Assembly: GCA_027604505.1 (NCBI GenBank)
Contig: JADIIX010000016.1
Coordinates: forward strand, 124,001 to 188,000
Direction of reading: 5' to 3'
Length of the DNA: 64,000 bases
Source: Gonapodya sp. JEL0774
Lineage: Eukaryota; Monoblepharomycota; Monoblepharidomycetes; Monoblepharidales; Gonapodyaceae
Shown: positions 1 through 64,000 of the stretch, one piece after another
Position numbering within the stretch: the first letter of the stretch is position 1
Layout: each line of letters starts with the position of its first letter
Program-made: the position numbers and the translations under genes
The notes under the pieces: generated by a model
What the model was told of the DNA's origin: nothing
Database searches by the model: none
What the model saw: only the letters and a program-made list of their open reading frames with translations

Positions 1-641
1 CGGCATGTATGAAATTTGATTCATTGCCTTGTGGCTTATTTACCTTGTTTGGAGGGTATCATGATGCATGATGACGTCGATAAGCCGGCGGGGTCTGGAT
101 GCCTATTGGCCGTCGAAACGAAAGTCGACATGCCCAAATCAGGTTAAACCGCATTAAAAAGGCATACATATCATACATACTGTGAGTTGCTCGGAGCATC
201 TTTTGTCACCTGGAAAGAATTGCTGGGTGAGTCCTGCCTCGGAGAATACACAGTTGGCGGAGATGATTAGTGTCACCCCACCCTGTGAAACGCCAGCTCG
301 AGTATTCGATGACACTTTTGGGATCGTGGGTCGAAATCCATACCGAGACTTTGACATACCTCTCGGCTTGCCGCGGCTGGAAGGGATGGAGCGTGGCGAA
401 TGAGAGTGATTTTAGACTTAGGAGGTTGTGGAAGAGGCGAAGCACAGGACAAACGGCAGGAGAATGAATACCAAAAAGGTATAATAGAGGCAGATTCCAC
501 CGAGGATGACGAGATCGAATACTCCATGGAACTTGTTCCTGGGCATCTGATATACTTCAATATCCAAGCTCTGAGACTCTGACTAAATGTCATTCCTCAC
601 GGGCAACCGACTTCAGGGTCGCAGTTCCTTACTCTTTTGAC
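1..641. other. upstream sequence, no supported gene
   Basis: Only short open frames (under 110 codons) occur here on both strands and none carries a motif I recognise. It lies upstream of the Zn2Cys6 factor and probably holds its promoter and 5' UTR, or the end of a gene lying mostly outside the window. Confidence 0.4.
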
Positions 642-2840
642 ATGGGTCGCCGAGATGTCGAGAGGGACTCCGATTACTCACCGGGTCGACGTCACAAACA
701 GTCCTTCAATGTGTACACAAGCGGCACGCACATGGTTGGTATCACAGGAGAGCAAACGCAGCTCGCGTCTTGTGATGCTTGCACGAGGTCGGTAGTTATA
801 ATCCCACTGTCGATAAGCGGATTGGCTGGGATGACAAAGTCCGGTTCTCTCACATCCCGTAATTCGGTAGGCGGCGGGTTCGATGTGCACCTACAGTTCC
901 GTGCCCGCGATGCTCCAAACTAGGTGTGCCTTGCACAAGGTTCAGGAAAATCAAGAAAAGAGGACCTCGGCGGAAAGTGAGTGAGGTCCCTCCCGCGATA
1001 TAGCGTCGACGATGAGTAGAAGGACATAGTGTCAGAGAAGGATACGCTGAGTGCGATTGCCTTCCACTTAACGGTCCAATTCATGGCCTACGTCGTTGAT
1101 TGATGCATCCTGGTTGACTTACAGACGGATCAAAACCCCGGCTCTCTGACGGCCGAAGAGGAGGCTGCTGTGCAGCAAGCTCTTTTCGATAAATTAAAGT
1201 GCATTGAGAATGAGGCGAAAGGCAGGCGAAAAAGTACTGGTGGAGGCAGAAGTGGAAACATTGGCACATCGGTGTCGAGATCTGGAGCCAATTTGGAAAC
1301 CGATCCTGCAAGACAGTTCAGGGACAGCACGCGTGAAAGGAGCAGCGCGGTCGGAGGACAGAGAGAATCCAAGGGGCACAAAGCAGCAATGTCAGTGATT
1401 GTGAAAATGGAAATGGATACACCAGAGGTAATGACGGAAGCCATTCCTGGGATTCTCGAGCACCGTGGGGACCAAACAAGTTTCCCGTCACATCAGACTG
1501 GCTGTCCTCTCTCCCCGGAGCATCTTGTTCTTCGTCGTTCATCCCGCTCAAGACGTGCGGCGCGCTCTGTCAGTATCACCGGTACGACTCGTACTCAATC
1601 CTCCTCTTCTTCGGACAGTGCCACCTCCTCGTCTGAGAGACCTCTTGCTTGGAGTTCCGATTCAGGGTCCTCTTCGGAGTCAGGCCAACCAACGCGCAAG
1701 CGCCGTCGCCACTCTATCAAATCGTCTTCGACAAATGTTTGTGATGGTGACATGTACACATGCGACATTCCGGCAGCATCTGCTTCGACTAGTCGTTCCG
1801 TACGTACTATGTCATCCGTGTCTGCCTCGTCACGGTCACCGGCTCCTTCGGCTCCTTCGTTCCTCGATAATCATGGTTTAGCTGCCAGCCATGTTTTCTC
1901 CTTAATTGCGCCCCTCGAGCTTTACCCTGTAACTACTTGCCACTCGGACGTGACGAATCCGCCAGTAGTTTCCGCGGAAGGTCTATTACAAGAGGACTTC
2001 AATACAAATGGATCTTTTGTAGTGGTAGATTCACCAGAGCTCCGCAGCGGGATTCCCGTCTTACCAAGCGCCACAGAAACTGCGGGTAGCATACCCGGGT
2101 ATCCGCTGTCTCAATGGCATTCAAAGACCGACGCTCTGGTAGCGGGATCTTTGGAAATCGGCTCATGGCGAAGTGATGTCCGGCGGGCAATCGGTACTGC
2201 TCAGAGTCCGCTGCTCTCACTATCTATGGCGGCGACCCGTGCACTTACCGACATGAAAGAGGAACCTAACTACAACGATGATGAAGCAGAAGGGCTCGAT
2301 TGCTTGGGAGAACCTGATGGGGGCGTACGAGCAAACCTTACAACTGAAACTGACACAAACGTTTATCTTCACGACCTGAAGTCGTCCCAAGCCAACCCAG
2401 CGATGTTTGACGTAGATTCCCACCTTTTACCTGCAGCTGCAACTGCAACTTCCCGACCTGTATCACCTCAATGGGTACCCACCAACAATCTGGCTCCCCC
2501 GAGCGCTTTCGTTCCACGCACCCGTAGGAGACCGAACTTTTCACTCCCATTCTCTTACGTGTCCTTTCCTCCGCAAGATTCTTCTGTCGGCACACTCAAT
2601 ATTGCGGGTGACTCACACGTTGGACTTGGATCTTCGCAACGATTCAACTACATGGTGCCACCGGCTCCCGTTTCGACACGTTCAACCATTGACCCAGAAC
2701 CGTCATGCTTTTTGACGTTATCACCAGAGGACGAGCATCACCGGTTTGCGAGCGGACTCAAGGATATGGGATTGTACCTTCCCCAACGGAGCGCGAAGTT
2801 ATCACCAAGCGATTTGGACCTATTTGCGTCATTCCAATAG
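642..2840 (+). CDS. Zn(II)2Cys6 fungal transcription factor
   Basis: Proposed join 642..787, 871..976, 1125..2840 (655 aa). The DNA-binding zinc cluster is assembled over the first intron: CDACTRRRVRC followed by APTVPCPRCSKLGVPC, which fits the CX2CX6CX5CX2CX6C pattern exactly, followed by a basic linker KKRGPRRK. Splice sites are AG|GTCGGT...GGTAG|G and AAA|GTGAGT...TTACAG|ACG. The remaining 570 residues are Ser/Thr/Pro-rich with a basic patch KRRRH near residue 265; I see no fungal_trans middle homology domain. In the family such proteins bind CGG-containing DNA sites in the nucleus; the regulated pathway cannot be read from the sequence. The start is uncertain: ATG 642 keeps the frame open, but ATG 732 would place the cluster about 15 residues from the N-terminus, also normal for the family. 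It ends tail-to-tail with the LisH-WD40 gene. Confidence 0.8.
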
Positions 2841-3252
2841 CTCAGTATTTGTTCTCGAAGTTCAATATGTGATTCTGCCGCATGAAATTGGAATTATTCC
2901 GTGTGTTCTCGGTTTTTGATCACTAATGACGGAGACGGCAAGGGTGCTTCTATGTTAGTTCACTCGGCATCTAATTGTAGCAAAATTCTTCATCATAAAG
3001 AAAAGTCTTCTTCGGCCGCTTTTTATGCACGATATCTTGGTGCATGATATGAACTGCAGGTCTCGTGACACAAAAAGTGAGACAAAGAAATAACACAATA
3101 TAATTCACAGAGACGCAGTGGGGTGAAAGAACAGAAGTAGGTTACTTGAAGGTGGCTGCAAAAGAATATCCGCCAGCCGCCCCTGTATTTACACTAGAGC
3201 ATGAGATACCTGAAACAAAGTCAAAACCAACGAGTATCCGGCTCCAAAAAAA
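2841..3252. other. tail-to-tail intergenic region
   Basis: About 410 bp, AT-richer than its flanks, between two convergent stop codons. It should hold both 3' UTRs and polyadenylation signals. I see no gene in it. Confidence 0.5.
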
Positions 3253-6200
3253 CTATGCCACTTCCCATAACTTCAAATTGCCCTCCTTTCCAGAGCTAGC
3301 ACTAGCTAGAATGAGTATCCTACGTTGCCTCTTGGACGTTTGGTCTCGCGTCCCGACATCCCCCACCCCTTGCTCAGCGGACGAATCTTGAGAACCAGAA
3401 TGATCATCAGAAATCCATGCTCCAACACATGTGAGTCCTGAGATGGCACCAGTCAAGTCTTTGTCCTGGGCCGTCATCGCAATGACTGGTGACGTCCCGC
3501 CACTGCCACCCAACTTTCCGTATGGGGAGCCAGAACTAGAGGCCATTACAGGACTAGGATCCCACACATATAGCTTCTCAAATTCACCGAAAACGATCCG
3601 CGGGGGAACAACCGATAAACCCGGACGAAGTGGGGACGCAACGCGTTGTGGTGCAGAAGAAGACATCGCATGTTGCTCCTGAAGGAACGCGCAACTGCTG
3701 ACTTTCCCGTTGCTAATTTGCTGCTGAGCTGCGAGCTTGCATCCATCGGGGACGGATTGACCAACCTCCCACAAACAGATAATGTCATCCGATACGGTCG
3801 TCAACCACTGCCCATCGCTGCTCCAATCCAGACACATAATGTTCTTAGCATGTGGTGTTGAGAAAAGTCGGATTGACGCATCCCCTTCCGTTGTCGAGGA
3901 GAGCAGTGAAGCGGCTAAGTTCGCAGTTGACGCTTTACGAGAAGCAGACACCGGAATAGGAGGTGGAGGATTACTATCTTCTCCTGGTATTGAGAATTCC
4001 ACGATGTTCAGTGATGATGCCATAGCCGCGGCAATGGTGACTTGGGCGGACGCCGCTACCACAGGTGCAAGAGTGTTGGGTGGTCGAAAACGGAGGGGAT
4101 TGGAAGAGTATGCAGTTTTGGATGACTGTTTACGAATGGGGTTATTGATGCTCTCAATGATGCATGAGAAACGAAATGCGCACCAGTTTCAGAGATTTCT
4201 GACATTTTCCTGTTAATGGCGACCAAAACTTGAGCTCGCCCTCAGCGTCCAGGCTGCCACAGTACGCATTGATCCGCAAAGAAGCATCCAACCCTTCGAC
4301 GTTCACAGCAATACCCTCTGGTCCGATTACAGCGTGTGGACAGAAGTCAACGGCAGTGACGCTCGCACGGTGATCCAAGAATGTCCGAATGGGTTCAGGC
4401 ACAACCTCAGTTGGACCTAAGGGATACACTCGGACGGATTTATCCATCGAGCTCGTGGCTAACATCAATGGAAGCAAAGAAAGCAAGTGCTCCGTCGGCA
4501 GCGCACTAGCCACTCTCGAGACCACTCCACTAAAGTTAGACATTCGTACTGCGTTGACTGCTTGTTGATGGTTCTCCAATGTAAAGCGCTTGGACACCAT
4601 GCCCGGAGTTCCTTCAGGGACGTCCCACACGACCACCTTGCGGTCGTGCCCGCCGCTCACCAAGATCCTTGAAGAAGAATCAAAAGCACATGTAGCCACC
4701 TTGTTGTTGTGCACCTTGAGGTCGGCTAGTAGCGTTCCGGAGACCTTTCCGGAGGAGGGTTGGTCGACTCTGCTGGGTGTTCCCGGATTCATAGAGGTTG
4801 AAAGCGGCTCATGTGGAGCATCAGGCATGATACTGTCATCACTGGCAGTTGCCCAATCGTTCGGACCTCCGATAGCATTGTTGGAATTACTACTGGCCTC
4901 GTTGGCGAGCCACTCCATTCCGTAGTCGTTGTCGATTTCATCATGACCGAGGATGCCAGCCATCACAGATCCAAACTCACCACCCGCATTAACCGCCCCA
5001 CTCATATCCTAGTACCCAGGAAAAATACACCATTTAAACTCTCACGACAATTGAAAAATAGAAGCTGCTTTTCCCGGATACTCACACTACCGCGCGCATT
5101 CTCTGTGTTTCGTTCGGCATACGCAGCTGCCACCACTTCTTGCTTCAATTCAGCTAAGCGTTGAGCTTCTAGTACGGCCGGGTGAACCGGCGCAACTCCC
5201 TCCATTTGATACCCCGACGTAGCATCGATATGTGGCTTTGCCTCCATCAGAGCAATTGTTCCAGACTCAAGAGTAGGTTGAGGTGTGGCTGGCGCTGACG
5301 TTGAAGTGACAGATTGTTTTTTGGAAAGATGCTCACCCGTTTTACGTTTTCGTTTTGCCCCAACGGCAGGAGCAGAAGCAACGGGCTGTCCCGCATTGGG
5401 AGATTGGGTATTGGGATAACGTGGAGATGCTGGTGACTGGGGTGTACCAATTGCAGATGTCAGATCGGGTTGTGACGATCGAAGGATCTGAAATGTGCTC
5501 GGTTAGAGTCATAAAATGCAGTGGGATAATGATTTGAGTGGAGGCGACTGAGGAATTCGCACCTGCTGTTGTTGTTGCCGGAGTTGAGACTGAATTATTG
5601 CAAGTTGCGCTTGCGTACCAGCATTTGTACTCAAACCAAGATTGGCCGCAACACTACTGTTCATGGCCAACAACCTCTGGTCCAAATATTGTCCTTGACC
5701 CGGCAAACCCCTATGGTCACCGCCGAGGAACTGATTCTGCCCGATTCCGGCACCTGTCACTCCATTCATATTGTTCGTGAGTGATGATTGCATCTGCCCT
5801 CGGTTGAGCATCATGCGATACGGATGGAATGGATCCATTGAGTTGCCCAACGTCCCTTGGACCAACGCAGCACCCAGGCCGTTCGCTCCGTTCATACCAT
5901 TTCCTGTCGGTCCTATCTGGGAGTTCTGGAAGTCTTGTTGAGATTGAATCATCTGTGCATTCACCGTACCGTTTGAGCCAAACATAAGTGCATTCCCATT
6001 GACAGACTGAGATTGTGACTGAGCGGAAGGTGGTCGCTGTGCATAGGCCGATCCATTCATCATCGCAACGCCTTGTGCTGCGGCTTGATTTGACGCTTGA
6101 TCGCGGATGGCGTTCGCTTGCTGCTGTAAAGCTTGCATATGCTGTGAATGCTGTGCCTGGAGCTGATGCGCATACATTTGTTTCAAGCGGCTTGGGTCCA

Positions 6201-9200
6201 CTGTTGTCATATTGTTGTCCGTAGAAGTAGTAGCGCCATGGAAGTTCAACTGCCCGTGTTGCTGACCCCCAATAGTCGTCGGTACAGCACTTCCTCCTCC
6301 GTTCAATGACCCCGAGGAAGACTGCCGCTTCACAAACTTCTGCCTTTGAGCGTTCGCCTCACCTTGGTGCGAATGCTGCTGTTGCATCTGCTGCATGACA
6401 GGCATTGGTTGCTGTTGTCCTGGCCCATTCACTTGAGCCGCACCGGCAAATCCCAGCTGATGTTGTTGGCCCACTATGGAGTTTTGCAGACCTTGGTGAC
6501 TCAATGAAGCGCTTCCCATAACGTTTTTGTTGCTTGCAGCAATAATCCCAGTATCCGACTGTGCTGCAACAACTGCGGATTGGTTCGCTTGCTAATCAAC
6601 CAGCCGAGACGTCAAATCTTGCCCCCTGCAGCATTAATTTAAAAAAAACTCTTACCTGCTGCCTTGCAGCTGCTGCCGCAAGCATAGCTGCATTAACCTG
6701 CGATCCAGGAGTTGATCCTTGCTGTTGTTGGTGGTGCTGCAAACCGTACATTCTCATTGGTGCGCCACCCTGTTGACTGAGTCCAGCCTGTATCGCTCCC
6801 ACCATGCCTACAGCGCCGTCAGACTGCGGTACTTGTCCGTTCGCCTGGAGGCCGGAGCCCGTCAAGGCGGGTCCACCAGTGGATCCATGTCTTTGAAGCG
6901 CTAGAACCATCTGCCGTTCCTGGTTGCTGAGTTGGCTTGGGTCACGTCCAGACATACCCAACGCAGTCAAGGAAGCGTGCAGTTGTGCGGGAGTCAGGTC
7001 CTCAAAAGAGCCATCGGACCCAGAGACACCTGACGAAGCCGCTTGGGCAGTACCATCTCGCCCCAAATCAGGAGAGCTCCCAGCCGCAGGCTTGGCAAAA
7101 GAAGCAGAAGATCTTGCGAGCCCACTAGTTTGATTCACTGTGGAGGTAGGAGTAGGTACGTTCTCCGGAGTGCTAGCGACAAACTGTCCTCCTTGCGAAG
7201 AAGAACTTGCAGGAACAGCTGAGACACGGAGTCCAACTGCCCCGCCTGCGGTGCGGCCCGTCAAGGAGTCAAGGAAGCCCTGAGACTCGCGAAGCGGCGC
7301 GGACTGTGCGGGGGAGTTGGCTGTGGCGTGGTTTAAGGTTGTGGTTTGGTCCAATTCCCGAATGCGAGCCTCGTGCACCTCCCAGAAGATGCTCCACCAT
7401 TCGTACAGGAAACTTTCTGGGAGGTCCTGAGGGGGTACGGCTGGGGTTGAGTCGCAGCGAAAAGGTCAGTTCTTTGAGGCTCGGCATATCCAATCGGAAC
7501 AACAGGAACCCGGAACAAAACGGACTCACCTCCCCCCAATCCTGCTTCCTCACTGAATGCCCTCGCTGCCGCGTTATACCTCCGCTTGCTGAGATAATCG
7601 AGTATGTATATCTCGAGACTGGGAAGCGGATGCGAAATCAGTTTCAAAACATAGGACAACCGAATCATGAGCTCCCATCACCCGAAAGCGATGCCTGCCT
7701 GGAAATCTTTCAGTCAACGACAGTACTTACATTCTTCTGCTTTCCTTGTCTGGATCCTCGTGCCCACTCACATTGCCCACTGCGGATGCTGATGCCATAG
7801 CGCCTCCTCCGGCTCCACCAGCGATCCCTCCAGGTCCCACTCCCCAAACTCCACCAGGGTTACTCGCTCCAAGTCGATCATCCTCTTCGTCACCTTTTAG
7901 CGCGTTTCGCGCAGCGGGAGATTCCACTGTCCCACGGGTGACGTCCTGGCCGGTCTGTTGGCTGCCGACTCCATTCGGCCCCGACACTCCACTCGCTCTC
8001 AGAACAGCCGCGGCAGACAGCTCCCGCTGTCTTTGCGCAGCAGCCTGCTGGACTGTCTGCGCTTGAAGAAGATTGTCACGTATAGCTTTTGCGCCCAGGG
8101 AGGCACCTGGGGGAAACTGGCCCGCACCTCCTGCTCCGAATCCCGAAAACGCAAGCCCAGAGAGACTCCCCAAGTTCATACCGCTGGCACCTGCTGACGA
8201 CATGTACGATGGGAGACGCGCCGTGAAGTGGGCTGTATGGTCGTTGGAGAAAGGGATGCCAGCAAGGTGCGCAACAACCGCTGCAGATGTAGTAGAGGAG
8301 GAGGTGGTGGGGGCGTGCGAGGATGCACTTTGAAAGTGAAAGTTCGACGGCCCAGGTTGTGTCGTGGACATCATGTTGAGGTGTTCGCCAGCGTTCAACG
8401 CCCCTCCCCCAGGATAGCCAAAATTCAGACCTGGGATCGACCCTTGGCGCCCGACAGCAGCGATTGAGGCCGCCATCAGAGCTTGTGCAGTCGACGATGG
8501 CGCGGGCATCCCCTGAGATCCGTTTGGATCAATAGATGAGCCGGGGCCATAGCTAATCCCCAGCCCCAAGCCAACAGAGGTGGCAGAAGTAGTAGTACTG
8601 GAGGCTGACGAAACAGTGGTCTGCTGTCCCTGTTGTCCCTGCAGCCCCTGCTGTTGAGCTTGACCGACAGTTCCTTGAGGGTTACTGAGTCCACCGACCG
8701 GAGCTGACCCGTTCACCGGATTCCCAGTTGAGTTTTGCTGACCCAACATTCCTGCCAGGCTCGAAAAAGCCTGTGCCCCAACTGACGACGCATGATAGTT
8801 AGATGCAGAATTCCCAGCACCGGATACCGTTAGCGTAGGATACCCAAGGGTGGACACCAAATGAGCACTTTGACCTTGTTGATGAGCAGCAAGGGCGGAG
8901 ATGTTTTGTTGCTGTGAATGCTGTTGACCTATATGGTGAGATATCTGTTGGGAAATCGCTGAAAACGGGAATTGCCCGTTTCCAGCCTGGGTCAGTCCAA
9001 GCATGTGAAGCTGGTTCGATTGATGGTACTGCTGATTCTGCTGCTGTAGTTGTTGTTGTGCAGCTGCAGAATGTTGTTGTTGCTGCTGCTGTTGGTGGAG
9101 GAGGAGGGCAGCCGCGGCGGCTGAGTTGGAGTGCTGCAAGAGCTGGTGTGAAACAAATTGAGGTTGTCCCTGCTGAGCTTGGTTTTGTTGTTGGAGCTGG

Positions 9201-9271
9201 CCTAATTGTTGGGCATAGAGCTGGGACTGCTGAAGGTGGAATGGGTGGACAGGATGCGGAGCGGCGGCCAT
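3253..9271 (-). CDS. LisH / Q-rich / WD40 corepressor-like protein (LEUNIG/Flo8-type)
   Basis: Proposed complement join 3253..4125, 4184..5008, 5086..5487, 5563..6558, 6656..7440, 7530..7618, 7731..9271, giving 1836 aa with all phases consistent. Residues 1-510 are Gln/Ser/Gly-rich. Residues about 515-545 form a LisH motif (LEIYILDYLSKRRYNAAARA), followed by the LUFS/Flo8-type segment ESFLYEWWSIFWEVHEARI. About 700 disordered Q/S-rich residues follow, then C-terminal WD40 repeats (CAFDSSSRILVSGGHDRKVV ending in WD; CLDWSSDGQWLTTVSDD; GNLKLWEV). The LisH-LUFS plus WD40 order matches plant LEUNIG corepressors; the LisH-EWW segment is also shared with fungal Flo8/Som1. The likely role is a nuclear transcription cofactor recruited by DNA-binding proteins. 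Unusual: LisH normally sits at the very N-terminus, whereas here exon 1 puts about 510 residues before it. A second, shorter start near the LisH exon, or two genes, cannot be excluded. Confidence 0.8.
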
Positions 9272-10848
9272 CTCGAGAGAGAAAGAAGGCTAAGTCCAGT
9301 GCAAGTGGATTGACGGACAAGGATCGCTGCAGAACTGTCTTATAGCATCGTGGGTGGAAGACATGAATGTCGGTAAGGGTGGGTTGGGGGGGAACGGGTT
9401 GTTTCGGATAGAATTTTACGGCAACCCTGACGAAGCTTGTCGTCTCAACAAAACTCCGCTCATGGAGGAATTTTGCGTGTTGCCTGAGCTGTATGACTCT
9501 CTCCTTTCCTGTGTCTTTCAGAATGACCTTTTTCCCCTGAGCCGATCACCAAGAGCCGAGCCAGGCAGGCGCCGTCTTTGGCCCCTGGGCAGGTCAGCGA
9601 AACTCTTCCTCACATCCTGTGATGTCCTTGTCGGTAGTATCGAGCTTTTCCCAGTCCATGGGCGTCCTCCTTCACGTACCTGTCGTGCAGTGAACCCTGT
9701 CAACCACGTCGCCGTTCCTCTGTTCCGGTGAAATGCTTAACGCCCGTTCAGCTCTCTTTCCACCGCTGCCGCACTTTTGTGATGCCTTCCTGGTACGAGG
9801 TTCGCGATGGAGGTTTGCAGCCACTCCTGCAATATGGCGTGCACTTACCGAGGCTGGTGTCCCAAACCCCCTGTTCATCAACCCCACTCCTCGACCAATA
9901 CCTGAACTCGAAGAAAATGTAAAACCCGCTCGTTTTCACCCATATAGAAGTTGTCTCTCGCGTCTTGATTCAGATCACATGCACAGGCCAAAGACTAGTC
10001 GCAGATATACATTGTGTTTCTGCATCTACGTGCATCTTGTCAGTTTCGTTTCTCAAGTCCTGTTCAAATTTCATATTCTCACGCATGCACATGTTGCTGA
10101 TACGTAGAGTCAATTGATATCTCTCCGTTCATTGGTGTCCTTGCATCACTATTTAAATGCCGTGGAGGGAAGTTCGCAATGGTCGATAACGCTTTACTCA
10201 CGCTCAAGTATGATTTGGCTCGTACTGCGCTCCTTGGGACTATGAAGCAGCTGCAATTGAAAGGTACTCTCACTAGTCTCGTTCGTCGAACCAGACGCCC
10301 GGATGCTTGACTAGTAAGGAGACAACAAAACAACAAAAGCTAAATTTGTTCTGTGAGGACAGGCCCTAGTGCACTGTCTGCGCGCTGGCCGAAAGATCCG
10401 GAGGGGGAGGAGATGAGGGGGGGAGTGGGGGTGCGGGGGGGAAGCGGGGAGCGCGATGTATGGAGAGTTCTCCCCCACCCGGTTTCATAACAGCACCAGG
10501 AATAGAAGTGAAATTTCATATCCCGCACAGATCCCCGAAGGCAAAGTCAGCACATGAACAATGCAAGTGCATCTCGAAACACAAACCCTAGTTGTCCGAC
10601 AAAGCCATGCAAGAACAAATACGAAGGAGCAGCCCTCCGTCGTGACTGTGACGGGAGGGCGAGAGGACGAGATGGCTCCTTACCCAAATTCCCGTAAATC
10701 ACACCATGACGGAAGGGCGAGAGATGGTATAACATGTCGGGTCGGGACAGCCAAGCCCGACCACCCACAGTAATACAAGGCCGTGCACAGACCGGTCATC
10801 CGGGTCATATATAACATCATCCATCTCCACGCAAACCATCAGCTCAAA
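9272..10848. promoter_or_regulatory. long divergent 5' region, LisH-WD40 / MDR genes
   Basis: About 1.6 kb between two divergent start codons. Short open frames occur on both strands (for example 9354-9731 +, 10079-10336 -) but carry no recognisable domain and look like chance or UTR frames. A G-rich low-complexity stretch lies at about 10395-10450. It probably holds both promoters and long 5' UTRs. Confidence 0.4.
10395..10450 (+). repeat. G-rich low-complexity tract
   Basis: The plus strand reads as repeated G runs of 3 to 7 separated by single bases. The pattern could fold as a G-quadruplex. It lies in the promoter region between the LisH-WD40 gene and the MDR gene. Confidence 0.5.
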
Positions 10849-12465
10849 ATGTCTGCCAGAATCCCATCCGTCATGCGCGTTGTCGTAAACAAGAAGCCCT
10901 CTGGCTCAATTCCGAAACCTTCTGACCGCTACGATCCAATCGAAATCAAAACGGTTCCCGTTCCCAGGCCTGTGAAGGACACAGTGCTTATCAAACTGCG
11001 GGCAGCGGCGCTTAATCACCGGGATGTGTACATTCGCGAAGGTTCTTCAATGTTATCTTGGGATTGGATAGATGCAATCGGCTCCGCGCAAACCGATCGT
11101 CCGGATCCCCTTGCTTTTCAGGCCAGTATCCCGCCATTCAATTCGGGTCTACCCTTGCTGCAGATGGAGCAGGCGACGTGGTAGCTGTTGGGGAGGGCGT
11201 CGAACCAGTTTTGGTTGGGAAGCGAGTGTACATAAATACTTCCGTGGGGTGGGAATCAAACCCGAGAGTTCCGGAGGACCCGAGGAAGTACGGTATGTTA
11301 AGCACTGCACTTCCTGGTACACCTTGAGAATCCATGCCAATGCACGGATAGGTGTTCTGGGCCACTTGCCTCTCCCTGGAACTTTGGCGGAATACATCTT
11401 GGTTCCGAAGTCTGTGGTTTTTGAAATGCCGTCGCACTTGACGTACGAGGAGGGTGCTGCGGTCCCTCTCGCTGGTCTCACGGTAAGCTGTCCTTCCCGA
11501 CGCTCACGCTTTTCAACGCCTTTAAAATCAATTTTACATTCGCAGGCATGGCGAGCGTTGGTTACGCTTGGGGAGGCGAAGAAAGGTGATAAGATTCTCA
11601 TCCCAGGAATCGGCGGTGGCGTGGCACTGTTTGCATTGCAGTTCGCTGTCGGTCTTGGATGTGAAGTGTGGGTGACTTCTGGAAGCGAGGAGAAGTTGGC
11701 AAGAGCGATTGCGGCCGGTGCTAAGGGGGGCGTCAACTACAAGAAAGGTAGGAATGACTTTCTCATTTGGTTTCATCAAACTTTGGGGAACGAGCTTATT
11801 AAAGTCACGGAATCCTCCTCTGCGCCGTCGTTCTGTAATGCCACTGTACTCTTAAGCTGACTGGGTTGCGGAGCTTGAGAAGAAATCTGGCGCCAATTTT
11901 GGTGAGAGTTGTCAGCGTCCGTGAATCGTCACGGCGATTACTCTCACCAACGGTTCATTGTTGTAAACAGATGCCGTTATTGACGGATCCTCTGGACCAA
12001 ATACGCGTCAATTTATTAGGCTGCTGAAAGCTGGAGGTATAATCAGTGTATTTGGAGCCGTGGCTGGCAGCAACGTGCAAATTACAATGTAGGTTACAGT
12101 GTTTTCGAAGTCCGGTGGTCCTAATGTGATGCTAACCTCTTTGAATAAATCGCAGGCCATACGTGGTGAGACTTGCGTTTGGGAGGGCGGGAATCCAGTA
12201 ATCGCAGTATTCCAATAACCTACCGCTCATTTCCTTACTCTTTCCAAAGTGGTTCAAATCTGCTCAGATCCGCGGCTCTCAAATGGGAAATAACGCCGAG
12301 TTTCGCCAAATGACCAAGTTCATCGAAGAGACCAAACTGAAGCCCGTAGTCTCAGGGGTATGGGATGGACTGGAAAATGCTGAAGGTGCTTTCCAAGAAA
12401 TGAGGGCAGGAAGCCAGTTCGGCAAACTCGTTGTCAGAATTGATCCCACTGAGGCAAAATTGTAG
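10849..12465 (+). CDS. MDR-family oxidoreductase (zinc-type ADH / quinone reductase-like)
   Basis: Proposed join 10849..11041, 11122..11292, 11352..11482, 11546..11747, 11857..11901, 11971..12088, 12156..12165, 12250..12465 (361 aa). N-terminal GroES-like part: AAALNHRDVYIREG, then GSTLAADGAGDVVAVGEGVE. Rossmann part: ILIPGIGGGVALFALQFA (GxGxxx nucleotide-binding turn), VIDGSSGP, and C-terminal GSQMGNNAEF. Length and motif order fit fungal medium-chain dehydrogenases of the YogA/NADPH:quinone oxidoreductase type. The catalytic-zinc cysteine and histidine ligands of classical alcohol dehydrogenase are not seen, so a zinc-independent NAD(P)H-dependent reductase is more likely. Exon 7 is only 10 nt, required to join ATG to the MPYV-WFK frame. 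Substrate unknown; probably cytosolic, as no targeting signal is seen. Confidence 0.85.
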
Positions 12466-12572
12466 CCGATGCAACGCAAGATTTATTTCAATATATGCAC
12501 ATGCTGGAAAATTGAACATTTGATCGACACTCTGGTTTGTGGAACCCCCTCAGAAACCTGTGAATTGGCCAA

Positions 12573-14023
12573 TTACGGAGGGTGCCATTCATTTCCTGAA
12601 GCCCTTGAACGGATCAAGTACTCCTGTTGTGGGGAGTCAAATTGACTCTTCCACAGAGGAAATGGTGCTGGAGGTATCGTTGAGTACAGATGGGAATCAG
12701 GGAAAGTTGGTTGCTCCGATGGAGCGCTCCACCGTCCCCGTCCAGTTGACATTCCAGACGCCGCCGCCCAAGAATAAACCTGCTCGGCGATGTCTTGCTT
12801 CCATCTCTCAGCAGCCTCAGCAAGCTGCTGCGTGATTGAAGGTTGGCTCATCGACGCTGACGCCGGTGCCACGAGCAGCTGGGGTGAGACTGTTACTTCG
12901 GCGGCGGCGGCGGTGAACGACTGTTCACCCGATTCCGACCAAACACGCCTAATCGTATCAGAAACGAGCTCACGTAGGAGTTTCTCGCGAGCTAACGGAT
13001 CTGGAGGTGAGATATCACATGGAGGTTCAATATCGACTGACATTGGCAGTGGGACGGAGTTCTAAACGTGTACAAGTAGTGGACGTTAATAATCCCCAGA
13101 AACAGCATCAATGAAATGATTTGGCCCTGATTGGAAACCGACTCTACAGCCATTGACACACCTGTTGTTCTCCGTCGTCCCATTCCATTTCGTCGCCAGA
13201 TCCCAGTAAGCCTGGTCTGTGTTTCGCAAACTGTCGCTGCCTTGCCTCATAAAAGAGCTCTCTCATTACATTTTCGCGGAACTCTTGGTGCCAGGGCGGT
13301 TTTGCTGTGGTGTTACCAGAGGACCAGTGCGACTGGATCGAAGGTGCTGAAGGACGGCGGGAAGTCGGTGTTTGCGGGCGCGGCATTTCATTTTCACCAT
13401 CCACAAGCATTGAATCTGTATCACCAGTCCGAAAGCCTGAGGAGAGGAGGTGCGGAAGACTCTTTGACCTTTGGTGCCTCGTTTTGATCGGTTCGTGATG
13501 AGCATGAGGCAAATGAGAGTGGGAATGCAAAATGTGGCGAAAATTGTCATTGATATATTGCTCGCGGGAAGTGTGGAAGAGTTCCTAGGAAAGGTGACGT
13601 GTCCCAAAGGCAGCACAAATTGTCAACGGCGTTCAACACCATATAATAAGAAGAATCAGCTCAGTACGGAGCCCAGATGGACAAATCAATTCGGCGAGGC
13701 GTTGTCACCTTCTTTTGCTCAAGATTTTGGCGAGACCTCCAATCCAACGGCCGAAGTCCTTGTGAGTGAACACTAGTCGGGACCGGTCTGAGTCCGGTAT
13801 AGTGCTGAAATATTGGGTTGTGGTGCTCGTGCTTCCCAGGTGGGTGGACAGGCACTTGTACGTGCCGGTGCGGAAACGGATATCCCCCACTGTGTCCACG
13901 GTCCACAGGGGAGGGAAAAGGAGCACTTGACGGTGGCACAGGGAGACCAGGAGGAAGTTGCGGACTGAACCCGGATTCTGGCAGCTTGCTGGTGTTTTCC
14001 ATGGACATTGTGGACTGAGTCAT
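12573..14023 (-). CDS. hypothetical disordered protein
   Basis: Proposed complement join 12573..13061, 13162..13584, 13709..14023 (408 aa). The three open blocks join in phase 0 with good signals (AAG|GTGACA...CCTAG|GAA; CAG|GTGTGT...TTTAG|AAC). I recognise no family. The protein is His/Pro/Ser-rich at the N-terminus, with two likely helical segments: one around EFRENVMRELFYEARQRQF and one around LAEAAERWKQDIAEQVYSW. These aromatic/charged amphipathic stretches suggest short conserved binding modules in a disordered scaffold. The start is uncertain: in-frame ATGs lie upstream at 14112 and 14118. It ends convergently with the MDR gene, about 110 bp away. Confidence 0.55.
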
Positions 14024-14716
14024 GCACTGGCCTTTTGTTGCTCCAGTGAACACACGGCACACCTTCAATTGGTCACCGTTCTCGCGTTTTCGTAGAGCAT
14101 TTCCACCCATCACCATCTGCCAAGGAATTTTAAAGTGAGAAATGGAAACCAAACGAGTGGGATCAATGTCCTCGGTTTGAATGCCGCAAGGCCTGGCGAT
14201 GGTCGAGTGCTTTCCCAGGAGATTAAATTTCCCAAACAGAAATAATTGGAAGTACAAGTCGGAACTCCTTTGTTGGGACAGGAGATTGGTTCTCAGGGTT
14301 TTATTGATTGAGGGGTGGGCATGGGGGACTGATCACAAAAACTAAAAAAAAGGGGGACTCAGATAGAATAGATAGAATGAGAGACCACATAACTTCTGCT
14401 TCGATAATCAAAGAAATTCCTTGTGAATTCAGACCTTGCAGGGTTGAAATCACCAAAAGGCAGTTGCTGCCGCATTTCAAAATTGGCTTCCATTTTCGGA
14501 CACAGGTTTGGGGTCCAGGTCGATCTGACGCCAAAGACTCGAAAGCTTCCCCTATACCGGCCAGCTGAATTCAGTTCCCCCGTTTCCCTTGACAACCGCC
14601 CTATTTCCCTCTTGTGGGAAATCCCCTCCGAACCCATACTTGCTCCAGCGCGCACGTCGCTTCCGGTCCCCCAATCGACGAGACCCTTGTGTCGTCCGGA
14701 CTCCGTCGCTTAAGTG

Positions 14717-16876
14717 ATGGGGACGACAACGGTCACGGAACAGCCGGCGGCCTTCAAAATCATAGGCATTTCCCTCGCTCTTGTATCCTCAGCCTGCATT
14801 GGAGCGGCATTCATCCTCAAAAAGCGGGGCATTCTTCTGGCGCAGGCTCGGGCAAAGGAACAGGGCAAAGATACAGCCGGAGGCAAAGGACACCATTATC
14901 TCACGAATAAAACATGGTGGCTGGGAATGATTCTACTTGCGGTCGGCGAGGGGGTGAGTTTGTGCGGGTCTTCCTTGTTCCACTGTGAGCATACTTTGAG
15001 TTCTATTCCTTGCGGCGATCGACCGCGCTCTCTCTGTATAATGGATTGTGTGCCCTCTGTAATTGATTACTTTCCATGCGTCAGTCCAATTTCGCGGCAT
15101 ACTCGTTTGCACCTGCCATCCTTGTGACGCCACTTGGTGCAATGTCTGTGGTTATCACGACAATTCTCGCCTCCTACTTCTTACAAGAGAGGCTTAATAT
15201 GACGGGGAAGATTGGGTGCATGCAGTGTATATTTGGTGCAGGCATTGTGGTGTTGAATGGTGGGTTCCTCGTCGATGGGAGACAGTGTACATGGCCTGAC
15301 TCACCACATCCTCCAACAGCACCGGCCACAAATTCGACGCAAACTGTCAGAGAGTTTTGGAGCTACGCTGGATACCCGAGTACGTGCGATTTGTCCTCTC
15401 TCCCTTCTTCTCCACATGTCCCAAATGCTTCCACCTGCACGCATGACTTTGCCAGGTTTCATTGTGTACCTTGGCATACTCTTAGTATCTGTCCTGTGGC
15501 TTACATTCTGGGCTGGGCCTCGATGGGGCAGCAAGAATCCTCTCGTGTATATTGGGGTATGCTCTCTCACAGGGAGCATCCTGGTGTTGTCCGTCCAAGG
15601 TACAGACTCTCGGAAGTTAGCTTGTGCGATGTTATTTTCAATCTTTGGTACCATTTTGTGCTCAGGTTTTGGCTCTGCCATCGTTTATACCGCCGCGGGG
15701 AAAACCGCGGAAAATGCTGATGTTTGGGTCAACCAGTTGTTGCTCCCAGACTTCTGGGCTCTTGGAGCAGCTGTCGTTGTCCTTGCTCTGACCATGGTCC
15801 ACTTCCTCAACAAAGCTATCAATCTCTTCAATACCTCCATTGTGACCCCGGTCTACTATGTGTGTTTCACGACCGCCACAATCATATCATCTCTCATCCT
15901 CTTTCGCGGAGCCGGTCCTAATGCCAGTACATCAGTTGCCTCCATTGTTTCAACAGTCCTTGGCTTTCTTGTCATCGTTGGTGGGGTCGCTCTCCTTTAC
16001 TTTTTTAACATGGAGTCGACAGCCATTGCGGAACCTCCAGAAGATCAGGGCGAAGCAGATGTATTCAAAGATATGCCACCGCGTCCATTCGCTCAATCGC
16101 CCGACTCTTCTGTCAATACGCTTGCAAGCGATGAAACTGAATACAGAGGATCCCATCCCACCCAACACCCTCCCCGAAGATCTCAATACCCCGACTACGC
16201 CCAGCAGAGACAACAACAATCACTCCATTTCTACCAGCAGCAACTTCGATCACCGACTTCTTTAGAACCATCTTCCGCCCAAATATACTTGGACGGGCAG
16301 GCGGTCGAAATCGATCCACGTACAGGTATTCCGCTGTACATCCTGCCTGAACTGCAACGTAAACTCTCCTCGGCTACGTCCCACAATCTTACCAACCGAA
16401 GTCGAGCTCGTCCGCCCGTGTCCCCTATCGGATATCAAGGATATCCCGAGGAACCAATTGCCTATCCGACAGCTGCGGCTTACCATGCTGGTGGTCCCCC
16501 ATATGTTCCCCCACCAACACGAACCCCACCCCAAGCCCGGACACCTCGTGATGCGGCAACGGTGCGCAAGAGCTCAGAACCCGTGGCGGAGCAGGCACCA
16601 CCTCGAATGGACACTAGACGGCTGTCCACCTTTTCGCCAAACACATCGGAAAGCGAATGGGAGGACGAAGCGAGACTCGGAAGGGACCTTATAAAAGGCA
16701 CCACGGTGGTTGTTCCAACTACGCGCGCCCCCAAGTCGAAGGGAAACCGCTCAAAAAGTCGAACACGAGATGAAGGCAGGGAGAGTCGCCGAAATTCTAA
16801 GGTTGGCGAAATGGATGAAAGGTGGAATCGGTGGGCGAAGAGTAGCCACGGTGGAAATGAACCAGACATGGCATAG
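14717..16876 (+). CDS. NIPA-type magnesium transporter
   Basis: Proposed join 14717..14953, 15085..15259, 15320..15379, 15456..15599, 15666..16876 (608 aa). The N-terminal 320 residues contain about nine transmembrane helices with hallmarks of the NIPA/DUF803 family: [41 protein letters not shown]...G, VVLNAP, and a late [11 protein letters not shown]. The second intron restores the diagnostic VLNAP motif and the fourth replaces a non-homologous stretch by VQGFGSAI, which supports those joins. Family members are plasma-membrane or endosomal Mg2+ transporters. The last 290 residues are a disordered, Pro/Ser/Arg-rich cytosolic tail much longer than in animal NIPA proteins, plausibly regulatory. 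Confidence 0.88.
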
Positions 16877-17106
16877 TCGGTGGTCAATTCTTCTGTTTGT
16901 GAATATCAAAGTCCAGGTCGCCTGGAGCGCCTGTGCTTTAGGCAGCTTTTACACCTGGAGTGTATATTGTTAAACATTTGTTGTTGTTCTTTCGTTGTGA
17001 TCCAATTTTCGGGATACAATTGTTTGGAATGGTCCTGTTTTTGGCTGGTGATGCATGTTGGTGGTGTGCCGCCGACCCAAGACAGAAAAATTATCGTTAT
17101 CCAGCG

Positions 17107-18660
17107 ATGGACATGAAGCCACAACAACCGAAATCCGAAGAGCTGAACCATTTTCCAATCAGAGTGATCTCAACCTCTTCGCGTGGTCGAATCGTGGTTG
17201 CGACCAAAGAGATTCCCAGAGACACTGTGGTGTTGCTCGCCGCTGCATACGCAGCCTCTATATGCGTGGAAGATCGCACCAAGGTGTGCGCAGGGTGTTT
17301 CCGACATGCAGGTGACAGATCGAGATGGGATATGCGAACACTCAGACGCGGTTTCCCACCAGTGTCCAAGAATGGTGACTCGCAATTCTTCAACGATGGC
17401 CGACGTTATTGCTCTGAGCGGTGTTTGGACTCTTTGTTTGAGCTGGATAGCTACCACGTTGCGAGTCGTTGGCTGGAAGCGTTGGAGGATGAGGTTAGCA
17501 GACGAAAGAGAAAGTACGGTCGGCGAGCGATGGATAAAAGTCAGAAGGAGATTGCAACTGGAAAAAGGGAGGGGAAAAGGGACAATAAAACCAGATCTAA
17601 ATCTCCTTCCGCACAAGCGTTCGAAGAGTGTGAGGATTTGGAATTGGCAACAGCTCTTGGCGTCACCGAGAACAGAGAAGTCGAAGTTTTGGCCCCTGCT
17701 TTGGAGGTAAAAATTGACGCCGCTCCCAGCCAACTCAAAGACGTGCAGCCTGTGGATATACATGGGATTGTAGACGAGTGGATCGTACTATGGGATTTAG
17801 TCGATGTGCCAGGCACAAAATCAGCTTCTGTTTTGGAACATGAACTCCAGCATGATGTGTATCTTCCAGACGACTTTGACGTCGATGTTATGCGACTAAT
17901 CGTGTCGGTTCTTGCTCGTCGGTGGACGGAAATCTCGCGACTACCGGATGATGACAAGACTGGTACGGAGCCCAACTTGCTCACCACAACCGGAAACGAC
18001 CTGGTTGACGTGGATGTAGGCCGTTGCTCCACTTTCAAGGACGTTCTCGGAATGCAGTACAACGAACGAGCGTTTCTCCTTAGTGTCGCAAGGAGAGAAG
18101 AACAGACACTCTCGTTGCCTCTTCCCGACAGTCTACGCCGCTATCTGAACATATACAAATTTCTCAAACGAATTCAGAGTGATTCAGTGAAGCTCAAAGG
18201 AAGCCGGAAACCGGTTTCAAGCAACGAGGATGTCAGTCTACCTCCGATTCTTGGTCAAACAAATCAACTCTTTCGCGCCGTTGCTTTCCGGGAAATTGCA
18301 AATTCTTTCGGCATCTGGGAACCGGGGCCCGCAGATCCACTTGCTCCAGGATATAGTTCACGGGAACTGCTTGGGTTCTCCATCGCACCTCTTGCCAGTC
18401 TGTTCAACCATGATTGTCGTCCGACCTTAAGGCGCACAGAGCTGTTTTTTCCTAGTGATGGGTTGTGCTTTCCAGGGGTGAGCGAGTTTCGGACACTGAG
18501 AGACTTGAAGGAGGGAGAGGAGCTAACTATCGGGTACGGTGACTTAACTGAGGGGGTGAAGGAGAGACGAATGAGACTGAGGGACAACTACTTTTTTGAG
18601 TGTGGCTGTGATAGATGCATTGAAGAGGAGAAAGCAAATGGCCATGTAGAAGTCAAGTAA
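17107..18660 (+). CDS. SET domain protein, SMYD-like, with MYND-like cysteines
   Basis: Single-exon gene, 517 aa from ATG 17107; an upstream in-frame ATG at 16960 would add a hydrophobic, AT-rich segment and is less likely. The SET domain is split as in SMYD proteins. The N-terminal SET-N part (SSRGRIVVATKEIP) is followed by a MYND-like cysteine cluster (CAGCF, later YCSERCLDS), a long insertion with a basic stretch, then the SET core LASLFNHDCRPT, GEELTIGYGD, and post-SET FECGCDRC. Family role: lysine methylation of histones or cytosolic proteins. The canonical NHSC is NHDC here. MYND spacing is irregular, so zinc binding is inferred, not certain. It starts about 230 bp after the NIPA gene on the same strand. 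Confidence 0.8.
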   Translation: MDMKPQQPKSEELNHFPIRVISTSSRGRIVVATKEIPRDTVVLLAAAYAASICVEDRTKVCAGCFRHAGDRSRWDMRTLRRGFPPVSKNGDSQFFNDGRRYCSERCLDSLFELDSYHVASRWLEALEDEVSRRKRKYGRRAMDKSQKEIATGKREGKRDNKTRSKSPSAQAFEECEDLELATALGVTENREVEVLAPALEVKIDAAPSQLKDVQPVDIHGIVDEWIVLWDLVDVPGTKSASVLEHELQHDVYLPDDFDVDVMRLIVSVLARRWTEISRLPDDDKTGTEPNLLTTTGNDLVDVDVGRCSTFKDVLGMQYNERAFLLSVARREEQTLSLPLPDSLRRYLNIYKFLKRIQSDSVKLKGSRKPVSSNEDVSLPPILGQTNQLFRAVAFREIANSFGIWEPGPADPLAPGYSSRELLGFSIAPLASLFNHDCRPTLRRTELFFPSDGLCFPGVSEFRTLRDLKEGEELTIGYGDLTEGVKERRMRLRDNYFFECGCDRCIEEEKANGHVEVK

Positions 18661-18862
18661 CTACAGAACAACCACTGTGCAAGATACAGGATTATGCCCA
18701 ACGATTATGCCACACCATGCCCCAAAGTTCTCTTGGATGGCCCCACGTACTCACTCTATTCCAGGACACCTGAAGTGGTCAGCAAGAATAAATGCAACAA
18801 AAAACCTGATATTTCCTAATCGTTTTTCATAACTAGATATGCTATTTGGATTCTCATTCAAT

Positions 18863-21523
<2,661 letters not shown>

Positions 21524-21878
21524 TCAGTGAAATTGATGTGAAATGGAGAGACAAGATATAAATTGAGCGAGTTGAAATAAGGAGTTGGGAGGTCAAGGGC
21601 TCTATGAGTTGGATGCTCCTCGTGTGGGCATGAGCTGGACACATCAACGTTGTTCTCGTTCGTCTTGCGAAATGATTCAGGCCAATCCAGCTCGTCGTCT
21701 CTTGCTTCATAAAAAACGAACCCTGTTTTGAGAGCTTGGTCGCGGGATTGATCGGTTTGAATTCCCTTGAAAAGCAGATGTTGCGCCCTGAAATGCTTCC
21801 AGCTCAGTCCCAGGCGGTCGACTGTGGGAGTCATCAGCTGCGTCACTAAACCCTGAACTCTGGATATGTCTGCAAAAT
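21524..21878. promoter_or_regulatory. hexokinase upstream region
   Basis: 355 bp between the hexokinase start and the stop of the PP2A methylesterase gene, both on the minus strand. It should hold the hexokinase promoter and the 3' end of the methylesterase transcript. No gene is seen. Confidence 0.4.
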
Positions 21879-23881
21879 TTAATTTGTAGAAGAGAAATGA
21901 AGTGGTTCTGCAGGGCCTAATTTCATGATTTGCCCCCCATCCCCTGTTTCCCTCTCGACTGCCCTCTCCACTCTCCCTGCAGCGACCTTCGCACCAAGCC
22001 CAAATCGCGGAGGCAATACTATTCTCCGATTCCTCTTCGAAAATGATGCGAGCTCTTGAGCGAGTCGGGTAGGTTGGTCGAGTGGAACCTTTGTGAAGAT
22101 TGGTGGATTCTTGTTATGACCTCTTGCGTGTGGGGGGGTTTGGTGACTCACTGGCGGGCCTACTTACAAGATGCCCCGAATCGGGTATCACGGTCAGCTG
22201 AAACTTTCCTGCAATGAGAATAATTCGTGAGATGATTCAAAGTATGTTCGGGAAGTGGAGAAGGGTGCTAAGATTTCCTCCTCTGACCCACCCTGCATCT
22301 GCCCAATCATGAGTGGTGTGTCGAGTCGGTCGGTCCCTGTCAGCCACGACAAGAAGTACGTTCACTAAAGTCAGATACAAGAATCGGACCTCGAACACAA
22401 GCCAAAAGCAAGCGTATGCAATGACGTATTGCGGAGTTCGAAAGCAACCATTCACATGTCACGACGTCCCATGCCAGGCCGCTCCTTGCACTCACCTGCT
22501 AAAATCAAAAACTTTGCCGCCCGAACAGACAAGAATTTTTCCGACAGGTTTTCGAACCATCCTACAATATCACCAAAATTGAACGCACAAACGGTTACTG
22601 ATACATCACTCACTCCCCTGGTCTGCCACTGTTCGATTCGGACCCTAAATGCAACTTACCCTCCCACCACTCCTCACTCGCAGCCAGATCAGTCCTCCAT
22701 TTGTAGGCCGGCCCCCCCCTATCTCCGCGCTCGTCACCAGCAGGAACACGGATAACCAAGGGCGGCATTGCTAATCGAGCGGCTTCGGGCGTGCGAAGAG
22801 TGTGGGAGGTGAGGCTGAAGTGTGGCAGAGGGGTTTATGAGAAATGATAATATTCTTGTTGATCGCGAATGCTGCATTTACTCGCCTCCATCGTATTGCA
22901 TCAGTTGGTGTGAAGAAGCGAATGGGTCGGGAGTGCAGATAGGCGTGCATGTGGCGAAGGGAGTCTTTGGCGGAACCTGATGAGTTGGGAAGAGAGGGAC
23001 AAGGAGGTAGGATAAGACAGTAAAATCGAAAAGTGTAAGATAGAACAAGCCGAGGGGCGGTAGTGTGGTGAGCTAAATATCGCCGGTATCGTTTCCAAAT
23101 CCAAATTAAGGAGGGCACGGGAGATAGAGAGGGGGAATCCATTGAAAAAAACGGATCGTGCCTTCCACAAAACTTCGAATTGTTTGCGAGGCCCTTCGCG
23201 CTCATCTCTCTCTGCCACTCACAGATTCTGAAGGTTCCATCTCACCAACTACCCACCTTCCACTACGTCGACCACCACCACGCCCAAAACGTTCTTCCAA
23301 CCTCCTTCTTTCACGGCATCCACGACCACGGCACCGCCTAAACTGTGTCCAACAAATACCATATCTCGACCACAGGTGTCCAATTGCATAGCAGAGATGA
23401 GCTCGCGAGTATCGGCACTGAGGCGGGCGAGACTCATTTCTTCCACGTTATTGGTCGTTCCAAGTCCTTCGGCACTCGCGGCTTCACCGTCGACAGCTCC
23501 AGACTCCCCATGCCCCCTACAATCCCAAGCCACCACCGCACAGCTGGCATCAATCTCTCTGAGTTTCTTCGCGACCATCCCGAACGACGCTGCCGAGTAA
23601 CCCCCACCGTGGTGAAGTATATACACCGGTGGGGGTGACTGGTTCAGCGGTGAGGGCCCTGGCACTGTAGGCGCAGGAGCTGGGATAGGAATAGCGGGAA
23701 TAGGAATCCCAGAGTGGAATACACGGAATGAGTAGGTTTTTAATGCAAGCGTGGTGGAGGATTCAAAGTACGACAGGGGGGAGAGGGGCGTGAGGTCTGA
23801 GGGGATCGTGGACGGGGAAGCTGACGAAGAAAACGTATTGTGGGAAGCCGGGAAGGGCGGGAGAGACGGATCTGAAGCCAT
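21879..23881 (-). CDS. PPE1: protein phosphatase methylesterase 1 (PME-1)
   Basis: Proposed complement join 21879..22088, 22168..22208, 22292..22336, 22496..22561, 22660..22814, 22886..22976, 23257..23881 (410 aa). Alpha/beta-hydrolase of the PME-1 type: ILHHGGGYSAASFGMVAKKL, WDCRGHGES, nucleophile in FVGHSLGGAVV (GxSxG), VVVDVVEGSAKDSL, HMHAYLHSRPIRFF, AIRWSLTS, KWRTDL, LILAGTDRLD, MIGQMQGKFQLTVIPDSGHL (catalytic His). It removes the carboxyl methyl ester from the C-terminal Leu of PP2A catalytic subunit. The intron after TGGAG starts with GC (GCGAGT) and ends TTCAG; only this join restores RWSLTS. The start at 23881 is the most likely; in-frame ATGs lie upstream. Confidence 0.9.
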
Positions 23882-24154
23882 AAAGCGAATGGGCCGGTGA
23901 ATTGGAATCCAGTGTTGATGCCAATGTACCGACATTTCAAACATGCTACATGATGTTCTTCTTACAACAACGTACGACAAATGAACAAATCTAACAGTAT
24001 AGTAAAACGATGAGATCTCGAGATAAACTCCCAGTGAATGAATTTTTCAAAAAGGTACCAGTCTTCCCCGCCGAACCAAAGACTTAGAGTAGAACACACC
24101 CAGGTGATGCTTGATTGCCACAGTCTCGACCCGCATTGAAGGTCCACTAGCTCG

Positions 24155-25056
24155 CTATACTTCATCGCCTGCTGAGTGTGGTCGTGACGTTGAGGAAAAC
24201 GTGACCACTAGCGAGCGTGAGGGGGACGGGTAAGACAGAAATGGAACTATTGTCAGTCAAAACTCTCGAAGATACTCCAGAAATGTAAATCCTTTGCAAG
24301 AGATGTGCGCAGTGATTGTAGAAAGGAGGGACGTGGCGGGAACTGACCTCTCGCATCCTTAGGTACACCTGTCTTCGGGTCAATTCCTTGCGCCTCCAGC
24401 ATTCGCTCGACTACTACCGTTCTTGCCTCATCAAACCCAATTCCCAGTTCCTCCATTACTCTCACAACCTCATCTCCTGCCTCCGCAAAACCTTTGCGAT
24501 TCTCCCCGGCGCCGAAGTTCGCAGAACTGTCAAACCCATCGGAGGAAGGGAGGGAGGAGAAGGCGAGGGTTGCAGAGGAGGATGCAGAGGAGAGGGAAGT
24601 AGACGTGGAGGGCAGTGGGGGTTGGGAGGCGTCGATGGGCAGTAGTCGGGAGTACGGATTGCGAATGCCTCGATTGCGCCGGTGGAGATAAGGAAGCAGG
24701 AAGCGCCGAGCGGACCACAGAACTTCGTTTTTTTTTTCAGCGGAGTAGGATGTTAAAGGGACGATGAAGTATGAGATAAGGCGGGCGGTGTGATTAATAT
24801 TGGACGAAACGACAGACACAGACGGCTTCAAGGCCACTCAATATGTTTCAACTTAGAATCTTTCCACCGATACTATAGCTCCGCTGTAACTCAACTTCAA
24901 GTACTTACGTATCAGGACTACTACGACCCAGAGCATCAAAACTGTCCAAATGCCCCATTGAGATCCATCTCCATCCTCGTCATCACCGTCACCGGGGTCG
25001 TAAACGGGGTCGTCATTTTGTCGGGGAAATAGAGTCTCGAGGGGGTTAATCTGCAT
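24155..25056 (-). CDS. DUF2015 family membrane protein
   Basis: Proposed complement join 24155..24207, 24348..24722, 24909..25056 (191 aa). The N-terminus is acidic and short, then one hydrophobic segment (IWTVLMLWVVVVLILLW) is completed across intron 1, followed by basic ARRFLLPYLHRR. The C-terminal region has the family signature: EVVRVMEELGIGFDEAR, then QGIDPKTGVPKDARVVTFS, where the last exon restores the expected end. DUF2015 proteins are small fungal proteins of unknown function with one N-terminal anchor; location and function are not established. Its promoter faces the end of the cyclin gene. Confidence 0.8.
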
Positions 25057-25568
25057 TGCGTTGTTGTGGAAATAAACGAATATGATAATTTGATTGTGAA
25101 AATGATCAGACGGCAAGAGGCTGTTCAAGTTTGCATTGGTACTTCCACTCGCTATCACCATGAGAGGGACGAAAGACGGCAAAAAGAAACGAAAATTAGA
25201 TTCAAAATCGTAATACACTACATGCTTTGTACAGATTTGTTTGACGACGGTTTGGGCACTCTCGGATTTGGTTCCCGGAACAAGTACCGGTTTCCAACAC
25301 ACCTTTCGGGAGTTCAAAAGAATTCCTTGTATCATCTAATCGAATTGTCCCCCGTAACGACGTAACGACCGGGGGACAAGTACGTCCGTTGTTAGCCGAT
25401 GTTCTGTTCCAGCCACGTACGATTTCGCAAACACCCATTAGTCCAGCGTTATCCAAGCCCAGAATAGGACCGACGGTCTCCAAGACGTTGCAGGTGTTGC
25501 GAAGCGTCATTTCACGACAAGGTGCTGGTGTCTAATCCAGAACTGTCCGTTGGTTCGCCGTCATCGCC
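25057..25568. other. intergenic region
   Basis: About 510 bp between the DUF2015 start and the cyclin stop, both minus strand. AT-richer than the cyclin gene. No coding signal recognised; presumably the promoter of the DUF2015 gene. Confidence 0.4.
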
Positions 25569-28500
25569 TCATATGGTGAAGCCACCAAAATCCACTCCAG
25601 TCCCTTCCGCCCTCCAGCCCCCTTGCACCCATGCACTCCACCTCCAAAATACCTCCTCGTCGACCTTCACATCCCATTCCACAGCCCGCAACAACACCCC
25701 TTCCACCCTGTTCACCTCCTGGACCGACAACCCCGATATCTTACTCCAAGCCACGTTCGAGTACGACTTGTCGTGCAAAAACTTCCACGCTAAAACCAAG
25801 GACGCGAGGAACACCCTGCGGCTGCAGAGGAGCGGGTGGGCGATGGCCGAGGGTGGGGCGGGCGGTGGGCGGGGCACCGGGTGAGTAAAGATGGACGAGA
25901 AAGGCGTCTCGCCGCATTCCATCTGGGATACAAGCGACCGCAGGGAGCCCGGGTCCGTGTCCCCGGCCTGCACCGCAGGTCGGTGGTAGCCGCCCGTGTC
26001 TATGCCGGGCCCCCCGCCCACCCGAGAATCCATCCCCGTCGGCGCAGCGTCCTGTCCCACTGCCAAACTCCCTGCCCACCCGGCCCCCCTCTCCGACAAG
26101 ATCCACTCCCACCGATCGCCCCTCTCATCCACACCAGACCCTTCCACGTCCCACGCCACATTCGCCGATTCGGATCGGACGCGGGGTGTAGGCAAACCAT
26201 GGAGATTGGTGTGGGATTGCGAATAATGGGTGGTGGTGTTGGTGAACGATGCCCCAGAGAGGGATGCCGGTGGGGACGGCAACGGAAGGGGGAAAGGGAG
26301 GGCAGGCGGTGGGACAGGAAACGGACTGGCGCTATATCCGAGGTGGGGTTGAAGTTGAGAACCTTGTGCCAGGTTCGGATAAGTGAGCACCATGGAACCC
26401 ATGGCCCAGCCTCGGGCCTGCACCTGTGCGACCTTTGGCCACGCGCGGAGGCACAGAAGCAATGCGAGTTCAAAGGTGGAGAAAGAAGATTGGGAACGGC
26501 GGACCATTTCGGAGATGAAAGTCCTGATGGGGTTGGTCGAGGTGGTGCAAGCGGCGTGACGGTGCGTGAGGTAGGAAGGTATCGGTGTTTCGTGGCGAGC
26601 GGGGAGCCAGTGTGGGTGCGCGACCCGTTAAAATATTCCACTACCCCAAAGAAAGACGGACTGTCTACCCACCGCAAGGGAAACAGTCCCTGATCCGCAT
26701 CCACATCTTTTGAATTGGGCCATATCCGTTCCAAAAGTGCCATCGCGAAACCTAGTGCAATAACAAACAAAGACAACACACACGCACACACACGTCACGA
26801 TGTGGTATGCGAGGTTTCGTTTTGTTGGTTAGACATGATTTGGACAGAACCCCAACACCAGACACCCTCCCGACACCCCTCACCAAACTCACCCAACAAC
26901 CCATCTACAAAGTCATCCCTCGCACCAGCTCCGCCTCCTGCCCCGTCGTCCAACCCCATATCCGCCCCTGCACGTTCCCTTGGCGCACCGGGACACGACT
27001 CCACGGGCATCCACGAATCATCCCCCCCGCCGCCAGCCGACACGGTGGACGTGGACGCGGCGCGGTGCCGGGCCGAGGAGGACGCCGACACCGTGGCCGG
27101 TGGGGTGGGGCGGCGGAGGTGGTGGGCTGCGGTGGCGGCTGAGGATGAGGACGAGGCGAGGGAGCCCGAGAGGGAAAGTGGGGCGGGGAAGTCGGACACG
27201 GCACGGCGGCGCTTTGCGGCGGATGCGGTGGGTGTGTAAGGGGTGTAGGCGAGCGGGTGTGGGTTGGGCGCCGGTAGGGGGAAGGGAAGTGGGTGGTTGA
27301 TGGGATGTGTGGCAGAGGCGACCGGAGTCGGCGTGGGTGTGGGCGGGGATCGGTGGTGATGGTGAAGTGAGGACGGTCCGCTCCCGCCGCCGGTGATTCC
27401 CGAAGCGGTGTGGGTTCGGGTGCGCCGGCGGGATGTGGCGGATGCAGAGGTAGAGGTTGCCGGGCAGGAGAGTTGCGAGGGAGAGTGGGAGCGAGGGGCA
27501 GCGTGGAGGAAGCTATGCGGGTACGGGTGGGAATGAGAGTGGGCGCGGTGGGGCTTGAGCGGGGATGCGGTTGCAGTCGGGAGAGAGAAAGGGAGGGGGA
27601 GGGGGAGGGAGGTAGGCGGGTTGTTAGAAAGGAGGTGTGCCGCCGGTGGAGGGAAGGCAAAGGGGACGGGCAGCGGTGTGTGGGGGGCGTGGTGTGCCAG
27701 TGCAGGAGGGCACGTCGATTGCGGCACGGCGAGTGTGAGGGTCACAGGAGGTGGGTAGAGGGGTGGCAGAGTAGTACGCGCGTTGGCGTATGCCAGTGCG
27801 GGTGCAGGTGCCGAGACGGGAACTGGCACCGGCGTGGCCAACATGCGGCTGTCTGTGTCCGCCACAGGCGCTGGTGGCGCGTACGGACTGTTCCCCACCA
27901 CCTTGGCTGGTCCCAGCCCCGGTCCCGGTCCGGGTCCCGGACTCGGCGTTGTACGTGACCAATACATGGCCTCCGAGTGCCCCGGCACTTGTGGCGCCAG
28001 GGTGGTCGCGGATGATGAGGAGGACGTTGATGAGGCCGATATGGTGCGGGTTGAGGATGACGACGAGGCCGAGGCCGAGGCCGTGAGTGGGAAGGAGTGG
28101 AGGGACGGGGGTGGGGTTACAGTGGGCATGGGCATGGAGAAGGGGGGGTGGACAAAGTGGGGGAGGGAGGACGTTGGTGTGGATGTGGGGATGGAGGGGA
28201 ACGGGTTGTTGTGGTGGTGGTGTGGGACGGTGAAGTAAGGTGGTGTGAGGGATACCCGGGCGGACCAGTCGCCTTTAAGGTTGAGGTGGTGGTGATGGTG
28301 CGCGTGCTGCGGCGTTGGCGCATCCACGCCGTCTTCCGTGCAACTGCTTGCCGACTGATTTAGATCCAGTTCCCGGGACTGTACTGGGTCAACCTCCACC
28401 CCCATGCCCCCCCCACGCACATCTCCCCCCACGCCAATTTCGCTCACAACAAGCGGTTCAGTTCGGTCGCGCAAAGATCCTCTCCTACCAGAACCAGAAC

Positions 28501-29083
28501 CAGGCGCCATGTACACAGCCGCATCCTCCGCACCCGCGTGGGCCCAGTCCACCACGCCGAGGGCATTTCCAGCACCTGCACCTGCACCTGCCCCTCTCTT
28601 CATCGGCGCAGACGCAGCGTTCCCGCCCCCGATGGCCACCGAGAGCTCGTGGACATGCACGCCTCCGCTGCGGTCGTTGTGGAGGTGGTGTGGGTAGTGG
28701 AGTCCCAAGGGGTCTGCGGTGGTCGATTGGGACGGGTCGAGGAGGTGGAGGATGCGGAAGTCGGCGGTGAGGCGTGGTGCGGGAGTGGGAACTGGTGTTG
28801 GTGTGGGAGTAGGAGTGGATGAGGAGGACGTGAGTACCCCTGGTGAGGGGAGGTCGTGGGAGAGGGATGTGGCCGCGGACGTGGATGTCGATGTGGACGT
28901 GGTGGAGGACGTGGAGCGGGATGAGCGGGACATGCGGCGGGTCGAGCGGGATCCGCAGGCGGAGTCTGGCGGGGAGGGGAAGAGGGAAGGGGAGTCGGGG
29001 AGCAGGTGGTGGAGGAGGGGGAGGGACGCGTGGGTGGGGAGGGGGTTGAGGAAGGGAGGGAGGGCGGAGGCGGAGGGATGCAT
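25569..29083 (-). CDS. Pho85-type (PCL) cyclin with long low-complexity N-terminus
   Basis: Proposed complement join 25569..26523, 26673..26751, 26893..29083 (1074 aa). The cyclin box is assembled from three exons: DDFVDGLLGFAMALLERIWP, then GLFPLRTFISEMVRRSQ, SSFSTFELALLLCLRAWP, and after an insertion RRVFLASLVLAWKFL, HDKSYSNVAWSKISGLSVQE, VNRVEGVLLRAVEWDVKV. This is the PCL/Pho80-type box that activates Pho85-like kinases in nutrient and cell-cycle control. A roughly 190-residue Pro/Gly-rich insertion splits the box. The N-terminal 730 residues (one exon) are Pro/Ser/Ala/His-rich with PT and GP dipeptide runs, and very GC-rich with a strong third-position bias, so long antisense frames appear by chance. 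The start at 29083 is a choice; the frame stays open to 29503. Confidence 0.75.
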
Positions 29084-32000
29084 GGCGGTGGATGAGATGG
29101 AATGCAGAGTGTGGCTCTGGAATATTCGCCAGTGGGTGGCGCAGTTACACCAATGCCGAGTCGGGGTGGGGTGGGGTGGGAACACGGGTTTAAGGCCGGC
29201 GTGTGAGCGAATGCACAAAAGAGACAAAAAATAAGCGTGAGAATGGAGCAGGGGGATAAATGATGTCATCTTCGATTCGGGGGACGGAATGGTGTGGTGA
29301 GTTGACTGCACCACCCACGTCATCCGGCGACATCGTCCAACACGGCGGCTTCGTTCCGTCCCCCCGCTGAATCCACAGATCCCAAAACTAACATCAGCAT
29401 CAAATGTACCAGAAATTGTACATTGAAAACAATGCCAACGTCGGTTTTCCGCCCCGTGGTTCCTTGCAAAGCGACGCAGCCCGTCCCGAGCCCGATGGCC
29501 CACCGAGTCCGCACTCCCGCGCGGTCCCCTTTGCTCCCCATCCTGCTCGTCTCCCCTCTCATCCCCTGCTCACTCCGTCTCCTTCTCTCCGCCAGGATTC
29601 AGGATTGGGCCCCGCCCGTGTTCCGGGCCCCCTATGTGAGTTGGATCTCGGGAAAGCCAAACCCACCTAACCGGGCCAACTCCCCCGTTCTCTGCCCGCA
29701 CTCCCGGTTTCAAGAACTCCACGCAGTCCCACGTCCAGTTCTTTGTCGTGGTTTTAGTATCTCTTCGGCCCCAACGGTCCCTGAAACAAAAAAAAGAGAG
29801 CAGACCGGAGATGTCTCTGCCGTGTGGGTTTGTGCTTCCATCCCACCCTTTTTCCCGTCATCCGCTCTCATGACTCAACTTTCACTGTTTTTCTCGGCCA
29901 ATTTTTCTTCTTCCTTTTTCCCATTTCCAAATTAATTCATTCTATTTCAATTTTCTGATTACAGCGCCATATACCCATTTCGGTTTCCTGTCAGCCCCCC
30001 CTTCACTTCATTCTTGCCCCCCTTTTGTTCCCTCCGCCGATTGCGCATTTTCCCGGTCCCGTTCGGTTTTCCCCTCATCCGGCCAACCCCAACCCCCGCG
30101 ATATTATCCATGGTATTACATGACTGTAGAATGCTCAAAAAGATCAACCCGCATAAATCACAATCGCACCCCGGCCCGCGAGAACTCCATAGCCGTATCC
30201 ATCTTTCCCATGCCCTCCCTCTGAGGTGCCCTCCTAATCAGATCTCTGCATCTTCATAACACAGAAAACAACAAAGAGTCCGAGAAAGAAAACTTGAGTA
30301 TATGTACATATATTTGCGTGCGTGCCGCGTCCCACCGTTTCTAAGTAAAAGTGCCCATTCCACTCCATTAGTATTATCTACGAAACATAATCAGAATGTT
30401 CCTCCCCGCTCGTTCATGTTCATGCTTATTGATTGTTTCGTAATACGTGAACCTTCCACCACCTCCGCCACTGTGCCGCCGGCCTCCGTCCAGGCTGGAC
30501 CCAGGTCCATTTTGGGTGCGGTATAATGCCGGAGGTGGTCTCATAGCAGGAGCACTGGCAATATTCTAATTTTGATTACAAAGCGCTCCACTTGTGTAGA
30601 AAGGCATACACTTCATCAAATCCCACGTTACTATGTTCCCAATATGCGGTATCACACCAGCAATAAGAGCTTCCTGAGTATTTGCTGTTAGTGCGCGAAA
30701 CTTCTTCAAGTGCTGGCTGTCTCGAGGTTGTGATTCGTTCAGGTGACTTCGTACTCATAGAACTTCACCAGTTTGTTCCCACTTGACTCCACCGAACACT
30801 ATCTTTGACCCCACTTAGCGGAAAGGAAACAACATTGAGAATTAACGAAGAAGTGTATTAAATACATGCTACACTTCGGATTTTGATGCTACGACCAGGT
30901 AACATTGGAACTGCAGTTCCGCGATAGGACCAATTTTCACAGCTTAAAACTGACTGGCGTGCAATGCTTTAAATGCTTGTCTGACACAAGTGAGCTGAAA
31001 TAGACCAGGTGGGTGGCAGGATATCAATAGTGTAGAAAGCAGGTGTGGTGAGAGGAGGCGCACATCTGTGCTGCCAGCACAAGTCAATAAGCGCAGTGGT
31101 GAGTCACTCACAAACTCACGAGCCATGGCAAAAAATTGTAGAGAGCATTTGCTTGCAATGATTCTGGAACTCACCATAGCCATGCTGTTGCACGATCAAC
31201 GTAGTAGGCGACGAGGGAGAAGAGCAGAAGAGCGGGGCAACTTGCACAGTGGCGAGGACCAGGGGTTTGGGGGTATCGAGGTTGGTAGGGGGGGGGGGGA
31301 TACGTCATTGAGGCCCAGTTATTGAGTAGCTCGAAGGGTGGAGATTTGAGATATTGTATCCAAGTAACAAAAAGCAAGCCAACCCAGTCTGTTGAAGCGG
31401 CAGATTCCAAGCCATTCACTTGACAGACAGTGCTATAGTTCCTGTTGAAAGGTCCTACAGATGTGCCGCTATGTGACACAGTCTGACGAAACGCCACTTT
31501 CCTGGTGACTCAGTGCCAGGGTTTCTTCATGACCATGATTGTTCCTCCTGATAGATCGGTGCGGCAATTCCCCCGCCAACACAATAGCATTGGCTTTAGA
31601 ATAAGCTCGTGTGAGTTTCGGAAGGAAAAGAGGAAGGGGGGTTGCTGGCACAAGACAACACACATGGGGGACCACGCTGGATTAGGCTTGTAAGGGACAA
31701 ATTTCTCCTGAGCAACACCATTGCCGATGGTGAAGAGACGGCCAAGTTTGTGCAGCACGTATATAGTTTGATGAAGATCAAGGGGAGTGGTCTTCCCCAT
31801 TGCCGGGAGGAAATAACACAAACGAAGGAAGTTGCAAATGGTCCGCCGAGCCAGCACCGTCATAACGAGCATTGACGACCCCCCCAGCCCGACCTGACCA
31901 TCACTGGATGTTACCGTGTGTCGTTTTCAAGTGATTATTTTGGTTTTTGACTGGAAACATGCTCGAGTTCGTTCTTGTTACTCCTGAAGCGGACCCTATC

Positions 32001-32322
32001 AGTACATTCATGTCGAATGACACAGTCATGGACTCATGGTCGCCCCTGGGTTCCTCCAGAGCTTTTGCATTGGAGTGAATCAGAAAGTGGGCAGATCTGA
32101 GAAATCTTCGCTGTTCAATGGGGACTAACTAATTCACTTGGTTGTGTGATTGGGGATGTGATCTGATCTGGACCACAGCAACCACAGCCGACTTCTCCCC
32201 CACACCACACAAATCCCTCCCCAACACAGACACTCGGGCCACAGTCCGGCGGGATTGGCCCGATTCCCCCTGATCTCCACTTGCCGCGACACACCGCACA
32301 CACGCCACACACGGCCACACAC
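29084..32322. other. gene-poor 3.2 kb between divergent genes
   Basis: Promoter-side region between the cyclin and ankyrin genes. About 29500-29950 is pyrimidine-rich on the plus strand; about 30100-31000 is AT-richer. Short minus-strand frames exist between 30940 and 31875 (see the separate low-confidence entry). No tRNA, transposon or conserved protein domain is recognised. Confidence 0.35.
31510..31872 (-). CDS. possible small uncharacterised gene
   Basis: A 120-codon minus-strand frame that begins plausibly (ATG 31872 or 31863) and reads as ordinary protein for the first 75 codons, e.g. PLDLHQTIYVLHKLGRLFTI. A potential donor (AT|GTGTGT at 31664) could lead to further exons, but I could not find a join supported by a family motif. 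I do not recognise it. It may be a real small gene or a chance frame. Confidence 0.2.
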   Translation of the reverse strand: MLVMTVLARRTICNFLRLCYFLPAMGKTTPLDLHQTIYVLHKLGRLFTIGNGVAQEKFVPYKPNPAWSPMCVVLCQQPPFLFSFRNSHELILKPMLLCWRGNCRTDLSGGTIMVMKKPWH

Positions 32323-35300
32323 ATGCCGCCACCGGGCGACTCCACATCCCCAGACGGCACTCCCACCGAGATCTGCTCCCTGCTTGCCGCCTGCAAGTAC
32401 GGGGACGCAGACGCAGTCCGGTTGTTCCTGGACGCGGGCGCACAGGTTGATGAGATCGATGCGGATGGGAACTCGGCGCTGATGTGGGCGGGTGCGTTGT
32501 TGTTGTTGTTGGGGGTGGGTGGGTGGGGTGCTTGGGTGGGCGGGTGGGGTGGGGTGGACATGGGGCGTCAAGGGCTGTGGACAGTGGGAGACAGTCTGCG
32601 GACACAGATTGCACAAGCAACCGTGACTCATGGGTGGCGGCAAATTCAACTTGACCCGTGTTGGCTCCGTCCATCCCCCGCTCACGCATTCCCATCCCCA
32701 CATCCCACCACCCACCCGGTCCCCCTCCCGTTCACACCCACCCACACTTCCCAGCACTCGGCGGATTCACAGACGCAGCCGCTCTTCTCCTCACCGCAGC
32801 CACCGCAGGAACCGCAGCAACCGCAGCCACCCCCCCTCCCCCGTCCCCCCGCGCACTCCTCGCACACAGGAACCACAAGGGCGAATCCCCCCTCCTCTGG
32901 GCGGCAATGGCCCCTTACGAACCCCCTTCCTCCCTCTCCCTCCTCCACCTCTCCTCCACCTCTGCTCCTTCCACGTCCCCGTCCCCGTCCCCGCACCCAA
33001 ACCCAAACCCCTCCGACTCCGACTCCGACTCCGCAACTCTCCAAAACCTCCCTGCAGTCCGCCTCCTCCTCTCCCACGGCGCTGACCCAAACACCGCCTG
33101 CGACAGACTCGCCTGGACACCCCTCATGTACGCCTGCTGCTACGGAAAGCACCTCGTCGCCCGGGTCCTCCTCGACGCCGGCGCAGACCCCGCCGCCAGA
33201 AACGCCGGGGGACACACGGCCCTCGGCGTCGCGCAGAATTACGGCAGGAACGATGTCGCCGCGATGCTCAAGAAGGCGGCCAGGGATAAGAAGGCGACGA
33301 CGACGGCCACAGGTGGTGGAGTCACGGTGGCAAGGGTGCCCACAAAGGGGGCCGCCGCGGCGGGACACGGTGCGGGTGGTGGTGCCACAGGGTCTACAGG
33401 GACTGCCGGTGCCGGTGCCGGTGGGACATCGACAACGGCATCTGGATCCGCAGCCGCACCACATCCCTCGTCCGCATCTCACCCCACCTCCACCTCACCA
33501 TCCACCCCCCCTGTCCACATCTTCCGCGGCCACACCGCATTCTCCTCGGGCTCCGCCTTCTCCACCAGCACCACTACCGCAGCCGATCCATCCGACGCCG
33601 CCCTCCCCCTCCCCCGCTCCCGTTCCACAGCCGCCGGTACTTCCAGATCCACATCTTCCTCAATCACGAAAACCCCTCCTCCGGGAACCCCAAAGGCTCC
33701 CCACAGGGCCGCTCCCCCGCCTCCCCCGGGCTCAGGCCTGGGGGCGCTGGTGGATGCTCCGACTCCAGCCAACCCAGCTTCAGCTTCAGCTTCAGGCGGC
33801 GCCCCACCGATCCACTCGACGACACCCCCCACCCCCACCCCCACCGCTGCCCCGCCCAAATCCACCTCGCTCTCCTTCTCCCGCCTCCTCAACGCCCTGT
33901 CCCGTCCCACATCGTCGGGGTCCCTCCACGCGGGGGGGGATAAGGACAAGCCGGCCAAGGACAGGGACAAGGAGAAGCACAGGGACAAGGAGAGAGAGGG
34001 CAAGGAGAAGGAGAGGGACAAGGACCGGGCCGAGAAACCTGCCCTGGCGACGGCGACGGCGACGGCACAGACCACGGCCACGGCGACGGCGACGGTCACC
34101 ACGTCCGCGACGGAGCTTGCGACGGGGCACCACGCAGGGGTCAAGGAGATTGTCGGGAGGTGGAACGGGGGTGCGGGGGGTGTGGGTGTGGGGGGATCGG
34201 GACCGGGATCGGGCGTTGGATCGGCGCCTGCTCCGGCACCGACACAGGGACCTGTTCAAGTTCACGCATCCGCATCCGCATCCGCCACGACCACGACCAC
34301 CCCACAAGCGACACATCCGTCTGGACAGGGTTCCGGGGATTCCGACGACGGTGATTCGGGCCCTGCTCTTGCTCGGACCGTCGAGGGTGGTGGTGGTGGT
34401 GGTGGTGTGGACGTGGGCGTAGGCGTCGGTGTGGGCGCCATCAGAGCAAGGTTTGAAAAGGGGGACAAGACGCCAGGAGAGGAAGGGGACAAGGTGAGTC
34501 CCGGTGTGTGCCTCATGCTGGTATGCGTATGCGATATTGGGGTTTGGGGGTGTACGGAGAGATGAGATGGTGACTCAACCTCAACCTTGGCGTTCGGGGG
34601 ACTCGTTGACACACCACACGCCCATCTCCACACACCACCTACCCCCCCTCCCCCGCTTACCGACCAGATAAAACCTCCCACGGACCTTGCACCCCCTCCC
34701 GCTCTGCACCCGCCTTCCCCGTCCGCCTCCGTGGGTCCCACAACCACAGCCGACCGCCCGTCCTCCCCCTCTGCACCACCCCATCAACAACGAAGCCCCT
34801 CGCAGTCCATCACATCGACCCCGACGGAACTTGTCACTCACGTGATGATCCCTCCTCCTCGGACGGACTCGTTGTCGTTGGCGGGCGGGCAGGTGGGTAC
34901 CCCGAGATGGGCATGTGCGGGGGAGAGTCGTGTGGTCCATGTTTCTCACCGAGTCGTTTTGTTCGTCGGCGGGTTCTGTCGTGTATTTATTTTTATTGGA
35001 TTTCTTTCTTTTCTTTTGTTTTTTTTTTCTTTTGGTCATTTTGGTTTGTCCTTTCTCGTTTGTTTGCTGTTGTTTTCGGCGCCGTAGATGGGCGTGCCTG
35101 CACAACCTCTTGCCAGGAACCCGTCCACCTCACAGCGTCCCACCACAACAACGTCTCAAACCGCGCCCACGAAACCCGCCAGTCAACCTCATCTTTCGAA
35201 ACCAGAAGCCTCAAATGCATCCCCCAAGGCCACTGCTGAACCTCTGGTATTCGGTCAAGCCGAACGCCCCATTGGCGGCAAGAGCCCTTCGGATTCCCGT

Positions 35301-36671
35301 CGAGGGTCCGACCGAGCGTCCGCCTCCGCCTCCGCGTGGCTTCAAGAATCTCATCAATCGAACGCCCGCGATCCTGCACCGGACCATCTCGTTGCCAATG
35401 CGCCACCTGCGGTGTCCCGAAGTGGCTCTCGGAGGAACACCGACGCGCAGCAACACTCGGCGTCTGAACGCCGCAGCGTCTCCATTGCGCTTTCGAGCGT
35501 TTCTGTCCCTCAGCCGGCTCGTGACGGTGACAGTGACGAGGAGGATGCTCCGGCCGAGGACTTGTTTTCTAGGTCGGTCAAGGCCATTGTGGCAAAGTCG
35601 AGATCACAATCGTTTTCCGCAAGCGCGGACCAGGATGCCCTTGTTCGCAGGCTCGTGGCTTCTACAGAGGATCCGACCAGAGCTGTCTCCGTGGTGGAGG
35701 GCACCGATGCTGATGTGCCGGCGTCACCGGGTATCGGAAGCAGGAAGGGGTCCTTGTTCAGAAAACTATCCACGCTCAGCGCCAAAGCAGGTGGATCGCG
35801 GTTGGCGGCCATAGTTGGAGACTCGATTGAAGCACTAGGGGATGGAGAACCGAAGGGTCAATCGAGCAAGAATGAAGACCTCCAAAAGAGCCCAGAAAAC
35901 ATGCAGATTTCTGCACCGACAGCGGCCGTTCCTGTTTCCAATTACGTGTTTGGCGCACAGCCCGCAGCTGCAATTGTTCTCAACATGGCATCTGAAGATG
36001 CGGAAACGCATCAAATGAAGACCGTAAACGGGACGCGTGGAAGATCGCGGTCGTCTTCTGTTGAGTTGGCAGGGAAAGAAGCTGGGGCAACAAGTTCAAT
36101 GCCCGTCGACGAAAAACCGAAACTTACCCGCCAAAGGTCTGCCTCAGCGAATCCAGAAACCGGATTTCTCACGGGCCATCGTGCTAGTCTGGCCACAGCT
36201 GGGATTCGGCCCAGATCTGGAAGTGGGGGGTCAGCGGACGCAACATCGGTTCAAGATCCTGGGGCCACGGCAGCTGTTTCCTTCTTTTCCCGCTTGCCTG
36301 TGTCGGCAACCCTTTCTCGGTACGGGTCGACACATGCAACGATCTCATCTGTAAAGCTTCGCGTCTTACATGCGAGAGGCGAGGCTACTTTCAAGGTGTC
36401 AGGTGATGCGACGTTTGAGCAGGTTGTTCGGGAAGGAATTCTCAGGGGTGCAGTGTTACCGCACACTTCTTATTTCAAGATCCGACCAGTCGGCGTTGAA
36501 GCTTGGGAATACTTACCGGGGGACAAGGTGAAGATCGCTTGTGAGCCTGGCGATAGTGCAATTGCTGGACTTCCTCCCTTGCCGGGTAACCGAGATAATG
36601 AGGTCGTCGTTTCGGTAAAAGTGTCATTCCACAGGAGAGATTTCGATGTTGAAGATCTCGTTGGCAGATAA
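32323..36671 (+). CDS. ankyrin-repeat protein with long disordered C-terminal part
   Basis: Proposed join 32323..32491, 32755..34493, 34668..34892, 35088..36671 (1238 aa). Ankyrin repeats occupy roughly residues 1-210: EICSLLAACKYGDADAVRLF, GNSALMWAALGGFTDAAALL, PAVRLLLSHGADPNTA, TPLMYACCYGKHLVARVLLD, GHTALGVAQNYGRNDVAAML. Intron 1 splits a repeat and its join restores MWAALGG. Then come several hundred Pro/Ser/Thr/Ala-rich residues with a charged KD/KE/RD tract near 33950-34030, and a C-terminal segment (SVKLRVLHARGEATFKV... EVVVSVKVSFHRRDF) that looks folded, but I cannot name it. Function unknown; ankyrins mediate protein contacts. The last intron ends exactly at an ATG (35088), so exon 4 could be a separate gene. 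Exon 2 is extremely GC-rich. Confidence 0.65.
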
Positions 36672-36731
36672 CATATTGTATTACCCTTGTAAGTAATACA
36701 GTAATTCGAATCCGTCCGGTTACGCAGGTTC

Positions 36732-39700
36732 TCAACCCTTTGGAAGAAGATTCGCCATGGAAGCAACTGAAGGACTCTGTATGAATCCTGTTTTCATTAC
36801 GATCCCATCACTTTTTGTGTTGGAATCTCCGTCCTTGGCTGTAAATTCTTGTCTTGTCTTGACATTGATGTCCTCTGAGGTGGATTTGGAGAAGAGTACC
36901 CGGACGGCCGCAAAAGTGGCTATCTTCAGCGGTTGCGATAAGAAAAGCGATTCAATGAAGCTAACAACGAATGAAACAAGCCACTGTCCATGAATGTGGC
37001 ACGAAAATGACTGAAGTTTAGCGTTCCGTAGGCTTTACGGACGAAAGAAAAGCGCAACGTACTGGCTCGGAGACCGCGTTGTCCAACCTCAAACCAATAA
37101 TTAGTGCAATATAGAAAGCGAGTCCTCCAGCCGCAAACGCGAGTGCGTAGGCCACATACAAGAATCCATAGGGCAGGAGCCAACGCGCTTCATCATTCTT
37201 TTTCGATTGCGAAAGATTTTCTTCCCCTTCTTTTCTTCCTTTCTTCGAGGTTCTATTGTACCTAATTCGACGGAACGTCTGTTCGATCAGCATCGACACT
37301 GGCAGAACAATGGCAGAAGAAATAACCCCCGTTGCAATTTTGTGCAAAAGACTGGTTTTCGGTCGAGTGTCGTACTGCCGAAACGACACACACCGATTAG
37401 GTACCGATATGGAGTCGTAACAAGAAGAACACTCACGAAAACGGCAAGAATCGCCATATTACATAAAAGCACCATGAAGCACACGGTTAAACGCTGGACA
37501 CGGGTGTAATGGGACCCTTCCAACCGAGAAAGATGTGGAGCTTTGCTTGACAATGCCCCCCAAAAGAATAACGTTCATACCAAATGGTCTGGTTTCGGCA
37601 AGAGTTGCCGCCCATAAATGATTGTCTCGGAATCCAATGATAATATACTTGAGGAGGGTCAATGAAAAGCTTTGTGCGAGACGCGTTCTAAAACACAGCA
37701 GCTAAATCAGGGCAGCTCAGAGGGAACAACTCAAGACATATTCCTACTAACTTATCGCGAACCGACAAGACAACCGCGGTCCTGTCCCCGATATCGTTCT
37801 CCTGGACCGGCTCCTTAATGATAAAACTCCACTCCTCCGATGTCTCATAGCAACGGACGGAAACCTCCCCAGGCTGCCATGTTGCAGGTGGTCCCTTCGA
37901 GGATAATTTACTTTCTTCCAACTTTATTCCCACTGTTTCCAGGTGTTTGATGTGAGGTGCCTCCACATAAAATATGACCTTTTGGTTCTTCTGCAATAGA
38001 AGGCGCCCCATGTACCAAGTTTTCAATTGAAGCTCTCCACTGTGCTCTCCGTTTGGGCCACGAAATGAAATACTCATTGTGTGGGTGCGGCGGATGTTGG
38101 TGGCTTCACGAGTGTTGATGGTCACCTGGAATATCACAGGTTTGTTTTCTGAGATATGGTTGTACAACAATATTAAAGAACATTGTTTGAGAATATAGGG
38201 TCAACAGACGTACTTACCGTGAATATCCCAGCGAACTTTCTTAAGTTCAACGGCGTCATCTCGCCAGAACTTACAGGCAAGTACAACATACACAACGACT
38301 GAACGGAACGATGAAGGTTCACTTGGGAATACTCTCAGCACCCAAAGTTGACGATAAATCCTACCAATGGCAATGAGAACAGCAAGAATGGTGGGGTTTC
38401 CCTGAATTTGTTCCGCAACGTTTCCAACATCCTGAAAGGGATTGTTGATTGTAATCAGATCGTCCCACGACCCAAAGTCCATCCTGCGGATATTGCGCCA
38501 TGAATTGAAATTCCAGAGTGAATGATATCAAATGAGCAGAGGTTTAAATTCAAATCTGACATTCCCCGCACTCACGTAAACAGGGATAAGTGTGTCGTGC
38601 AGCATTTGAATGGAATGGAGGAACTGCTATTCTGGGTCTGAATTCCCGCAGAGCTCCAATTTCCGATCGTAATATTCCAGAATAAACAGGAAGGGAGGCG
38701 TCCAGGTCGTCCTGGATTGAGATGATCGGTCTACTACACTTTGAAGTGATTGAAGCCGCCATTCAGCAATACACACCTCCTCGAACGAGTGGGACTTGCA
38801 GTTCAATGCAGGAACTCAAATTTTCGACGACTACATCTGTTGCATTCTCTGTAACACCAAAATAAAGTGCTTGGGACCAGTTGCTTTGTTGGAGGTCAGT
38901 TTTCTCTCAGACGGTCGAAATCAAACGCACAAAGCTTTCCTCACCTCAGCGACGCCCCGACTGAATTATCAAATGGGTTCTTATTCATGCTAACAAGATG
39001 TAATTGAAATCCGGTGGAAATCGTTCCCTGTAGTATCTGCGTCAGTGACTGATTGAGATTTGAAACAACAGCACCGTCAGAAGAACTGAGAGATTCAGGA
39101 AGCTGACTGCTGGCCCCGTTGTATACTGTAATTGAAAAAATGGATGAATTGACTTGCGTTGTGTTACCAACGGTTGTACCCTCGCCGAGGGCTTTCGCCA
39201 AATTCTGGATTGCACCAAGAAGTGAAGTGGATACATTACTGCCTACAACATCAAAGCGAGTACTGTTGGTGGCTTTTGTTGCATTCACCGACAAAGCCGA
39301 ACTGTTCTCCGTGCTCATCCAGGCTTTGTCTATGCAAGTAAGAATATTTGTGGCAGCGTCCAGGGATGCCAGCCCACCGTTACCACGGGTCGCTCCCGTA
39401 AGTTTCGAAAAAGTTGTTAGAGCACTAACAAGCAAGGTTTCGTTGAAAGTCGACGGCATAAGCGAGGGGAAGATTGTGCTGGCTGCAGAAAGGGCCTCAG
39501 AGACTCCACTTCCCGGACTCTGTGCGAGAACGACGTCAGAAAGGACATCCAAAACATTGCTCTTCACATTGTCGATCGGCGTGGCTGAATCAGTCGCGGA
39601 CGAGTTGCTTTGTTCATTAACCAGCTGTTTTGCGATCTCAGACACCCCTGAAAGTATCTGAGGCAAGTTCGAAGTAGCGTTTGGAGACACACCAGCCGCT

Positions 39701-41405
39701 CTGAGAATGCCCAAGTTGTTGGACGCCACCGTCATGTCAAATTGTGAAGGTGATGCTAACACCACCACGTCCGTCTGAGTATCCCACGATTCATTATTAT
39801 CTGTACGGTATATTTCGGTGATTAAGGGAACTGTACCATTCACCGACGGGTCGCCTCCAAGCGGTAATTGGAAGCTTTGTAGAGTTGAGTTGAAGGTTGC
39901 AGTCTCAGTCAAGTATACTTTTGACTTGGAGGAAAGTGTGCTATTCAACCACGCAAATCTGTACTTGAGAGCCATGAAGTCGTCGGTCAACCACCCGTCG
40001 CATTGTAGTGTGAAAAGTGTGGCACCTGCCGAGCCAATTTGTGGAGACACGCGGCACTTTCCTCCGATGGGCGATGGGCATTTAGTCAATATAGCGGAGC
40101 ACACTCTCGGATAGTTGCTCGTGCACGAATACAAGGAATTCCCCGAAAGAATGCATGTAGACAGTTTGGGTGGAAAGAATCCGTCGCAATTCGAAGAAAA
40201 CATGTTGTTGCTCAGATCCAACGAATTCAATTCGAGAGCCCCAGACACATTAAAATAACCACTCAACAAGTTTGAGCTGCAGCAGAGGCGAGGAGGTGTG
40301 TACACTCTACTTGTTGTATACAACTATGTGACTCCAAAACTCACCTCAAATTGAGTGAAATTAAACTGGGCATGGATACGAGAGATTGAGCGCCTGCGGC
40401 GGCGAATACGTATGAAATTTGATTCCTGGACAAATCCAGAACACTCAAAGACGGGAGTGTTGACGAAACAAAAGAGGTCAGTGGGCCTGTCAAGCTGTTG
40501 GAATCCAGTCTCAATTCTTGTAATGTTTTATGGTCTAGCACCGGTAGCGCTCCTGAAATATTATTGTTTCCAAGATCGAGTTTCTGCAGTTTTGGAAGAT
40601 TGGGGAAAAATGTCGGGAGAATAGATCCGAGTATCCCACAGCTTCGTGCTTCCAATTGCAAAAGTGTGTCAGAGGCGCCGTTCAACAACGAGAGGTTCCC
40701 GGTCACGTTGGTGTTCGAAATGGAGAGGTATTTAAGTGGTGAGCTGAAGTAAGTGGGAAGAGTTCCAGATATAGAGGTGTTGGCGGCCTGGAAATTGATC
40801 AGCGAATAGCGCAAATTGTTCACAAGTACGGTTCCAATATCTCCTTGAACCTTCAGATTATGAGACACATCCAAGACTCCGAGAAATGGCAAGTACGTTA
40901 GACCGGACTCCAGCGTACCGGTCACAAATGACTTGGGAAATGCGCCTTCAAAAGCATTCCGTGAGATGTTTAGGGTGGTGAGCACAATCAAATTTGAGAC
41001 AAATGCCAGTGATCCGCTGAGGAAGTTAGAAGCCAGGTTAAGTGAGTTCAGAGAACCAGGGAGCGTGGGTACAGATCCGGATAAATTGCAGTTGGACAAA
41101 TCTAATGATGTCAATGCACTAGCATTGGCAACTGAAGCAGGTATTGCGCCCGATAGAGCTATTCCGCTCAGATTCACAGATGCAAGTCGTAAGACGCCAG
41201 TAAAGTTCTGACATCCGAATAATGCTGAGTAATCACAGCAAGAGCCAACCCTCCATGGAACTTTTATGCCAGATTGAGCAAACAGATCTTGGGGAAACGA
41301 GCAATCCGTCGCCTGGTTTGCTAGGTTTGCGACATCAACGTAAGTAACGCTCGAGACTTTCGCAGTCAGAAGAGACAGGAGCGCTGGGAGTATCCACCGT
41401 GACAT
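36732..41405 (-). CDS. polycystin-1-like receptor (LRR-REJ-GPS-PLAT-TM), channel half absent
   Basis: Proposed complement join 36732..37010, 37063..37374, 37437..37516, 37581..37687, 37752..38148, 38218..38298, 38365..38483, 38576..38711, 38777..38883, 38945..40276, 40345..41405 (1336 aa). Order: signal peptide (1-20); about ten plant-type LRRs (60-410); REJ-like region from GGKCRVSPQIG, with TLFTLQCDGW, to about 525; Ser/Thr/Asn-rich stretch; GPS motif CLFWNITIGNWSSAG...KCCTTHLSLFT with the HL|S cleavage site (845-880); TM1 (907-930, ILAVLIAIVVVYVVLAC); PLAT-like domain (947-1060); SHYTRVQRLTV, the conserved polycystin sequence before TM2; TM2-TM5, the last WLVSFVVSFIESLFLSQPLK. In polycystin-1 six more TMs (the TRPP-like part) follow; here a stop comes 57 codons after TM5. 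Role inferred: cell-surface sensor/adhesion GPS protein. Exon 11 could also start at 36983. Confidence 0.85.
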
Positions 41406-41610
41406 CGTTCGACTACGGTGTTCAGATCAAAAACTGATCGGGTGGACAGGCACACCAAGTCTGTTCCTGCATTTTATGTAATACTTGACCATTGATTGAT
41501 GAACCAATCGGAAGAGCTGCATTGTAAAATTTGAAGATGTCGTGTGCTTTCCGATGAATTATGTATGAGTTCATAGTGTCGGCTCAACTTCTTCCACACA
41601 CAGTTTTCAA

Positions 41611-42578
41611 ATGTTCATTATCGGACTAACAGGCGGCATCGCTACAGGAAAGTCCACTGTCTCGAAGATGCTCTCTTCTCTCTCCCCAGAGGATGGTGGT
41701 CCTGTCTCAGTTATCGATTTGGACCTCATCGCTCGGGACGTGGTGAGACCAGGAATGCCCGGCCTTCGGGACATTGTAAAAACATTTGGAACGGAGATTC
41801 TCACGGACAAAGGAGAAATGGACAGGCCGAAAATGGGGAAGATTGTGTTCGGGGATCCAGAAGCACGGAAGAAGATCAATAAGTGCGTACGTGATTCTAT
41901 GATTGACTTGGGTGCCACATTAGGCACATTGTTAATTCGAGTGCGTATGCTGCGTTGTGATTTGAGGCATCAAGCATGAGGCTGGACATGCTCGGTGGAA
42001 AGCACCTTGACTCCTTGTTCTGGAAACCGACTGACTGAATTTACCTGCGATCTGACTCGCTGGTTTGCTCGTATTAGATGCACACATCCCTACATTCAAA
42101 GAGAAACACTTCGTCAACTGCTGGGATGGTACATATCAGGCGCGCGATTGGTTGTCGTTGATTCTCCCCTCCTGTTCGAAGCCAAACTCGGCATGGGGAT
42201 ACACTTAAAGGTTGTTGTATACTGGTGGGCCCTCGATAATCTTATAATTCCTTACGGTTTGAGTGCTCACCCGCAAATTTGGTTCTGCACAGCCCCGCCT
42301 CAGTGCAACTTGCACGTCTAACCGCTCGGGATTCATCCACACCAGAAGCAGCGCTTCAGCGTATGAACGCCCAAATGCCTATAGAAGAGAAAAAGGGTCT
42401 GGCGGACGTTGTCATCGACAATTCTAATAGCGCTGATGATACTCTCCGCCAGGTGAAGGACTTAGTCCGTAATCACAAACCTGGATTCATGTCTACGTTG
42501 GCTTGGTGGTGTGTTGGCGCTGGACCGGCTTCCGTAGTTTGGGGTGTGCTCACCTTACTGAGGTGGGCAGGACTGTAG
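41611..42578 (+). CDS. CAB5: dephospho-CoA kinase
   Basis: Proposed join 41611..41882, 42078..42224, 42293..42578 (234 aa). P-loop IGLTGGIATGKSTVSKML at the N-terminus, then VIDLDLIARDVVRPG, GTEILTDKGEMDRPKMGKIV, KINKCTHPYIQRETL, VVVDSPLLFEAKLGMG, VVYCPASVQLARLTARDSST and AALQRMNAQMP. Both introns are set by the motifs INKC-THPYI and VVVYC-P. It phosphorylates dephospho-CoA, the last step of coenzyme A synthesis. The C-terminus adds a hydrophobic stretch (FMSTLAWWCVGAGPASVVWG) that could anchor it to a membrane such as the outer mitochondrial membrane. It is divergent from the polycystin-like gene, 205 bp between starts. Confidence 0.93.
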
Positions 42579-42681
42579 TCATTCCGAGTTCAGTATTTTT
42601 TCTCAATACAATCATGGATTAAATTAGCTCTTGCATATCTGTCTAGCGACCTGTATCTCAATTCTCCGTACAACACCGTCT

Positions 42682-43131
42682 CTAATGTACGTTGCCCGTA
42701 AAGTGGTTGGGTGCTAAGATATCGTGAGTCGATCTCCTCCTTTTGGCGAGCTCAAGTGAATGCTTTTCCGCCACACACATGTGGAGGTCGAGCCACTGTG
42801 GTTTTGAACCGGCGAAGGTTTCGACTGTCTTTGCAAGCTCAAAGACTGAGTCATCTGACGTCACAAAGATTTCAACGAGCGGCTCGGGATCGCTCTCTTC
42901 AAGTGGTGCATAGGAGCTGCCATCAGAATTCTCGGAAATTCCGCTCTTCTTGGGAGTTTTGGGTTTGGCTTGTGACTTTGAACCAGTTTCCAATTTGGGC
43001 GTCGGGGGTGGCGAAGGTAAAGATATCACTTTCGCAGCCGACCGGGTTCGGGGTCCGTTGTAGGTACTCGGAATGCGTAGACGTGGTGGGAGACTTTTAC
43101 TTTTATTGACATTAGTTTTCTTGATCGTCAT
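42682..43131 (-). CDS. small basic hypothetical protein
   Basis: Intact single-exon frame of 149 aa with an ATG start and no overlap with neighbours. The N-terminal half is Lys/Arg/Ser/Pro-rich (TIKKTNVNKSKSLPPRLRIP, KPKTPKKSG) and looks like a nuclear or DNA-associated tail; the C-terminal half is acidic then mixed (VEIFVTSDDSVFELAKTVET) and probably helical. I recognise no family. Cannot be assigned a function. Confidence 0.55.
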   Translation of the reverse strand: MTIKKTNVNKSKSLPPRLRIPSTYNGPRTRSAAKVISLPSPPPTPKLETGSKSQAKPKTPKKSGISENSDGSSYAPLEESDPEPLVEIFVTSDDSVFELAKTVETFAGSKPQWLDLHMCVAEKHSLELAKRRRSTHDILAPNHFTGNVH

Positions 43132-43490
43132 GGTGGAATGTGCAAGGAAAGAAAAAGGAGTGCGAGTGTCTAGCAGGGACTGTAAATGAATCAGGAATGT
43201 CGAACTGGGAATGCGACAAAATCGAGGAATGTCGAGCCAGGAATGTGACGAAACGAGTAAATGCGCGGGGAGGTAGCAAGTGTCCTTTGAGAGTCAGTTG
43301 TGTTGATGTATTTGCGCTGTAGTGCCACTCTTTTTTCTGTATTGTGAACTCATGGTGCGAAGACTTCGCTTTCCATTCCTGCCAAAATTTCTTGTTGCCA
43401 CTGTCCATATATTATTTACAGAGATGTCCTACGATGGATGAGTAAGTTGTGGCGGCGTATATGTTACGGTCCCGAGAATGAGATAAGTAT
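43132..43490. other. intergenic region
   Basis: About 360 bp between two minus-strand genes. It contains a short shadow frame (43112-43408) without protein character. Presumably the promoter of the small basic protein gene. Confidence 0.4.
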
Positions 43491-44901
43491 TTACGCAATG
43501 CTTTCAGATGCGTTTGCGCCAGCTCCCGTTCCGCCAAGCAAACCCTCAGTTCTGATCGTCTCACCATCCACAGCATCTCCTGCCGACATAATGGTCCCCC
43601 GATCTTTTTGTTTGGTTAGCACCTCGATGACAACCTGAAGGTCCGCGATAAACTGAGCGATTTTATCGAGCTGGTCAAATGTGTCAGTGGAGGCGGGAGT
43701 GCGGTTTTGGAGGTGGGCTCGGACGAGTGCGAAGAGGTTATTCGTGGCCCTCAAATTGCGAGTTGCGTTTGATCTTGAGCCCACAAGGAGTTCGAGAGAA
43801 AAACATATCCAAATCTAAACTCACATTTTGACCTGGCCTATTAGTAGCGATTTTTGCTTTGCTGTTCGGGAATGATCATCTAGCGAATTTTGTAGTGCCG
43901 CGGTTCGCCCTTGAGAATCCTCAAGTTTCTTTTGCAAACGAGCCAACTGGTTGTTGTAGTTCAAGATAACTGTGTTCTTACTCTACCATGCAGTTGTCAA
44001 GGAATGCTGAATGACGTAAGTGACGGCATCACAGAATCGTTTGCCAATCGTACCTCGGTGGCTTTCGCGAATTCTAATCTGAGCTTTTCATTACGTTCCT
44101 GCGCCATACGTGCCCGCTCGAGTAGTTCCAGATTGGTGGCCGAGAGAGTGTCGTATCGCGCAATGATGTCCTTTATTTCCCCGAATTCGTCCGTGGTCTC
44201 AAGAATTGATTCCAGATACTGTTGGAAAATTTGGTCTTCGCAATCAGAATGGGAACCAAATCCATGCCAATTTCCTAAGCGTAAGCTCTATCATCAACGT
44301 GGTCATTGCAGTCTCGCGCAGCTTACTATTCTCCACTGCTTTAATCTGTCTTTCTCGCTGCTTCCCCAGTGCCTCTACAGACTCCTGTAATCGTTCAATC
44401 TCCTGGTCTTTCTGTTCTCGCAACTTCTTTTCATCAAATGCCTTCTTTATAGCGCGGGCCCGTTTCGCGTCGTTTTCCTGGCAGGGTAATTGAGAACACA
44501 TTAGGCGCGCTCCCGGGCATAAGCTCATACTACAGCGCCTCCCAAGTCTACTCCACGTCTAGAAACTCTGCTCTCTCAACATTGATCGGCTTTATCATAA
44601 CTTCGGCGGTACACCGTCAGTCACCATCGTCACTTACTTTCAAGAACTTGTCAAACTTGGTCAAACTCTCTTTCAAACTCGCCTCCTTCCTCGCGAGCTC
44701 CTCCCTTCGTTGAGCAAGAGCCTCCATCTTGACGGCGAAGTCTTCCTTTTGTGTCACCAGACCGGATTCCACCTCGAGCATTTCTCGACGCTTTTCCAAG
44801 AGTGTGAGATCTCCCGTCTCATCCTGGTCCGGGGCAGATCGGTCTTTGAACCATTCGTATAATAAATGAAGGATGTCTTTGGGATCTGTGCGATAATCCA
44901 T
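43491..44901 (-). CDS. CCDC42/CFAP73-type flagellar coiled-coil protein
   Basis: Proposed complement join 43491..43773, 43825..43976, 44054..44235, 44327..44477, 44638..44901 (343 aa from ATG 44901). Almost entirely coiled coil. The family (DUF4200) signature is clear: LLEKRREMLEVESGLVTQKE, DFAVKMEALAQRREELARKE, ASLKESLTKFDKFLK joined across an intron to ENDAKRARAIKKAFDEKKLR. The second part (IFQQYLESILETTDEFGEIK, ATNLELLERARMAQERNEKL) matches the family order. CCDC42/CFAP73/CFAP100 proteins are axonemal: algal relatives belong to the MIA complex that regulates I1 inner-arm dynein. The frame stays open upstream to 44940 and beyond (LQFSLWDVF), so a further 5' exon is likely. Its start faces that of the primase gene. 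Confidence 0.82.
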
Positions 44902-45165
44902 CGTGGTGAATACGTCCCAAAGCGAGAACTGGAGATGCACAAAGTGATCGGCGAAGCGGGGTCGATCGCAGGTTTCCTCTCAAAACTACAAGCCCTCGAT
45001 GGTGTAGTCAGTCATTTGATTTCTTGTTGCCTGATGGAAATTGAGAACCGGCAAGGGTTTTGGCGGGGTAATAGGTAATCTTCGCATGTGAATCCTACAT
45101 TGTGGCCCGGTCCCTCTGCACATATCCCGGTCCGTTGGTCAGACAGAACCAATTGATTCTGAGCC

Positions 45166-47050
45166 ATGTTCAAGCAGAAGTCCGCAAATCGGGGGGCAGC
45201 GACTGCTGGAAGCGTGAAAATTGGATTTTCGGGTCAAGGAGATACCTCTGGTCCAGCGCTTCCGCGCCTATCCTTCTTCACCGAGTATCCCTCAGACGAA
45301 ATCACCGCGCTCCAGTTCGAGACCTGGGCTCTCGATAGACTCCAGGTTCTCAAATCGATCGAAAACGCGCTCCTTCGTACTAAGTCTGAGGTAGAAGTCC
45401 GACAGCATGTCGCTCAGATGATGGAGAAGTACCTGCCACTCTCGAGAGCTGAGAAGTCAGGATTCAAAGATCTTTCGTACGAGCGACGCAAGGACCTTGT
45501 CTCCCATCACATTCTTCGTCTTGCTTTTTCCCGTACGGATGATCTCCGCGCATGGTTCCTTCGACAAGAGGTCGCTTTGTTCAAACACCGATGGGAGCAG
45601 TGCTCTGCAGATGAACGTACCAACTTCGTCGACTCGCTTAAACTCGACCTCCATCCTGTATCACCGGAAGAGCGCCGCATCCTTGAACCTTCCCTTCGCC
45701 AGTGTGATTCCCGTTTCCTCAACAAGGACCAGCTAGGCGGGGATCCATTCGTCGATACGCAATTTTACAAAATCCCGTGGACAAAAGTCCTCGAACTTGT
45801 CGCCACTCGTCGGGTTTTTCTCCACCGGGGTCTTGCTTACGTTCCGTCAGACCACATTCTCTCCTTGGTCGTCTCTGAATATCGCGCCTACCTCCAACAA
45901 GCTCTGGAGACCACCGCCCGCGCCCTTCCCCGAATGGACGAAGATTCGCGACTGGCACCTGTTTTAGTAAATCTCGGTACCCAGCACAGCAGCAGACAGG
46001 ACTACTCGGCTTCCAATGCCTCGTTAGCAGGTCAAATTACTCACGCGGATATCGATAAGCTCGCCACCCAGCACTTCTCCCCTTGCATGAAATCTTTGCA
46101 CATGGCCTTGAGAAGGGTAAGTCGTTCATCATCATCTGCACAGTGTCCCCAGCATTCCAATCATTTGGATTTTAGGAGGGGCACCTAAAGCACTTCGGTC
46201 GCATGCAGTATGGGCTCTTCTTGAAGGGAATCGGTCTATCTCTGGATGAAGCTCTCATCTTCTGGCGCCAGGCGTTCAAGACGAAGACCGACGAAGAGTT
46301 TCAAAAATCTTACTCTTACAATATCAGGTGCGTTTCCTCGGGCATGGTTGTGTTGCAAATGATCGACAGTCCATGATTCGCCTTAACAATGTCCTCAGAC
46401 ACAACTACGGCCGTGAAGGCAAGCGGACCGACTACACTCCGTACTCCTGCTCTAAAATCATCACTTCGAACCGACCCTCCACTGGAGACCACCACGGGTG
46501 TCCGTTTCGCGACTTCGCACCTGAGAACCTCCGCTCTCTCCTTGTCAACTTTGGTTTACCTGAGGGGTCCACCCCGCAGATCCTCCAACTGGCCAAGGAT
46601 GGTCACCCTGAAGTCGCGTGCACTAGAGTGTTTGAGATAACCCATGGGGTAGCTGGAGGAGGGGACGGGGCGGGCAGAAGCCTTCATGGGACGACCGGTC
46701 TCGTGGAGACGATTGGGCACCCAAACCAGTACTTTGAAATGAGCTATGAGATGGCCTTGCAGAAGGCTGGAAACAGCAAGAAGGAGGATGTTTCTGAAAA
46801 TGTGGAGGGCTCAGTTGCAGATGTCAAAGAGGGTACCCCAGCGCATTCCGCTCAGGGCAGAATTTCATCGCGATGGTCAAGAGGTGGGCAAGGGAGGAGC
46901 GATTTCAGAAAATCCGGCGCGCAAGTACCTCAAGATTTGCGAGAAGTTAAGGTCGAGACTAAAGAGGCGAAGACCAACGACGACGCAGAGTTTGACGATA
47001 TGGACGCAGATGAGATGGCTGCAATGGTCGACAGTATGGAAGTCGAATGA
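45166..47050 (+). CDS. PRI2: DNA primase large subunit
   Basis: Proposed join 45166..46116, 46176..46327, 46399..47050 (584 aa). Partner of the catalytic primase subunit in the Pol alpha-primase complex that makes RNA-DNA primers in the nucleus. Recognised by [20 protein letters not shown], the helical N-terminal domain, and the iron-sulfur C-terminal domain with all four cluster cysteines in family context: FSPCM, YSCSK, HGCPF and [39 protein letters not shown] and [10 protein letters not shown] are nearly universal in PRI2 and fix both introns. The C-terminal 120 residues are charged and disordered, ending in an acidic tail. Confidence 0.94.
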
Positions 47051-47138
47051 ATGATATTCTATTGATTGTGTACCAATAGTTCAAGATTGACTTCTAAAAG
47101 TACGTAAACTAGTCGCCAACATTCAAGCGAGTGCATGT

Positions 47139-50045
47139 TCATATCTGAATGGCAATAGACGACTCTCGGTAGAGAATCACCGGGTTTGTAACGCCTGCCA
47201 CGGAGACGGTCGTGAAGGTGCCGGAAAGAGTTTTGCCAGATTCCACCATGACGACAGAGTAGGTTCCGGGCGAAGGCACGTAACCCGCGGTGAACTCCAC
47301 AATCAAACTGCCGCCTCCGATGGTGGCGCTGCCTGCACCCACTACGTGAATTTTGGATCGAGGACTTTGACTGCTAAAGACAACCCTCAGGGTACCGTTT
47401 GCGGTCTGTGCAAAGCCAGTGACTTGGACAGCCTCGGTCACTGTCAAGACCCCACCATCGACATATACCAATCCACGCCCCAAAGCGTACTCTGAGCCCG
47501 CTACGAGAGTACCACCAGATACCAGGGTTCCCCCACTCCACGAGTTCTTTCCAGTGAGTGTCAACTGACCCGTGCCATTTTTAACAAAGAGACCTCCTCC
47601 CGAAATGTCGTTCTTCCAAATGTCTTTCGCACTGAACGATCCGTCGGCGCCATTCATTGTCACTGTGACGTCACCTTCAAACGCGCCGAAGCCATCTGCA
47701 GCGTCGAAGAGGTTGATGCGGCCCCAGCCCTCCTCATCATCCATAAGTGGATAACCTGACGGGAAAGCAGTAGTCTTGAGCACCACCCTCCGTTGATCCG
47801 CGGTAAGGTATGGGAACCGGGTCTCGAGAAGCACTTCTGCGCTTTTGGGGACGTTTGCGGGAACACCCGATGGACCGACCTTCGGAAGATTGTACGTTGC
47901 GCGGCGAAAGTACTCGGCTTTGTTAGTAGCCCAGTCTGCGAAACGATCCTGTATGTAGGACTTGTCAGCGTCGCTCGGATCTTTTAGTTCAGCTCAATCA
48001 AACCTGACCTTTGATAGATCCGAAGTGTGTGCAGCTGCATAGAAAGTGTCCCAATCCGTCAACCCTAAGGCAGTCATGAATGCCTGGCGAGCCTGTGCGA
48101 CTGCGGCTGGCCCTTTTCCTGCGGCTCCACCCACGGCAATGTTGGACGCAGCTGTAGCGTGTGCAAGGATCCTACCGCCTAAAATTTGGAGTCAAGTTTA
48201 CCATCGAACCGTCCAACTAGTTCTCCACAGAACCGCCGACTTACCAATAACATCCGTTGGGCTGTGCATACCTGCAAATATGCGACTCTCTCCGAGTTCT
48301 AGTGCACGCGCTAGCATTTCTTGGAACCGAACTGGGTTTGCGTACGCAATGGCAATAGCTTTTCGAACCCCTTCGGCTGTGTGACCACTTGGCTGCCCAC
48401 CTGAGAGAATGAGAATAAATTGTGTCTCCAGGACTTGACCAAATTAAGATAAGACATAATAGAGTCCTCACCATCCGTGGCGGGCGTCGTCGAAATAGCG
48501 GGTACGAGTTCTGGCAGCACTGAGACAGACTTCGTCCATCGGAACGGACGAGCATACTTGAAAAATCGCTTCGTAGGCTCAGTGGACGCTGATCCGGCCT
48601 GACCGTTCACGAAATCGACAACGAGCCCAAATGCAGTGTTCGTGGCTGATCCAACACCAGGGTCATTTCCAGCATCGCTGTAGGTTTGGTTCAGGGCGTT
48701 GGGTCCTATTTCCGTGATGGTCGTCGTGAGTTGGGCAAGACTGCGGTAGAGATCTGTGAGCGGACCCATTCCATCTGACACAGAGTAACCTTTGTTACGT
48801 CGATCGTCAAGGTATGCAAGCAAACCCTGCGCGGGAGTGCGAGTGGTTGTATGATTCACCACAACCCGCAAGTTTGCTTCGTGAACCACGGCGTTTAATA
48901 CTTTGCCATCAGTAGCATCGCCTGGAATGCCTGTCCAATTTGATGGAGTCACGGCAGGACAGGCGCCATTCGCAGGAAGAGTAATTCCCGCGTCCACTAA
49001 AAGAGTACTCGGTTGCCAGATATCAAGAAACTTGGAGAGGACTCGAACACCAGCGTTGGTGCCTACAGTGACGAAGCACGCATCGTCGCGGCGATTTGTA
49101 GTCCAAGTATCGACATAGGCAACTATGTTGGAATTGACCGGAGCGGTTGCCGGTACTCCCAGTCCCGTTGGTTTAGCAGGAAGTTGGACAGCTTTTGTAG
49201 TTGCAGTGCTGTTCATTCAAGTCATTCCATCAGTGAAGTGGCATTCCCTGTTGAAACACAACACATACGAAGTAGTTTGTGAGAGGGCAGAGGGTTTTGT
49301 CGTTGATGTCGTTGTGATTTTGATGGTTGCTGTGATCAATCTGGAGCGTTACTGAGATATCAGCAATTGAACGATCCTTGTTCAAACAAATTCGCCTACG
49401 TGGTGGGTTTGGAGACAGTAGTTGTGTATTCAAAGTTTTTTGGGACGAACTGCCGGAAAGCAGAGTGGCAAATGTATGAAAGTGAAGCAGAATGATTGAA
49501 TTCTCGCGGAACTTTCAGAGCGATTCATACTGGGGGTCCCATCGCCACTCACATCAATGCACTCAGCACCTATGTTCCAGTACTTCAACGCAAGCGGGAA
49601 GCTAGCAAGGGTTCCATAATCCACAACTTTTCCTCCTTTGACCTTCACGCCATATGCGATCGCGAGGTTCGGGCAGATGATTTGGTCTGAGTCCAGCAGA
49701 TCATCGCACTCCAACTCCGCCCAGGCTTTACGTGTAGCAGTGTCATTGAGTTTTCCCCATGTCCTAAATGCACACGCACCAATGAATGCAGAATCTGTGA
49801 GGTGTGGCACAACGCTACTCACCATTTGTCCGGTGGTGGGTATACAACGCCGAACTGCTGCTGTACATAGTTGCACCACTGTTTCTTTCCGGCAACGGTC
49901 GTGGGTAGAGTCACATCACTTCTAGATTGAGGTCAGTAGGTGTTTCGAGCAGCGCCAGAATGATGTTTTGTACCCACGGGAGGGGTGCTGCCGATGTGAT
50001 GCTAACGCAGGCAGCCAAAAGCGCGATTGACCCGGCGAGATGCAT
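47139..50045 (-). CDS. secreted PAP2 phosphatase fused to autotransporter-type beta-strand repeat
   Basis: Proposed complement join 47139..47948, 48009..48178, 48245..48400, 48472..49208, 49400..49449, 49553..49763, 49823..49918, 49978..50045 (765 aa). A signal peptide (MHLAGSIALLAACVSITSAA) starts the protein. The catalytic core has the three PAP2/acid-phosphatase motifs: KYARPFRW (KX6RP type), GQPSGHT, and SRIFAGMHSPTD (SRX5HX3D). A GWGRINLFDAADGFGAF segment and a beta-rich C-terminus follow, including GTGQLTLTGKNSWSGGTLVS and GGTLVAGS, the signature of the autotransporter-associated beta-strand repeat. From family knowledge both parts, and the fusion, are typical of bacteria. No autotransporter beta-barrel is present. 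Seven introns and a eukaryotic-like signal peptide show it is a resident gene. Substrate unknown (phosphomonoesters likely). Exon 4 (50 nt) is the least certain. Confidence 0.85.
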
Positions 50046-50302
50046 CACCCCGGATCTCAACAGATTCGTAGGTAGAAACTTGGTCGTGAGGATGGATCCT
50101 TTTCTTTTCCATTTGAGGAAAATGAGGATGCGCACGTGCAATTGAGTGATGGCCCCACATGCAGGTTCGATCGAGCCGAGATGCCGGACGGAGATTTGTT
50201 TTCAAGATCAGAGACCTGAAAGTCATGATCATTAATAACAAAGATAATAGGCCTAAATGCATGGAGAAATGTGCAAGTAAATTTTGGTTCTCAGAAATTA
50301 TT

Positions 50303-50326
50303 GGGGGGGGGGGGGGGGGGGGGGGG
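50303..50326 (+). repeat. 24-base poly-G homopolymer
   Basis: Uninterrupted run of G immediately before a G/T-rich stretch and 66 bases before the N gap. Either a genuine homopolymer or a sequencing artefact at a contig edge. Confidence 0.85.
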
Positions 50327-50392
50327 TGGTAAGAGGGTTGGGTTTTTGTTTGGGTTGGGTGTGAAAAATTAAACACACCGGCCCACCCCCAA

Positions 50393-50402
50393 NNNNNNNN
50401 NN
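50393..50402. other. assembly gap (10 N)
   Basis: Ten consecutive N, a nominal-size scaffold gap. The true length is unknown and the two flanks may not be adjacent exactly as shown. Confidence 0.98.
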
Positions 50403-50538
50403 GGCCGCAAGCTTGCGTTGTTCGTAGGGTTTCTTGGTCACTATTACACACTCCGGCCATCCCGCTATCTTGCTGTCGCACAAAACCTGCCAAAATAAAG
50501 ATTTTTCTCATAAAGTGCGTCAAAACTGACCCTCACAA

Positions 50539-50610
50539 CCTGTCTTCAACCTGTCTGTCTTCAATCTGTCTTATGACCTGTCTTCAATCTGTCTTAAACC
50601 TGTCTTATAA
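50539..50610 (+). repeat. degenerate tandem repeat, CTGTCTT core
   Basis: Six copies of CTGTCTT, each followed by a short AT-rich spacer (CAA, ATGA, AAA and similar), giving units of about 11-15 bp. It lies 95-165 bp upstream of the MTR4 start codon. Confidence 0.75.
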
Positions 50611-50702
50611 GAGGGGTGTTCGAAAAATATATATACAATAATTCTCGACAACGCAAACTCCCCTCGCCCTGACACACAGAGAATCAATTGTGCATTCCCA
50701 AG

Positions 50703-53700
50703 ATGTTTGGAGGCGACGATTTCTTCGACGCTTTCGACGATAAACCCTCGTCCTCTTTGACTTCGACTGGAAAAGGAAAAGCCCGTAGTGGGACAAAACG
50801 AACAGTGGAGCAGCTTGACTTGACGGACGAGAGCGATACTGTTGTGCTGGGAAGACCGGCATCTGCATCTTCTAAGCCTAGTGATCACTTAGGTGATTTA
50901 AATGGAGCCAAGCATCCTGAGAGGGGCACTGCCAAGAAGGCAAAGCTCTCTGGAGGTTTCGCTGGAGGTTTCGGACTTGGTGCAATGGAAGTAGATCATC
51001 AATTGGACGGTGCAAACGGTCACAATAATGGTGTTGAAGTCCCCGCCGACGAGGGTGGGCGTGCCGGTAAGGGCCGCCGCCTGGTTCCAGTTGCTCCGAT
51101 TAAAGAGCAGACCGTCGCGATGGACGAGTTCGAACAGGACGTGCAAAAGGACTTCGTCATCAAAACAGAGAGCCTCGCTATGGCGGCGCCGAGTGATGAA
51201 GAGGCTCATAAGCCTGTGTCGGGTACCGAGGACCGAAGTCATCCAGAAGCTAAAGGAGCTGCGACGACCACTTTGTCCGTACAACATCAGGTATGTCGTA
51301 AGTTTGGATTGTATTTTTCTTGAAAATGGTCTGGGTTCGTCCATTGACAGGAGTTGACAATGGACAACATATACATGTCGACTTGATTTTCACCAGATGC
51401 TGTTGGAGTGTCCGGACTTGGGACTCTTCAATTCTCGAATAGTATCACCTATTTAGCTCTTTTTTGGGCGTTTTGCGTACTCAAGAATCCGTCGTTCTCG
51501 ATATGACTCACATTGTGCTTTTAGGTTCGACACCAAGTCGCGGTCCCGCCAAACTACAACTACATCCCTTTGCAAAAGCACGTCCCACCTGAAAAGCCTG
51601 CTCGTGTATGGGATTTCAGTTTGGATCCCTTCCAGAAAACTGCGGTGGCATGCATCGAACGTAACGAATCTGTTCTGGTCAGTGCACACACTAGTGCGGG
51701 GAAAACCGTCGTCGCGGAGTACGCCATTGCACTGGGCTTGGCGCAGAAGCAGAGAGTGATCTACACCAGCCCCATTAAAGTGAGTTGGATGTCGTTTTGC
51801 TTGCACCAAAATCCGCTTCAATGAGCTCGAAGCACTGAACTTTTCGGTCCATTAGGCGCTCTCCAATCAAAAGTATCGCGATTTCCTTGCAGTGTTTCAG
51901 GACGTTGGTCTTATGACTGGCGACGTCACCATCAATCCCGACGCGTCGATACTCGTGATGACCACCGAGATTCTTCGCTCCATGCTCTACCGAGGCTCTG
52001 AAGTCACTCGAGAGCTTGCTTGGGTTGTTTTTGATGAGATTCACTACATGCGTGATAAGGAACGAGGTGTGGTGTGGGAGGAAACTATCATCTTGCTGCC
52101 TCGGGGTGTGCGCTATGTTTTCCTCTCCGCTACCATTCCAAATGCGTTACAGTTCGCGCAGTGGATCTGCTGGCTCAAGGAACAGCCTTGTCACGTCGTT
52201 TATACCAACTATCGGCCGGTTCCTCTGCAACACTATCTCTTCCCTGCTGGTGGCGACGGCATATTTCTCTGCGTGGACGAAAAGTCGCAGTTTCGAGAAG
52301 AGAACTTCCAAAGAGCGATTGCAGCGGTCGGAGACGGCAAAGACGATGGTGGTGACGGTAGGGGTGGAAAGGGAAGGGGCAGCAAAGGCAGGAAGGATAA
52401 AAGCAAAGGTAAGTCAATGGGGACACTTTTTTCTTGTTTCACTGGTGTCGTGGTGGGGTTTCGACACAGAAATTCTTCTAGGTCAATCTGATCTGAACAA
52501 GCTAATCAAAATGATTATGCTCAAGAACTACCACCCGTGTATTGTGTTTGCATTCTCAAAGCGGGAATGCGAAAACAACGCACTTCAGCTGTCGAAACTC
52601 GATTTCAATAACGATAAGGAGAAGATAGACGTCCAAACAATTTATGAACGAGGAATCCGATCTCTCAACGAGGACGATCGCGCGCTTCCACAGATCGAGA
52701 ACCTTCTGCCGTTACTTCAACGAGGCATTGGAATCCATCACGCCGGACTCCTCCCCCTTCTGAAGGAAATTGTCGAGCTGTTGTTCCAAGAAGGTCTGAT
52801 CAAGGTTCTCTTTGCTACCGAAACCTTCTCCATTGGACTGAATATGCCGGCGCGCACTGTGCTCTTCACTTCGGTACGAAAATGGGATGGCAAAGATACC
52901 AGATGGCTGGGTTCGGGCGAGTACATCCAGATGTCCGGTCGAGCAGGACGCCGCGGAAAAGATGACCGTGGAATCGTTATTCTGATGCTCGATGAGAAGA
53001 TGGAGCCGCATATCGCCAAGGAAATGCTGAAAGGGGAGGCAGATGCACTCAATTCAGCGTTCCACTTGAAGTACAACATGATCCTCAACCTGTTGAGGGT
53101 TGAAGATGTTCAACCTGAAGAGATGTTGCGAATGTCTTTCTTCCAATTTCAAAATGCTGCAAAACTCCCAGACTTAGAAGCTGGTATGTATGTTGGGACG
53201 GCGTTTGAATCTCCTCCATTTCGCCTCGCTGAGCTTCATATACCGCAGAATTGAATAGTCTTATCGCGGAACGCGACGCAATCTCCATTGCCGATGAAGC
53301 TACTGTAACGGCCTATCACGAGATTCAGAAAACACTCGCGGAATGTGTCCAGGATCGACGTGCGGTAGTGCATCACCCTAGCTACGCATTGCCTTATATG
53401 CAACCTGGTCGACTGGTTCGCATCAAGGTTGATACAGAAGAGTCTGAGCCAGTGCAAGATTTCGGATGGGGTGTCCTAATCAGTTATCAGAAGAAGACTG
53501 TTCAGGCAAAAGGTGGAACAGCATCTGATGCAATCGCCGCAACTGTGGAAGGTCCACGATATCTGTTGGATGTTCTGTTGCTGTGCGCAACGGGGTCCGA
53601 ACAATCGGGAAAACCTCGCCCCATTGCAAGTTCGTCCCCGGATGCCAAGTTTGAGGCATGCGTGGTGCCCTGTGTGATCGAAACACTTGACGGAATCTCG

Positions 53701-54806
53701 TCCGTAAAAGTTTTTGTTCCAAAGGATATGCGGAGCTTAGAAGCGAGGAACCAACTCGGAAAGACGATCCGCGAGGTTGAAAAGCGATTCCCGTCAGGAC
53801 TGCCGATTCTCGATCCAATTGCGGATATGGGGATCAAGGACGACAAGTTCAAAAAGCTTCTTAAGGTGAACCAATGTTCGACTTTTGAAGGTTCATTCTG
53901 CCCGTTTTGACTGGAACAAGTGCTCCATTCACTCAGAAAATTGAAGTACTTCAAGCGAAGCTTCAGTCGCACTCCCTCAGCTCGGATCCCCGACTCACCG
54001 ACCTTCTATCTTTATTTGAGCAGAAGCGTAAACTCACACAACGTATTCGTCTGCAAAGGAAACTCATCGAACAGACAACAAGCATCCTACACCTGGATGA
54101 ATTGCAGGCCCGCAAACGTGTGTTGCGGCGACTTGGTTACTCCAACGACAATGATGTCATCGACGTCAAGGGCAGGGTAGCTTGTGAGCTTACCACGGGA
54201 GACGAGCTTGTGCTGACCGAATTGCTGCTTAACGGTGTGTTCAACGAACTGAGTCCAGAGCAAACTTGTGCAGTGCTGGGGTGTTTTGTATTTGGAGAGA
54301 AGGTTGGAGTCGTTTTACTGCTTCGCGTATCTCAACTTGATTGACAGACCATCTGGTATTGGTGAATTCAGGCTGAGGAACTCGCAAAACTTCGCGACGA
54401 CCTGCAGGCTCCTATCCGGGCCTTGCAAGACACTGCCCGGCGAGTAGCCCGTGTATCTATTGAGTCGAAGCTTCCGGTCGACGAGGAAACGTATGTGCAG
54501 TCATTCCGCACAGAGCTTGTTGATGTGGTGTATGCCTGGGCTCAAGGCATAAAGTTCTCCCAAGTCGTGAGAATGACTGACGCGTTTGAAGGGAGCATCA
54601 TCCGAGCAATTCGGAGACTTGAAGAGTTGCTGCGGCAAATGGCTACCGCGGCAAAGAGTATCGGAAACGAGGAGCTGGAAAAGAAATTCGAGAGTGGTGA
54701 GTTTCTTTCGAACTAGTTCGTTGTGTGTGCTAACACGCTCCATCTACGTCCAGGGATTGAGAAGATTAAACGAGACATTGTTTTTGCAAGCTCATTGTAT
54801 CTGTAA
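50703..54806 (+). CDS. MTR4: exosome RNA helicase MTR4 (Ski2-like)
   Basis: Proposed join 50703..51290, 51525..51779, 51856..52408, 52482..53183, 53249..53865, 53937..54302, 54372..54696, 54754..54806 (1152 aa). After an acidic/disordered N-terminus (about 200 aa): [20 protein letters not shown], Walker [32 protein letters not shown], DExH box [46 protein letters not shown], then [68 protein letters not shown], the arch region, and the C-terminal helical domain ending [19 protein letters not shown]4 feeds structured RNA to the nuclear exosome (TRAMP complex) and acts in rRNA processing. A Gly/Lys-rich insertion (around [16 protein letters not shown]) precedes the second RecA domain. Tail-to-tail with IFT74, 75 bp apart. 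Confidence 0.95.
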
Positions 54807-54881
54807 CGTCACTGTACATTTGCAATAATCTGTAAAATATTAATATCAATACAAATCCTTCGCACTTGCAAAGTGTATCGA

Positions 54882-57800
54882 TTATCGTGCTGGCGGCAGC
54901 GCCATTATTTGCAAGAGTTGATCGTTCACCTGAGTGACCAGCGTCAGTACTTGGGCTCGGATCTCTTTGTAGTCGCTTTCCGCTGTTTTAGAATCGATAT
55001 CTACGAGATGCATAACACCCCGGCACATCTTCAGAATGGAAACAAGACAGGCGTATCTGCAACCACTCACATTCTCTCATGTCGTGGTTACTTTTCTCCA
55101 CCAGCTTAAGTTTTTCCTCCAAGCCCGCCAGTTGTATGTGAGTCTCGTTCTGTTCCAACTGACGTCGCTTTGTTTGGTGCTGCTGTTCCAGTTCCATCAT
55201 TTCTTTTTGGAGAGAATCCCGATTTTTCACTAATGTTGCTCGATCGGCAGCATTTTTCTGAGAAGGGAAGGTTTATCCGGAGTTTTGTTGAAGTTCACTC
55301 CGTCGTACTACTCACATTCTTCTGGGTCTCAGCCTTCCTCCTGAGCTCTTCCACAGTTTCGTACTGCAACATGCCGGCAGAAATTTGAGCTGCCTTTTCT
55401 TTTATGTTCACGAGTTCAGCAGCGATTTTGGTATCCAGCTGATTGACCTTGCCAAGATCGGAAAGCAACCGGTCGCGCTCTGTACATCAGAGTTTCGCAA
55501 AAGAACAATAACCAGATCATAGATCAAATGAGATCAGGAAAGAGGAACTCTGTAAGTTCATTGTCATTGAGGGGGACGAAACGGAATGAAATCTCACCCG
55601 CCCCTATTGCCTCCAATGTATTCTCCGAGGTCTTCATCTCTTTCTCTTTGAACTTGAGATCTCCTTGCAACTCCTTAAAGTCATCGTGAGTCGGTAAGGC
55701 GGACAGGTCTTTCCTGGAGAGGGCCTGAGAATTCCCAACCAACACCACCTCTGTCAACAAGGAAATCGCAATCTCCGCGATGCTCTACAAAGCTTGATAC
55801 GCACCGCGATCTTTTCTAAATGCTCGCAGATTTCCCGTTCCAGCTCCACGATCCGATCCCTTGCCTCTTGTATGCGGCGGTCGTAAGATTCGAGGAAACT
55901 CGTCATGTCGCGGTCCCGGCGGGCGAGTTCTGCGAACTTGCTCCGACGATCAACTAGAAAATAGGATGAGTTGGATTATGGCTTGACACGACGTGAGCGA
56001 CGCACAGGATCACGGAGTGAGGTTCATATCCCCATTCCGAAGTCTCCACTAACCTTCTCCTTCAGCGCCTTCCTTCATGCCATCCAGTTTCTCTTTCATA
56101 TGTCGTATCTCTTCTTCGACTTCACCAATCCTCCTTTCCATAGCCGCTGCTTCCTGGTTCGCCCGCTTCATCTACGTCAAACACAGGGGTGTCCGACTCC
56201 AATCAGCTGTCATCCAACGCCCACCAAATCACAGAAACCATACCCACCTCTTCCACCATTCCTTCCCTCCCAGTTTCACCACCCCCCGAGCTCGCCATCT
56301 CATCCCGCTTCGCCTTTAACTCAGCCAGCCGCTTCTTCAAGAGAAACGCACGGTGATGAGGCGGTGATCGGAGAAAAATCTGTCGACCATTTTTTTGGGG
56401 TAGTTCATGGATGGTGTAATTGGTCCGAAAGGTCAGACGCGATTAAACATCTAAGCACTACCTTCCACCACTTGTGTTGTTCCATACCCGCACACCCACC
56501 TGTTCCAATTCTTTTAACTTTCCTGCCGATCGATCTGCTTCCTCTTGCCGCTCTGCGATACGTTTCGCTGTCGTTGCTACGTCAGCAGTGAGGGCGCGGT
56601 ATTCTACTAAAAGGTTGGGAGGCTTGAGGTCGAAGAGAGAAATTTCGGATCCACAGCGTCATGACTAAACGAAAATTGATTATCACGCACAAGTCGTGTC
56701 ACCATTTCCTCCGCGCGCCGCCGTTCCCGGTCTAATTGTCCCTCGAGATCACGGAGCGTTTGCTCTTTGCTTTGATTTTCACCATGATGATGAACAGATG
56801 TGCAAGAATGCGTCAAGAGAAACCAGGACGACGGGTGAAACGATTGAACGATTGTGATGCAGTTAGTGAAGAGTCACCAAATTTGCCCAACTTCTTCTTT
56901 TCAGCCTCATAATCCACTTACGCCTTCCTCTTCCCCATTATTGCCTCAGCCTCTCTCTCCCTCGCATCATTCTTCTCCTTTGCATCCCTTGCCTCCTGTT
57001 CCACGTCATCAGGATCCGAGCCGGCATGGGCACGCTCGGAGAGGAGATTAAGGTCGGCAAGTTGGGCACGAAGAGCTGTGAGTGTGGTAGTAAGGAAAGA
57101 CGATCTAGAGGGAGTAAAAGCTGGGTGGTAAAAGCGGAGTAAACGCGGAAACGCATAAGTTAGTGGGATGAGCTCCCACCCCAGTCCTGCAAAACTTCAG
57201 CTGGATTTTTAAGTATCTTAACGTGCTCCCTCTCAAACCCGCTATCAAGATGGGTTATCGCAACTTGATATTGGCCCTCTCAAACCACTCACTTCTTTTC
57301 CCAAACATCCATTTGCACCGCTTCTCTCTCCCTATCCTCGCACTCGCGTTCCATCCTCGTTATCTCCTGCTGGACCAGTGCAGCTCTCGAACGAACTTCA
57401 GCAGCGTAGAAAGAGGCGTCTTGGATGAGACGACCGGGGCCTGAATGGGGGCGGGGGTGCCGAATCGCATTAAGGAAAGGAGATAAGGCAAGAACAGAGT
57501 ATTCCGTAACCTTGATATGACGTCTTGATTCCGCCGAGGCCTTGTTGGGTGACAGGTCGGTCAGCAATGGAGGGTCCTGTCGACGAGCGGTGGACTTATG
57601 TCTTTCGTGAATTGTCATCATTAACAATCAGTGAAACCCACCCAGTCTCATTCCGGTCCCGGGTCTCATCCCACCAAAAGGAAGTGCTGTCCCCGGTGCA
57701 CGACCTGGACAACAAAATAGAGGTTTCGCCTCATCGCTGAAATACGTATTTGTCATCAAACCCTCACTGGGAAATGCAAGACCGGTTTTGGGGGGGGCGC

Positions 57801-58004
57801 CGGCAGGGGGCGTACGGCTCCATGCTGCGATGCGATACGCGGGCGAATATATAACAGTGGGTGAATGATGATGGAAATAGTGGGAAGATTCCAAGAGTGA
57901 TGAGGTGACTTCATGCATTGGAGCCGTTGGGACCGACATATCCAAGGCAAGCTACCATCAGACTTACCGGGTGGCGCGTTCTGTCTGGATGTGCCCGGAC
58001 GCAT
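54882..58004 (-). CDS. IFT74: intraflagellar transport protein IFT74
   Basis: Proposed complement join of 16 exons: 54882..55000, 55071..55257, 55316..55479, 55598..55724, 55805..55953, 56054..56171, 56248..56334, 56500..56606, 56666..56769, 56922..57075, 57180..57229, 57293..57440, 57511..57540, 57642..57704, 57768..57824, 57968..58004 (566 aa; family about 600). The N-terminus is Gly/Pro/Arg-rich, as expected for IFT74, whose basic N-terminus binds tubulin with IFT81. It is followed by LIQDASFYAAEVRSRAALVQ and continuous coiled coil. Best family matches lie near the C-terminus: RRQLEQNETHIQLAGLEEKL, then SNHDMREYIDSKTAESDYKE. IFT74 is an IFT-B core subunit that carries tubulin into the growing flagellum. 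Exons 1-4 are less certain; ATG 58004 is the first good start. Confidence 0.87.
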
Positions 58005-58292
58005 TGCCGGAGTCGGTGGCCGCTGGTCTAGGATCAATCATTCGTCGCCAGTTGCAGCGACGCCCGCAATTTGCAAAATGGCGATCCCAGCTTCAAAACT
58101 CAGAAACGGCAATGCGGATCGACCCTAAAGCAGACGTACTTGACATCTGGTGCAGTTTTACGTCCGCCAAAGGGAAAGCAAGATTGTACTTGCTGGCGGA
58201 GGTGATGAGGTGTTGATCAACCTATCTGATAACTATAGGACTACAACAATCACACACTATTTCAGACCCAGTCACAGTGAAGACATGGGGCA

Positions 58293-59044
58293 TCACTTGG
58301 TACCCTCCACATCTACGCCAACTACACAGCTGTGCACCTCAAGGTGTGGCATTTGTTTCATCAGCGAGTCTCTGACCTCCACCACCGAATCCACGTGTAT
58401 TCTTGGATCTATTTGGCGGACCATGTGAAGCCTCCCCGTGTCCGACGAGCACACAAGGATTTTTCGGGGGTCAAGACCAGCGGAGATAAGGGTGGCGCGA
58501 GCAGGGTGGCTAGAGATTGAGGTGGATATCGAAAGAGTTGAAGACGGATGGGAGGGGAAGATGACGTAAATGTCGTGGGATGCGAGTGAGAGGAGGTTGA
58601 TGAGATGGGAGATTGTGGGATGATTTGGGGAGAGGGTCGGCTACAATCGCCAAAGAAGCAATGTTAAAGGCAGTGCTCGGTGTAGAGGAGAAAGTACAAG
58701 ATGAGAACGGAAAACTGTACCTCGTCAAGATAGATCGTGAGTTTGGGTTTCCGACTAACTGGTCCGGTAGCCTTCCGGTTCACATCTGTGGATCCCCGCA
58801 TCGCGCGCCTATCCATATTCGTTTCAACCACTGGACTGGCCCTCGTATCACTTGTTATCTCAGGAGGAGAGACGGGATGGGAAGCCGATGCATCAGAAGG
58901 AGTGCTAAGGTAGAACCACAGGAACGCTGACAGTATGGCGGCTGCAGAGCCAAGAGCGGGCCATAAGAGGGACATGGAAGAAGAAGAAGAAGAAGGTATA
59001 AGTGCATTTGAGCGAGAGCGGGCAGTGGAGCGGCGGGAGGCCAT
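58293..59044 (-). CDS. PEX22: Pex22-like peroxisomal membrane protein
   Basis: Proposed complement join 58293..58640, 58721..59044 (223 aa). A short Arg/Ser-rich N-terminus is followed by one transmembrane segment (LLWPALGSAAAILSAFLWFY), a disordered linker, then a folded C-terminal domain beginning KPKLTIYLDE. The Pex22-type signature is GLDPRKILVCSSDTGRLHMV followed by RQIDPRIHVD. Pex22 anchors the ubiquitin-conjugating enzyme Pex4 at the peroxisome and supports Pex5 receptor recycling. The family is poorly conserved, so the call rests on the CSxTGR...VRQ-P-IHID pattern, size and topology. It shares a 98-bp promoter with the divergent TMEM53-like gene. Confidence 0.65.
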
Positions 59045-59142
59045 GAAATTTCGATCAATTGTGATATGCACTGCAGTATTTGCGAAACACACAACATTGA
59101 ACACGGAGGAGGAACTGAACTGAGAAACTGAGCTTGGAAAGC
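59045..59142. promoter_or_regulatory. 98-bp bidirectional promoter
   Basis: The start codons of the Pex22-like gene (minus) and the TMEM53-like gene (plus) are separated by only 98 bp, so both 5' UTRs and a common promoter must fit here or overlap the neighbouring gene. I see no clear TATA box. Confidence 0.5.
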
Positions 59143-60397
59143 ATGTCCGATCGCGAAGTGCATCCCCATCATCATCACGTGCATCATCGACCTGAGCATG
59201 AGCGCTTTCACAAATTGGCACCTTTCGCGTACGTGGACAAACACGAACCACACAGCGGTAACTCGTCGGGATCGAATCTGGCGCTCATTTTCGGGTGGTT
59301 CGGAGGTAGCATTCGCGTAAGTGAGGTCGCGCGGCCGCTTTGTTATTCGCTACTGGTTCTCCGAGGGTTGCATTCCATAGCATGTCGCGAAATACGTTCC
59401 GCTATATCACAAGCGAGGATACAGAGTGATCGTTGTCACAAGTTCTTTTGATTCGCAACCGGATTGGTTCCGAACCTTTGCTGACGCGGTAGGTCTTCAG
59501 TCAAGACATTCACAACTTGGCTTTCAACGATGTTTGTCACAATAGGATGCTGGTGTTCCTCCCTTCATTCCGATAGCCGATTACGTAGTGGCACATTTTT
59601 CCTCGGCACTGCTTCCTGCAGAAAGTTCCACGGACTCGCAGTCCGCTCTTATCGCTCCGAACCATGTTGCTGTTCACGTTTTCTCAAACGGTGGAACGAG
59701 TCAGTTTTACTATTTTTTGCAAGCCATGAAACGGATTGGGAAACGGTTGCATGCTAAGGTATTGAATACGTCGACCTAACCGTTTTGATCTCCGTTGTGT
59801 CTTACCCGCGTGAAACACTACAGGCTCTAATCGCCGATTCCACACCCTCAGCGGGTGCAACTGTCAACGCCATGTCACGTTTTTTCCTTGGATCCCTCAA
59901 TTACCGCCCCACGACTTTAAATCTTTTGTTTGCTAAAGCCGTTGCCACCATTGTCTTTGTGATCCTTCACACCATGCGGATCACTGCTGGTGGATTATTC
60001 CGGATGGCCTGGATGTTACGCTTGACGCAAAAGAAAGTGGACATGAGGCAGGAAAATAATGCGGTGGATTTGGGTAGGAAAGCACTTCTTGCGAACGAAA
60101 TGCGTTTGGCGAATCGGTTGTTCGTGTACTCAGATGTGAGACTTTTTTTTTATTGCACCCGATTAACTTGTATCTGTCTCCGCCTTGACTCTCTGTCCAC
60201 ATCCACGCTAGAATGACCAAGTCGTCACGGCTAAAGAAGTCTCGTCCTTTGTAAAACTCACCCGCGACACCCTTAGTTCCAGCCACAAGCCGAGCGGTTC
60301 CATCACAGAGCTTAGATTCGCAAAAAGTGGACACGTAAGACATTTGTGCGAGGAGTATGAAATCCAACTTGCAGAGCTGCTGGACAAGTGCAAGTAG
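59143..60397 (+). CDS. TMEM53/DUF829 family protein
   Basis: Proposed join 59143..59316, 59381..59488, 59546..59758, 59824..60135, 60212..60397 (330 aa). A His-rich N-terminus is followed by LALIFGWFGGSIRHVAKYVP, YHKRGYRVIVVTSSF, and the diagnostic HVFSNGGTSQFYYFLQAM, in which the Ser sits at the alpha/beta-hydrolase nucleophile position. A second half follows with DSTPSAGATVNAM, one hydrophobic helix (KAVATIVFVILHTM), YSDNDQVV and SGHVRHLCEEYEIQLAELL. Phase 0 at every intron. Animal TMEM53 is a nuclear-envelope protein; fungal relatives are uncharacterised and catalysis has not been shown. It ends 175 bp from the convergent neighbour. Confidence 0.85.
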
Positions 60398-60572
60398 TAA
60401 CCATCATTGGTGGTTCTCAAACCACGTAATTTTGGAATGAAGGCTTGCGATTTTTCTCTGGTTCATATGTACTCTACCGGAAACGATTCGAGTGACAATC
60501 AACTTTTGTTGTAAACTGATGCATTTGCAAAATGAACAGTCGTCTTTATCTTACATGGTTTCACCATTCGCC

Positions 60573-63500
60573 TCACACATCTACTTCCATTTCCTCGTCA
60601 TCTTCCTCTTCTCCATCCCCATCCGCATCTTCCTCTTCCTCCGAGAACTCCTGGACCTCCACCCCACCATCTGTCCCAACTCCCCCACCAGAACCCCACT
60701 GCCCCGTCCCTGTTTCACCAAAGCTCTCCACTAGGGGACTCATCACCATACCCTGACCGATCCACGCCGGAGAGAAAGGCTGCCCACCAACGTTCCCCGT
60801 AGAGCTGCCCTGCCTGCTCAATGCAAGCCGGTGCACAGGTGTCGACGGAGACTCCGGACCCTCGGGCGCAGCACCGTGTGGCCGGAATGAAAGTCTGATC
60901 TTGGTTCCACTGGTACCGGCACTGCCGCTGGAAATACTTCCTGCAACAGGAGAGCGGTCCAAGTTCGCAACAGACGGGATCTTGGGCCACCCGGGATCGC
61001 TCTGCAGCGGACTTCCCATGGCGCTCACCGTAAGATCTGACAAAGACGTGGGCCTCGCCAGAGTCTGGAACGTGGCTTGCGCCGGGGTCCCGGCGCCCCC
61101 ACTTGCCAACCCAGACCCAGCGCCTAGTGGGGCAGCCATTCTGATCTTAAACTTGGGCTTCTGTATGGAGTCGATTGTGTCGTGTTGCGACGCCAAGGGA
61201 GGCTGCATCACATTCTGTCCGGTATCACCCTCTGCGCCAAGTGTCGGCCACAGTGCAGGTACAACCATTGGCGACAGTTCTCTCGTTAATCCAACACCAA
61301 CTCCAAGCCCAGTTGCCGACGCTGCCCTTCCTATTGTCCCCGCTCCAATCATTTTCCTCCCTCCCGTAAGTGTTCTCTTCATTCTGCCCGTACCCTCCCT
61401 TCCACCTGGAGCTCTCCCGCCCCTGGTTGATCCCATTTCTCCAGCTGTGACCATCCCTCTTCCCCTTCCCCCTCTCCTCTTTGGTGGCACCACCCTAGTC
61501 CATGGTTCGTAATCGAACCCTACCGCCCCCATTACCCCGCCAAAAATGCCACCACCCACTCTTGTGCTCCCTTCTTTCTCCGGCGTGGCTACGTGGAGCT
61601 TCCCACCTCTCCTCGCCTGCCGAAATAATCTGGAAAAGTGCTGGTCAGATGGGTGGGAAGACATCAGCGCAAGGTCGAGTGCTGAGTCAAGAAGGGATCC
61701 ACGGGAATGAGAGAAGAGACTGCGGGACGACGGAGAATGCAACATAGAGAGATGGGTTGAGAGGCGGGGGAGAATGGTGGGACGACGTGGAAATGCCGGG
61801 GGTGCGGAAGGTGGTTGGGTTGGGCGGGATACAGTAAACTTGAGTTTCAATTTTGGGGGGGAAGCGATTTCGGGTTCACAAGAGGATTGAGATGCTGGGA
61901 TAATGGTGGGACTAGGTGCGACGGTGGGTCGCTGCACCTCTGTGTCATTCGCCTTCTCCATATCCTTTCCCTCCAAGTTCAAGATCTCTTTCCCGCCCAC
62001 CCCAATCTGTTTCAACCCCTCCAAAGCCTTCCTCCACAAGGCGATCGGGTCCGGCGGCGGAGGACGGCCAGCTTCAATGCCTAACGGCACTGGGCCGGGT
62101 TTGACGCGATATGGTGGGGCGATGGAGTTTGCGGTTTCCACGACTTCAGCAGACGTTGAGGAGAAACTGATCGAGGGACCGTTCGCGGTTCCGACATCAA
62201 TTGCTACATCGGTGTCACCGACCACGTCCACATCTCCATCCCCTGTGACAGATGTATCAAGTGTACTGTCAGCTTGCTCATCGCTCAAACCTTTCATAAG
62301 GAGGGCACTACCCGGTGATGCTGATTCTTTTCCTGTCGTGTCTTGTGCTCCGCTCTGTACATGCCATTCGGCCTGCTGCTCCTCCCGCTGAATTGAACCT
62401 TCCGCCCCTTCCGCGGCGGCTTCTCCTCCCTCTCCTTCCCCTACTCCCTCCGTCTTCACTCCCTCCATTTCTTCCTTTCCCATCAACTCCCGCTCTCCTT
62501 GTTCTTCCTTTCCCTCTCTTTCCTCTTGCTCCCCTTGCCGAAGATTGTGCTCCTTCCTAGGCATCTGAACCCACCCACCCTTGATCCAATACTGTAACCC
62601 TCCTTTTCCGATCCTACTTCTTCCCCACTCTATCACATGTTCATGTGCATCTGGCACACCCTCGTCACCGGGGGCGAGATGGGAAGCGATGTAGCCTAAT
62701 CCGGCAAGGCGGCGCGGGAGGGTCAAAGATGTGGGGAAGGAGAGGGTGTATGATGTCGGTGGGAGAGTTGGAGAGGGGGAACGGGAAGGAGAAGGGGATT
62801 GGGAGCGGCGAGAAGGGGAAGGAGACATTCGGGCGGAACCCGGGGATGGAGAACCGGAAGAGGCTGTACAGGGTGATGAGATGCGGCCTGGCAAGGCATC
62901 TTTCAATGCCATGTCCTCCATGTCTTCTTCAACATTTTGTTCGTGGTCTCCTTTCACTCTTTCTTGATCTGGCACCTCCAAGGTCCCATCACTTGTATCA
63001 CGGCCCAGCGCTACTAGAGCCTTTGCGATCCCACTCCCTGAATTGTTTCTCTGTCTGGAACTCGGGCGTCTATACGCTGGTATGGACAAATCCATCGAAG
63101 GGATGAGGAAGTTGAGGAGGGGATTTGTTGGAGGTGCAGAAAGAGGTTCCGCGAGTGCAGGAACTGCTAACGCATTGGTAGGGGGAGCGCCTACTACCGT
63201 GCCGTTTGTTCTCACATTGAGAGCGGAAGAAGCGGAGTCGGGTCCGGCTGTTGTGAGTGGTGGCGCAAAGGGATCGGAAGGGGCCATTCCGTTTGTGGTT
63301 CCGCCTCCACCTCCGCCTGGACCATGCGGTGCCGCGGCAAGGCTGGAGATGATGTCGGTGAGTCCTGTGCAATACAGATGTGGGGGTTTTTATGAATGAC
63401 AAACCAGGTGGTAGCATCGACGCACGAACAACGCCAGTCGGTACTCACCAATAGGGAATGGTCCCGGATCGAGTCGAACAAAGCCACCCTTGACGAGCTT

Positions 63501-63800
63501 TCCATCATTGATGTTGTTCTGGAGTTGCCCATGCCCTTGATACCCTGAGGAGCCCTGTTGACCATGCCCTGGGATGACGAATTCGTACTCGACGGTTGAT
63601 GACGCATGTCCATGGCCGCGTTGGCTGTTGGCGGGGCCACGAAAGGAATGTGGCGTCTGCGCTGACTGCGAGAGTTGGGAAAGTTGAGAGTCGAGGAGGA
63701 GAGAGAAACCTGCAACTGGGTCTGTTGTATTCGGCGAGATATCCGGACAAAGCATCGGCGGACCGTCAGTAGCAGTTTGAGTGTTCTCACAGCTCCACAT
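60573..63800 (-). CDS. large disordered hypothetical protein
   Basis: Proposed complement join 60573..63364, 63449..63800 (1047 aa). The join is supported by GT-AG sites (ATTG|GTGAGT...TGCACAG|GA) and gives PGPFPIG-LTDIISSLAAAP. Two stretches look conserved-like: VKGGFVRLDPGPFPIGLTD in exon 1/2 and EHVIEWGRSRIGKGGLQYWI near residues 340-365; also QHFSRLFRQARRGGKLHVAT and FDYEPWTRVVPPKRRGGRGR. The rest is Pro/Ser-rich or Glu-rich, and the C-terminus is strongly acidic (EEEEDADGDGEEEDDEEME). I do not recognise a family; a chromatin or transcription role would fit the composition but is only a guess. ATG 63800 has an in-frame stop just upstream; ATG 63755 is an alternative. Confidence 0.6.
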
Positions 63801-64000
63801 TCAGGATCAATCCTCCACCCATAATCAGACGTCAGTGCCTTTCAAACGACGTGTTCCTACCGAACTGCTTGATATCTCCCCGCTTCGCACTTAATAAGTT
63901 CAGCCTTCTTCGTCTAGCTGTAACAAGGTCCCACTCGAGGATGTTGCGGCTTCTATGCATGTCATCCCGACTGCTGCAACCACCCCTGCCACACGTGTGA

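Follow-up and report, generated by a model that had tools for sequence, protein, structure and literature searches.

A gene for a probable polycystin-1-related receptor lacking the channel half in the zoosporic fungus Gonapodya sp. JEL0774

Gonapodya sp. JEL0774 carries a gene whose predicted product is homologous to polycystin-1 from the GPS motif to TM5 and ends 57 residues past TM5, lacking the channel half; the whole gene lies within the window (the entire 64,000-nucleotide stretch of DNA that was analysed). As a sequence the observation is confirmed, and the overall interpretation offered in an earlier note on this DNA is partly supported: the homology, the chain end, and the host, a zoosporic fungus with a flagellar gene (IFT57), are as it described them. 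Judged from its sequence features, the protein is probably a self-cleaving, adhesion-type surface receptor of the PKD1 family without a pore of its own.

Gene structure and locus

The receptor gene runs on the minus strand from an ATG at 41405 to a stop at 36732, and splicing deduced from the sequence joins 11 exons into a 1327-residue frame (Table 1); the coordinates, strand and exon count proposed earlier are upheld. All ten introns are GT-AG and measure 61-92 nt; eight have lengths that are not multiples of three, while the remaining two are multiples of three. Retention of intron 5 (38364-38299) would bring no stop, yet would add 22 residues inside TM1. A second copy of the gene was sought and no other match appeared anywhere in the genome searched; downstream of the stop the next gene, on the opposite strand, ends 61 bases away.

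It is most improbable that the model is an artefact joining an LRR-REJ gene to a separate PLAT membrane-protein gene, or reflects another splicing error. The deduced splicing, the two introns divisible by three and the failure of either database search to return the product of this locus would fit such an error, but the end of the LRRs and the REJ region sit together in exon 2, the LRR register runs on across intron 1, and the animal profile described below aligns unbroken from the GPS motif to TM5 across seven introns.

Table 1. Positions of the receptor gene, its exons and selected features in the window
Feature	Position	Strand	Remarks
Whole receptor gene, 1327 aa, 11 exons	36732..41405	-	spliced reading frame
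Exon 1: hydrophobic start, CC-pair cap, LRRs	40345..41405	-	
Exon 2: last LRRs, part of REJ, GAIN-like helical region	38945..40276	-	
REJ match, C-terminal part of PF02010	39796..40074	-	32.4 bits in genome scan; 29.6 in spliced protein
Exon 3: membrane-proximal ectodomain	38777..38883	-	
Exon 4: GPS motif	38576..38711	-	PF01825 at 38578-38694
HL|S codons; self-cleavage predicted between residues 875/876	38584..38592	-	
Exon 5: stalk, beginning of TM1	38365..38483	-	
Exon 6: remainder of TM1 and basic cytosolic flank	38218..38298	-	
Exon 7: predicted PLAT domain, diverged in sequence	37752..38148	-	predicted fold, shuffles; no Pfam match
Exon 8: pre-TM2 segment bearing HLW motif	37581..37687	-	
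Exon 9: TRVQRL motif and TM2	37437..37516	-	
Exon 10: TM3, basic loop, TM4	37063..37374	-	
Exon 11: TM5 (WLVSF..QPLK), 57-residue tail, stop	36732..36983	-	
CoaE (dephospho-CoA kinase), neighbour outside receptor gene	41613..42578	+	

Relation to the PKD1 family and domain composition

A profile built from seven animal PKD1-like proteins gives one alignment to the receptor, covering residues 841-1275 from the GPS motif to TM5 at 133 bits; identity to the seven aligned proteins is 21-25%, with a best local value of 32%. The best solved match in the PDB is human polycystin-1 (E 3.1e-7), with 6a70_B matching TM2-TM5, and matches to animal PKD1L proteins reach E 3.5e-18. Profiles from six animal rows, each compared with 300 shuffles, score 44.2 bits for TM2-3 (best shuffle 5.1), 32.7 bits for TM4-5 (best shuffle 2.6) and 19.9 bits for the GPS segment (best shuffle 3.5); taken by itself, TM1 stays at chance level (2.5 bits, against 6.5 for the best shuffle). 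The features of the PKD1 family found in the receptor are the C-terminal part of REJ, the GPS motif before TM1, PLAT directly after TM1, and TM2-TM5. In favour of the predicted topology, N-glycosylation sequons number 31 in the 876-residue ectodomain and 0 in the 192-residue first loop, and the TM3-TM4 loop has 11 K/R among 36 residues; the two sequons which that loop holds count against the topology, as this loop is expected to be cytosolic.

In the spliced protein the GPS motif matches PF01825 exactly at the cut-off (22.5 bits), and in the genome scan the score is 28.5 bits; the HL|S site is intact, as proposed, at residues 874-876, and cleavage there is a prediction. Because two of the four usual GPS cysteines are missing, self-cleavage is uncertain. 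The GAIN region upstream gives a profile score of -1.2 bits, where shuffles reach 4.8, and a collinear alignment that includes an NPF/NPY motif.

Two database searches returned eight relatives, all of them animal, five among the 8000 candidates scored in one search and three among 1063 in the other; eligible proteins were about 730-2322 aa long, and within this range no fungal relative, including any product of this genome, was returned. Among viral contigs, none of 46 pattern matches is a relative, and none of the paper titles listed in a literature search dealt with a polycystin-1-type receptor from fungi. That the relatives found are animal only would suit a scenario in which part of an animal PKD1-like gene passed horizontally to the fungus and gained a new LRR head, as would the report, in the excerpt of PMC6712302, that anaerobic gut fungi obtained from animals a galactose-binding lectin domain of PC-1-like type. 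Such a transfer is considered very unlikely, and if any occurred it was not recent, given the 21-25% identity (32% locally at best), the presence of ten introns, all short, and the recurrence of the receptor's GPS subtype in another gene of this genome.

The predicted PLAT domain is diverged in sequence. Pfam gives no PLAT match in the receptor protein, the genome scan with PF01477 was empty and missed exon 7 itself, and a PLAT profile from six animal rows has no match in the spliced protein; read as an ORF, exon 7 scores 5.9 bits to the PLAT profile, and an ORF of the window that is unrelated scores higher, at 8.8. Neither a sequence search of the PDB nor hhalign gave more than a marginal result, one such comparison scoring 16.7, inside the range of 100 shuffles (maximum 17.9). 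Five pairwise comparisons taken singly had their observed scores reached by 5, 51, 16, 65 and 27 of 1000 shuffles; only their sum, 186, beat all 1000 shuffles (mean 127.8, maximum 177). The predicted fold of exon 7 is a confident model, from an input alignment that included two animal PKD1L rows, and it matches the PLAT domains of lipoxygenases, lipases and alpha-toxin; a polycystin-1 chain is absent among the 50 PDB matches listed in each of two comparisons. The profile match that the earlier note called for is present in Pfam for GPS, at the cut-off in the spliced protein, and not for PLAT; the summed scores and predicted fold point to PLAT.

The ectodomain begins with a hydrophobic segment (residues 5-23), followed by LRRs that Pfam detects in the spliced protein. 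In the PDB they come closest to receptor kinases of plants (GSO1, E 1.4e-41), and the animal LRR proteins LGR5 and TLR4 match at about 1e-9; since plant LRR receptors match best, the front end may be something other than the polycystin-1 LRR. The REJ match (PF02010, 29.6 bits, cut-off 25) covers profile positions 314-400 of 452 only; human PKD1L3 lacks REJ according to the excerpt of PMC1934368, so REJ would not be obligatory for the PKD1 family. The domain order given in the earlier note stands, as hydrophobic start, LRRs, REJ part, GPS with HL|S, TM1, predicted PLAT, TM2-TM5 and a short tail; it is doubtful that the LRRs are of the polycystin-1 type.

The missing channel half and possible origins of the receptor

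TM6-TM11 with the TOP domain, which mark an 11-TM TRPP-type channel subunit, are not found in the receptor. A profile from seven animal channel halves scores -1.9 bits on the protein and at best 5.2 bits among the 965 ORFs of the window, bearing out the proposed absence of a channel half. On ORFs of other loci examined the highest score of the same profile is 14.0 bits, from the Ion_trans loci of contig C59. Scanned exon by exon with PF08016 and PF20519, the genome gave no polycystin-type channel half, a result that falls short of proving absence, as does an empty PF20519 answer; in a rough control with a limit of E<=1e-3, 4 of 6 72-aa pieces of an animal channel half matched the Pfam family to which they belong. 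Querying the genome with whole animal proteins found nothing, and these queries are uninformative because the receptor itself was not recovered by them.

Several channels exist in the genome: a Cav/Nav-like channel on contig C63, several Ion_trans (PF00520) matches in a row on contig C59, and a fungal TRP (PF06011, 83.8 bits). The C63 channel was rejected as a PKD2, since PF00520 scores 39.0 bits against 24.2 for PF08016 and voltage-gated Ca/Na channels match better. Their existence would fit the two-gene arrangement suggested in the earlier note, in which the five-TM receptor is the regulatory half and docks on a TRPP-type channel encoded separately; no such TRPP/PKD2 partner was found by genome Pfam scans, which counts against the suggestion without being decisive. 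The arrangement is rated quite unlikely: no Polycystin_dom match occurs in the genome, the sole PF08016 match is that better explained by PF00520, and PKD1-PKD2 pairing, as described in excerpts of PMC7728438 and PMC9672506, involves the core formed by TM6-11 together with a coiled coil in the C-tail behind TM11; the receptor is without TM6-11.

In polycystin-1 the core consists of TM6-TM11, with TM1-TM5 as a unit at the periphery (PMC7728438, excerpt), so the receptor ends at a module border. Secondary shortening, in which a fungal ancestor had the 11-TM protein and the lineage lost TM6-TM11 and perhaps PKD2 too, is modestly favoured as the origin. Elsewhere among eukaryotes PKD1 and PKD2 channels are ancient, all eight animal relatives carry channel-half Pfam families, and no TRPP was found in this genome; against it, the end falls at a module border, and the sequence downstream of the receptor showed no remnant of a channel. 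Shortening concerns origin, and is compatible with the adhesion-receptor mechanism.

The module border, together with two REJ-GPS proteins without a channel in one genome, would also fit an unfused ancestor, a GPS-PLAT-five-TM receptor later joined to a PKD2-like channel to give polycystin-1, with the fungus keeping the older state. This origin is rather unlikely: it relies on a single fungal sequence, the relatives in hand give no informative phylogeny, and channel-less members also occur inside animals, in sea urchin (PMC1934368, excerpt). Were it so, fungi would keep a pore-free adhesion receptor ancestral to polycystin-1, fusion to the PKD2-like channel would be placed in an animal-line ancestor, and the chytrid version would bear a plant-type LRR head and might be a zoospore surface sensor; this wider reading is likewise rather unlikely.

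Proposed mechanism and comparison with known systems

As an adhesion-type receptor, the protein would enter the secretory path, fold a GAIN domain and cut itself between Leu875 and Ser876; the resulting pieces, an outer fragment and a membrane fragment of 452 residues with five TM, would remain associated. The LRR head may bind a peptide or a wall/matrix ligand; pulling or ligand binding would displace the outer fragment and expose a stalk starting SLFTMDF, and the change would be relayed via TM1 into the cytosol, to the PLAT domain, a possible binder of acidic lipids or of an arrestin-like adaptor. Polycystin-1 PLAT binds phosphatidylserine, PI4P and beta-arrestin (PMC9672506, excerpt). With such a relay, the receptor would signal as an adhesion receptor, or by contact with another membrane protein, rather than as part of a pore.

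With plant LRR receptor kinases (GSO1, FLS2, BRI1) the receptor shares the LRR type of its ectodomain; it has no kinase, and its membrane part differs. Adhesion GPCRs have in common with it a large ectodomain and a GPS ahead of TM1, but have seven TM where the receptor has five TM and PLAT. One may class polycystin-1 itself as an atypical adhesion GPCR (PMC13197933, excerpt), and fungal adhesion GPCRs reportedly lack N-terminal domains (PMC3251606, excerpt). A 2025 survey finds GAIN-bearing adhesion-GPCR ectodomains to appear holozoan-only, in the excerpt of PMC12716839; that statement concerns adhesion GPCRs, and REJ-GPS-PLAT receptors now extend into Fungi. The Gal_Lectin proteins of anaerobic gut fungi are likewise a case of a chytrid-grade fungus carrying a piece related to polycystin-1; in them the lectin sits beside a glycosyltransferase domain, and the excerpt of PMC6712302 mentions no GPS, PLAT or TM module.

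PKD1-family proteins without the channel half are already known from sea urchin: in the excerpt of PMC1934368, SpREJ7 (3580 aa, six predicted TM, split REJ) and SpREJ1, 8 and 9 (one TM each) are REJ-GPS proteins outside the four that have the channel-type last six TM. Unlike the receptor, these are animal proteins.

Polycystin-1 and the PKD1L proteins, animal and with 11 TM, share with the receptor the REJ part, the GPS with HL|S/T, TM1, PLAT, TM2-TM5 and the TRVQRL and QP.K motifs; the receptor differs in its plant-like LRR head, two-cysteine GPS and diverged PLAT sequence, and in lacking TM6-TM11 and the TOP domain. A natural protein with TM1-TM5 and PLAT only would show that the module can work alone as a receptor, and would be a smaller system than polycystin-1 for testing channel-independent function.

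Gene model of the receptor and its PKD1-family module

The coordinates and exon count proposed for the receptor in the earlier note are correct, with an ATG at 41405 on the minus strand, a stop at 36732 and 11 exons. As read from the sequence, splicing of ten introns (all GT-AG, 61-92 nt) yields a frame of 1327 residues; intron length is not a multiple of three in eight of the ten, so the open frame needs most of them spliced, while retention of intron 5 would be stop-free yet would insert 22 residues into TM1. No second copy was found in the genome; the membrane part used as query matched its own exons only (at least 8 matches, all on the receptor's contig, the counts being lower bounds).

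Pfam finds LRR_8 (9e-13), a partial REJ match (29.6 bits, cut-off 25, profile positions 314-400 of 452) and GPS (22.5 bits, cut-off 22.5) in the spliced receptor, and no PLAT match. Residues 841-1275 score 133.1 bits in a single alignment with a profile of seven animal PKD1-like proteins (P0001-P0007), which excludes the fungal sequence, although the seven were retrieved using the fungal query and three are closely similar mussel proteins. Five segments were then scored with six animal rows (P0003 omitted), with 300 shuffles and the 965 ORFs of the window as background: GPS reaches 19.9 bits (best shuffle 3.5), TM2-3 44.2 (5.1) and TM4-5 32.7 (2.6), while TM1 alone gives 2.5, under the best shuffle at 6.5. 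The PLAT segment profile has no match in the spliced receptor, and the PLAT exon read as an ORF scores 5.9 bits, under an unrelated window ORF at 8.8. At the level of sequence, these scores support both ends of the GPS-TM5 module independently; TM1 and PLAT lean on position and further evidence. In a phmmer search of the PDB, all three sequences matched by the receptor are named polycystin-1 (best E 3.1e-7).

The ectodomain contains 31 N-glycosylation sequons and the first inner loop none; the TM3-TM4 loop is basic, though with two sequons, and sequons and charges mostly fit the predicted topology. The early chain end stands as described, a 57-residue tail after TM5 and then a stop, in a region that in animals is the linker to TM6; the neighbouring gene on the opposite strand ends 61 bases past the receptor.

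Ectodomain, GPS and a second REJ protein

Among the best 60 of 110 sequences matched at E<=1e-3, the leading PDB matches of the LRR half are plant LRR receptor kinases (GSO1 1.4e-41, FLS2 4.1e-38) against about 1e-9 for animal LGR5 and TLR4, a lead favoured by long plant arrays in a comparison that polycystin-1's own LRRs lie outside. The GAIN region is collinear in alignment with animal relatives, yet by itself not significant. The GPS keeps HL|S and lacks cysteines 2 and 4, which we take to pair as one disulfide; all four cysteines are present in the animal rows examined (6/6). A second fungal protein, on contig C44, also lacks these two, which suggests a fungal GPS subtype.

The C44 protein has a REJ match of 90.1 bits, followed by a GPS-like stretch to which the animal GPS profile gives 15.5 bits (<=4.2 in 500 shuffles); this stretch has no Pfam GPS match and precedes one TM, judged by eye. 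A family-2 glycosyltransferase frame (98.7 bits) lies directly upstream, and the two parts are possibly one gene.

Coordinates of the features (L028 and L003 are loci taken from contigs C44 and C63)
Feature	Position	Strand	Remark
Receptor GPS	window 38578-38694		cysteine loss common to both fungal GPS
C44 GPS-like motif	L028 7210-7533		cysteine loss common to both fungal GPS
C44 REJ protein	C44 about 148588-154532 (L028 1589-7533)		REJ, GPS-like motif, single TM, upstream glycosyltransferase frame
CoaE	window 41613-42578	+	234-residue splice form, retains middle exon
PATR repeat	window 47139-47993	-	in an open frame, PF12951, 37.5 bits
C63 channel	L003 4305-5203		voltage-gated-like cation channel; nearest Cav/Nav chains, CatSper3 lower in list

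Channel search and host

No channel half was found in the window (best channel-half profile score 5.2 bits, 965 ORFs). The separate TRPP/PKD2-like channel suggested as a partner is not borne out by the genome scans: PF20519 has no match, which carries no weight as absence since the control genomes have none either, and the sole PF08016 match, the C63 channel, was rejected as a polycystin-type channel, PF00520 fitting it better (39.0 v 24.2 bits). Among solved structures this channel lies nearest to voltage-gated Ca and Na channels. PF08016 was seen in one of nine exon matches examined, taken from 24 PF00520/PF06011 exon matches; in a rough control, the acorn-worm channel half was cut into six 72-residue pieces for a direct Pfam scan, and four of the six match at E<=1e-3 while two pass the cut-off. 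The fungal TRP family PF06011, of which S. pombe Pkd2 is presumably a member, was found in the genome. The C63 channel we take to be CatSper-like.

Gonapodya is placed in Fungi, Monoblepharomycota. For the adjoining dephospho-CoA kinase gene (CoaE), the top database match is the deposited model HDU93_002241 (Gonapodya sp. JEL0774), whose 185 residues agree with the 234-residue form spliced here over its first 90 residues and its last 94 and omit the middle exon; database matches 2-7 of CoaE come from Spizellomyces, Rhizophlyctis, Borealophlyctis, Polychytrium and Chytriomyces, which we assume to be chytrids. The PATR repeat is known from bacterial autotransporters, and the frame that holds it may be of bacterial origin. 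A flagellar gene had been claimed for this fungus and is present: IFT57 gives four exon matches (171.7 bits summed, cut-off 40) in a search that also gave sub-cut-off signals in 3 of 14 control genomes, and its presence would be in line with a flagellum; an excerpt of PMC10459994 sets Gonapodya against the flagellum-less Hyaloraphidium.

Mechanism, origin and known relatives

The receptor is most likely a self-cleaving adhesion receptor; we consider this reading probable as a whole and the predicted self-cleavage itself slightly better than an even chance. The polycystin-1 stalk has been proposed, in the portion of PMC9672506 available, to act on the TOP domain, which is missing from the fungal receptor; the stalk must therefore work another way, and would act most simply on TM1-TM5 or by letting the outer fragment go. 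In chemosensation, LOV-1 plays a part that does not depend on PKD-2 (PMC9829181, in part), a precedent for function without a partner channel.

As to the receptor's origin, we regard it as safer to assume that the channel half was lost secondarily; this ranks above an unfused ancestor, which we consider unlikely. Among the paper titles listed, within the literature searched, there is no fungal polycystin-1-type receptor. Sea urchin REJ proteins, in the section of PMC1934368 available, have one TM (SpREJ1, 8 and 9), two (SpREJ2), six (SpREJ7) or eleven with the channel part included (SpREJ3-6); the channel-less members mean that a missing channel is not new for the PKD1 family, and the C44 REJ protein is akin to the one-TM forms. 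In polycystin-1, TM6-TM11 form the core and TM1-TM5 are peripheral (excerpt of PMC7728438), and it is at the border between these two parts that the fungal receptor stops.
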